A DNA stretch of 64,000 nucleotides, taken from positions 51,001 through 115,000 of the forward strand of contig NW_004085906.1 of NCBI RefSeq assembly GCF_000220395.1, given 5' to 3'. Of this stretch, positions 1-64,000 are shown one piece after another. The stretch's first letter is position 1; each line of letters starts with the position of its first letter. The translations under genes and the position numbers were made by a program. Source of the stretch: Ichthyophthirius multifiliis. Its lineage: Eukaryota > Ciliophora > Oligohymenophorea > Hymenostomatida. The notes below the pieces were generated by a model. The model searched no databases and was not told the DNA's origin. It saw only the letters and a program-made list of their open reading frames with translations.

Positions 1-327
1 TATATGGTAATTGTTTTTTCTTCTGAAATTTTATTTTAAGGATCCATTTAGTGGAAAATTGTGTTTGTGGATATTTTTAATTTGGTATTTTTTAATTCGT
101 TTATTAAATTTTGTTTGTTAAATACCCATTCATTATTTTGGAATAAAATTTAATTATTTTTTTATATTTAGGGATCATTAATTGGGATTAAGAGTAGAAT
201 TAAAGATACAAATAAACAAAATGATGCAAATATAGAAGACGAATAAAATATAAAACTTTTTATTTTTCCAACTTTGTTTTGCAACTTGAATAAGTCAAAG
301 TATTTTTTATAAATTATCATATAATGA
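1..327 (+). CDS. C-terminal fragment of an unrecognised protein
   Basis: This is the 3' end of a gene entering from the left edge. Three exon pieces fit one reading frame: <1-6, 41-84 and 172-327, separated by two introns (7-40 and 85-171) that start GTA and end AG. With TAA/TAG as glutamine the last exon reads GSLIGIKSRIKDTNKQ onward and stops at TGA 325-327. The upstream exon reads SIQWKIVFVDIFNLG, hydrophobic enough for part of a membrane segment. No domain is recognised because too little is present. The splice phases agree, which is the main support for it being coding. Confidence 0.5.
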
Positions 328-2120
328 TTAATATTTATTTTATTTAAATTAATTGTAAAAAATATATATTAATAAATGATTTTATTTAATTTTAACAAAA
401 GAAAATAATAATTTTTATTAATAATATTTATTTTTTTATATAATATATGTTTTAATTATTTACTTTTACTTAATTTGATTAAAAAAAAAAAGGAAAATAT
501 AAAAAACTTGAATATTAATTTAATTATAAATACATATATTTATTATAAAAAAAGTGGATTTTTTATAAAAAAATGGAAAATTAATATAAATAAATAAAAA
601 CATTTTTTGGTAAAAAAAACAAAAATCCTTAAGAAAATACAGCATGCTTATTAGTCTGTACTATAAACTACTTAAAAAATTCAGATTAAAAAGTAAATTA
701 ATTATAAAATAATAATAAAATAAATAAAATAATAAGGCGATTCTATAAAAACTAGAAAAATATATTGATAGGTGCAAATTATTATTTTAAAGTTAAAATT
801 AAGTAAAATCAACTTTTATTTTAAGAACAAAATTTTAATATTTAAAATATAAGTAATTGGCTTAAGATTTATCAAATTCAATACATTTTTAAATTTCTTT
901 ACATAATTTATTAATGAATGCACATTTATTACCTTTTGAATTAAAAAAGAAAGTATATAATATGTTAAAAAATGCTTTCAAAATATCAAAATACTGTATT
1001 ATTTATTTTCAAAATGATATAAACAATATAAAAAACTATATATTTAAAAAGTATATATAAAAAAAAAAAAATTATAAACAAATAAAATATTTATATTATA
1101 TTTATGAAAAAAAAACTAAAATAGCTTTATTAAAAGTGATATGTCTTTTTTTGTCGGAAATTCATTAAGAATAATAATTAAGCATGAAGTAAAAAAAATA
1201 AAGATATAATATTATTTATAATATAAATTATATGAAAAATATTTATTAATAGTTATTAAGTAAAATAATATCTATTTAATTTCTTTCTGATATTATATAA
1301 ATTGCCAAACATGAAGCATTTGAAATTGCATCTGAAGCTTAAGAGTGTTTTTATGTAAAATATTTTTTTGTAAATAAACTTAAATTTGAAAAAAAAAAAG
1401 GTTATATTTAATTAAAAAAAAAGTTCATAAAAATAAATAGTAGAAGAATTTATTTAAAATAATTACGATGAAGTATTTTTTTGAATTAAATATTTTTTAT
1501 ATATTTTTTTACTTTTTTTAGCTTTTTAATTTATTTTTTGATTAATTAGAAATTAATAATTATATTCTTAAAAGAGATTTAATGATAGTAATAAATTAAA
1601 ATATTTTTAATTTTTTATGTTTTTTTTTAAAAAAAAAGATTTTATAGCAAATTTTAAATGAATAAAATAATAAAAAATTAATATAAATTTTCGTTAATAA
1701 TAAAGTAAAAATTTAAAAGTTTAATTTTGATTTAAAATAAAAGTAAAAAGGATTATTTAATAAAAATTATGAAAAATATGTGCTATAAAGGAGTTGTTTA
1801 AGAAATATCAACTAATTTGTTTGAAACTTATGTATAGAATTTTAACATGATTTAATGTCAAAATATAAAAGGAATATTATAAAGAAATAAAAATTAATTA
1901 ATTAAATGTATCTAAATAATTAAATAAAATGAAGAGGCGAATATAAAATATGTTATTGAAACTTTGAAAACATTGTGAATTTTTTATAAAAAATATATTT
2001 TTAAAGATATAATAATTTTTTAAAAAAATATTGTTATATTATTAAAAATATTAAATATAGTAATAAAAAAAATATAAATAATTAATATTTAAATAAAAAA
2101 TAAATATATATACATTTATA

Positions 2121-2152
<32 letters not shown>

Positions 2153-2600
2153 TTATATATATTATAATTTAAACTAAATTAAATTATAGTTTTTATAATT
2201 TATAGATATTATTTATATCATAATTTCAAGTTTATTTAGTTTTTCAATTAAATATATTTTCTAGATATAATATAATATATTTTTTCAAAATTATTATTAT
2301 CTAAAAAATTATTAAATATATCAAATACAACTATTTTATTTTTATTATACAATAAATAAAAATTATTTATTTTGCTATTTTAAAAAAATTAATTAAACTG
2401 ATTAATATATAATTTTATGTATTAAAATGATAATTAAAAAAATAAAAATAATTATAAATTATAATTTTTTTATTTATAAACCTAACAAGTTTTTATTATT
2501 TTTTTATATATTAAAAAAAATATAGTTTTTATTATTATTTTATATATATAAATAAAATCTTTTAAAAAATATCATTTTATAAATAATAAATGAATATTTT
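328..2600 (+). other. AT-rich stretch with relics of leucine-rich-repeat exons
   Basis: No continuous gene can be assembled here. Short islands resemble the LRR exons further right. About 1279-1347 reads LPNMKHLKLHLKLK in the plus frame, the same pattern of spaced leucines. Weaker islands lie near 640-700, 1780-1850 and 1930-1965. They may be undetected 5' exons of the 2.7-4.2 kb gene or decayed copies of it. The rest is near-pure A/T with a short AT repeat around 2120-2165. Confidence 0.3.
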
Positions 2601-2689
2601 GAAATCATTTATAAGGTTAGATATTTAAGAAGATATAAATAATTTAACATTAATAACTCCTATATTTAAGTAATATTAATACTAAATAA

Positions 2690-3614
2690 TAAACAAATTA
2701 TATTAAAAAAAGTGAATAAAATATTGATTTAATTGAATAATTTTTCAATAAATTAAGAGAATTAGAAAATATAAATAGTTTAATTTTAATATTGCAGTAA
2801 AGATGAAAAAAAATAGAAAATATTTGTAAATATTCAATTAAAAAAAAAAAAAGTTAAAATATTTTTACTGAAAAATATTAAAATATTTTACTTAATGCAA
2901 TGTAAAATTTAAATTATGAAAAAATATTGTGCTTGGAATTAATTTTTGATTATTAATGTGTCAACTAAAATGCTCTATAATTCGCAACTTAAATCAGCAA
3001 ATTCAAAAAACTATAGAAGCTAAAATTAAACTTATTGTAAAATTTTTAAAAAAAAATTATTAAAATACATATTTTATATAAATATATATAATATCTATAT
3101 ATTTTATATATATTTTTAAATATGTTTATTAAAAAGTAATAATACTTTAGGAGTTTCAGGCACTATTTTAATTAATAATATAGCATAATTAAGTTAGTTA
3201 TAAAAACTTTACATTAATTATGGATATTGTGATATTGGAGAAAATGAAATTAGATAAATTGGTAGAGTGTTAAAAAGATTTAAATAACTAAAAAAATTAA
3301 CATTATTATTAATGTAAATTGAGTTATAATTTATTATTTTTAATATAATTTGTATATTTATAGTGAAAATACATGTCATAATAATGACTCTTGGAATATT
3401 TTTTCAGAAGGAATTGCTGCACTTTAAAATTTAGTTAGCCTTAATCTTGTTTTGGAGTATATATTTAATAATATTAAAATACTTAATATAAATATTAAAT
3501 TAAGCCGATCAAATATTAATAATTAAGTAGCAATTATCATAGGAAATTCATTCAAAGATTTAATAAAGTTGTAAAAACTTTAAATATGGCTAAGGTTTTT
3601 ATAAATTATAAATA

Positions 3615-3679
<65 letters not shown>

Positions 3680-4199
3680 TAATATTTTATATATATATGT
3701 TTTTATAACTATAAATATATTTTTATTTATTAAATCTTCTTTTTATATATTAGACTTAATAATCTAGATTCAGAAACTGCTTTACAATTTTCAAATTTTT
3801 TTTAAAAATTAGTTAATCTCATATAATTAGATTTATGTTTAGAGTTATAAATATTTTTTTTATATCATTAATATAATTATTTTAAAGTCATAATTTAATT
3901 TAAGAACAATATGCTTATAAAATAGCTAGAAATATGATTGTTTCTGACTACTAGTAATCTACTAGCTTATTTATATAGTAAATTAATAAAAAATAATTTA
4001 TTAAAATTATAATAAAAGAAACGAGATTTTAGAAGAAGGTAAAGTAAGTTAAGAAACAATAAATAAAATTGATGAAATTTTCGATTAATTTGGTTATGAA
4101 ATTACTGCTAATCAATTATAATAAATAGCTTATTTTAAAAAAATCAAAGATTTATTAATTTTTTAACCTTCTTTATAATACTGGGATTTACGTTTTTGA
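2690..4199 (+). CDS. Leucine-rich-repeat protein (3' part resolved)
   Basis: The resolved exons are 3151-3313, 3364-3456, 3505-3594, 3754-3843, 3888-3977 and 4019-4199, ending in TGA 4197-4199. The internal exons are 90-93 nt and each encodes one repeat with spaced leucines, for example FQKLVNLIQLDLCLE and LQNLVSLNLVLE, like ribonuclease-inhibitor-type LRRs. Two further repeats are visible upstream at about 2706-2795 and 2920-3025, but the splice phase into 3151 does not close, so an indel or missed exon is likely there. The last exon is a non-repeat, mildly acidic tail. An AT-dinucleotide tract (3615-3675) sits in an intron. Such proteins bind other proteins; the partner cannot be inferred. 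The start codon was not identified. Confidence 0.7.
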
Positions 4200-5418
4200 A
4201 CTTTTAATTATTAATAATTAAAAAAAACATTTAAATTTCAAACTCATATATATATATAAAAACTTAATAAATTAAAATTAATTAATTTACAAAAACATTT
4301 ATATAAAAAGAATAAAATTATGTTTATATATATACATATATATATATATATATGCAGTTTTTAAATTCTTTCTCAATTAATAACTTAAATAATTTTTTTT
4401 TAACAGAAATAAAATATACTCCTGTGATAAATAAATTTTTTTTAACAGAAATAAAATATACTCCTATGATTATTTATTATATTATTAATTTCATAAATCT
4501 AATTTGGAATAAATAACAGTTTAATAAAAGTATGATTAAAATAAAAAACTAAGATATTTTTAAAACAAACATATATTGAATGTTCAAATTATTATATTTA
4601 GTAACTATTAAGAAATAAAAATCAAGAGTAAATTTTTTAAAAACTTTCTAAAACTATTATTACCGAGATATTAATATAAATAAGTTTAAATTTAACACAT
4701 AAAATACAAAACTATTATTTATAAAATTAAAGACTTAATTAAAGCACCCCTTATTATGAAATTTATATAATAATATATTAGACTTATACTTATCAGATAT
4801 TATTTCAATTTAAATACTTTAATTTAGAGCCTTGATAGGATAAATGAGTAATATAATGGATAAAAATATTAATACATTAAATTCGTATTATATTAAATGA
4901 ATAAATTCCCATATCTTGTATTATTTACATATCGAATTTTTTGTACTAAAAAGTGAACATAACCTTATTTCATATAAAAAAATTAATTCTATTTTAATAA
5001 TATTTTCTTTTATATAACTTTTATTATTGTTTGGGTTTTTATTTAAGTTTTGGGTATTTTAATAGCTTGTGTTCAATTAATTTTAATTATTTAAGTTGTT
5101 TTTATATTTACATTTTTTTTTTTCTCACTTTTATTATTTAATTAAGGGGGTTAAAATTGCTAATAATCTATCTTTTGAATATAATTATTATTATTTTTAT
5201 CGATTTTTTTTTTGTATATTTTTATATATATTATTAGATCTAAAAACAATATTAAAATTATAAATAAATTTTATAAATTTTTTTTTTTATATTATTATAT
5301 TAATATTTTATTTTTATTATTTTACTTTATAGTTTTTATATTTTTGTTATAATTATTAATATAATTTATTAAAATAAATATTAAAAAAATATCAATAATT
5401 TTTATATTTATAAAAAAA
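4200..5418. other. Intergenic, AT-rich
   Basis: No gene seen. The stretch contains a short AT tract near 4326-4353 and a direct repeat at 4391-4471. A slightly more GC-containing patch near 5140-5180 has no supportable reading frame. Confidence 0.5.
4391..4471 (+). repeat. Two-copy direct repeat of about 38 bp
   Basis: A T-run followed by AACAGAAATAAAATATACTC and a short tail occurs at 4391-4428 and again at 4434-4471, with one mismatch near the end (CTGTGAT versus CTATGAT). The copies are almost adjacent, so a recent local duplication is likely. No function is implied. Confidence 0.8.
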
Positions 5419-6324
5419 ATGCACGAAGAGGATTTTATATTACCTCATTAAAAGAGATTCAGTTAATTAATAAAGAGATACCCACCTCTTTCTAACCCAT
5501 CTAACTAACAACATATATCTTAAAAAACTTTAATTTTAACCACATATTCACATCAACACAGTGAATCAGAAGAAATAGATGACGAATATTTGTTAAAAAA
5601 AGGCTATAGGACAGGCAGTAAATTAGCACCATAATAATTTCGTTAATATCTATATTCGGAAATCTAAAATTTATATATTTAAAAAAATGATATAGAAATA
5701 TATGATATTCCTTAATATAGAGATTTAGAAAATATACATGAAACAAGATTTTTTTTAATAAATGGAAACAAATAGAAGAAATTCGAAGATTTATATAATT
5801 TTTTAGAAGAAAAAAAAATAGGAATTATAAATATAGGATGTGATTTTATCAAAAATCAAATTTAAATAAAAAATCAAGAAAATTAAAAGTTTATTTAGTT
5901 TGGACTTAAAGGTAATAATTTAAATCCTGATAGCTATAAATAGTTATAATAAATAAACGCGGAAATATTTTGGATGGAAAAAGATATTAGAAGATTTTAA
6001 ATAGATAAATAAAGTAAATATATAACATAGGGGGGATAGTTATTTGAAAAAGTACTTAACTAATTGGAAAGTTAGGTCGAATATATATTATTTTCGTTCG
6101 ATATGGATAGCATTAATCCTGCTTTTTTTCCAGGAGTTTCGCTTCCTTCTGTTGTAGGAGGGTTTAGTGATTTGGAAAGTGATGAAATAATTAAAGTGGT
6201 AGCAAATAATAAAAAAGTAATAATTTTAGATATATCAGAATATAATCCTACAGTTGAAAGTAGAAGATCAGGGATGTTTTTAGTATATTTATTTTTTATT
6301 TATTGCTAAGAATTATTTAAATGA
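5419..6324 (+). CDS. Ureohydrolase (arginase-fold) family protein, probably catalytically altered
   Basis: This is one uninterrupted reading frame of 301 residues in the ciliate code, ATG 5419 to TGA 6322-6324. The C-terminal part carries FSFDMDSINPAFFPG, which fits the third arginase-family signature, with the two metal-binding aspartates of SFDMD. It is followed by a glycine pair (VVGGF) and LDISEYNPTVE, typical of this fold. Earlier, GIINIGCDFIKNQ sits where ureohydrolases have the DAHxD metal motif, and no GGxH motif is seen. Architecture and spacing resemble formimidoylglutamase (HutG) more than true arginase. Active family members use two manganese ions to hydrolyse guanidino or formimino substrates; loss of one metal motif suggests an inactive or repurposed protein. 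It ends 12 bp from a convergent minus-strand frame. Confidence 0.8.
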
Positions 6325-6336
6325 AAAAAAAAAAAA

Positions 6337-7105
6337 ATCATTTTTTTGATTACATATGTATATTTGTACATATAACTGATCTTGCTGTTTCACTAATATT
6401 TTGTTTTATTGTTAAAATACTTTAGATGTCTTTATAGTCATTATTTTCTTAAATACATTTTGGACTCATTAGAATATCATTATTATTTTCTTGTTGATGA
6501 TTTATTTAATTTTCTTAATTTTTTTTAAATTATATTTATTCAACTAAAATAATTTATGGATTTATAATAAAAACATTTTGAACTTCTTATTTTTATTAGT
6601 TTTGTTAAAAAAATATTTATCCACTTTCTACTTGTTCGCTTTTATTGATTTATTTCGGTTTAATATCTTGTGTTAGTTTATAGTTATTAACCAAAAATTA
6701 ATTTTTTTATTAATAAAATGGTTTGGGTCTTCTTTTTCTTCTATTTTATTAATTAATTTCTTTTTTTTCAATGGATTAACTAAACCATTATAAATCGTTT
6801 ATTTTTAACTAATAATTTTTTTTATTTATTATTTAAATTAAAGTTTTATTCCAAAATAATTTTATTATTTAGTAAATTATTAAAGTTATATGTAAAATAG
6901 TTACTTATTATTTTTTTTATTTTATTTTTTCTATTTATGTTTTTGATAAATTAAGTTAACCAAAATAAAGGATTTCTTTATCAAATAATTAAAATAAAAT
7001 GTTTGTATGTAATATTAAAAATAAAATATTTGTTAAAGTCCTTGTAATTATATATAGGTATTTGTAAAAAGAAAATATATGTACTTACTTTAGAAATTTT
7101 CTCAT
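6337..7105 (-). CDS. Hypothetical asparagine/lysine-rich protein
   Basis: A minus-strand frame is open from about 6880 down to TGA at 6337-6339, with mixed composition (for example ILMSPKCIQENNDYKDI and NISETARSVICTNIH) that looks coding rather than random AT sequence. Upstream exons are uncertain. A possible first exon starts at ATG 7105, reads MRKFLK, and is followed by a GTAAGT donor. No domain is recognised. It converges on the ureohydrolase-like gene with only 12 bp between stops. Confidence 0.45.
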
Positions 7106-7125
7106 AATGAAAATTTAAAATAAAA

Positions 7126-7345
7126 ATGAAAAGACTTGTTTTTTATTATAAAAATAAATTATATTTTAACAAATAATAATATAGATATTACATGAGTATG
7201 ATGTAAATATTATAAATATAATAGTTTATTTATTAAAGAAGCTGAAATATATTAATTCATCTGTATTAAATTATTATAAAAAAGATATTACTAAAATAAA
7301 TACTACTTAGAGAAAATCTTAAGCAATAATTATTTTAAAAGCTGA
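7126..7345 (+). CDS. Short hypothetical protein
   Basis: Two exons (7126-7202 and 7225-7345) join in phase across a 22-nt GTA...AG intron and give 65 residues rich in Y, K, I and L, starting MKRLVFYYKNKLYF and ending at TGA 7343-7345. No domain is recognised. The putative start is only about 20 bp from the possible divergent start at 7105, so one or both starts may be wrong. It may be part of a longer gene, since a further open frame continues to about 7437. Confidence 0.3.
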
Positions 7346-7699
7346 AGGTAATGATATTTTTTTAGAGCAAAAGAATAAATTTATTTGTTTTACATTTATA
7401 TCGACTTACATATTGAAATAGAAATAGGTTATTTGATATTTTAAACTAATACTTTTTATTTAAAGTGAGATGATATATATAAAAAAAGTAAATAAATAAT
7501 AAAAATATTTACGGTACTAAAAAAACAATTAACGAAAAAAAAAAATAAAAAAAAGAAAAGATATTTATATATATTATAATTAATTTTATTATTTTAATAA
7601 AAAAAAAAAAATTAATAATAATTATAAAATTTATTTATATAAATACATATAAATATTAATTAATTTATAAAATTTTATTTTTTAATAGTATCATGATAA

Positions 7700-8602
7700 A
7701 TACAAATTTGCAAGCATTAATCTTTTTTTAGCTTTAAACATAGTATTTTATTTTATTTTTCTATGGACATATTAACATTCGCTAATTAAAATAAAATATT
7801 TTAAATATATTAAATAAAAAAAAATACTCAGGAATATTAAAAGATTTTATATATTTTCATTTTCTAAATTATTTAAACTACTATAAAAATAAAAATTAAA
7901 TTAATAAAAATATAAATTAATAGTAACTATAAATAATAATTATAATATATTCTATAAAGTAAATTTTTAACTGATAATTTATAAAAGAGATATTTGCATA
8001 AATCGAATAATTTAAAGGAATTTGAATTTAAACAGGAAAACCTTTATTAAAAATAATATCATATACATATTGATCTTTCAATATTGCTACAAGATTCATA
8101 AACAAGTCGTTGCCGTTTCCTAAAAATTATAAAAGCGGCATAAAAACATTAAATTTAATAGAAAAATTATCACATATATAAATTTATAGTTTTGACTTTT
8201 TAATTAAATTTTTATGTTCTTAGTCTATAATTTTGATATCAAGTTCATTATTTTCATTTTATATATTAATATTTATATTTTAATCGTTTCTTCCTGGTGA
8301 AAAAATTCCTTGACTTATAAGAGTCTTTAAAGGAGATAATTGTTCTTTTATATTTAATTAATATAGTCTTAATAATTATTGCAAAAGTCTTATTTATTTT
8401 TTTGTAAATAATATATCGATAATAAAGATTTAAATCATATTTTTCGCAATTTAATTTATTAATATTCAAATATATATTTTTACCAAATAAATTTTTACTT
8501 TATTATATTTAACTTTTTTCTATTTTTATATTACCAGATACACTTTCTGATTATAACAAATCTTCTACAATTTTATTCTTTTTCTTATTTATCTAGAGAT
8601 TA

Positions 8603-8655
<53 letters not shown>

Positions 8656-10186
8656 AAAAAAATATTTATATATTTATATATATTTATTTATATTTATTTT
8701 TATTAATTATTATATAATTTTCTAATTATAATAATATTTATATTCTTTACTAATGGAAAATGAAAAGTTTTTTGTTTTTTTGAACCAAAACTAAGTAATT
8801 TTAATTAATATTTATTTTTTCAGTTTTTTATTAAATATTCAAACTATTGAATATTAAACTTTAAGGATTTTTCTTAACATTATATTTATCGAATCCTGCA
8901 AAAGTACTATCACATCTAACTGATCTTCCATATTTCCAAATTTTAAATGTATCTGAAGGAGCTATTTTTGAAACAAAAGGAACTATAGAACTTTCGAATT
9001 CCCATTTTATTTCTAAATAAAAATCTGGTATGTCACTTAACATATTATCTATTTCTCTTTTTTATTAAAAAAATAGCTATTTTTTTATTTGAACAATTTT
9101 TTCAAAAAATAAATGGATAAGTTAACTGTTTTTCTAATAAACAACTTCTTCAAAACATGACCAGTTTTAATTATCTCTTATTAAAGGATCAGCTTCTATA
9201 ATATATCTTTTTTATTTTTAAATTAATAAAAATAACCATATTCTAATAGTAATTTTATAATTTAATCATATCTTTTATGAGATTAAGACAGTTTTACTGC
9301 TATTAATATTGGTGTATTTCCATTTTCATCTTTTTTATTTATTAAATGATATCTTTCTTCTTCAATTATTCCTTTTTATTTATATAGAAATTATTATTTA
9401 TAAAATTATTTTTAATAATATACTTTTTAAATTATTTAATATTTCATCATAATTATAATTGAAAATCGATTTTATCAAATTTTCATATTATTCAGAATCA
9501 GGTATTTTTTTTTTTGATAAAATGCTTTCATTGTTTTTTTAATTATTTTTAATATCTAAAACATCGATAGTGTTTAGAGTATTAATTCTATCATATTGTG
9601 ATTATTAATTATCAGAATATATAGAATTTTATTATTCTTAATCATCAAATTAAATCAATTCATTGTATTAAGTAGAGAATTTTTACATTTAAATTAATGA
9701 ATTATTCTTTTTTTTTAATATATATATTATGTGTTTTTTTTTCAATAATAAATATATTACCGAACTTTATAATTTTCGTTTTTCTATAGAATTTCTCATT
9801 TATTCAAATTAAGCTTCTAATATGCTTTTTTATTCTTATTTTTAAGCTAAAGTTAGCATATTGTCATTATTGGAATTTAAAAGATCGGGTTTTGATTATT
9901 TATAATTATAGTATAATTGCGATTAATTTGGAATTGAATTTATTTATGATTCCTCATCTATTTCGTGGTAATTATTATACATTTTGTAAGTGTTTCTGTT
10001 TTATCTATTATTTTCACGATTAAATTTTTATTGGAAAATATCTGTAAATGCTTTAGTTGACTTTCTTTCGTTAAAGTCCTTTATTTTTTAATTAAAATAT
10101 AGATCTTTGTATTATCCTAATTTGCAGTTCATCATTTTTTAAGAAGGCAAATTTTATTCATTATCGTATATATCAAATTGATCCAT
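7700..10186 (-). CDS. ANKRD13-like ankyrin-repeat protein
   Basis: Exons resolved from the 5' end are 9761-10186, 9424-9706, 9237-9371 and one starting at 9195, all in consistent phase. The start MDQFDIYDNE leads into a Q/N-rich region, then an ankyrin unit (DENGNTPILIAVKLS), then DNQNWSCFEEVVYQ. The block DIPDFYLEIKWEFESS and VSKIAPSDTFKIWKYG matches the conserved ANKRD13 region, and near 8000-8080 GFPVQIQIPLNYSIYANISF matches its C-terminal block. A likely last exon carries FNIPEYF at 7827-7838. Animal ANKRD13 proteins bind ubiquitinated membrane cargo on endosomes. Splicing below about 8850 and the stop codon are not resolved, so the lower boundary is approximate. No ubiquitin-interacting motif was identified. 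Confidence 0.8.
8605..8650. repeat. AT-dinucleotide microsatellite
   Basis: A run of about 23 TA units followed by an A run. It lies in an unresolved, probably intronic part of the ANKRD13-like gene. Confidence 0.9.
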
Positions 10187-11905
10187 AAATTATATGTTAT
10201 TGGTATCTCGGTTTTATTTATATGTTTCTACTATATATCATTTTTTATTTTAATTTTTGAAAAAATGCAATGTTTTTTTTTTAAATAAATGGTTTACTAG
10301 GTTGTTAATTTGATATTAATTATTAACTATATAATCTTTAGTTTAATAGTTCCGAGGGATTTGAAAAATATGCGCATTTTTATAACTTTTACATATTTTA
10401 TTGTACATGGGAGTGAATATGATTTTCATCGTCTGATATCTTTTTTTTATTTAGCAAAAAATTATATGAACATAGTAATGGATTTGTTTCTATAAATTTA
10501 ATATATTTTATTAATACATATTCTGATTCATCTTAAAAAACAGCAACAGATTAAGTCATTAAATTAAATAAAAAAAATTAACAATTTTTAATTAAAAAAA
10601 AATTAAATATAATAATAAATATTGATTAAAAATACTATAGTGATTAAAAAACTAAAATCAATTTTATTAATAAACTTTTATATAAGATAATTAAATATAA
10701 TAAATAATTTAAATTTAAGTATTATAAAAATTTTTAATATTATATAAAGTTTAAAAAAAAAAAATATTATAATTTTAATTAAAAAAATAAATATTTTATA
10801 TTAATTGGTTTATTAAAATTATAATTCCTTAATTAAATATATAATATATTTTTTGAATAATAAAATTTTAAAATTATTAACTTATTTACCTATTTAAGTA
10901 TATTAATAAAATTTAATTTTAAATTATATTTTGATTTATATAAACAAAATTAAAAATACTCATATTTAGATTTTCAAAAAAATATGAATTACATTATCTT
11001 ATATAATATTTTTTATTATTTAATTTATTAAATATATAATATAATTATTTATATTGTAAATTTTTTAATAATTTAATATTAATTAAGTTTTTAAAAATAT
11101 AAATTAAATTAAATTAAATAAATAATATTTAATATATATTAAATATTTGCTATGTTTTTTTTTATAATTATAAAAAAGATATATTATAATTTATTTATGA
11201 AAAGATATTATTATATAAAAATATAATTTATAAATATTTTTTTTTTATTTTCTATAATTTTTATATTAATTCATTAATTATATTATATTTATAATTATTA
11301 TATTATAATTATTATATTTGTATAAAATTAGATTTTTAATATATATATATATATATATATTTAATTATTTTTTCTTTTTTAATTTTAATATGTAATTAAA
11401 TTACATTATTTTTAATTTTATACTTTTTATAAATAATATATAAATTTATCTATTAACTCAAATACACAATAATTTTAAGATTAGAAAATATAAAAAATAA
11501 ATATTCACCATATTTGAAATTAAGATTTGCAGTTATTAATATTTTTAAATTAGATTGAATCAGAATATAATTATTATGTAGACAAAAAAAGTATATAAAA
11601 GAAATAAAAAGCATAATTATAAAACAAACAAACAAAATTGAAATGTTAAATATAATAAAAACCGATTAAAAAATTAGATATTTATATAAAAATAATATAT
11701 AAAAAAGAGACATTATATATTAAATAAAAAAAAAAATTTTATAAAATAAGTGTAAAAATATTAAAATAAGAACAAATAAAAGATATAAAAAATATTATAA
11801 AAATTTATATATATAAATTAAAAATATGATATAGATATAAAATTAAAAAGTAAATTATTATAAATATAGATTTATAGATTTATAGATAAATATATAAATA
11901 TATAT

Positions 11906-11942
<37 letters not shown>

Positions 11943-12715
11943 CATATTTTTTATTTATATATACATTTTTATATCTATATTTATTGATATTTTTTATCAA
12001 TTTTTTTTTTTTTTTTTTTTTAGTTATATCATTTTTAATATTTTATTTTTATTAATATTTTTCTTAATTTTACTTTTATATTTTTTTTATTTTATATTAT
12101 TAATGATGTTTTTTTTTATTTATGTAATTAATTATATTTAATAAATATTTTTGTATTATATTTTGAATACATTGAATACTTTTAAAAATGTGTTTTGTTT
12201 TTTATCATATTTCTTATTTATATATTTATAATGTATATATTTTATATTGATTTATACAATTATTTTTAAAATTAATTTTCTAATAATATAATATGCATTA
12301 TTAACTTATTTTTATATATTTAAAACAAACATTAATTTTTTTAAAAAAATAAAAATTAAAGAAGTCTCAATCTTTATATAAATGAATTATAATCTTTTTT
12401 TAGATATATAATTATGTATATTTTTTTATAGATTATAATAAATTTTTATTTATAATTATATAAAATCATATATAAATTTCTTTAATTTTTATATATTTCA
12501 TACAGTTAGTTATGAATTTTACAGATATACATTATTTAATAAAAATAAAAAAAAATAGAAAAAATATATATTTAAATTTTATAAAATAATTAAAAAATTT
12601 AATAATTTATATAAATAGTATATTAATTTATAGTAAAAAAAAAAATATTTATAATAAAATAATATAAAAATATATATATACATATAAATATATTTATATA
12701 TTTATAATATTATTT
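10187..12715. other. Intergenic, near-pure AT
   Basis: No gene seen. Composition is almost entirely A/T, with AT tracts near 11340-11360 and 11896-11942 and a T run at about 12000-12022. Open frames occur on both strands only because TGA is rare at this base composition. Confidence 0.6.
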
Positions 12716-13739
12716 TCAATATATATTCCATGTTTAATAACACCCTATATAAGATGATATTATTCCAAGAAAACTTATAAATGTTTCACTTATTATATTT
12801 TAGTTTATATACCATAAAGATACCTTTTTTTATATATAAATTTATTTAATTTTTTCAATATTTTATTATATATATATATATATATATATTTGATTTTTTA
12901 CTGGTATATCTATAGTAACTCTTGTTAAATCAAATAAGCATTCTTTCATTTCAGTATATAATTTTATATAATTTTATACTTATTCTGTTGTTCCCATCCA
13001 TGACTATTTATAATTTAATTATTATTTTTTAATTTATATTATTTACTAATCCTTTTGTCATTTAATATGTGTTTTTGAAATATTCTATATTATGAAATAT
13101 TGTAGCAAATAATGCTAATAACCAAAAACTATTTGAAACTTTATCTAATTTTTTAGAACATCTTTCTTTTGTCAAAATTCTTATCTATTTAAATATTTTT
13201 TGTTTTTTAAGTAATAAAGATTTTTTTGATAAAAAACTTTTATTCATACTCTGAATAACCATACAAAATGGTCACATAAATAATATGACATCAAAAATAT
13301 TTCTTTTAAAATTCTATAGTAAAGTAGTTTATCCGTTTCTTATGTTTTCCTTTTTTACTTTCCTAATAATTTCTTTAATGAAATAATTATCTAAATTAAA
13401 GAAGAAACAGACTTTCCTAATCTTAAGACCTTTTTTAAAAAAAATAATAATAATAATAATATTATAAATATATTTTATTTTAATAAATACTTTTCTTGTC
13501 ATTTACATTGTTTAACTAACTTTTTATATTTTTATTATTTCATCATATTACTTTTATGCTTCTTTTAAATATTTTAGTCTATGACTCATTACACATGCTA
13601 TAAATTTTGTTATATATTATATCAATCTACAACTCTAATTTTATTAAAAGATTTTTTTATTTTTTTTTACTTTATCTCTTCCTGAGGTTGCATCTAAAAA
13701 AGTTGATAGTTTTTAAAAAGTATTCTAATTATTTGTCAT
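12716..13739 (-). CDS. PEX11: Peroxisomal membrane biogenesis protein PEX11
   Basis: Six exons splice perfectly in phase: 13671-13739, 13491-13634, 13250-13429, 13047-13184, 12902-13003 and 12716-12823, giving 246 residues. All introns are GTA...AG. The N-terminus reads FLDATSGRDKSCRLIQY, matching the PEX11 start where a conserved GRDK is followed by the first amphipathic helix. RKVLRLGKS follows, then MSYYLCDHFVWLFR, the family's hallmark. The C-terminus FLGIISSYIGCYQ is the expected final hydrophobic helix. PEX11 proteins elongate peroxisome membranes and promote fission. The length is typical of the family. No frameshift is present, unlike several neighbours. Confidence 0.95.
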
Positions 13740-13888
13740 TTTATTGTTATTTTTGTTATATTAATAAATAATATTTAAAAAAAATATATATTTATAAATA
13801 AATTAATATATTTTTTATTTTTTTAATTGCTTAATTAATAAATATTTTATTTAGTAAACTTAAAAAAGAAAATTAAATTATTTATTAA

Positions 13889-14883
13889 ATGGCTTATTTA
13901 TTAAAAGACCATTATAAAACATAAAATTAAAATGATTTATAAATAAAAAATATTTCAAATAATTATACATATACTAATATTTCGGAATCTAAATTAAATT
14001 ATTTAACTGCAGAATCAGGAGAATCATATTTTTTTTATAATAACTCATTTAGGAATTTAATAAAATAAAAAAAGCAATGTTTAACAAGCAAGGCATAAAA
14101 CAATAATATATTTGTGGACAAAAAAATAAATTTCTAAAAACAAGCTAATATAGAAAAACTAAAAATAATTACAGTTTTTAATTAAAAAGCATTAGAAGAA
14201 TCATAAAATATAAAAATATTGTAGAAATAAATCGAAATAAATAAGAATAAAATATAAAAAGAATAAAAAATTATTTAAGATATTAAATCATACTTAGTTT
14301 AGTTAAATATACAAATATAATAATAAAGAAAATAAATAAATGTAAATAATTGTAATATTATAAATGAAAAATATTTGATTTTTAATATAATAAAATAGAA
14401 ACAAAAAGAATATTAAATGTATATTGAAAAAAATAAGTAGCATATATAAACTGAAAATATAGAAGTATTATACTTTTTTTTAATTAAATAATAAGTATAT
14501 TTTTAAAAAAGCAAATAGAATAAATTTAACATATTATTTCTTTAAACGAAAAAAAAAAAAACTAATAAAATAAGAATAGTAAAATATTATTTAGCTAAAA
14601 TAAAATATTAATGAATTAAAAAATTATAATTAAACTTAATAGGTAAATTTATAATTTTTTTTTTTTTATAATTACATTTTAAAAGAAATAAAATTAAATT
14701 GTCAGAAATAATTTCTTTATTAATTAAAAAATAGCTTCCAATTATATATATGAAATTTAGTTATTGGTATGATTTTTTTTATAAAAAAAAATATGCTTAT
14801 TATATATTTAATAGGAATTATAAAAAAACAATTTAGATGAAAAAACCTTTGAAATTACTGAAAAAAAAATATAATTTGCTTGA
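13889..14883 (+). CDS. Hypothetical Q/N/K-rich coiled-coil protein
   Basis: From ATG 13889 a frame of 241 codons runs to TGA 14612-14614. The start is MAYLLKDHYKTQNQNDL, and the middle has coiled-coil-like K/Q/I periodicity (for example KILQKQIEINKNKIQKEQ). A further plausible exon pair around 14690-14883 (FFINQKIASNYIYEIQ, then NNLDEKTFEITEKK) ends at TGA 14881-14883, so the first stop may be removed by splicing. It is transcribed away from PEX11, 149 bp from its start. No domain is recognised and function is unknown. Confidence 0.5.
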
Positions 14884-15370
14884 TTATGAATTTATTATTT
14901 TTTAAAATAAATTTTAGATTTAAGATTATAAAATTAAATCAAATTCTGAAATACAAATTAAAAACAGCAAAAATAAATATATACAAAAATCAAATGTTTG
15001 TTTAAAAGAAAAAAAATATTAATATTTTTATAAATAATAAAAAATTATTAATACATATAATAATTATTCACATTTAATAAAATTATAATTTTTATTTAAT
15101 TATATTATAAATATTTTATAATAATTATATTAAAATTTATCAAAATAATAAAAATAAAATTTAATAAATTATAAAATATTATTTTAACATTTCTTTTTTA
15201 ATTTTTATTTTTTATTTTTTTCTTAAAAAATTAAATATAAATTGTTACAAATAGAATTTTAAATATAGTTTATAAAAAAAAATAACATCAAAATACTTAT
15301 TATAAAAAATTAATGATTTTTTTTTATACTAAATTCTAATTTAGATTATTTAAACTTCGATTTTTATATA

Positions 15371-16684
15371 TCAATTAAAATTCTTTTTTTTTTTTAATCA
15401 ATACACTATTATTAGTTAATACTTTTAAACTAATATAATTTTTATTTTTTTTAAATTTTCCATTTCATTATTATAATTATAAAAAACTTATAAACAATTA
15501 TCATTTTATGGAATAATTTCTGGTTTTAATTATTCTTCTAATTTTGTATTTTCTTACAAATTTATATTTGAAAGAATTTTATTTTAAATATTTTATTTTT
15601 AATCGTCATTTTATAAACTTTCTTAATTTTTATTATGCTAAACTAGAGACATACATCTTTATTAATTTAAAAAGACTTTTTTTTTCTTTCTAATTATTAT
15701 TAATTTTAATCATAAGTATTATTTGAGTTTTTAATTTAAGAATTAGAAAATTCAGTAAAAAAATTAGCAACATTATACTGTTATCTATAAGAATTAGTTT
15801 TTTAAAAATTTTTTAAATTATTTTTTTGATTTTCATTCATTAAATTATTTCCAAAACTTTCGTTTAGACTATTTATAGTATTTGGGTTATTCCTTATTTT
15901 TTTTTATTGGATTTATTTAATTTAGGATAATACTTTAGTATTTTTTTATTATTGAGCCTGTTTTAATTATTATTTATAGTTACTAAATTCTTATATTTTA
16001 CTAATTAAGAATTAATTATTAATTTTTTATTAATTATTTTCTTAGATTTTACAAAAGGAAGGAGTATTTATATTTCTTTCTTTTATTTATTTTTGTTTGG
16101 TTAAAAAATATATAAATAAATAATTTTTATTTCACCTGTTTAAATGTAATTATTTATTTGTTCAAAACAAGATTCTTAAGTTTTCACTTTTTCATTATCA
16201 TAAAATTATTTTTCTAATTAATTTATTTTTAGTTTATTTTATTGTTCCGTAGAATTATGCATTTAATCTTTTATTTTTATATATATTTATAAGTTATTTT
16301 ATATGTTGTTTGTTTTTTAAAGTTCTTCTTTATTATTTAATAGTTTTAATTTTGGTAAGTTTTAGTATATAAAATTTCTTTAGAATTTTACTTTAAAATT
16401 TCTTTAGAATTTAAGTTTCTTTCAAGATTTTAAGAATCTTTTTATTAAAAAAGTAAGTTTTTAGATGTTTATAATTAATATTAGTATATTTATTGTATTT
16501 TTGATTATTTAGGAGCTGTAATAGGGTGAATTAGTAAAATATTTTTTTCATTTAATTTGCTTTAAATATTATTATATTAATGATTATTTTCACTATAAAT
16601 AATACTTTAAGCAGTACTTTACCTTTATGAGTAAAATTCTTTTGGGAACTTTTAGCAGATTTTAGGCGTTTAATTTTTATACAT
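15371..16684 (-). CDS. Hypothetical Q/N/S-rich protein
   Basis: The likely start at 16684 reads MYKNQTPKICQKFPKEFYS, followed by a serine- and glutamine-rich stretch. A later part reads SLNESFGNNLMNENQ and NVANFFTEFSNSQIKN before TGA 15371-15373. At least one intron or frameshift lies between, around 16090-16160. An internal direct duplication encodes NSKEILKQNSKEIL at about 16370-16412. The composition suggests a disordered protein; no domain is recognised. Confidence 0.5.
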
Positions 16685-17035
16685 TATATTTAATAAGTAT
16701 TTATATATATTTTATTTATTATTATAAAATATTATAAAAATATTAAAAATATTAAATTTTATTTATTTTTATATATATTTTTAATATCAATATAAAATAA
16801 TAAGAATATATAAATATGGATTTTTTTTTTATAGTTATTTTAATAAAAATAAAGATTAATTTTATTTATATATATTATATTTTGGTAATGAATATTAAAT
16901 AAAATAAACATATTGTTTTAACTAATATTTTTAGTATAAATTAAGATTAAATCTATAATAAAATTAATTATTAATTTTTTTTTTTTAATATTATAATATA
17001 TTTATTTTTAACCTAGATATATAATTAAAAAAAAA

Positions 17036-17649
17036 ATGAATAATTGTGAAAATTTAACTGTAAAAAAAACAAAAAACATAGAAAAAATTATTTATATATT
17101 AAAAGTTTTAAGAGCAAATATAAAACGCATTAAATTAAAGTAATAAGCAATAGCCTTTTGTATTTAATAAATTAGAGATTTTATCTAAACCAAAATAATA
17201 AAATTAAAGAGATGAACAAGATATAGATAGTCTATTAAATGTAATAATAAAATGTTTATATTTTTAAAATAATAATTATTAATTATTTTTTTATGTTTAA
17301 AAAATACTAAAAGAATTTAAAATAAAGTATTTAATAATTAAATTAAAATCAAAAAAATGAAAAAAATAAAAAACTTATTTAATTATGTCAAGATATTGTA
17401 TAAAAAGACTATTAATAAGGTGAAGATTTAATAATAAAATATATAAATATGGCTGAAAATAGCGAAAAAGAATAATTAATAAGCTATATAATTCAAAATA
17501 AATAAAATGATCTTTAAGAAAAGTCTATTGTATTCTTTTTGAATACTATTTTAAATAATTAAATAACACTTAAATTTATAAATTAAAACTAAGAAAAAAA
17601 TGATTTATTGAAAGCCTTATTATCTGTTTCAATGTAAAAAATTAAAATT

Positions 17650-17708
<59 letters not shown>

Positions 17709-18185
17709 TTTATATATTTATTAATTTTTTTTATAATTATTATATATTAAAAGCACTGAAATAAATTTAATTAAAGAACTTAGAAATAATAGAGTCATTA
17801 AATTAAAAAAATTATTTGAATTAATTTATTAAATTTTAAATTAATAAGCATTAGTTGAGAAAAAATAATAATTTTAACCTTCTTTTTTATAAGTAAAAAT
17901 ATTTTTATATATGTTTTAATAATTTTTTATATTTCTATAAAAAAAAAGGTTTGTTAATGGGTATAATGTATTTTAGATTCTTATTATTTAAATTTATCTA
18001 TTAAAAATAAACATTAAAATTATCTATAAAAAATATTGCTTTTAATAAATTAAAGATAAGAATAATATGAATAATTATAAATGAGTTATGAATTTATAAC
18101 TTAATATGAAAATATGAATGAAAAAGTTGAGAAATTCATATCATAATAAAGAAATAAAATTTATATAAAATAAATGTATTTATGA
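17036..18185 (+). CDS. Hypothetical protein with a helical C-terminal region (possibly Utp12-like)
   Basis: Well-supported coding blocks are FNKLEILSKP and DEQDIDSLLN near 17160-17235, LCQDIVQKDYQQGEDLI and MAENSEKEQLISYIIQ near 17390-17510, NDLLKALLSVSMQ near 17605-17635, and after a long intron NLIKELRNNRVIKLKKLFEL. The tail ends at TGA 18183-18185. The pattern of a ...LLKALLSV... block, paired helices, then WVQCILDSYYLNL resembles the Utp12 C-terminal domain of small-subunit processome proteins, but this is a weak, remembered similarity. The exon joining the start ATG 17036 to the first block is unresolved. The intron at about 17640-17748 contains a TA microsatellite (17658-17705). Confidence 0.5.
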
Positions 18186-18512
18186 GAAAAATTATTAAAT
18201 AAATATTTAATATAATTAATAAAATAAATTTAAATATATTTGAAAAATAATAAATTAGTTTTATATCAATTAATGTTCTTTTGAAAAATTAATTTTTATA
18301 TCCATAATAAAATAACAATTAGAAAAAAGAAAAAAAAAATTAAAAATATATATTCATTTTAATGAATAATATAATTAAATATTAATAACAAAAAAATATG
18401 CACAAAATTTTAATAACAATATTCTTTAAAAAAAAAAATCATTTTAGAATATTTTGACCAATATTAATTTCTTCATTTACTTTTTTAATTTTCCATTAAT
18501 TTATTTATAATT

Positions 18513-19723
18513 TCATTAATATTTTTTTTTCTTAGCTTTATAGTTTACAATATTTTAAATGAAATATATAATATTATGATCCTCATATTCATATTAATTA
18601 ACTATTTATTCCTTAATTTAAAAGATCTTTTCATTTAAAAGTACAGGGTTTATTCCTGTAAAAAAGTAACAAAATGCCATCCTAAGGGCACATATATCAC
18701 TTTTAGAGTCCTAAAATTTCCCCTAAAAATACTCAGGGAGCTGAATAGGTAAACTTAAAGTTTTTTATATTCCAAAAAGCATTCAGCTTCTGGGGAAATC
18801 TTCTTTATTTATGATTAACTATGCCTTATTTATTTATATTTAAGTCCTTTATATATTCGAGAACTCCCAACCGCTTAAACAAGCTTTGAAATTTGAATTT
18901 ATAAGTGCATTATTAAGTTTAAGATTTCCATAAAAAATGGTTAAGTAATTCATACTTTTTAATTATTCCTCAATTTAAAGGGTTAGGGAGATTTTTCGGC
19001 TTTTATGTCAAGAATATTTAACTTTAATCGCCGTTTTTGAATTTATGTTCAAAAAAGGATTTCGAAGGCTTCTTGAGAAATTTAATTTAGAGTAAATCTT
19101 TGTGTATTTAAAAAATCAATTTTTTTCTTTTATTTTTAATAGTTTTATTAAATTTATATAGAAATAAGTTTTTTTAATAAAAGAGATTTTATATATATAA
19201 GTTTTTTTTTTTCCTTGTTTTTATTATAATAAATATTCTTGAGTAGTTTCCAATTTACCTTATTTTGGATAAATTTTTAAATAAACTATCTTTTTGGTTT
19301 AATCATTTTAGAAAAGAAAGTGCTTTGGGTATATAAAACATCCATCAAATAAATTTTGCCTTTTTATTTTTTACTTTCATTTAAATATTTGAAAAGAAGA
19401 ATTATTTCTAGGTTTAAATTTTTTTTTTCGTAAAATATATTTTTTGCGTTTATTTTAAATTATCAAGTAAAGGAAAATCATTTTTACATTCAAATGAAGG
19501 TGATTAAAAAAATACTATTTTATAAACTTAATCAAGTTCTTTATTTTTATTTTTAGGAATATTTACAATCTTCTATATTTTTGGAAAATATTCCACATAA
19601 ATAGAAAGCTGATAATGCATCTAAAGTATCATCCTTAGAATTTTTTTAAAGTACTTTAGTATATATCCTTTCTAAGTAGTTTATTGGTGTTCGGTAGTAA
19701 TATAAATAGTATTTTATATCCAT
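18513..19723 (-). pseudogene. Degenerate protein-kinase-like gene
   Basis: The frame begins MDIKYYLYYYRTPINYLERI at 19723. Further down, kinase-like blocks appear in different frames: RFTLNQISQEAFEILF (where a glycine loop would be), NINSKTAIKVKYS (VAIK lysine region), and PEYFQGKFQDSKSDI with YFFTGINPV (APE to subdomain X). It ends at TGA 18513-18515. One T6 run near the VAIK block would need an extra T to keep frame. Two further TGAs are in frame, and neither an HRD nor a DFG motif can be read: the candidate positions give YGNLK and SGWEF. GC content is higher than the surroundings. A decayed gene is most likely; a real pseudokinase plus several base-call errors is possible. Confidence 0.5.
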
Positions 19724-19880
19724 TATAAGGTAGATTTATTCAAAAGATTTTGGAGTTTTTATTCTTAGTTAAAAGGGAGTTTTTTTAATATTTTTTTTTT
19801 TTTATTTAAAAATTAATTTAAAAAATATTAAAAAATTAAGAATATAAAATTGTTATTTGTAAAAAAAAAAAAAAAAAAAA

Positions 19881-22800
19881 ATGGATTTAGAAGAAATAGA
19901 AAGCGAAAATGATTCTGATTATGAGGAATTAACAAAAATTATTCCTTAAAAAAAAGAAAAAAACGAAAAACTTCTCAAAAGTGACTTTCAATTATTATAT
20001 ATATAATCAAATATTGCAAACTAATACTATTTAAGGAATCAATATTTACCTTTATTGACTTAAATAGTAACTAGAATTGAAAAAAAAACATTAGAATACC
20101 CCACATGTATTACTTAGAGTTAAAACCTGATAATAATAGGAGGGTATACAGGCAATTTTATCATTTATAATAAAAATGAAGGAACATATGAAGTCTATGA
20201 TACATAAAATACAATATAAGAAATAAGTTGTTTATGTATTCATTTAAATGAGAGAAATTTAGTAATAGGAGATATTGCAGGGTGTATAATTTATTATGAT
20301 TTAAAATATAAAAAATGTATAAAATGTGTAAAAAATGGTCATGAAAGTTAAATTATTAGTATAAAAATAAGTTAAATTTAAAAAACAAATGGACTATAAA
20401 TAAATTGTTTTTCAGTTGACTTAGCTGGTAATTTAAAGGAGATAATTTTAAAGAGAATCCCAGTATTTTTTAATTAAATTAAAATCGAAATTAATAGTAT
20501 TCTATGTGAGAAAGCCTAGATTTTATTAAGTGATTTCGAATAAATAAATTAAGAGAATTTATATGTATGTATTTCTCCTTTAAAAGTGATTATTTTCAAA
20601 AACTATAAGAATATTATTTATACAGAAAACAATTTATAGGCAATTAATTATAGGTGTGCTGGGAGCTTTTTTAATAGATAATTGGTTTTTATTTGGCAAA
20701 ATATAATACACTTTGTGTCTTTGGAAAAAAATAAATAAGATTATGTAGTAAATACTTTATTTGAAAAAAAAGTAGATTATGATTTGGTTTTTGCGCTTTT
20801 TTTAAATAAAAAAGTAGTTATGGTTGTTGATTTTGATTAGAATGTTTATTTTGTGAATTTTAAAGGGGAAATTTTGTAAATATTTTAATTCTAGAACCCT
20901 GTATTTGTATAAATGGGTTATATTTATGTAAACTCGTTTTCTTTTGATTTTTTTTAAGAAGAGATACTTGTTTTATAGAAAGATTTTTAAATTTTTGCTT
21001 ATAAAATGTCATGTGTAGATTATATAATGAATTAATTAATTGAAAAAGCTTAATGGAGATAGGCTATGTGTTTTTTATTTTAAATAAAAAACCAAAAAGA
21101 TGATTTTATTTAAGAAAGTAGGGAAAATATTACCGAATTAATAAAAATTCTATGTATTAAATATATACAAACGTCTATATTGGCTTTTTAACAAAAAAAT
21201 ATAAATAAAAAAATGGTGGTTTTTACCCTTATAGAGTTCCTGGTTATATGTGAAGAGTTTGATTATTTATTTAATTAAGTAAAATAAATTATCGAAGATT
21301 CCTTTTTTTAAGAAAAGGAAAATTAAAGTAATTTTTTTGATTGTTTAATACCTTTTATAAGGCTTTAAAAATTGAAAAAACTTTCTTTTTTTTAATTAAA
21401 ATTACTTATAGAATTTTTATAATAGAAAGAAATAAATAATAACAATAAAATTATTGATTAATTAATAATGTAATCTTGTCTTAATTTAGATGATAATTTA
21501 ATGGAATTATGTATTAAAAATCACTATATTAAGGCTTTGATACATATATGTACTAAATAAGGGAAAACAGGTGATGTTTATATGTCTCCTTTAATTATTT
21601 TATGGTCTAAATATGTAAAAGAATAAAATAATAATGATTTATAGAATTAATGTTTAAAATATATACAATATTGTATTAAAAAAGGAATTAATAAAATCAA
21701 CGATTACCCTACTTTAGTTAAATAGATAACTGAATGGCTTTTTGACCCAAGAATTATTACTGAAATAATTCTTAAAGTTGCAAAAGTAGCTTTTTAGACA
21801 TTTTTTTATTTTTTTATAAATGATGCGGGTTAAATAATTACAGAATCGAGTGATTTAATAATTTAGAAATAAAAAAATCAATATAAAAACAAATTGGGAG
21901 AAATTTTAAATTAAATAATTAATTGTTAAAATGACTTAATTATTTAGCTTGAACTATAAAAAAATAATAATTTAATTTAAAATATTTAATTTGAATCTAA
22001 TATATTTTTAACTAAATTGTATTTGTCATAATTACATGCAAAAGAAGAAAACTAGAAATCAAATAATTAAATATTGTTAACTATCTCATAATCTGCCTTA
22101 AAAAATTGTTCTTCGTTTACTCCTTTATATAAACCTATTACGTTTTTTAAGCTTTCTAAGTAATAAATATTTTAAATTCTAGAATTCATAATTTCTAAAA
22201 AAAAGCTATTTATACTATCTATTATGATAATGATCTTTCATATAATTAAAAACCTAAAAAAATTAATAATAATTAGAAAAAAATTAACAATAATAAATAG
22301 AATAAAATTAATAATAATAAATAAATTAATTAGAAAATAATAAATCAATAAATAAAAATGAATAAGAAATTGATGAAGTTTAATAAACATAATTATTATA
22401 TTCAACAATTAACTAAAGTATTTGCTATTTAGACAAGACTTAAATTTAATATTTAAATAATTTAATATTAGCTTAAGACTCTTTTTTAGAATATAAAGCT
22501 CATTTATATGCTGAAAATAAGTAGTTTAAAATCGCTTTTGATCTATATTTGAATTCTTAAAATAGTATAATACGAACTCGAGTATTTGCCTGGTTAAAAA
22601 ATAATTTAATTTAATAAAAACATGTCTAGAAGAATCAAAATGAAGTCTGTATAATTAAATCTTTAATCGAATAAAAATTAACTGAATTAATAAAAATTAA
22701 TTCTGAGAAAACTCGAGAGATAATCAGGGATTTCCTCTAAGAAAGTGAACAGAGAATAATCCTTAAATTAGACGTTTTTCCTGAATTATAATTCGAATAT

Positions 22801-23874
22801 GTATAAAAAATGCTCCAAGAAAGGGAAAATATATACGAGGAATAAATCCCTTAATAAATTCTGAATTTATATATTAAGCTTCTATGTAAATTTCGTCCAT
22901 AAGAAATTCTCAAAGAGGTCTAAAAATATGATTATGATTTAGATTTTACATTATAAATGTGCCAAGAGTATTAAATTAAAGATGCTTAGGCCTATTTAAA
23001 AGAAAGAATAGGGGATATAGAGGGTAGTTTTAAAATTCATGTGGATATTTTAAAGAATTATATATAAAATAAAACACTTTTTGAAAATTATTTTTATACT
23101 ATATTGAATTTTTGTAAATAGAATATGTAGTCTTTTGATGAGAAAAACAAGGGGAATCTTTTTTTTATGTTTTTAGATATTTTAATTTCTTTGAAAAATA
23201 ATAAAAATGCTTAATTTTATAATACTTTTATAGGAAAATTAATCACTGAAATTTTAAATAATATAGACATCGATTTCTTTGTTGAAAAACTTAAAAATAC
23301 TTATAATAATTTAAATTTAGGAGAACTAAAGTATACTTTTGCAGATTTACTTATTAGCAAAGCTTATACTATTGATATTTTATCAAATACAGTATAATTA
23401 GCCCTTTCTACAGTTTTAAAATATAAACAAGGAGTCTAAAATAGAATAAAAAGCGCAGTTTTTGCGAATAAATAGTGCTCTTTATGTAAATAAAAGCTTC
23501 ATAGTTAGGCTATAGTATTTTTCTGTGGGCATATTTTCGATTAAGAATGTTTAATTTAAAGTTAATTTAAATAATCGGTACTTGAAGGCGTATATAAATG
23601 TTGTATTTGTCTATAGAATTAAAGTAGAGTTTTTTTTGAAATTATGTTTTAATGTGAAGAATTGAAAAAGTAGAAAAATAATAATATTAATAGAAAAATA
23701 AATAATAATTAAAGATAAAAAATAGAAAAAAAAACATAAGAAGTAGAATTTAATAGTAATTTTGCTATAAAAGAAAATAAGAAGCTTAAGCTTTTGAGTA
23801 TATTAGATAAATTCGATTAAAGAAAACATGAGGTTATAAATAAAAATGATAAAATGTATTTTTTATAGAAATGA
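19881..23874 (+). CDS. VPS8: VPS8-like subunit of the CORVET tethering complex
   Basis: About 1331 residues and intron-free. The N-terminal third looks like a WD40 propeller (IIIGGYTGNFIIYN, LVIGDIAGCIIYYDL). The middle has helical repeats, including HICTKQGKTGDVYMSPL. The later region DAQAYLKERIGDIEGSFKI is characteristic of VPS8/VPS41-type proteins. The C-terminus is a RING-H2-like finger: CSLC near 23471, CGHIFDQEC, then CCIC. VPS8 acts in CORVET to tether early endosomes; the VPS8 call rather than VPS41 rests on the overall layout and the RING. The frame is off by two bases in total: one A is missing in the A8 run at 22197-22204, and one more between 22205 and 22360 in an N/K-rich linker. 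Start ATG 19881 follows a long A run. Confidence 0.85.
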
Positions 23875-24296
23875 AAATATATTAAATAAAATTTATTAAA
23901 TAAAAGTATTTTATTAAAAAAATTGTATTATTATATAAAAAAAAAAAAATAATATATTATACAAAAAATATAAATTTATTAGAAAAAAAAAAAAAAATAT
24001 ATTAAAATAAATAAATATTATATATTTATTTAAAAAGTATATAAAAAATAAAAATTAATAAAATTAAATTAAATTCTGATGGGTATATTAAATTTAAATA
24101 TATGATAAATTTACAAAAATTCTTTTATAAAAAATTTCCTTTAATATAATAAAAAATAATATTTTATATTATAAGAAAAAAAAAAATTAATTATAATATT
24201 TAAAATAATTTTATATCATAAAAAATCTAATAAAAATAAAAATTAAAAAAATATAAATATTAATATAGATATTAATGTTATTAAAATTATATAATA

Positions 24297-24353
<57 letters not shown>

Positions 24354-25858
24354 TCATTTTATATTTATTTTTTTATTTATTAATTTATATTAATTCATTT
24401 TTATATTTATACTTTATTTTTATAATTTATTGTTTTTTTATTATTTTTTTTTTTTTTAATATTTTTTTTATTTTTTAAATATTAATTTTTTTTATTTATA
24501 ACTTTTTTTTAAAACTTTTAATAATTTTAAGATATATATTATTTAATTTTATATTTTGAATATATAATAAATTACTTTAACCTAGTTATTTAATTTTTTT
24601 TAGTATTCATTATTAAAATTATTTCTTTATTATAATATGTATTTATATTTAATCGCTTAAATTCTCAAATAATATAAAATATATGAAAAAAATTAATTTA
24701 TTAGGTAAATAATTTATATTTTACATTTTAAATTTCTAATTTATTTTATAAATATTTTAAATAATCTATTTTATATGATGTTTTTTATATTATAATACTA
24801 AATATTTTTTTTTATAAATTTTATTTATAATTATTAATTAACATTTATATTTATTAATTTTATAATCTAAATATTAAATAATTATTAAGTTTAATATTTT
24901 GCATATTATTTTCTGTATAAAAAATTATTTGTTTGAAATAAAAGTATTATTTTATTTTATATATATTTATTTTATTTATAGAATTTAAATTATATATTTT
25001 AATTGTAATTCTATTTTAATTATAACAAATGTAATATTTATCAATATTATAAATTTTGACTATAAATTTTATTTTTAAATAAAAATTTATATATTTTTTT
25101 AATATTTTATTAACTACAAAAAAATTATACTTATAATTTATTAAGTTTTTTTGTTTGTTTGTTTGTTGTTAATTTAGTTTTAAATAAATAAGTTAAAAAA
25201 TATATTTTTTAAGCAATTGTAATTTAATTTTATTAATATTATTATTTTTAACATTTAATTTTTTTTATAAAAGATTTTATATCAAAGTAAAATTAATACT
25301 TGTTAGAAAAAAAATTATTTCTATTAAATTTTTGATAAAAAAAATATAAAAAACTTAAAAATATTTATATTTATAAACATTTAATTAACTCAAATTTTGT
25401 TTAAATTTAAAAATATAAAAAAGTAAAAAAATTATATAATAAAATAAATATTTTGGAAGGCTTTTTTTTTAAGTTTAAAGATTGTGATTTTCTTTTAACA
25501 AATTAATTTTTTGATTATAAAAAATTGATAAAATAAATAAAAAGCTGTTAGTTAAAATAAATTTTGAAATTGATATTATACTAACATTAATTATATGCAC
25601 ATATACAAATTTATATTAAAATATTTGATTAATAATTATTGTGAATTTTTAGAATAGTATTTTATAAATTTATAATGATATTTTAAAAAAATCTAAATAA
25701 GAATAAAGCTGTTTATTTACATAGATATATGACTGATTAACAAAAGTAATAAGAATTAACTTTTTAACAAAAAATATAAAAGAAATTTATTTTATCATAT
25801 TTATATTAATTTATATTTTTATTTTTTTTAAATTAAAAAATAATAGTTTTATTTAACT
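23875..25858. other. Intergenic, AT-rich
   Basis: No gene seen between the convergent VPS8 and Polo-kinase stops. It contains an ATT trinucleotide microsatellite (24298-24352) and a short GTTT repeat near 25150-25168. Confidence 0.6.
24298..24352. repeat. ATT trinucleotide microsatellite
   Basis: About 18 ATT units. A plus-strand frame through it would give a run of tyrosines, but nothing around it looks coding, so it is read as a simple repeat. Confidence 0.9.
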
Positions 25859-26500
25859 TCAAATGTTATTTTCTTTATCATTTTTAATATTTACTTTACT
25901 ATTATTTATCATCATATTTATAATTTCCTTTGTATATTTAAGTCTTTTAACCATTTAAGTATTAGTGCTTTCTAATGCATTTTAAAGTGGATAATTAGTT
26001 TTAAAACCACAAGTATCTACATATGTAATTATTTTATTTTCACTACATAATAAAATTTCAGTCTTATCTGTAAATATTACTTAAACTAACTTATTAGATA
26101 ATCTAAAAAGTATCGCATGTTTAGTTTTCATCCATTTTTTTACATAAATACATTACAAATCTTATTATGATTATTAAATTAATTATTAACTTTATTATTT
26201 TCCTAAGGAATTAATACTTTATAATCTTTTTTTCGACTATTCGTTAAGATAACTTTTAAAATGAATCAACAATGTAACTTTTTTTTCAAATCTTATGGAT
26301 AATCTTTTAAATTATATTCTTAAATATTATCATTATTCTCAATATACTCAAAATTGTTACTATTATTATCCAATATGATCTTCGATAAATCATTAAAAAT
26401 GACTCCATTATTACCATTAGAAAGTAAATATCCTAAGCCATACTTGCTTGAATAATCTACCCATAAATTAACGCAGACATTATTATTATTATAATTTTTA

Positions 26501-26558
<58 letters not shown>

Positions 26559-27132
26559 TTCTATTTTTCTTATTTAATTTTTCGAAACTAGAAAATTATT
26601 ATTTGTAATGTTTTTCATAGATTATATTTATGTTGGTTATTAAATTTTAATACTTTATGTTTAAGGCCTTATTTCTTCTTTTTTTTATAACCAATTACTA
26701 GAAGTTATTAATGCCCAAGGTTTTCCTTAAGTTTTTAAAGCAGACATAGTTTAAATTTTCCCAATTTTTAAATCACTATTTGTTAATATTTTCTATTATG
26801 TAAGAAATTATTTATATGAATTACTATTATTATTTATTAACACCTAATTTAAATATAATTATTATTTTAAAATACTCATAAATGGATGCTATTCAATTTC
26901 TTCTAAAGTGGGTCTGCGTAAAGGGTCTAATACTAAAATTTTATTTATTAAATCTTTAGCATTATCAGTAATATATATATTTTCTGGGAAATTATATTAA
27001 TTCTACTTTATTCGTTTATATGTAGTTTTGACATCAGGAGTTTCAAATGGTGGCTGATAATTATTAAAAAATTTAAATGTATAAAAATTTAAAAAAATAT
27101 ATAATTATATGAATATACAATAATAAAATATA

Positions 27133-27182
<50 letters not shown>

Positions 27183-27868
27183 ATTACTTTTCCTATTAAA
27201 AGTGTATAAATTATTACCCCTAAAGACCATATATCTACTTGGAAAGAATGTCCGTTTTTTCCATCTATAATTTCAGGAGCTATGTAGTTTGGAGTACCAC
27301 ATATAGTGTGTTTTTTTTCAGACATATGTTCTAGTTTAGTTGCTAATCCAAAATCTCCTAATTTTATTTCGTTTTTGCTGTTTAGAAATAAATTGCTTAG
27401 TTTTAAATCTCTATGTATAACTCTATTTGAGTGTAAATATTTGAGTACCTTAACAATTTAATGTGTATATGTAACTACTTCTTACTCGTTTAGTCTTTTT
27501 TGTTTTTTCATATATTCGTTTAGTGTGTTGTTTGGGCATATTTCTAATAATATATAGACGTTTTCACTATCTTCGAAAACATGTTCGAATAATACTACAT
27601 GATAATGAAAAAGACTTTTGTGAATTTTTATTTCGGATATTAATTTGGAACGAGCTCTGTTCTTTACTAAAGTTTATTTAGGAATTATTTTCGCCGCTAA
27701 TGCTTTTTTAGAATCTAAACTTGTAACTTCGTAACATTTTGCGAAACCTCCTTTCCCTAATATTCGACCTTTTATGTATTTTTTTATTATTTAGTCTCCG
27801 TTTGATTTTGTTATTTTTTCTTCGATTATATTTTATTGTTTATCTTACATATTATCAGCTTCTGACAT
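25859..27868 (-). CDS. PLK: Polo-like kinase
   Basis: Two exons, 27188-27868 and 25859-27053, predict about 625 residues. The kinase domain has the PLK-type loop [15 protein letters not shown], the catalytic loop [16 protein letters not shown], and the T-loop [13 protein letters not shown], all intact. The C-terminal half has two polo boxes: [20 protein letters not shown], then [15 protein letters not shown] with RLKYTKEI. PLKs phosphorylate cell-cycle proteins and dock on primed substrates through the polo boxes. The linker contains a pure-TAA polyglutamine tract. Exon 2 is in frame only if one T is added to each of two runs on the plus strand, T8 at 26679-26686 and T7 at 26135-26141. The intron holds a TA microsatellite (27142-27172). 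Confidence 0.93.
26503..26556 (-). repeat. TAA trinucleotide repeat encoding polyglutamine
   Basis: About 18 units; in the polo-box frame of the Polo-like kinase they read as TAA codons, that is glutamine in the ciliate code. The tract lies just upstream of the first polo box. Confidence 0.8.
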
Positions 27869-30685
27869 TTTTTATCTTATTATTTTATATATATTTAAAT
27901 ATATATGTATTTTTCTTTTTTTTTTTTATGTTTTTAGTTTATATTTTTTAATAAAAAAAAAAATATAATAAAATAATAAAAAAGAAAATTATTATAATAA
28001 AAAAAAAAAAATTAAAATGAAATTCAAATAAGTTATATTCTTTTTTTAAATTTTTTTAATTATAAATTGATAATTAAAATAATCTAAAAATGTATTTTGG
28101 TTGTTTTTATATATTTATTTATATATAATATTTTAATCCTATTTTTTTATTTATTTATTTTTGAACAAATTAACAGTTAACTTTTATTAAATGAATTTTA
28201 TTATATTAATATTTATTTTATTAATAAATATAAATAAAAGTAATACATAAATTATTATAAATATAAATTAATAGCAATACAATAATATATATTATTGAGA
28301 ATATTAAAAATAAAAACACGATGTTATATTGCTTAGAAAAAAATATTAATAGTATCTAATTGAATTATCAATATATAATTTAAATTTATCATAACTATCT
28401 TTATTTATTTATATTAATTATTATTATTCATAATAAATTAATTTCTATTTTATATTGTTATTGTTTCACAAAAAATAAAATTTATAGTTTATTATCACAA
28501 GTAAACTCAAAAATTTTAATAGTCATATTATCTAACATTTATTTCGAATATTTACTTCTAATACTTCAAGCTGCACTCGAAATAATTTTTAAAAGTCAAC
28601 GAAATTCTTATTATACTAAAATTAATATTAAATAATATAAAACCCTAATAATTAGAAGTAAATATAACTTTGAATATTTTTATTTAAAACAGACTTAATT
28701 ATTTCCAATAATTAAATTAATAATTTTAGATTTAATTTAAATATAAAAATCTATTTTTTTTTACAAGTTTTAAATATTCTTCCTAATATCCAATTCCTGT
28801 TTAGAATATTTTCATGATTATAATTTCTATTTATAAAAAAATTAACCAAATATTATTTAAATTATAAACTTCACTACAAATTTTTATATAAAATTTATTA
28901 AAATAGAAGATTATTAAAGTCTTTTATACTTTATACTATTTAGTAGCCTAAATCTATTATAAAAAAATAAATATTAAGTATTCTTTTCTGAGATATTTTT
29001 TATAAAAACAAGTTGATTTTTTTTATGTATTTTTGGATTATTTTATTAATTCCGTGATATTTATATTATTTATTATTGTAGTACATTTTCCTCTGTAGTA
29101 CTATTTTAAGATTATATTTTTTATAACTTTAAGTTTGTTTTTAAACTTGAAATTCCATATGATTTTATAATCGATATATTATTAAATCCAAAATATGATT
29201 ATATTATTTTAAAGAATTTATAATATTTATATTTTATGTATATTTAATTTAACAAATGGAATCTACTAGAATATCTTTTAATATACATTAAATTTTATTA
29301 TATCAAAATATAGTTTTTATTAAGATTTTTTATTTCAGAGTATATAGGAAAATTATTTCTTTTTATTATTATTATTATTTATTCTTTTTCTTTTTTATAA
29401 AGTTTAATAGATTAATTAACTAGAATAATAATGTTATATTGACTAGAAAATTCTCGTATTATTTTTAATTTTTAAATTCGATAAATTTAATGTTTTTGCA
29501 AGTAAAATCGGATTTTTTTTATCATAATTTTGTGCACTTTTATTAAATAATTTAAACTAATTTTTGTGTTTTTTGGTTTAGAAATAATACCATAAATGAA
29601 AAAAAAAATTAATAATTCGAAAAATATTTTTAATTATGTATTCTTTTTATTTTCTTTATTTAACTATATTATTTTAGAAATATTTATATATTTAATTTCT
29701 TTAAACTATATAATAATCTTTATTATTAATTATATCATTGTTATCAGCCAGAAGGCTATTGATTTCATTAAATTATTATATATATCTTAGTTTTAAGAAT
29801 TAAAAAATAAATGCTTACAATTTCTATTATTTATTTAACTTTTTTTTATTAATTAGTTACGAAAATTGTATTTATTATTTTAAATACAATTAAATAAAGT
29901 AAATATTTTCACAAAAGCCTTTTATATTTATCTATGTACTACAAAAATAATATTTTTATATTATATACTGATATTAAATTTTTATTTTTATATCCTATAC
30001 TGTTATGTAGTATTTATCCTTATAAAATTTATTTCAATTTAGGAAATAAATTTTAGTCATTATTTCAATATTTTTTATTATTTTAAATACTTTAGTTTCT
30101 ATTAAAGTTTAAATTTTCTTACTTAAGATTTTTTTATTTGTTTATAATCGAATAGTAATGATTTTCTTGTTTTTTTTTTTTTTAATTTTAATAAATAGAT
30201 GAATAATTTTTTTTTGTTATTAAATAAAATTAATTATTTCTTTTATATAATAAGGATTATATTTAATGAATAATTTCCATTTTTTTTATTTTTTTTAAAG
30301 AATCTTAATTTAAATATGATTTATTTATTTAATAGATAATTAGCTTTTAAAATTAACTCTCTATAAAGTTTTTATTTTTTTTCTAAGATCAATCATATAT
30401 ATATCATTTATTCAATAAATTGTACTTAATATAGTTTAATTGTTTTTACGTTAAATAAAAGAAAATTAAATAATTCTTTATTTTTTTAATAAAATAATTT
30501 TTTTTTTTATTAATATTTTTTTTTAATTTAAATAATTTTTTTTTTATTTTTTTTTTAAAAAAAAAACAAAAAAAACAAAAAAAACAAAAAATCGTTTAAA
30601 TTTCTTTTATATATAATATCAAATCTATAAGATAGTTATTTAATATATATATATATATATATATATTTTAAACAAAATAAATTAC

Positions 30686-30708
<23 letters not shown>
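27869..30708. other. Intergenic, AT-rich
   Basis: No supportable gene between the divergent Polo kinase and the RCC1-kinase gene. A 14-bp inverted repeat with arms at 28549-28562 and 28651-28664 is present, as is a run of A7-C units near 30570-30590 and AT tracts at 30640-30710 just before the next start codon. Frames here are open by chance. Confidence 0.5.
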
Positions 30709-30717
<9 letters not shown>

Positions 30718-33700
30718 TCAGATATAACTTAAGAAAGTCAAAGATATATAAGATAATCTTAATAAAACGAACAAAAGGAGAATTTTGTTCAACAGCAATA
30801 TTATCAATAGAATTAATATACTCAACAATAATAATAAATTCCAATGTAACCTTAATAATAACCTCTTTCTTATCGAATTAATACTGATTAATCAAAATCT
30901 CCTCGAAGAGAAAGCAGCAGCTTATCAAGAAGTTAAAGTGGAGCAAATAATTATTAATAATATACAGAAACATATTATTTAACAGGATGGGGAAATTCCA
31001 AAAGTGGTTAACTAAGTGCTTCTAAACTGACAACAAACGCCATCCAATCATTTGGAAATGGAATTATAAATATAAGTGGTGGAGAAAATCATACAATGAT
31101 AATAGATTGTAAGAAGCAAAAATATATATATATTATTTTTTAGCATTTTTTATTTTTTCTGTAATTTTTATTTTTTAAAAAAATGCCATAATCAATTTTT
31201 TCTTGCTTTTTTTTTGTTGGATTGCGTTTTTTAAAAAAAAAAAATACAGAAAAAATCTAATGTTAAAAAATAATATATACTTTTTTAACAAAAAAAAATA
31301 AAAGAAAAATAAGAATTATATGCATGTGGAAACAATTTATATGGTTAATTGGGTATAGAGGGTGCTAATATAATAATGAAACCAACAATAATACCTGTAA
31401 AAAATAAATAAAAATTATAAAAAGATATATATATATATATAAAGCATCTTAAAGATATAAAAATATCAATGGTAAGTTGTGGTTCAGATCATACATTTGC
31501 ACTAACTAATAAAGGCGAAGTATATTGCTGGGGTTTAAATTTAAAAGGATAATTAGGTATAGGAAATTTCGAAAGTTAACACTAACCTGTTTTAGTGTAT
31601 TCTTTATTACCTTTTGGTTAAAATAATTAAAAAGTTAAAAAGAAACAAGAGGAGAAAAACGCTGATTTAACAAATCATAAAAGACTTAAAAGTTCTAATG
31701 ACTTGCCTTTAAATTCTGAGGAGAATTGCTTAAAAGAAAGGTCAAATTCTATCGAAAACATGATGGAATAATTGAATACTATAAAATAAATTTCTAATAA
31801 AACTCTAAAAAATTCCAATAATTATAACATTTTCGGAGGAAGTGATGTTTTGACTGAAATTGTACTTGGAAATGATGAAGTTGTGACTAATATGTCGTGT
31901 GGAACACTCCATACAATTGTTTTAACCAATAAAAATAGAATGTTCTCTACTGGTTATGGTGAAACTTATGCTTTAGGACATGGTGATAAATAGACTTTGT
32001 GTTAGTTTAAATATATTAATACTATGTAGAAGTTTTAGCCTTCTTATGGAAAAAATTCGACTGATTTATCACCTAAAATTGAAAAAATAGATAAGATTTC
32101 ATGCGGGTTAACACATTCGTGTTGTATTATGGGAGGAAAAGCCTTTATGTGGGGAATTTTGGGATAGAAAGAGTCTCTTATTTTCTAAACTCCGACCGAA
32201 GTTGAATTTTAATAAGGAAATAATAACTCTTTTAATATTATAGATGCTAAAGCAGGAGATTGTTTTACTTTGTTTTTAAATAATAAAGGAGAAGCATATA
32301 CTATTGGGGAAAATATAGATGGATAATTATGTACAGAAATAATTAAAAATAATAATTTTAATAATTATTATGAATATCCAATTAAAGTTTAAAATATACC
32401 AATAATAAATTAAGTAATTTATAAAATATAACAAATAGATATATTTTCATATTTATATTTAAACAAAAATAGATTGCCGTAGGAAAGAATCATTGTCTTG
32501 TTGTTTCTGCTGATTTTAAAAATATATATGGATGGGGAGCTAATTGCTATGGTTAAGTAACTGGTAGATTAACAAAAAATACATAAATTATATCTGCAGT
32601 TAAAGTGTAATAATTAAGTTCTGAAATAAAGGATATTAAAATAATATGCGGAGCATACCATACTATGATGCTGTGTAATAAAGGACTTTCTGGAAAGGAG
32701 TTTATATAGAAAGAAGATGAAATTTAAAATAGTTAAAGTGGAAATATTAATAATAATAATAATGAAGAATTGGATAAAATAAAGAAATAGAATTAAGTTG
32801 AAAATGAAAAATAATAAAAAAAAATCGAAGAATCTCAAAAAGAAGTGGAAGCCTTGACTAAAATGAATATAAATTTAATAAAAAGTCAGGAAAAATTACA
32901 AAAGGAGTTTAAAATTAAAGAAATCGATTATTAAAAATAACTTAAAGAAATGTAAAAATTAATAAAATCTCAAGAATAAACCTTAAACGGAGGTCAAAAC
33001 TAAGAAAATGTACCTAAATTCGAAATTAAAGGTTTGGAAAAATATTCTGGTAAAAACTTGAATTTTAGAACTTTTAATAGTAATTTAGAAATAGAATTTT
33101 CTGAATTATAAATCGAAAAATAAATATCAGAAGGGGGCTATGGGATTATTTATAGAGCCAAATGGAGAGAAACTACTGTCGCAGTTAAAAAATTCAAAAT
33201 AGATTCAATTACGGAAAGTAATATTAGAGATTTCCTTTCAGAATGTCATGCAATGGAAGCTTTGAGGCATCCAAATATAGTCATGTTTTTAGGCGCCTGT
33301 ACTAAACCTCCTAATTTTTGTATTATTTTGGAATTCTGTCATAGAGGAAGTCTTTGGAGTTTACTTTAGAATCATGAAATAGCGTTATCCTGGGAAGAAA
33401 GAAGGAAAATTGCAATAGACGCAGCAAAAGGGGTACATTATTTACACTCTTGTAATCCACCAGTACTTCATAGAGATTTGAAAAGCTTGAATTTATTATT
33501 AGATGATAATTTGACTTGTAAATTAGCTGATTTTGGATGGACAAAAGCTATGGATAATTATATGTCAAATAGAATAGGTAATTTTTTTTAAAAAAAAAAA
33601 TAAAATAAAATAAAAATAATTATATTTAATTATGTTAAAATTATATTAATAAAATAATAGGTACATATTAATGGATGGCTCCAGAAGTAATTTCTTCAAA

Positions 33701-34382
33701 TAGTTATACCGAAAAAGCTGATGTTTTTAGTTATGGGATTATTTTATGGGAAATATCATCTAGAGAACCTCCTTATAGAAGTAAATATATATGTAAAAAA
33801 TTAATATATTTTTATATAAATAAAGATAAATCTGGATAAACTGTTTCTGTTGAAGTACTTTAAAATGATTTAAGACCAAGTATTCCTAAAAAAACACCAG
33901 AAGGTTTTTGTAATTTAATGAAAAGATGTTGGGTAATAATTTACAGAAAAATATATTATTAATTAATTATAAAATTAAATATAAATAAAAAAATAGGTAT
34001 TTATTATAGATATATTTAATTATAATATAAAATAAAAACAAAAAAAATTATCAATAATTCTTAATATATATAATTAATTTTTTATATTTATTTTTATTAT
34101 TAATATATTATATTTTTTTTTTATTAATAATTATTTTATAATGTAATCTGTTTATATATTATAAAATAATAAATATATATTAATTTATAGATTTATATAT
34201 TTATATTAATATAATTTATATATATATATATATTTATATATTTATATATTTATATATTTATATAATTATTTTTATTTTTATTTTATTTATTAATTTTTTC
34301 TACATAATAGGATAGAGATCCTTAAAAAAGACCTTCTTTTAAAGAAATTATTAGAATTTTAGAAACAATTTCATTAAAATGA
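30709..34382 (+). CDS. RCC1-repeat protein fused to a C-terminal TKL kinase
   Basis: Seven exons splice fully in phase: 30709-31108, 31314-31396, 31445-32413, 32473-33577, 33661-33780, 33826-33932 and 34311-34382, giving 951 residues. After a Q/S-rich N-terminus there are RCC1 blades: [47 protein letters not shown] and [10 protein letters not shown] charged coiled coil follows at roughly residues 600-690. The kinase domain has the loop [35 protein letters not shown] and YQWMAPEVI, ending in CWDRDPQKRPSF. The catalytic lysine, HRD and DFG are present, so it should be active. RCC1 propellers bind proteins or chromatin; the kinase substrate is unknown. No frameshift is seen. Confidence 0.93.
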
Positions 34383-34694
34383 TGATTAATTATATTTTTT
34401 TTTACATATATTTTATTATTTAATAATTTTTTTTGATTAAATGTATATTTTTTTATATTGAACAAATTTTTTTTATGAAATATAATTTTAACTGAAAATT
34501 CTTATTTTATTTTTTATAATTAATTTAATATTAATAATGTCTATTTTAAATAAAAATTAATCAAATAAATATTTTTTCAATAAAATATGCATATATAAAA
34601 TAAAAATATAATTATTTTTTTTAATAAAAAAACACTGTATTATTTTATCTAAAAAAATAAATATTATAAAACTTTAAATTAAAAAAAAACTAAA

Positions 34695-35659
34695 ATGCAC
34701 AAAGTTTCCAATTCTTATCCAAATCTAGATCGTAAACATAATTAAGAAAAAGCTTAAGAAAGAAATAAAACTTACATAAAATAATAATCATTATCGGCAA
34801 ATTAATTAATTTTCCAAACAAATCATTAATAAAAAAATAAAAACTAATCCAGTTTATATTTTCGAAAATTTAATTAAAACAGTTTACAATCATTCGGACA
34901 AAATTCTACTAAATACATAACTTTATCAACCACAAGTCATTTAAGTAATGCTTTATAGAATAAATAAGATAATGTTTTTCTCGAATTATTGAAATAATAG
35001 TAAAAATCTTCTCAAAATTTAACATAAATAGAAAATATAGCTGCATAATCTTTCTATTATATTGATAATAATGAAATTTAAAGTGTAAAAGAGTTCATGT
35101 ATAGGTTCGAAAAATTTAATAAATATCGCTAATATGAAAAAGCTAAATTCTAAAAAGATACAAAAAAATAACAAATTGAACAAATATAAGAAGTTTTAAA
35201 AAAAAGATATTAAGAAGCAAGATTTTAACAAAAAAAATTGAAATAAAAAAATAAATAATAAAAACTAAAGAATAATTAAATGAGAAAGAAGTCGAAAATA
35301 AAACTTTAAAAGATCTATCAAAATATGCTTTTGTAGATTAAAAACTTACTTATAGATAATCTTGTAATTAAATAATTGCATTTAATAAAGTAGGTGAATT
35401 ATAATAAATGAAATTTAATAAAATCTAAAAAGAAATAAATTAATCTTTATCCAAAATTAATACTCCGTTTAAATTTTAACATTAGTTTAATATGTTTTTG
35501 TAAAGGAAAAAGTAGTTTTTTTCAAAATAATTTGATTAGAATAAATTTATTAGTTGGGCTATTTTTGAATAAATTCCGGTTGGTTTTTTAACCAAAACAC
35601 CTAATTTTTAAAAATATTATGAAAATAAATAGGATGATTTTAAGAATATTTAAAAATGA
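34695..35659 (+). CDS. Hypothetical K/Q-rich coiled-coil protein
   Basis: Starts MHKVSNSYPNLDRKHNQEK at 34695 and ends DDFKNIQK before TGA 35657-35659; about 321 residues. The middle (VKEFMYRFEKFNKYRQYEKAK) has strong coiled-coil character. The frame breaks once at an A7 run near 35247; one added A joins the N-terminal frame to the C-terminal block DLSKYAFVDQKLTYRQSC. No domain is recognised. It lies 312 bp downstream of the RCC1-kinase gene on the same strand. Confidence 0.7.
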
Positions 35660-37752
35660 GAATATTAAATATTTCTTATTTTAATAGAAATGATATGAAT
35701 AAATATTTTTTAATATTTTTAAAATAAATTATTTTAAATTGAATTTTTTATTTATATTAATTAAACTATTAATTAAACTTTTATAAAAAAACTAATTTGT
35801 ATATTATTAATTGTTGTTTATTTTGAAAAAAAATAAATTTTTATAAATAAATATTAATAAATAAAATTAAAATTATATATATTTTAATTTACTATATTAA
35901 TAAATATTTTTATAAATTTAAATTTTTCAACTAAATATCTTTTTTAATAATAATTAATAAATCAATTTTTAATAAAGAAAAGATAATATATATATATATA
36001 TTTATATATATATTTTATATATACTTATAAATATATATTTTCTATTCTTAATAATTCAATTCTTTTTAAAAAATTTGAACTCATAATATAAATCTAAAGA
36101 AAATTTACAGAAATTCAATAAAATATAAATTGTTATATTTTTATAAAATTTATACCATAATTATATTTATTATATATTAAATTAATAATTATATATATTT
36201 TAAATCTAATATTATAAATAACATTTAATTACTATATTTTTTATTTTTGCTTCAATAACATGATATAATTTTTTTTTTTTTATCAACTATTTTTTTTTAG
36301 TTATTTATATATAACGAAAAATACTAATTAAATAATTTTATAATAAATAATTAATTAACAAAAAACACTTAAAGAATCTAAATTTAGAATTAAATTAAGC
36401 TTAACTTCTATTCTTTGATTTTAAAATCTTTCATTTTAACTTTGTAATTTATTTATTTTTAAAAAACAATAATTATTATTTTTTATATAAAAATTAAATA
36501 TTTACAAGAAATTTAAACTAATTTCTTAAATTAAGTTACACTCTTAAAAAAAAATTACTTAACTTTATTAATTAAGTATATTATTTGTTAAGCTTTTATT
36601 ATATTATTTTTTTTTTACAAATTTTTTTTTTATAAGAATAAAATTTTTATTATATAAATTTACTTGAATTTCAAATATAGTTAAAAATTTTTTTTTTTAG
36701 ATTTAAACATTAAAAATAAAAATTATATGTACTTAATTTAATTACTATATATATATATATATATATATTTAATTTTCTAAATATTAAAATAAAATACTTT
36801 TCAATTTAAATAAATTTTTTTCTTATATATAAATTTTTTTTTATTTTATTTAAAAAAATAAATTAATTTTTGATTACAATTATTAAATAAATATACTATC
36901 AAAAATATATTAAAATTATTTTTATATATTTATTAAATTCATTATTATATCTTTCACAATAGTAAATATAAATTAATATTTTACAAAAACCCTTGAAATA
37001 TTTATAAACAATATATTAGTTTATCTTTCGTTTGTATTTAAAAGTGTTATTAATTTATCTTTCTATTTTAGAAAATCAAGATAATATTTGATCTAAATAA
37101 CTAAATAAAAGCATCTAAACAACTAAATAAAAGTCTCATTCTATTATTTATTTTCATATTAATTATTATTTATAGTTAAGAATGAATTTAAATATTCATA
37201 ATCATTATTGCTAAAATATGTAAAAAATAAAAACATTAATATTGAAACAAAAATAAAAATTAATGTTAGTTTTTTTTCAAAACAAAATGCAATAAATTCA
37301 ATAAATTATTATTTATGACTTTAACATTTTTATTTGAAATGATTAATCATTTATTTTTAAATAAATGTATATTTTCTTTGGATATAAATATTTTTATTAT
37401 AAGAATATTTTAATTGAATAATATTTTTTATAATTTTATAAAAAACGTTATGTATATTTATGAAAAATAAATATTAGTTTTTTTTGTTTTATAATAATAA
37501 GCGTTATTATTGCAAATATTATATTTATTTTTATTATTTCAATAAGAAATATTAATTATTTTTCTATTAATTTTAATATAAAAAACTTACAAAAAAATCT
37601 TTGATAAATCATTATATATATAAATTAAAAAATAATATAATTTTTTTTTTTTTTTATTCTAAAAAAAAAATTAAAATATTTTATTTTTAATTAGATAATT
37701 TTATTATAAGCTTATATAATTTATAAATAGAAATAATATATATTTATTTGTT
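35660..37752. other. Intergenic, AT-rich
   Basis: No gene recognised. Near-pure A/T with AT tracts around 35990-36020 and 36750-36770. A repeated word CTAAATAAAAG occurs near 37100-37130. Confidence 0.5.
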
Positions 37753-38406
37753 TCATATATTTTTTTAAAAAAATGCTTTAAATTCTTCAAAACTCATTTA
37801 ATCATTTGAAACACCACAAAATTTCAAAACATCTAAAAAATAAATATTAAAAAATAGGAAAAAAAAAAAAAAAAACTTTATATTTCATCCTAATTTGTTT
37901 TATCATTAAAAATTTCGAAAATATTTTTTATTTTTTTAGAATCAATATTAGCATCTCTTAATATATATTTTTTTATTATAAAAATAAATATTAATTTATA
38001 ATAATTGTTTACTCTGTATAATCAAATTAATGGAAACAATTTAATAATAATTCTTCTTAAAGATCTTTATTACTCATACATTCATTAAAATAATTACAAA
38101 ACTCTTTAAAACTAAGCATAGTTTTATTATTTGGAAAATATTTTAATTCAATCATTTCATCTTTATCATTTTATCTTTTATTTATTCATATAATTATTTA
38201 TTTGTATTATAAGTAAATATATATTTTTTACTATTGTAAAACTCCATTTTTTTTTATTTTTCAGCTTCTTCATTCTAATAATTATCTTTTAAACTTTCTA
38301 ACTAATAAATTAATTAATTTATTTATTTTATATCTATTTCTCCATCCTAATTAGGGTTAAATAAATTAAAAATATTTTTTAATTCTAAATTATCTTCGTT
38401 ATTCAT
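37753..38406 (-). CDS. EF-hand protein of the calmodulin/centrin type, divergent
   Basis: Starts MNNEDNLELKNIFNLF at 38406. The first loop, NPNQDGEIDIKQ, is a good EF-hand (acidic and Asn ligands, glycine at position 6). Later segments resemble degenerate hands: LKYFPNNKTMLSFKEFCNYF, then IKNIFEIFNDKTNQDEIQSF and VSNDQMSFEEFKAF. It ends at TGA 37753-37755. Introns separate the hands and their exact edges are not all resolved. Only the first site looks able to bind calcium well. The total size fits a four-hand protein, but a particular ortholog cannot be named. Confidence 0.7.
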
Positions 38407-38560
38407 TTTTTTATTATTATTTTTAAAAAAATTAATATTAATATTAATTTTAAATATTTAATTAACTAATGAAAATAATAGTAATAGTCATTTTATATAT
38501 TTATTAATTAAAAAAAAAATATATATATATAGAATAAAAAAATTATAATTTAAAAAAAAA

Positions 38561-39119
38561 ATGATTATCAGGAAGCCAACTAAAATCGAATTAAAGCACG
38601 AAGAAGATTACGAAGAATACGAATAATACAAAGAAGAATAAAATGAAAACAATAAATTAAGCAGAAATTAGGATTCCGCATTTGGATCTGATTTCGGAAT
38701 CACTTTAAGTACAAACAATAGAACATCATTAAATTAGCAATTTTAATAAAATCGAAATAATGATAGAAGTTTTTTGGGAGAACCTTTTTAAAATCCATTT
38801 TAAAATGCATTTTAACATGAATCGAATTTTAGATAATAATAGAACGTATAATAATTCGATTAGTAATTTTTTATTAAAAATAAAATATATTAATATTATA
38901 TATAGTCTTTAATAAAGTGCTAATTTAAATTCGAATGTACCCGGAGCAATTAATTATAGTTCTATTAATTAAGGATCTTTTGAAAGATTTTAAAATGGTA
39001 TTAGTAATCCTGATAATGGATAAATTAATTAAATATTTTCGGCTTTAATGGGAGGTGTAGGAAGAATTTCTTAAAATGGGAATAATAATAATCCTTCTTC
39101 TTTGAATACTTCGAGTTGA
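38561..39119 (+). CDS. CDC26: CDC26-like subunit of the anaphase-promoting complex
   Basis: Two exons, 38561-38862 and 38906-39119, join in phase to give 171 residues. The N-terminus MIIRKPTKIELKHEEDYEEY matches the conserved CDC26 start (basic R-K-P-T, then an acidic helix), the segment that inserts into the APC6/CDC16 TPR groove in other eukaryotes. The rest is N/Q/S/F-rich and probably disordered, making the protein about twice the usual size. Only the first 25 residues support the name. Confidence 0.7.
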
Positions 39120-39343
39120 TTTTATTTATTAATTTTTATTAAATAATATGTTTTTTGTTTTTTTTTTTCTAATATTTCAAATATTTAATAATTTTTTTTT
39201 TTTATATATATAATTTATAATTTATTATTTCATTTATTTTTTTTATATCAAATTAATTTTTTATTTTAAATGAAAAAATACACAAAAAAACTCAGATCTT
39301 TTTTTCGATAAATTTATTCAAAAAAATAAATAATAAAAAAAAA

Positions 39344-40784
<1,441 letters not shown>

Positions 40785-41400
40785 TTATTATTATTATTAT
40801 TTTACATTTTTTATATAAACTTATATTTATATGATTCTTATTATATAAATCATAACAAGGCTTGAAAAAATATAAAATAAATATTAATATATTTTATTTT
40901 TATAATATATATTAATAATTAAAAATTAAAGAGATAAAATACATTAATTCTTCTAGTTTTAAATAAAAATAATTAGCATTTTTAGTAATAAATTCATATG
41001 TTTTATTTTATTATATAATATAAAATATTTTATTTAGAAATAACTAATTCTTATATAATCCAAATTTTTTTTTGAAAAAAATTATTATAAAATAAAAATT
41101 TATAAAAATAACAAAGTAAAATAATAATTAATTTATATTATATAATTAAATAGAAAATAATATTTATATATAAAACTGGAAATAAATATTTTAAATTTAA
41201 ATAGCATTTTAAAAAGAAATAAATTATTAATTAAAGGTTTTTTTATATAAAAAAGTATTATGTAAAATAATAATAAAATAAGAATAATTTTAATTTTTAT
41301 AAAATATTTAATAATTAAGAAATAAACAAAATAATAAATATATATAATTAAATAAATTAATTGTTTTAATAATAATTAAATACATTAATTATTAATGTGT

Positions 41401-41433
<33 letters not shown>

Positions 41434-41495
41434 AAAAAAAATTAATAATTAAATTCAAAAATCATTGTAAAATAAAAAATAAATTAAAATAATAT
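40785..41495. other. Intergenic, AT-rich
   Basis: No gene seen between the convergent RBBP4 and VPS24 stops. Contains an ATT run near 40786-40802 and an AT tract near 41404-41424. Confidence 0.6.
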
Positions 41496-42185
41496 TCAAT
41501 TTTTAAGAGCTGCCAGTTAAGCATCAAAATCATCATCTAACTATTCTTAGCTTTACTATTATTAAGGTTAAACATTTATATTTTTATTTCCAGGTTATTT
41601 GACTTATTATTCTATTTAATTAATTATATTATCAACTTCCTATTCATTCTCTAATTCCATATTATCATCAGCTGCTTCCATAGCATCATTCATCATTTCC
41701 TCAGTTAATCCCATTTTTAACATTTCTTTTTACATATCAGCCATACCAACAGCTAATTCTTTAATATTCATACATTAATTTATTTATTTCATTATTGAAC
41801 CAGTTTATTGCATTGTCTAAGCGAATTTTATTTAGGCGAAAAAGTTATCTAAGCTATACTAAAGAGACATGACTTTAGCTTTATTATTTAAGTATCTTTC
41901 TTTTTATTTTTATGTTTAAAGTACTTACTTTGCATAAGTTTATTTAATAAACTTATCTCCTTTTTCACCTTTTTTAATCTCTTTTACTAAGTTTTATTAT
42001 GATTATTTTCCTTAAAATTCTATTTTAAATATCTCCTTTTCGATTTCACGAACTTCTTTTTAGAGTTTCTTTTTGAAATCTTTTTGGACTTAGGCTAATT
42101 CTTCTTTTGATAATTAGTTAAATTTCTTAGGCTCAGGTGGCTTTTATTCCGGTTGAGGGGCTGTACCAAATAATTTTTAGAACAT
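41496..42185 (-). CDS. VPS24: ESCRT-III subunit VPS24/CHMP3
   Basis: A single exon of 229 residues with no frame problem. It starts MFQKLFGTAPQPEQKPPEP; the basic helix region KDFKKKLQKEVREIEKEI matches the ESCRT-III helix 1. The block MADMQKEMLKMGLTEEMM with an acidic follow-on (NMELENEQEVDNIINQI) is characteristic of CHMP3. The last residues, DDDFDAQLAALKN, resemble the MIM1 motif bound by VPS4. ESCRT-III filaments drive membrane scission at endosomes and the midbody. CHMP2 is the closest alternative, but the mid-region fits VPS24 better. Confidence 0.88.
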
Positions 42186-43696
42186 TTTTCTATTTTAAAT
42201 TATTTTTAATTATTGTAATTTAATATTTTATATAGTAAAAAAAAAAATTTCACATTATAAATTATATAATATGAATATTTTTTATATTTTATTTATATTT
42301 TATGTATATCCTGAAAATATTGTAATATTATGTATTTATTATTTTATATATATATTAACATATATTTTATTTTTCTATTTTTTTTAAAAAATTATTTATA
42401 AAATATCATAAAAAATAAAAACTATTCTATTATATTTTATATTTATTTTTTATTATAATATATAAAAAAATATAGTTTGCTAATTTATATTTAAAAATAT
42501 AATATAAAATAAGAATATATTCATTCGTTCATGAAAAGTTTAATTAAATAAATTTAAATTTATAATTAATCATAATTCTTTTTTTAAAAAAAAATTAAAT
42601 TTGAGATTATTTGTATAAACTATTCTTTTTTAAGCAAAATATTGTAATGGTGTTTTAAATAAACTTATATGTATTTATTATTTATTTATTTATAATTTTT
42701 TTCATTTTTCTAAATTGAATTAATATATATAATATTAATTAATGCATTATTTAGAAAAATTCTTAAAATAACTATCATAAATTCAAAATAATATTTGATT
42801 AATATTTTTATATATTCAAAAATAATTATTTTATTATTAAATTTTCAAAAATAATTAATTCTGAAAAAAATATTACATTATTAAGCATAAATATTATCTA
42901 ATAATTTAAAAACAATTTTATTATATTTTTAATAATAATTTAGTTAAACAAACAAAATTACCTACTAATCTGATAATTTTTGTATTTAGTAAATTTATTT
43001 AAAGTTTATATTATTATATTTAAAATTTTATTGACTATTTAAATATTTTATTTAATCATTTTTTAATAAATGTCATAAGCTTTTTATATATTGTTTATTA
43101 ATTTAATAAAAATTATATATTTTTAAATTGTTTTTATATATTATATGTAATTTTTCTATTTGTTTTATATATAATAATTAATAAAAATATCATACTTTCA
43201 ATCTTATATACTTATAAAATTTCTTTTTCGATTTTTTTTTTAAATTTTTTATAAAACTTAATTAGCTATATACATATTGAAATTGATATTAAAAAACAAA
43301 CAAATATTATTATAATAAATAATTTAAATAATAATAAAAGCAAAACTATATTTTATTATTTAGTAAAATTATTAAACTAATAATAATTATATAAAGACAA
43401 ATTGATAAATTTTTTAATAAGAAATTTAGAATTATTAATTAATTAAAATAATTCTATTTATATATTATAAAATATAATTATATTATTTAATAAAAATTAA
43501 TACATTTTCGATAATAAGTTTTTATATTTAATTATTTATGTTTAGTCAATAAAATTTTGTAAATCTGTAAATTTTTATAAAGGTTAAATGTTGAAAATAT
43601 TTATTTATATTATTATATATGTATTTGTCAATTTTTTTAAATAAATTAAAGTATTTTTTAAATATATTTTCATAAAATATATATATTAATAAAAAA
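42186..43696. other. Intergenic, AT-rich
   Basis: Divergent spacer between VPS24 and the coiled-coil gene. Nothing supportable found; almost entirely A/T. Confidence 0.6.
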
Positions 43697-44551
43697 ATGG
43701 CTAATTTTGTATTGAATTCGTATTTTTATATATAAATAAGGATAATTACTTAAAAATAATAAGATAAAAAAGTTAAGTTACTTCTCCTGTTTTAGATTAA
43801 ATAGATTAAGAAGACTTAGAATAAATATTGAATGGTAAAAACCATGAAATATAATATTGGAAATTAAAAATATCATAATAAGAACATCAAGTTATTTATT
43901 TTAAAATTATATATAAACAAATAAAATCATTCCAAAATAGATTTAAATATCAAATGAAAAAACTTAATATTTATGTGATGAATATGATAAATTAAGAGAT
44001 AAATATTTATAATTAATGTAAAAATTGCAAGAAAAATAATAATAGCATATTGAATAAGTATAATTTATTTTAAAAATAAATTAAACAAATAAAAAAGTTA
44101 AATAAAAAAGACGATTTAATAATTGAACTTTAAAACGAATAATAAAAAATAAAGTTTAAAAAAAAAAAAAAAAAATTATAAAAATTTAAAAAATGGGCAG
44201 CTTAACTAACTTTGAATCAGTAAAAAAAAAAGAAAATTAAAAACAGCAGAAGATTAAAATAATAAACTTCTATTAGAAACATAAGTTGAATAAATTGAAA
44301 GATTAAAAAAACAGAATTTATATTACTAGTAATAATTAAAGTAATAATTATTTATTATTATAAATATGTTTATGATTTTAATTTATTTATAAAGAGAAAG
44401 AGATTATTAAATAAATTTAATTTAACAATAAATTAAGTATAAAATAAAACATTTTTAAGTTTTTAAAATTAATTTTTTATTAAAAAAAAATAGCAAACTC
44501 AAACAATTTGGTAATTTAGAAACTCATAAAAAAGGGGAACTTTGCTTATGA
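43697..44551 (+). CDS. Hypothetical coiled-coil protein
   Basis: Six exons in consistent phase: 43697-43708 (12 nt), 43741-43890, 43941-44057, 44098-44153, 44201-44340 and 44395-44551. About 210 residues. It starts MANFDNYLKIIRQKSQ; strong coiled coil is visible in CDEYDKLRDKYLQLMQKLQ and LLLETQVEQIERLKKQN. One A is missing in the A10 run at 44222-44231; adding it makes the total length divisible by three. No named domain; coiled-coil proteins of this type are common in ciliate basal bodies and cortex, but that is only context. Confidence 0.7.
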
Positions 44552-44897
44552 AAAATATATTTATTTATATATATATATATTTATATATATTTATATATAT
44601 TTATATATAACAAAAATTAATTATATAAATTAAATTTAGCATTTATTATATTTAATTAATTATGTTTCATTCTTAATTAATTTTCATCATCAAGTTTACA
44701 GAGATATATATATATTGTTTTAATTGGTAAAATATGTTTAATACTACTTTTCAGATAAATTTAAAAAAGAAAATTTATAATAATAAAAATTAAAAATACT
44801 AAATACTAACAACTATTTCTATATAAAAATTTATATAGATCAAAAATTTTCTATGTTATTTAAAAATTTATTACTTTAATAACTAATTTATTCTTCA

Positions 44898-45080
44898 TCA
44901 TTATTGATTACACTTTTTTTCAAAGTCAAAAAAACTTTTTTAACTTTTTTTTTCATCCGATTATTACTAACTTCAATTATAAATTTCTGTTTTGGAGCAA
45001 AATCTTCTTTATTTTCAATTCTTTTTATTTGGAAAAAAAATTCACCTTACGAAAAACAATATTCATTTTTTAAACTTTTA
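44898..45080 (-). CDS. Possible terminal exon of an unidentified gene
   Basis: A minus-strand frame reads KNEYCFSQGEFFFQIKR, then EDFAPKQKFIIEVSNNR and ends at TGA 44898-44900. Composition (C, G, P, D, E) is unlike the surrounding AT sequence, which suggests coding. Upstream exons were not found within 45.1-46.3 kb, so the gene may be mostly decayed or have distant exons. Confidence 0.35.
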
Positions 45081-45744
45081 ATTCACATAAATAAGAAATA
45101 TTTATTTTATGTTTTGAATATTTTTTAAAAAAAGTGAGTAATTTTTAATTAGAATTTCAAATAAATGATTATTTGATTAATTTTTCTATTGAATTTATAT
45201 TTTTTTTATTAACAAAATAAATAAAAAAGTTATTATTTTTTTTAAAAAAATTCTAAACTATTTTCTAAAATCTGCCTATTAAATTTTAAAAGGTAAATTT
45301 AAAGTCATTTTTATGTATTATAATTTATGATAGCAATTTTGTATTATTATTTATTTTATTTAAATAGTTATCATTTAATTTTCAATTATATCGGTTAATT
45401 GAGAAAAATTATTATTATTTAATCTTGATAATATCCTCTAATTTATAGAAAAAAAAAATATTTTATTCATATTAAAATTATGATTTATTTTTATTTTTAA
45501 ATTTATAATTTGTAAAAAACGATATATTTAGAAATTATTTTAACATAACAAATACTTATTCAGGATATTTTTATTTTATTTTTTTTGAAAATATGTATAG
45601 TAGCTCTTATTCAATTATAATTCTATTAAACTGTTAGAAAAAAGTTTTTAATTAGCATTTAATATGTTAAATTTTACAAAAATATTTTAACTTTATATAG
45701 TAAATTGTTACTTTTCCAGATAAATTTATTTATCTTTCGCTTAA

Positions 45745-45777
<33 letters not shown>

Positions 45778-46376
45778 GTTACCTTTTATAATTAAGTATA
45801 TTATATTAATGTAAAGCAAAAGATACTTTTTTAAAAAAAATTGTTCTTTTCCTTTTTTTTATTTAAGATATAAAGTTTAATAAATAATAAACCTTATCAT
45901 AAAAATATTTTTCTTACTATGTAAATCCTATGTATTTATTATCATTTAAAATATTTAATAATAATTATTTTATTTTTATATTTTTTTAAAAAATAAATGT
46001 GCTTAATAATACCACAAATATACTAAAATTAATTATATTAAATTTAAAAACAAATAATATATTATTTTTGTATTAAGAAATTATATTCAATATATTATAA
46101 AAGAAAACTTAAATAATTTTCAAATATAATTACATTTATAAATATTATTGAATTTTATTTATTAAAAATAAATTTATTTAAATAATCTTTGAGTTTATTT
46201 TTTGATATTAACAAATATTTTATCTTAAAAAAAAAAAAAAAATTAAATTTATAAAAACAGATTAAATTAAACAAGTATAAAAAAATAAAAAGATTTAATA
46301 CATAACTTGGAATAATATAGATAATAAAATAAAATAAAAAAATCAAAATAAAAAAAAAAAAAGGAAAAATAAAAAA
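45081..46376. other. AT-rich, no gene resolved
   Basis: No supportable gene, apart from possible upstream exons of the minus-strand fragment at 44.9-45.1 kb. Tandem TTTAT-like words near 45720-45770. Confidence 0.5.
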
Positions 46377-46935
46377 ATGGAAAACCAACACGAAAGAGCA
46401 TTTTAAAAATAAGATGGAATATTTTTAAATTCCAAAAAAGTTTTATAAAAGAAAACCGCTGCAGGTGTTAGATACTATAAAAATATTGGTTTAGGATTTA
46501 AGACCCCTAAAGAAGCCATTGATGGACATTATATTGACAAAAAATGTCCCTTTACATCTAACTTATCTATTAGAGGAAAACTTATTAAGTATATATAATA
46601 AAAAAAAACCCATATATATTAAATATAGGGGATTAGTTATCTCAACTAAAATGAACAGAACTGTTATTATTAGAAGAGATTATTTGCATTACGTAAGAAA
46701 TACAACAGATATGAAAAAAGACACAGAAACATTGCTGTCCATGTATCCCCATGCTTTTAAGTTAAAGAAGGAGATATTTAGTTGCTGGATAATGCAGGTA
46801 TTTATTTATTTTTTAATTAAAATATTTTTATGTTTTTTTTTAAGACCTATCTCTAAAACTGTAAGATTTAACACTCTTTAAGTTTACCCTAATGAAATTG
46901 TAGGATCTGTAAGAAAATAATTTTTACTTTTTTGA
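46377..46935 (+). CDS. RPS11: 40S ribosomal protein S11 (uS17)
   Basis: Three exons: 46377-46588, 46629-46797 and 46845-46935. Diagnostic blocks are [63 protein letters not shown] and [14 protein letters not shown], all near-identical to the eukaryotic protein, which contacts 18S rRNA in the small subunit. The exon sum is 472 nt. Two single-base deficits break the frame, at the AAA 46698-46700 and the TTT 46777-46779. Adding one base to each gives 474 nt, that is 157 residues, the normal size. This gene gives the clearest evidence for base-call errors. Confidence 0.95.
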
Positions 46936-47491
46936 AAAGTTTTATTGAATTTTTTTTTACTTAATAAAAAAATAATCAAAATGTATGCAAATTTTTTGTT
47001 ATTTTAGTGGTTTTTTGTGTTTTTTTTTATTTTATATTTAAATTAATTTTTGATAAAAATAAAAGTTTTTTAGCATTTTTTTTTTAAATATAAATTTTAA
47101 TAATAAATATGTTTTTATTTAAAAAAATTAAAATTATATTTAATATTTATTATTATTTTATTTGAGAAAATATAAAATAAAAATCCTGTATTATATAAAA
47201 TAAGATATATCCTTAATTTTTGATATTTTTAATCAAGAATTTTAAATAAAAGTATATTTAAAAAAAATAGATTATTGTTATAAACAATTATTTCTAATTA
47301 AAATATTTTAAATAATATATAAACTTTTATAATAAAATATTATTTTTTTTTAAGTAAAATTTATAAATATTATTTATGTCAAAATAAAAAAAAATATAAA
47401 AAGAAAAACATTATTTTTTTTCCCTTTAAATAATTAATGAATATTATTATTTTATGATATAATATTTATTTTTTTAAGTTTATTGATTTCT
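46936..47491. other. Intergenic, AT-rich
   Basis: Spacer between the convergent RPS11 and V-ATPase C stops. Nothing found. Confidence 0.6.
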
Positions 47492-49162
47492 TCATATATT
47501 AATGGGAACAAAAATATAAGGAAAGAAATCTTCAGTATCTTCAAGTTCTTCCTTAGTACCATACATACCTATATTAAAAAAACAAATTAATAAACAAAAA
47601 TATATTAAGCAAACCTAATTCTTATGGATCTCCGAATAATTTCATCAATCTAACTTATATTTATTTTTCTTTTCCATTAGAAGGTTCAATCAAACATGTA
47701 GAAAATTTATTTTTAATTCCAAATCTAGTAGCAATATCAACAACTAATCTTAAATACTTTTTTATGATAAAACAAAAAAATATATAATTGCATATATTCA
47801 TAATAAAAAAATAATACTTTTAAATGAATATAAGTATTATATAAACCACCAAAGCTTTTTTCACAAGTTTATTTAAGTACACTCTAAAAAAAGAAACAAA
47901 AAAATCAATAAATATATATATATATATATAAAAAATACGCTTAAACTCTTAGTTTTAACCTACAATTCAGTTCTCTATTTTTCTCTCTCCTTATATTCAG
48001 TAGGTTTATATTCAAATTCTCGTACAGTTAATTTAAGTTAATCTCTCATTGCTGCCATAAATTCTTCAACAGGAGTTTTCTATCTTTTATTATTCTCCTT
48101 ATCTTAGTTAGATTAGTTCAATAATTATTTTTAAATAGTCTTATAATCGTATTTCATTACTAAAACTCTCCAAAGTGTATATCCATCCCTATCTTCAATA
48201 TCAAATTATTTAGCAGATCCAGGGACTACACAATGATGAATAGTTTCATATGCATTTTAGAATTTTTCAATTTACTATCTTTTTTTTTTTATACATAAAA
48301 ATAATATTATAATTATTTTGTTTTAAAAAGATTTTTTACTTTTAAACAATAACACAAACAGTTGTTACAGAATCATTATAAATAAAGTCTTTAGGTTTTA
48401 CTTTTCCACTATCTAATACATCACCTAAATCTTTTACTAATAAATTTCCTCTTTTTAAAAAATATTTATTTAATAAATAAATAAAAGTTTTTTAAGTAAA
48501 TAAAAAATTACTCTTTCATAGCAATAACATTTGATTAATTTTTTGCATCTTAAAATGCAGTTGTTTTTTAACGAATATCGTTTTCAATAGTACTCATTCT
48601 CTTAAAAAATATAATATTTTATAATTTAAAAACTTCTTTTTTTTATGTTATATATATATATATATATTTACTGTTTTTAATATCTTTAAAAGTTCTGGAA
48701 GAGGGTTACTTCTTGAAAAAGTGGCGTCGTCCCATTTAAATGTTTATACAAAATTAGGAAGAGTATCTAGTTTTTTATTTTTAATTAAAAAAAAAAAATA
48801 TTTTTTATCTTAAGAATTTTATTTACAAACATCGTTTTTAGTTTCAACTTTAAAGTCGGCAGTTTATTATTCTGTTAAATCTAAATATTATCTTTCGATT
48901 TTTTTTAAAAGACCTTCTATTTATTATTCTAATTTGAGCATTGTTTCATTTGCATGCATTAAAGAATCTAAATTACCTAACTTGAATTTGGAAGATTCAA
49001 CCTTTTTTTTTTTTAATTTTAATATATCAATTTATTTCATTTTGTTTTTACATCTATTTATTTCAAATTCTAGCTAAGAGATGATACTTCCTTTCTTATA
49101 TTTTCCCAAGTTTAGGCTTAATTTCCTTGTATTAAAGTTGATCCAATTAAAAAATAAACCAT
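47492..49162 (-). CDS. ATP6V1C: V-type ATPase subunit C
   Basis: A multi-exon gene; the first exon is 49052-49162 (MVYFLIGSTLIQGN). Family blocks in order: FKLGNLDSLMHANETMLKLE, DTLPNFVQTFKWDDATFS, STIENDIRQKTTAFQDAKN, RGNLLVKDLGDVLD, HHCVVPGSAKQFDIEDRDGY, TVREFEYKPTEYKE, SFGGLYNTYIHLKVLRLVVD, RFGIKNKFSTCLIEP, and the C-terminus DFFPYIFVPINI before TGA 47492-47494. Subunit C bridges the V1 stator stalks to the membrane sector and controls V1/V0 assembly, so it acts in acidifying vacuoles and endosomes. At least six short GTA...AG introns interrupt it; not every boundary was traced base by base. Confidence 0.93.
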
Positions 49163-50546
49163 TTTTTTTATTTATTTATTTTTTTCTTTGATTATATATT
49201 TATTTTATTTTATTGAATATTTTTATTTATTTCTTTTTTTTTTTTTTTAATAAAAAATAGAAAAAATAATAAATAGCTTTTTATTTTAAAATAATAATAA
49301 AAAAAATATAATCAATAACAAAAATAAATAAAAATATATTTAATATTTTATTTATTAAATAAAATAAATACTAAAAACAAAACAAAACAAAACAAAAATT
49401 ATAAGTAATCTATTAAAAATAAAAAGTAACATAAAAATTCTTATAAATAAATTAACCACTTATTAATTATAAACAAATAAATTATATTTAAACCTTTCTT
49501 AATCTTTAAAATTGTCATAGACCTTACTTATCTAAAATCTCAAAACGAAAAATACCAATATAATTCTAATCAAAAAAAGTTCAAATAATCTTCCAGAAAG
49601 GCCAATAAAAACAAAATATTTTTGAAAATCCTTAAGGAAAAATCATTAATTCCTTCTTTTTTTTTTAAGGTCTTTTTCGATTTTTTTTTTTTTAATTTTT
49701 TGGTTTCTTTTAATTTTTTTTTTTCCCATATATTAAGAATTTTATCAACTTTTAATTTTCCGAAAACAATACATTTATAGATTTTTTTAAAAAAATATTT
49801 TTAATTTATACTACACTTATATTTCTTCTAAAGTATTTTATAGTTTTTGTGTTATAAAAAAATACTAAAAAAATTGAAAGAATTGCTTTTTGGAAAAATA
49901 TAAATTAAATTTAGAAGTTGCTTATTTAGCCCTTAAATTTTTTAAAAAGGGGGGTAATTAACTTAATTATTATAATCTATTTTGATTAATGAATATTTTA
50001 CTTTTTAAAATATTAAACAAAAAAAAGACTAAAATAAGAGTCTGTAAAATTTATAAAAAAAGTATTTAGTTATTTAATTAAGATTAATGTTAGTGTTCTA
50101 TATTTATTTAAAAAATATTTTTAATTAATTCAGTATTAAATTGAATAAATTATGTTTTGAATAAAAAAAATATTGTTATTATATTTAAATGGGTATAATA
50201 TAAATTTAATTTTGTTTTATATTAACGTCTTGAAGTTAAAGTATAAAACTTATATTTATAATATATTTTAATTATTTTAAAGCAAACATTATTAATAAAA
50301 AGGAATTTTTATATGATAATCATATTTAATTTTAATATAGTTTTTTAGTCGTATTTTTTAATTTATTTCATATATTTTAATTTATTTCGTATTTTTATAA
50401 AATTGAGGTTTATTTACAATAAATAAAATAGATTATTAATTTATTATATAAATGCATTTTTTATTAAATATATATTTAAATAATCTAAATTTTTAATAAA
50501 ATAATATTAATAAATATAATATTTTATGTTAATAAATTTTTTTTTT
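49163..50546. other. Mostly intergenic; weak lysine-rich frame
   Basis: No firm gene. On the minus strand about 49570-49790 a frame gives KCIVFGKLKVDKILNIW followed by a strongly lysine-rich stretch, and then (after an A-run frame change) INDFSLRIFKNIL to TGA 49570-49572. It could be a short gene tail or chance; confidence is low. The rest is AT-rich spacer. Confidence 0.35.
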
Positions 50547-53500
50547 TCAAGCTTTTTATATATTTTCAAATTATTGAGTTTAAGTTTGATAATCTTCCCA
50601 ACACTTAAGCATTTATTGTGCCTAATTTTATTTTTAGTAATAAAGAATTAAATTATATTTATTACTATTGGGTATCTCTTTTAAAAAAATATTTAATTTT
50701 CTTATCAAAAAAAAAAAAAATGATTTTTTTACCACCTAATTAAAAAAGTTAAAATTAAATTATAAATTTATAAATAAATAAATTTTACATCCTATTCATT
50801 TTGTTATTTAGTAAATAATTAATAAATATTATTTTAATTTTTTTTAATTTAATAAATTATTTTATGTGTATGTTTACTCCCTATTTATTTTATATATATT
50901 AGCATTTTTAAAATTTTTTTTAGAAATTACTTTCTATAAAGTAATATTAAAAATATTATCGTGTTTATATAATTTAAATTACGTACTTTTATTAAAATAT
51001 ATTTATGATAAATAAATTATAAATATTATTATAATATTTACAATCTAATTTTTTACAATTTTTATTTATTTTTCTTTATATATATACATCCTAATATAAT
51101 TTTTTTTTATTTATTTATAAAAAAAATATACAAACTAAAAATTATTCAAAATATTCCGAAAAATTAATAAATTTTATTTAAAATCTTACAACCTTTTTTA
51201 ATATGAAATATTTTATTTATTATAATGGTTTTTTTTTTTTTTAGTTTACAAACTGATATAAAGTAAATTTATATTATTAATCAATTTTTTTATTTTATTT
51301 TACTTTCTACTTCTATATTTTTATAAAGTAATTTAATGTTTTATATAATAAATTATTATATTACATTCTAGTTTATAATTTTAAAATATAATATAGTTTT
51401 TTAAACTAGACATTTTTTTACCATCTAATTTAATATGTTTTAATATTTAATTATATTTATTGTTTTATTTTTTTTACTGCACACTGAAATTATTATTTTT
51501 TTGAAAATTTTTTTTCGAAAATATAATATTTTTAGATTTTACATACTAATTAATATTAAAATAATGAATAATTTTTTTTTTTCAAATAATTATATTTATT
51601 TTACAATCTTTTTTATTTAAAATTAATTACTAATTTATTTATAATCGCTTATACTTCAAACTTCAAAAATTAATAATTAAAAAAAATACTATAGACTATT
51701 TTTTATACTCCCTAACATATAATTTAATAAAAGTAAAACTTGAAAATAAATAATACTATCTTTATTCAAAAAAGTTTTAATTTATTTAATTTTTTTTACA
51801 AACTAAAAATATTAAATTATTATTTTTTTCTAATTAATTTTTATACAAACTAATTTTTATAAAAATTAATTAAATATTTTTTTTAGTTTAATTTTCTATT
51901 TATTACTCCCTAAATATAAATAGAAAAGATATTTAAATCTAATATTTTACTATCTAAATTAATAAAAGCTATATTTTAATCTTATATATAAATATTACTA
52001 TCTAAATATTAAAATTTGTTAATAAATAATTTTTATTATCTAAATTCTCTTAAATTGATTTATAGTGTTTATTTTTTTTAATATAATAACTTATATATTA
52101 GTTTTATATTTCATTTTTTCTTATATATGAATTCATTATAAACACTATTCAAATCAAAATAAAAGTATTTAGTTTTCTATTATATTTATTTTCGCTGACA
52201 TCCTATTTATTTTGTCAAAATAATTTAGGTTTATATATAATTATATTACACACTATTTATTATAAAAAATTAGAGTTTGTATAAAGTTGCTTTTAATCTT
52301 AGTTACTCCCTATTTACATTTAAATTACAATCTTTAATAAAAAAGTATATAATATTACATCCTTTATAAAATTAAAAAAATAAAAATCGATTTATTATAA
52401 TATAATATACTCTCTAAAAATAATAATATTTATATTTATTTTTCTAAAAAAGAAAACATTTTATTTATTTACAATCTAATTAATAATAAATGATACAAAA
52501 CTGTAATTTTTAAATATTATTTACATTCTAATAAAAAATATATTCCATAGAATATAGTATAAATGTAATACTATATCTTCCTATAAAGTAAAAAATATAA
52601 AAAATATAAATATATTTAATTATCTTACATAATTTGTATACTAAAAGAAAAACAAACAAACAAAAATAAATTTCCTCTTTTAAAAAAAAATAAAAAAAAT
52701 ACTTAATATTTAATATTCATATGTTCTTTCAAATATTTATTAATTTCACTCACTACGTAATTTTTAATTTCATTTATTTTAATATTATTTCCCTAAATTT
52801 TTCCTTGTTAATCCCTAAAAATTTAAATATTATGATAACTTTTTACCTAAAAATATTTATTTTATTCCTATTTTAAAATATAATTAAAAAATCTAATAAT
52901 AAAAAAAAAATAATACTTTTTTTTATTTATTATTTTATATATTATATTTTTTATCTAAAAGTCTCTAATCTCTATATTTAATTTCAATAATCTCTAATTC
53001 TAATTATTTGTGTAATTCACAAATTACATTTACTATTAATATACGATTTTCAATTTTAAACTAAATCATTTAAAAAGCTAAATAAATCAAATCTTCATCT
53101 TCTTATCCAATTACATTAGGAAATTATTTGTTTTCTTCTTTTAATATAAAAAGTGAATTTTAATCCACTCCAAATATCTCGGCAATAATAATACCTGCGC
53201 TATATATATTAGATTCTTTTATTATTCTTCCAATAATTTATTCAGGGGCACAATAAAGGGATAGCTATTTACTTTTATTATATTAAGAAAGTCCAAAATC
53301 AGCTAATATGCATGTTAATTCATTTTGATTTTCCAAAAAAATGTTGGATGGTTTTAAATTATAGTGTATTATATTATTTTAATGGAGATCTTATAGACCA
53401 TAAAGTAGGCCTAAGGCCAAAACTATTTTTTAATAACGAGAAGTTTTCCTTTTTTCATTTAGAAACTTTTCCAAATTACCTTCAGGATAATATTTCATAA

Positions 53501-53774
53501 GCATAAAAGCACTTTAGAATTAATCTTTAAGAAAAAAATCGTATAAAGTGTACACGTTTGAAGTTTTAATATCCTTGATTTATAAATTTAATTATTAAAT
53601 CGTATATGGATTATCTAATTCAGAAATATTTAGTATTTTTAATATTAATTATTTATTATTTTCTTAATTGAGACATAAAAATACTGAAGTTCTATAACCA
53701 GTTCCCAAATGCTTAATTACTTAAAAATTTAAAGTATTTTTAATAAAAGATTATTATTTTTCTAATTATTCCAT
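50547..53774 (-). CDS. Kinase-like gene with HRD to HYN change and a 3' chain of micro-exons
   Basis: The first exon, about 52917-53774, encodes a protein-kinase domain: start MEQLEKQQSFIKNTLNF, loop HLGTGYRTSVFL, lysine in LILKIL, then DLHQNNIIHYNLKPSN, LADFGLSQY and LYCAPEQII. The catalytic HRD aspartate is asparagine, whereas DFG is intact. Next come exons 52847-52892 and 52703-52814 (NEIKNYVVSEINKYLKEH); joining them to exon 1 needs one extra base. Downstream, 50666-52640 holds the micro-exon chain, all multiples of three, and a last exon 50547-50621 reads AQQMLKCWEDYQTQTQ and ends in TGA. That the chain belongs to this gene is an inference from orientation and phase. Confidence 0.6.
50666..52640 (-). 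other. Array of about 35 putative micro-exons, mostly 3 nt
   Basis: On the minus strand the pattern (A/T)AG-exon-GT(A/T) recurs about 35 times. Exons (plus coordinates): 52629-52640 (12 nt), 52572-52580 (9), then 3-nt exons at 52525, 52473, 52411, 52359, 52329, 52307, 52250, 52200 (donor GTC), 51999, 51951, 51907, 51847, 51800, 51757, 51709, 51605, 51543, 51422, 51365, 51304, 51250, 51190, 51132, 51088, 51042, 50983, 50931, 50878, 50789 and 50733. Two 6-nt exons are at 51690-51695 and 51478-51483, and a 12-nt one is at 50666-50677. The codons differ (GAT, GGA, TTT, ATT, TGT, ATG, TAC and others) while AG and GT stay fixed, and none is TGA. The spacers are near-pure AT, mostly 20-75 nt; one of 13 nt is too short to splice. 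Confidence 0.6.
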
Positions 53775-53856
53775 TTTAATAATAAATAAATAAATATTAA
53801 AAAAAAAAATATATTTAATATATTAATAAAAAAAATAAAAATATGAAATATTATAT

Positions 53857-53909
<53 letters not shown>

Positions 53910-55459
53910 TAATTTAATATTTTTAAAAAAACAATATTAAATTTTTATACATAAATTAAAAATATAATTATATATTAATATATAAAAAAATAATTCATAT
54001 GAATATTTTTAAAATAAAATTATATATTTTACCTATTAAAATTTATTTAATTTAATAATTTCCATAATATTTTTTATTTTAAATACTATAAATATTTACA
54101 TATATCAAATATTATATATATTTATAATTTTTTTATGAAAGCTTTTTTATTCAGCATATTAACATTTATATTATTTTATTGCATTTAATATTTTTAAAAA
54201 TATTTTATAATAGTCTTTTATTTTAATATTTTTTATTCTTTATTCTATTATCGGATGTTTGTCTTAAAAATATGATATAATTTTTACTATATATATATTA
54301 AGTTATTTTTTTATTATATATTTTAATCTTTTTTACATCCTTTTATATTTTCTTTTTTTCTTTATTTTTTAAGAAATATTCTATAAGTATTATAAGTTTT
54401 AAAATAAATTCCTGAAATCTATTTTTGTTTTGCTCTATAACACATAAAACTATTGTTATGGATTATTTTTTATTTTGATTAAATTTTATTTATAATTTTT
54501 TATTTTTTTAAATATTGCATTTTTCTTGTAAGCCATTTTATTCTGTAATAAAAGTTTCTCTGTATTTATTATTTCGGGCATACTATATTAAATTTTTATT
54601 TATTTTAAAAAATAAGTTTTTTTTTTATTATTTTCATAATTTTTTATTCTATATTTTTCATATACTTTTATATTATTTTGTTAACATTCGGTTTTTTGTT
54701 TTTTTCTGTAAAATGTTTCAATAATTACTTGTTATATTTAGTATTTTTAAAATTTTTGAAATATTAGTATAGTCTTTTTTGACTTATATGGTATTAAAAA
54801 AATCATTAGCAACATATTGCTTATTAAATTAAATCAATTTAATTTTTAAAATCATTGAAATTTTTTTAAAAAAAAGCAAAATAATTTGTTTTTACCAAGA
54901 TTTATAAAGGTGATAGATAATTCCTTTTATTAGAAAATTAAAGTTATATAAAATAATTGAAAATTTTAATTATTCATGATTTTGTTGGTATAATGACTTT
55001 AGGAAGTCTTTATTTATAATAACAAATAATGTTTTAAATAAGGAAAATATTATTATTAGTTTTAAATTAAAGTTTTCAATCAATATATTTTTTTATAGTT
55101 TTTGAGACGTTTTGTGCTTTTGATATAATTCGAGGTATATTAGGAAATCTATTAGGAATTTATATTAAGATTTACATATAACATATTAGAAGTTCTATTA
55201 TAAGATAGAATAGGATTTTTAATTATAATTGGTATTATTATTGTTAATATAATTTATAGAATTAGAATTATAAGCAATTTTTTTTTGGCATTTTTTACTT
55301 TAATTATAATATTAATGAAATTAATAAAATTAATTTTTTTTTTTTTTTAAATTATAAAAGTCTTTTTTAATTTTTTATATATGAATTAGATAATTTTCTA
55401 TATAATAATTTTTTTTTCTCTTTAACATTTTTTTTTTTAATCCAAAAAATAAAAAAAAA
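53775..55459. other. AT-rich spacer with doubtful open frames
   Basis: A TA microsatellite lies at 53861-53906. On the plus strand a frame from ATG 54137 (MKAFLFSILTFILFYC, signal-like) and another at about 54890-55440 (KGDRQFLLLENQSYIK, then FETFCAFDIIRGILGN) are open for 100-200 codons. At this base composition TGA is rare, so such lengths can arise by chance. No domain was recognised and no consistent splice structure could be built. Confidence 0.35.
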
Positions 55460-56248
55460 TCAAATCAAATTACAACAACGTTAATTAGTTTGTTTTGCTT
55501 TTTTATAAAAATCACAACTAATAGTACTCATATCTTTACTTTTAGCCATTAAAGTTTCTAGTTTTTCCCCTTTCCTCATTAACTAATATAAATAAATTAT
55601 TATTATTAAGAAAAAATAAAAAAATTAACTTCGCCTATATTTTTATGACAAATTTCATTTATTTCTTTTAATGTATTTTCTAATTATACTAATTTATCAG
55701 CTTTTGTATAATCTTAATATTCTTTAATCATTTAATCTAATCTTTCAAATTTTAAACTAGTATCCGCTAATAAATAAGAAACCCAATAAAAATAATAATA
55801 AAATAAAAATAAAAAAACATGCCACAGCATCTATTTCTGCGGGTGTGTATAATTAAAAAAATTCCTTATACATTTCTTGAATTATTATAAAAGGAACTTT
55901 TTAAGGATATTCATCATCACAAACTACTAAGCAAGCAATATTATTTTAATCAACACATACATAGCAAGTTGCTTTAGCGTCTTCTAAGCTAACTGCTATT
56001 CTTTAACCTTTTTATACACGACTATAATTTTAATAAATTATTTATCCATTTATTTTTATAATTTTTTACGCTACTGTAGTTCTTACACCAAAATTTAATG
56101 TTTCTTTAAAGAAAGGTCGTTAATACCAACTTTTTTTGTTTTGTTTTTTTGAAATTTATTTTCTTTGTTTTTTTTACCTTACAAAACCTAATTCATATGA
56201 TGAACTTAAAAAAATAGGATTTTATTCATCCCATTTTAATACATGCAT
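55460..56248 (-). CDS. YKT6: Longin R-SNARE YKT6
   Basis: Four exons splice in phase. It starts MHVLKWDEQNPIFLSSSYEL at 56248 and continues VSWYQRPFFKETLNFGVR, the longin fold. CYVCVDQNNIACLVVCDDEY and FIIIQEMYKEFFQ follow, then the R-SNARE helix beginning LENTLKEINEICHKNIGEL and ending MRKGEKLETLMAKSKDMS. The C-terminus is CCNLI: the second cysteine with NLI is a prenylation-type CaaX box and the preceding cysteine is the usual palmitoylation site. YKT6 cycles between cytosol and membranes and acts in Golgi, endosome and autophagosome fusion. Introns are about 45-55 nt. No frameshift is seen. Confidence 0.94.
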
Positions 56249-57929
56249 TGAAATTATTTTCATTTTATTTTATTTTGGATTGCTTTTTTATGTATTGATT
56301 TGTTTCAAATATATTAAATTATCTTTAAAATTGTATATATTAAAAAAAAAAATGCATATATAAGTATATTTTTATTTTCTATATCAAATAATTTTTTTGT
56401 TTTTTATGTTTTTTACAAATAATACATACATTTGTGCATTAAATATATAATAATTTTTAAATATATTAATTTTAATTATTAATAAAAATACAAAGAATAA
56501 TTTATATTATTATAATAAAAAATTGTTAAATTCTTATAAAAGATATAATATAAACAAATGTTTAAATTTGCAGATAATTAATATGAAATAATATAAATTA
56601 AGTAAAAATCTATTATAAAATTATTAATATAGAAACTTAATTAGTTAACATAAAATCAAATGATTCGTCCGATAGTCAAATTATTATTTTTTGGGTTTTT
56701 TTAAATAAATTTGTAAGATATAATAATAAATTAATTATTATAAATAAAAAATTGAAAAATAAAAATATTATAAAAAAAATTATAAAAAAAAAAAAAAAAA
56801 TTAAAAAAAAAATATCATATTTTTAATTAAATATTCGATAAATATCGCTTCTATAAATACCTTAAATTATAAAGAATTTTCGCTTTAATTATATTTATTT
56901 ATTAGCGAAAACAAATAGGTAAATAAAATAAATATTAATTAAAGCATTATAAACTTAATGATTATAATAATTTAATATATTAAGATAATTTACTAAGCAA
57001 AAAGTCAAACATTCAAAATTATTATTATTGAAAACATTTAATTTTTTAATAAAACTAATATATATGTTTATAAATTAAAAAATATTACCTTTATTTAATT
57101 AAATACTAATATGTTAATATTTTATTATTAATAATACATTCTTAAAAATTGAAAAATCAAAAAAGGAAATTAATTTAAATAACTAAGTTCATATTAGCAA
57201 ATAATAGATTATTAATGGATTTAATAATAATAAAAAGAATTATTATTATTATATAATAGATACCAAATTATAATAAAATAATTTAATATATTTTTATTTT
57301 AAATAAATAATAATATAAATTTAATATTTAATTGATTAAAAAAATTAAATATTATAATATGAAAGATATGATAAAATACTATATTGAAAAATAAAATTAT
57401 AAATTATAATTTAAACATAAAATAATATTTATTTAAAGTTAATAATATTAAATTAAAAAAAAATATATATAATTAAATACATAAATTATGATATTATATA
57501 TAAATTATTATTATATAATTATAGAATTTTTAAATTATTTTATTAATTATTTTCATATTATTTTATATATTTTATATAATTATATTATATTATTTTAATT
57601 ATTATAAATTAATATATTTTTTTAACAAAGAATATATTTTTTATATAATATTAATTATTATATAATAAATTATTTTAAATTTTTTTTTTTTTCATTTTTA
57701 CTTTTATATTTGAAAATAATTAAATAAAAATTATAATATAAATATATATAATTAAATTTTTTTCTAAATACTTTTTTTTTTTTTTTATTGATATCATAAT
57801 TATTTTCATTTTATTTTAAAAAAATTAAAATTTTAATAAAATTTCAAATCTTCTTTAAAAGTTTTTATTTAACTTTTTTTTAATTTTTTAAATATTTTTA
57901 TATAATTATAAAAATAAAATTAAAAATAA
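56249..57929. other. Intergenic, AT-rich
   Basis: Divergent spacer between YKT6 and the large membrane protein. No gene recognised; long A and T runs near 56780-56815 and 57775-57790. Confidence 0.6.
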
Positions 57930-58307
57930 ATGATAAAAATAATTAAATATTTATTATTTTTATTGGTTTAATTAGTAGGCAATGAATTTAAAATACACTT
58001 AGTAAATCCATTATTATTTTCTTAATACAAATAAGAAGAAGTATATTTAATGTATAAAAAATAATATAAATATTTATATTAAATAAAAAAAATAAAAAAT
58101 ATAAAGATTAATTAATATGGATTATTTAACTTACCAAATAAAATATTTGAACTTGTACAGATAAAAAAATAAAAAACCAACATTTTAAAATAATAATAAA
58201 AAAGGATTCATTAATGATAGCAGAAATACTAATAGATTTTCGTTAATTTTACGACAATTAAAATTAAAAAAATGATTTTTAATTTGAATACGGTAAAGAT
58301 TGGGATG

Positions 58308-58370
<63 letters not shown>

Positions 58371-60860
58371 TTATAAATAAAATTAGATATTTTATATAAT
58401 ATCTGAAAATTTAACTGAATAATCATTAATTTAAGAAGCTTTAAAAATTCACAATAGTTCAGATTTACCAGAAGCATTTTTAAAAGTCGATAAGATTCAA
58501 AACCATTCATTTTCCTTTTTCGCTTGGCAAGATTTAAAATTAGGAATTTTAATAAGAATTTTCACTCCTGTACATTATCCTTAACGTTTCAATTTAATGA
58601 ATTCTACAAAAATTACTTTAAAATCACCCTATCGTGCAAAATACAATGAAAAAAAAATATTTGGCTTTATAATACAAAATGATGAAACTATCGATTTACC
58701 AATAAATATATTACCTTTAGATGATTAATATTAGAAATATCCTCAATATTTAATAAATTACAAAAAAGATGCTTACGAGTATTTTAAAAACTTAGCAAAA
58801 ACTGACTTAAAGAGCAATCCCTCATAAATACTCAATTAACTATTTTGGAATGGTAAGTAATAAATATCAATGCCTTATATTCCTTATCTTAGTAATTGCA
58901 GAGAATTCGGATCTTAGGGAATCCTGTATACTATAGTAGAAAACGAAGAACTTTGTGATCTTATCCCTGTTGAGAAAACAGTTCCTATTCGTCCTTTTGT
59001 TTTTGGGGATAAACCAATTAGCGATTAGTGTGAAAATATTAAATTTGATTGTATTTTTGATGAATAATTAAATAGAGATCCCGAATACGAGAATTGGTTT
59101 TAAACTAAATAAGATGACACTATTTTTTATATTACTTAATATGCAACTGATTTTCTTAAAAGTTAGCTTGATAGTAAAGATACTTATTTCAATGAAGCCG
59201 ATATTATAAAAGTCAAAGCAGGGAATAATCTATAGAATGGGTATTTACCAAAAGTTGTGTAGTTTGATATTTAGTATTATTAAACTTCTAATACAGAAAA
59301 ATAAATTATTTAAGCTTTTATGCTTTTTCTTAATTAAGTATAACCGAATAATGATTAAGTTTAAGATGATTCACCTTTCGAGTATACTTTGGTGTTTAAT
59401 TATAAAAGTATGACTTAATCAGAACTAATTATAGCATTTACTTTAGGATGGTATGTTTATCTTGTTCTTTATTTAATTATAGGGATTTTGATGGTTTTTA
59501 ATGTCTTTGTTTTTGTTTTGTATCATTATATTTTTAGTAGGTTTAATTTGTTTTTTTATATTTTAAAATTTATTTTTTTAAATTAAATAGAAGAAGACCA
59601 AGACCTAAAATAAAATTTATTTAGTGTATAAAGCCTTTTTATACTTAGGCTTTTATAGGAGTTTATTTAACACTTTTTCCTGTTGGATTTATTCTTATTT
59701 TAAATGGAATATTTATGAGTGGAAGTATTTTTGATTTAAATACTAGTTTTTTTAATTGTGAGGAAACTGAAAGCGAATGTTATCATTCATTTTTTGATAT
59801 TTTATGGACTGTAATATAATTAATTTTTTATATATAAATTATGTATAGATTTATTTTTTCTATAATATTTTTTTTAAAACTCAATTAACAAAAAAAAAAA
59901 GACCATATTCTTTTTTTTTTAAGGTTGATTGAGTTTTTAATAAAAATTATAAAAGCAAAAATAGAATTTTATAAATATTAATATAAATAGAATGGATTAA
60001 AAATAGATAGTGAAAATTTTATAAAAATTAAAAAAGGAAGGTCTAATTTAGCTATGATTGTGATAGGAATATATATTATGTACTATATGATAATACTATT
60101 AATACCTCATAAAAAAGGTAAGATAGATGAATTAATGGGAAATATATCATTAGATAATAATATTTGGTATAAAACTATATGGAGAAGATTTTATTATTTT
60201 TTTTTTACTATTATAATAATAATTATAATGTCAGTAATTATTTAATTTTCACTTTCAAATAATTTTAGTGAAAATATTTGGTATTTTTTAGTCATTATTA
60301 AAATTATTGGAATGGTTTTTGAGTGTATTGGTGAATATTTACTTTAAGATAATATTCTTATTTCTATTATTAATACTTCTTTTGATTGTACTCTTAATAT
60401 GGCAACATTAGGAGCAAATGATTTTTTCGATTTCCTTTTTTCGTATTTTGTAGAAATAGGTATTTAAATGATTGAAAGAGCATATGTAAGTATAATAAGA
60501 GATTAATTTTCAGAGTTTCTTGAAGTAAAATATGACTAATTTTAGAAATATGTTAACACGTATTTATAATTAAAGTTTTTTATATATTTTTTGTTTTACT
60601 AAAAATAAAGAACATTTTTTCCAAATTAAAATAATTAATAAGATAAATTACACGATTAATTAACTTAATTAAGCAAAAAAGGCATTATTAAAAATTAATT
60701 AAAATTTTTTAAATTATTTATATTATATATATAAAGATTTTGAAAAATCAGGAACAAGTTATTCAAATATAATATTATCAGAATATTTCGAAGACATATA
60801 TGAATCTGAAGACGGAGATTAAACTTGTAAAAATAAATATATAAAAAAAATAAAAAAAAA

Positions 60861-60921
<61 letters not shown>

Positions 60922-63315
60922 CATATAATTATTATATATATATTATTATTAGATATTAATCATTCTTTAGATAATATAAACTTTTAAATTAATACTAAAA
61001 CTAAAAATTTAAATAAATAAGAATTAATCGCAAAATAAAAACTCGATACTAATTTAAGAAGAAAAAGTATGTAATTTATAACCAAAATGTTCTAACTATA
61101 GTCCAGAAATGAACGTAATAGCATTTCTAATTTAGATTCATCTTTTTAAGAAAATAGAGATGCAGATAAATATGAAAATAGTTATAAAAATTATTTTAGA
61201 GAAAAAGCTTTAAATAAATTAAAAAAAAATAATAATAATAATTACTAGAAATAAAAAAAGGATAATATTTAGTAAAAGTAAAAAGTTATAGAAGAAATAG
61301 ATATTGATAGTGATGAAGTTGTTAATAAATATGCAGATTATAGTAATGGGACTATATCATTTTTAGTTTTAGTATAATATATTAATATAAAAGAAATATA
61401 TATATATTTGATTATATAATTAAAATAATATAAATATATAAATATATATAAATATATATATATATAATTATACATATGTTTATATATTATTTTTTTTCTA
61501 AATTTTATTAATAAAGCCTATATTGATTATTATAAGTTGGCTATTTTATGATGAAAATTAATTAGCTGAAGATTATAAAATAACAAAAGAATCTTACAAA
61601 TATTATTTTTTATTTTCTATCATAATTATTCCTTTTCAAATGTGTAGTGATATATTTTTTTATAATTTATTTATAATTTACCATGGAATCGATTTTCTAG
61701 ACTATGTTAAATAAGTAAATGAAAAGTTTTAAAATCGCTCGTAAAATATACATAACAAATATTATATATATTTATTTACAAAATATTTAAATACAAATCA
61801 TATATTTAAAAAAATAGATAATTATGGATGGCAAACATACAAAAAAGTACTCGAGAAAAAGAAAATAGATGTTTAGATGATTGGTGTTTTTCCTCTTAAT
61901 ATTATTTTACATAAACAATGTTTTTAACAGGTACTTTTATAATAGTATATGGAATATATGGTATAATAAAAAATGAATATAATGTTTTTTAGGATTTAAT
62001 GCTTTTTCCTATTATTTTTATGTGGATTTTATTATGTTTTCTTACATAGAAATTATTTCTTTGGTTAGGAAAATAAATTGGGCTTTGGAAAATATCTAAA
62101 AAAGATGAAGATTTGCATTCTCCTTCCAAAAAAAAATAACAAAAATTAGAAATTATTAATAATGAAGAAGATAAAAATATTTCATTAAAAATATTTAAAA
62201 ACAAACAATAAAGTATAGAAAATCCTTAATATTAATTGGTTTAATAAAATATAGATTAAAAATAGTATCAAATATAAAAGAAATATAAAAAAGCCTATAA
62301 TATAATTAAATAAAATCACGAAAACTTTACTTTTAAGAAATAATTTTTATAAGCAAATAAAAAATGGCTTTCCAATAATATTCCTTAAATAATAAATAAA
62401 GATATAAATCCTTAATATAGATAATTTATTATTAAATAATTATAAATTATAGACAGTTAATTTTTAACTAATAAATATTAAAAAAAGAATAAATACTCAA
62501 AATAAACAATGCGAAAAAATTCACCCAAAGATAATTAGTTTTAAACTAATAACTTCCCTTAAATATCAGATTGTAGTTAAGAGTATACTTAATTTGTAAT
62601 AAAACCGCATATAAATTTAAATAATTAAGCCAAGCCAAACGTACCTACTGAAACAGCTTCTCATATTAAAACTATACTCTAATATTGGCTTAATAGAAGT
62701 AGAAATTAGAGGAAATATATCCATTTAATAGGAGGTTTGTTCAATAAAAAAGTAAAAAAAAGCTGCCTTTATTGTGGATCTTCTTGGGGTTTATTATGTG
62801 AATCTAAGATGAATATAGAAGATTTATTTTAGAGATTTTTAAAGGAGTATAAATTAAAGAATATCGAAAATTATAAACATATTGATAAATGGTAAGATTT
62901 TTTCCAGGAGAATTGCGGGTTTTAAACTATTTGTTTTTCATGTAATGAGTAATGTTTTGAAATTTTCTAAAAAAAAGAAGGAAAATTTAATTTTTTATAA
63001 AATTTAGATAATAGCCATATAATATAAAAAAATGAAATTTTCTTAAAAGAAGAAGAAGAAATAAAAAGTTAAGCTTTTTCAGAATTATCGTATAAATATT
63101 AATTTTTAAAAAATAAAAACTCTATGTCATATTTTTAATAGTTTTCTTAATAAAGTCTTATTGAATTTACGAAATTTTGTGATTTAAAAGGAAAGAAATA
63201 AAGTTTATAAAATAAAATAGATAGGTATTTTTAATAAAATGAAGCTTTCTTTACAAAGTTTAGAAAATTTTTATAAGTTTGGGTTAAAATAGCGAAAAAG
63301 AATATAAAAAAATGA
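57930..63315 (+). CDS. Large polytopic membrane protein with a C-terminal CxxC region
   Basis: A signal peptide (MIKIIKYLLFLLVQLVGN) is followed by a long extracytoplasmic region with cysteines (LSNCREFGS, DQCENIKFDCIFDEQ). Several membrane segments come next (AFTLGWYVYLVLYLIIGIL, GVYLTLFPVGFILIL, LAMIVIGIYIMYYMIILL) and a conserved-looking block MATLGANDFFDFLFSYFVEI. After charged loops and more membrane segments (TGTFIIVYGIYGII), the tail has CLYCGSSWGLLC and CFSCNEQC, a possible zinc-binding pair. Exon starts and ends found: 57930-58040, 58107-58306, 58387-59842, 59924 onward; later ones are approximate. Exons 2 and 3 each need one extra base. It ends at TGA 63313-63315. The family is not recognised. 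Confidence 0.75.
58309..58361. repeat. TA microsatellite in an intron of the membrane-protein gene
   Basis: About 26 TA units lie directly after the GTAA donor of the second intron. A similar tract lies at 60871-60918 in a later intron. Confidence 0.9.
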
Positions 63316-63449
63316 TTTTTATATATATAAATATATAATTATAATAATTTATATATATATATATTTATTTTTAATATATTTATATATATAATTTTTTTTT
63401 TAGAATTCTATTATTATATATAAAATATATATTTTAATTATTATTTTAT

Positions 63450-64000
63450 TCATTTTTATTTATTTTCTTATGAAATAAAATATTCTTTGGTATTTTTTAT
63501 ACATTCAAAAGCTTCATTTTCATTGTTCATATTATATAGGTTTTTAATTTCTATATAAATCTTTTTTTTTTTTTTTTATGATTTTTTTTTTTGTTAAAAT
63601 TTACATTATTATTCTATTAATAATAATCTTTTATTTAATTTATTATATTAAAATGATTTTTTTATTTCAGAGTTTCTTTTAATTTTAATATATTAAATTA
63701 ATCAATTAATTAGTAATATTATGTATTTTCAAGGAATTTATGATTTTAAAAATCAGGAATTTTAAAATAAAAAGAAATTTGTTTTAAGCTTTATTTCTTA
63801 AATGTTATTTTTAATAGATTTTTCATAAAAAAAAAAGATTTTATTTTAATTTTTTATTAATTTATTTCTTAATCAAACTATTTAAAAATATTAAAGTAAA
63901 ATAATAATTTTTAAAATACCTTTTATAATAATTTTTATTTAAAATATTTTAATTAACTAAAAATAATTGAATTAAAATTTAAACTAAGGATGAAATCTAA
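63450..64000 (-). CDS. 3' end of an unidentified gene crossing the right edge, perhaps TPR-like
   Basis: The last exon, 63450-63560, reads IYIEIKNLYNMNNENEAF and ECIKNTKEYF before TGA 63450-63452. An upstream block near 63600-63760 reads KFLENTQYYQLIDQFNILK and LKETLKQKNHF. The spacing of hydrophobic and small residues resembles tetratricopeptide repeats, but this is tentative. It converges on the membrane-protein gene with 134 bp between stops. The gene continues beyond the window. Confidence 0.45.

Follow-up and report, generated by a model that had tools for sequence, protein, structure and literature searches.

Candidate single-codon exons in a kinase-like gene and in a putative cysteine-rich gene family of an AT-rich, ciliate-like genome

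Genes assembled from very small exons have been described in several eukaryotes, and the comparisons made here follow the openly available portions of each source. The micro-exon genes (MEGs) of Schistosoma mansoni contain 10–20 short exons, mostly of 15 bp with a range of 3–81 bp (a minimum of 6 bp is also given), separated by introns of 100 to almost 5000 bp; exon lengths are mostly multiples of three, and the products are secreted with a signal peptide (PMC10526429). In Tetrahymena, leucine-rich repeat (LRR) genes carry long arrays of equal 90-bp exons, all in intron phase 2 and forming an interlocked unit (PMC6564038). Exons of a single codon or less can evidently be spliced, as in the 3-bp micro-exon of Drosophila homothorax (PMC7392893), the two 3-nt exons of fungal lipS copies (PMC5639578), and the one-nucleotide exon of CYP621A (PMC12940212), with one or two such exons per gene in these accounts. 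A literature search, its coverage lying outside most subscription journals and bioRxiv, found no run of single-codon exons.

The locus analyzed here lies in a 64-kb stretch of DNA (hereafter the window; 15.1% G+C) from a 45.0-Mb assembly of 937 contigs, which was also searched as a whole. Features typical of oligohymenophorean ciliates are present (TAA and TAG as glutamine, TGA as stop, GGGGTT repeats, and introns near 50 nt); the published genome of Ichthyophthirius multifiliis is described as about 49 Mb with 15.9% GC and GGGGTT telomeres (PMC3341644). We conclude that the block at 50666–52640 is very probably the 3′ part of a kinase-like protein-coding gene, split at nearly every codon boundary by spliceosomal GT–AG introns of about 50 nt in phase 0. 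A far longer version of this predicted architecture is present elsewhere in the genome, in a multigene family whose products are rich in Cys and probably secreted. The observations behind this reading are the spacing of the units, the composition of their splice sites, their phase, an exon structure shared among paralogs, and the codon-like evolution of the family triplets. As in MEGs, short 3n exons occur in series, and the family carries a signal-peptide-like exon; unlike MEGs, with which the comparison here is one of architecture, single chains reach 129 exons, mostly of 3 nt, in a ciliate-like genome, and long introns are replaced by introns mostly of 40–62 nt (40–86 nt in the window, with one of 198 nt). 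Relative to the Tetrahymena arrays, the exons are of 3 bp and phase 0, and the family peptides have no LRR match in Pfam. Dozens to more than 100 tiny exons per gene also set these loci apart from homothorax, lipS, and CYP621A.

A preliminary description of this block, made by eye, had proposed about 30 AG-NNN-GT(A/T) units on the minus strand, and these are real: 29 such words occur at 50666–52640, as compared with 1, 1, and 4 for spacers of four, five, and six nucleotides, so that the excess of AG-N4-GT or AG-N5-GT words that would count against the proposal is absent. The plus strand of the block contains one AG-N3-GT(A/T) word, 200 dinucleotide shuffles yield a mean of 2.25 and a maximum of 7, and the rest of the window holds 1.4–1.5 per 2 kb. 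We scored the block with a dynamic-programming chain model (AG, an exon of 3n nucleotides without TGA, GT, and introns of 30–260 nt). The minus strand scores 224 and the plus strand 2.5; shuffles of the block (n = 200) average 9.3 with a maximum of 24.3, and of 118 window tiles, counting both strands, those clear of the block reach at most 10.6, while one touching its end scores 14.1. No comparable motif density is therefore found elsewhere in the window. Splice-site matrices trained without the window leave the score essentially as it was (224.9). When the stop rule is removed and exon lengths are set to 3n, 3n+1, or 3n+2, the chain scores are 223, 7, and 5, respectively, in agreement with the proposed divisibility by three. 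Because chain scoring by design prefers 3-nt exons, the informative controls are the shuffles, the other strand, the other tiles, and this offset test. None of the 29 units collected by pattern alone is TGA, as had been stated, a number too small to tell by itself. G+C at positions 1, 2, and 3 of the 28 single-codon triplets is 0.36, 0.21, and 0.11; the triplets are poor in G+C at position 3, as codons are. The statement that these units are the only G/C-containing words of the block was too strong, the window introns having 10.5% G+C.

The gene model runs 5′ to 3′ on the minus strand. Exon 1 (52917–53774, ATG at 53774) comprises 286 codons and encodes, with TAA and TAG read as glutamine, a protein-kinase-like domain (PF00069, E 2.7e-27). 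The chain model adds exon 2 (52847–52867, 21 nt, EQNKYFQ) and exon 3 (52703–52792, 90 nt), the final conventional exon ahead of the run. By the counts and the chain model, the run itself (50666–52640) contains 34 short exons, 28 of them single-codon. It opens with YTNY (52629–52640, 12 nt) and EDI (52572–52580, 9 nt), followed by the single codons N (AAT, 52525–52527), I (ATT, 52473–52475), R (AGA, 52411–52413), D (GAT, 52359–52361), G (GGA, 52307–52309), C (TGT, 52250–52252), and an uncertain D (GAT, 52200–52202) with the odd donor GTC. The stretch that follows (52002–52199) still lacks a clean unit, as the preliminary description had cautioned; it is modeled as one 198-nt intron and may hide an exon. 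Beyond it lie I (ATA, 51999–52001), I (ATA, 51951–51953), G (GGA, 51907–51909), F (TTT, 51847–51849), F (TTT, 51800–51802), and I (ATA, 51757–51759). A 13-nt spacer noted in the original reading can be removed here by placing G (GGA, 51709–51711) and the 6-nt FE (TTTGAA, 51655–51660), followed by a 47-nt intron; this pair is a manual choice over the TCTATA at 51695–51690 taken by the program, and was preferred because the introns then measure 45, 48, and 47 nt. The model continues with I (ATT, 51605–51607), Y (TAT, 51543–51545), CA (TGTGCA, 51478–51483), M (ATG, 51422–51424), N (AAT, 51365–51367), KQK (AAGTAGAAA, 51304–51312), F (TTT, 51250–51252), V (GTT, 51190–51192), F (TTT, 51132–51134), D (GAT, 51088–51090), I (ATT, 51042–51044), Y (TAC, 50983–50985), K (AAA, 50931–50933), G (GGA, 50878–50880), D (GAT, 50789–50791), V (GTG, 50733–50735), and the 12-nt RYPI (50666–50677), and ends in a last exon, AQQMLKCWEDYQTQTQQFENIQKA (50547–50621), with a TGA stop at 50547. 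The RYPI end of the peptide proposed earlier stands; since one exon is AAGTAGAAA, the residues before it are corrected, giving MNKQKFVFDIYKGDV.RYPI. The phase carries, as claimed, from the kinase-like part through all 34 exons to the TGA-ended last exon, and the 3n micro-exons form a symmetric series between conventional exons.

The architecture could be real and the window locus nonetheless a decaying copy, its run no longer translated or spliced. The kinase part has HYN at the position usually occupied by HRD, no close paralog of the gene was found among the matches in the assembly, and the GTC donor and the 198-nt stretch interrupt the run; we nevertheless consider decay improbable, as the chain of 34 exons keeps one phase from the kinase part to the terminal TGA. 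The model demands 3n lengths and forbids TGA; the absence of TGA from units taken by pattern alone and the collapse of the non-3n chains do not depend on those demands. Searches with the spliced tail returned no Pfam match for two of its three versions and one below the cut-off for the third, and in the PDB nothing convincing (two chains at E 0.6 and 1.4). A resemblance of the tail to a kinase C-lobe, seen by eye, was dropped without Pfam or PDB support. In a genome search for a contiguous, intron-poor copy of the tail, only its own last exon matched. The kinase query matched two protein database entries with an organism name, both bacterial, so that ciliate relatives may be missing from that database. 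Elsewhere in the window, positions 31100–33918 encode RCC1 repeats and then a kinase domain in an overlapping frame, perhaps one gene with an intron, and positions 19077–22358 hold a 1094-codon frame with a Vps8-like beta-propeller match.

The ends and lengths of the spacers fit spliceosomal introns. GT…AG on one strand was in part imposed, in that the ends were pre-set by the search pattern; the strand bias and the lengths were not. Among run introns, GTA accounts for 91% of donors and TAG for 70% of acceptors. The window's putative ordinary introns are roughly similar, with A at donor position +3 in 0.69 (0.91 in runs) and T at acceptor position −3 in 0.38 (0.70 in runs), though these are few (n = 13) and were chosen by an ad hoc filter. 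Spacers of 35–75 nt have a median of 50 nt and a 5–95% range of 40–62 nt, and the first Ichthyophthirius intron class has a reported mean of 48.3 bp (PMC5014332). The available text of the same source describes a lack of multiples of three among Ichthyophthirius short introns, and in this the run introns differ, with 168 of 508 lengths divisible by three and no deficit (PMC5014332). Among family introns of 35–75 nt, 275 of 832 are of 3n length, and only 38 of those 275 hold an in-frame TGA, so that most 3n introns, if retained, would be read through.

Spacers could also be removed as DNA. Ciliates do eliminate DNA segments lying between macronucleus-destined segments, and the contigs might be germline (micronuclear), the triplets being tiny macronucleus-destined segments between internal eliminated sequences (IESs). 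TA stands near both spacer ends, as the donor and acceptor frequencies imply, and the nine family contigs are short (11–36 kb). IESs of the Paramecium type are excised at a TA repeat, leaving one TA; reasoning from the sequence, cutting at two TAs would here leave 7 nt per unit and a rotating frame, whereas the units are codon-like triplets, and the strand-specific GT…AG ends and the spacer lengths fit introns. The genome further contains GGGGTT repeats, several at contig starts, as macronuclear chromosomes do, which does not settle the nucleus of origin; the reversed control for this search was equally frequent because the reversed repeat is the same repeat. We regard elimination as DNA as very improbable, less so only than the tandem-repeat reading considered next.

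We assign next to no probability to the reading in which the units, with their conserved AG and GT ends, are a minisatellite or an accident of base composition in AT-rich DNA. The shuffle and offset controls of the block speak against it, and the window spacers have no consensus unit in common: a single pair of introns among 528 lies above the 99.9th shuffle percentile (0.5 expected), the output of Tandem Repeats Finder is limited to short AT-rich runs of ~2–5 copies, and similarity averages 0.150 between neighbors as compared with 0.121 over all pairs. Some sequences do behave as this reading would have it. The region at C2:164194 looks like a plain repeat, and many spacers of one family gene, C550, are alike around codons 17–49. 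In this gene, many of introns 16–50 of the chain are mutually similar and differ from the introns on either side, with a unit of ~59 bp by eye; this stretch encodes a part of the protein that is poorly conserved. C550 introns outside that part have only 0–2 similar partners each. Similarity in C550 is 0.168 between neighbors, 0.176–0.198 at a distance of 2–6, and 0.137 at ≥20, with 0.128 in shuffles; the similarity of neighbors thus does not exceed that of introns separated by a few positions, and the test gives no demonstration that neighboring units were copied. Introner elements, which place similar introns at many sites, resemble this part of C550 and differ in that the similarity is confined to it and absent from the window; constant phase 0 and one-codon spacing are likewise not as expected from random introner insertion.

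The putative micro-exon architecture recurs in a paralogous family on nine contigs. On the plus strand of C6, AG-Nk-GTA words number 110 at N3 and 3 each at N2 and N4, with 10 at N6, 7 at N9, and 9 at N1; the predominance of N3 extends to six other family stretches. The longest chain, that of gene C550, comprises 129 exons, 113 of them single-codon, all on one contig. Splicing 12 chains from the nine contigs in silico, several of them partial and that of C48 holding the C-terminal part only, yields an alignment of a conserved Cys-rich peptide: C-x-C-x-Y-x-D-x-C-L-x-C-R … H-x-x-I-C-x-x-C … C-x-x-x-C-x-x-C … G-T-Y. Single copies depart from this pattern in places. Upstream of the run, C6, C39, C238, C251, and C550 carry an exon that supplies the ATG (MSK or MIQK) and a signal-peptide-like exon of 57 or 60 nt, that is, five of the eight contigs holding that part; the pattern used was written after seeing those five copies, and it found no match in C100, C281, or C433. 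The window gene showed no such exon. For the family, the exon at the C-terminal end is uncertain, as the copies disagree in frame. These features suggest that the family proteins are Cys-rich and probably secreted.

The exon structure was compared at the 174 codon boundaries that four or more chains contain. At 144 of them the chains do not differ, 107 of these being split in every chain; the other 30 vary, some perhaps by misalignment. Since boundary states are mostly common to all chains, most of the run predates the divergence of the copies. The family peptides found no relative in a protein database that apparently holds few eukaryotes and no Pfam match above the cut-off, and a further PDB search with the spliced peptides gave nothing convincing (one chain at E 0.25). 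A genome search for a contiguous, intron-poor copy of the family peptide, run without a positive control, found none. The ends of C6 overlap, 423 of 430 bases being identical at a period of 10865, so that either the molecule is circular or the gene unit is repeated in tandem; between gene units, C6 has a richer open stretch (L039 4736–4885, 21% G+C) with a weak relative in C550. Matches lie on both strands of C348 and of C550, which would fit a head-to-head arrangement of family units.

The family is large enough to ask whether the triplets change as codons do. In the nine contigs, 757 units taken by pattern only, with no stop-codon rule applied at any stage, include no TGA, as against 20.4 expected from position frequencies, and include 55 TGT and 42 TGC; units with a neighboring unit on both sides include none in 557 (15.8 expected). 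DNA-only alignments, using no peptides, were made between every two of eight contigs (28 pairs; C48 excluded), with a base identity of 81–86%. They place 1793 units without gaps, AG and GT being kept in 1705 and lost in 88. Triplets are identical in 705 of the 1705, synonymous in 181, and non-synonymous in 819; with 819 of 1000 changed triplets non-synonymous, the triplets are moderately constrained apart from Cys and similar positions. Cysteine is kept as cysteine in 226 of 235 units, 81 of them through a TGT/TGC swap, and 175 of the 581 one-base differences leave the amino acid unchanged (86 expected, maximum 108 in 500 simulations). The pair C6 and C39, inspected by eye, has the same codon-like pattern. 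Of the 12 columns of the peptide alignment that are Cys throughout, 10 use both TGT and TGC; a Gln column contains four CAA and two TAA, plus one Glu. Synonymous cases account for 253 of the 738 one-base differences in this alignment (105 expected), which by construction favors synonymous pairs. All pair counts, from DNA and peptide alignments, reuse the same paralogs, and the events are non-independent. The direction is clear, and the family triplets appear to evolve as codons, with the cysteine result hard to explain otherwise; the absence of TGA, the synonymous swaps, and the conserved protein also count against a minisatellite. For the window run, a putative coding role is supported by its spacing, its splice sites, and analogy to the family. 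Together with the spacing and offset controls, the codon-like triplets of these paralogs outside the window lend support to the original proposal of an extreme micro-exon gene.

Micro-exon chains appear to be more widespread in the assembly. A search pattern of three consecutive units has 1090 matches as compared with 51 for the reversed control; with a Cys triplet first it has 102 as compared with 2, at ~100 places among the matches listed, on at least 20 contigs; and a third version has 177 as compared with 13. A two-unit pattern with gaps of 10–40 shows no excess (1105, with 1267 for the reversed control), as expected if most introns are longer, and so gives no support. These are counts of matches and not of genes, and some are plain repeats (C2): at C2:164194–164420, an AT repeat carrying AGTTAGTA mimics the pattern, with a chain score of only 26.9. 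The stretches read comprise the nine contigs of the one paralogous family and small parts of two other loci, apparently further genes: C764, with 26 exons in its chain, and C68, with 23 exons grading from 54 nt down to one codon. Runs in these two and in the window start with a 12-nt and a 9-nt exon, WASY.DNI and WDNY.EQM in C764 and C68 and YTNY.EDI in the window, which may reflect common descent or chance. In C764 and C68, the Cys and His residues of upstream open frames are spaced in a way that resembles, by eye, a B-box zinc finger.

Transcription, splicing and its order, function, and a window run that behaves like those of the family are inferred from this architecture. The spliceosome may take each short AT-rich intron as a unit, by intron definition, and would remove introns one after another. 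Because an acceptor and the next donor, 3 nt apart, could hardly be occupied at once, the donor that follows a codon would come into use only once that codon has joined the exon growing upstream. MEG micro-exons are subject to alternative skipping; here, with every exon of 3n length and in phase 0, skipping any of them would preserve the reading frame. About 130 introns per transcript would need very accurate splicing, which counts against the explanation.

Repeated intron insertion, as first suggested, is one of two readings of how such genes arose; insertion at every codon boundary leaves the phase 0 found throughout without explanation. Copying of an intron-plus-codon unit would account for the constant phase more directly. 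More tentatively, and on balance we think it rather unlikely, one codon and one intron may form a heritable unit that is copied and lost like a minisatellite: proteins would then gain or lose single residues, symmetric units could be skipped in frame, and a secreted family could vary codon by codon through splicing.

If transcripts confirm the predicted structures, these would be the most finely divided genes found in our literature comparison, as in the C550 chain. Such genes would escape any gene finder or read mapper that sets a lower bound on exon length, and other AT-rich genomes may conceal similar ones. If true, the architecture would test the lower limit of exon size when splice sites pair across the intron, and would place a demand on splicing accuracy, as 130 introns removed with 99% accuracy each would leave 27% correct mRNA. 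It would also bear on how introns multiply while their phase stays constant.
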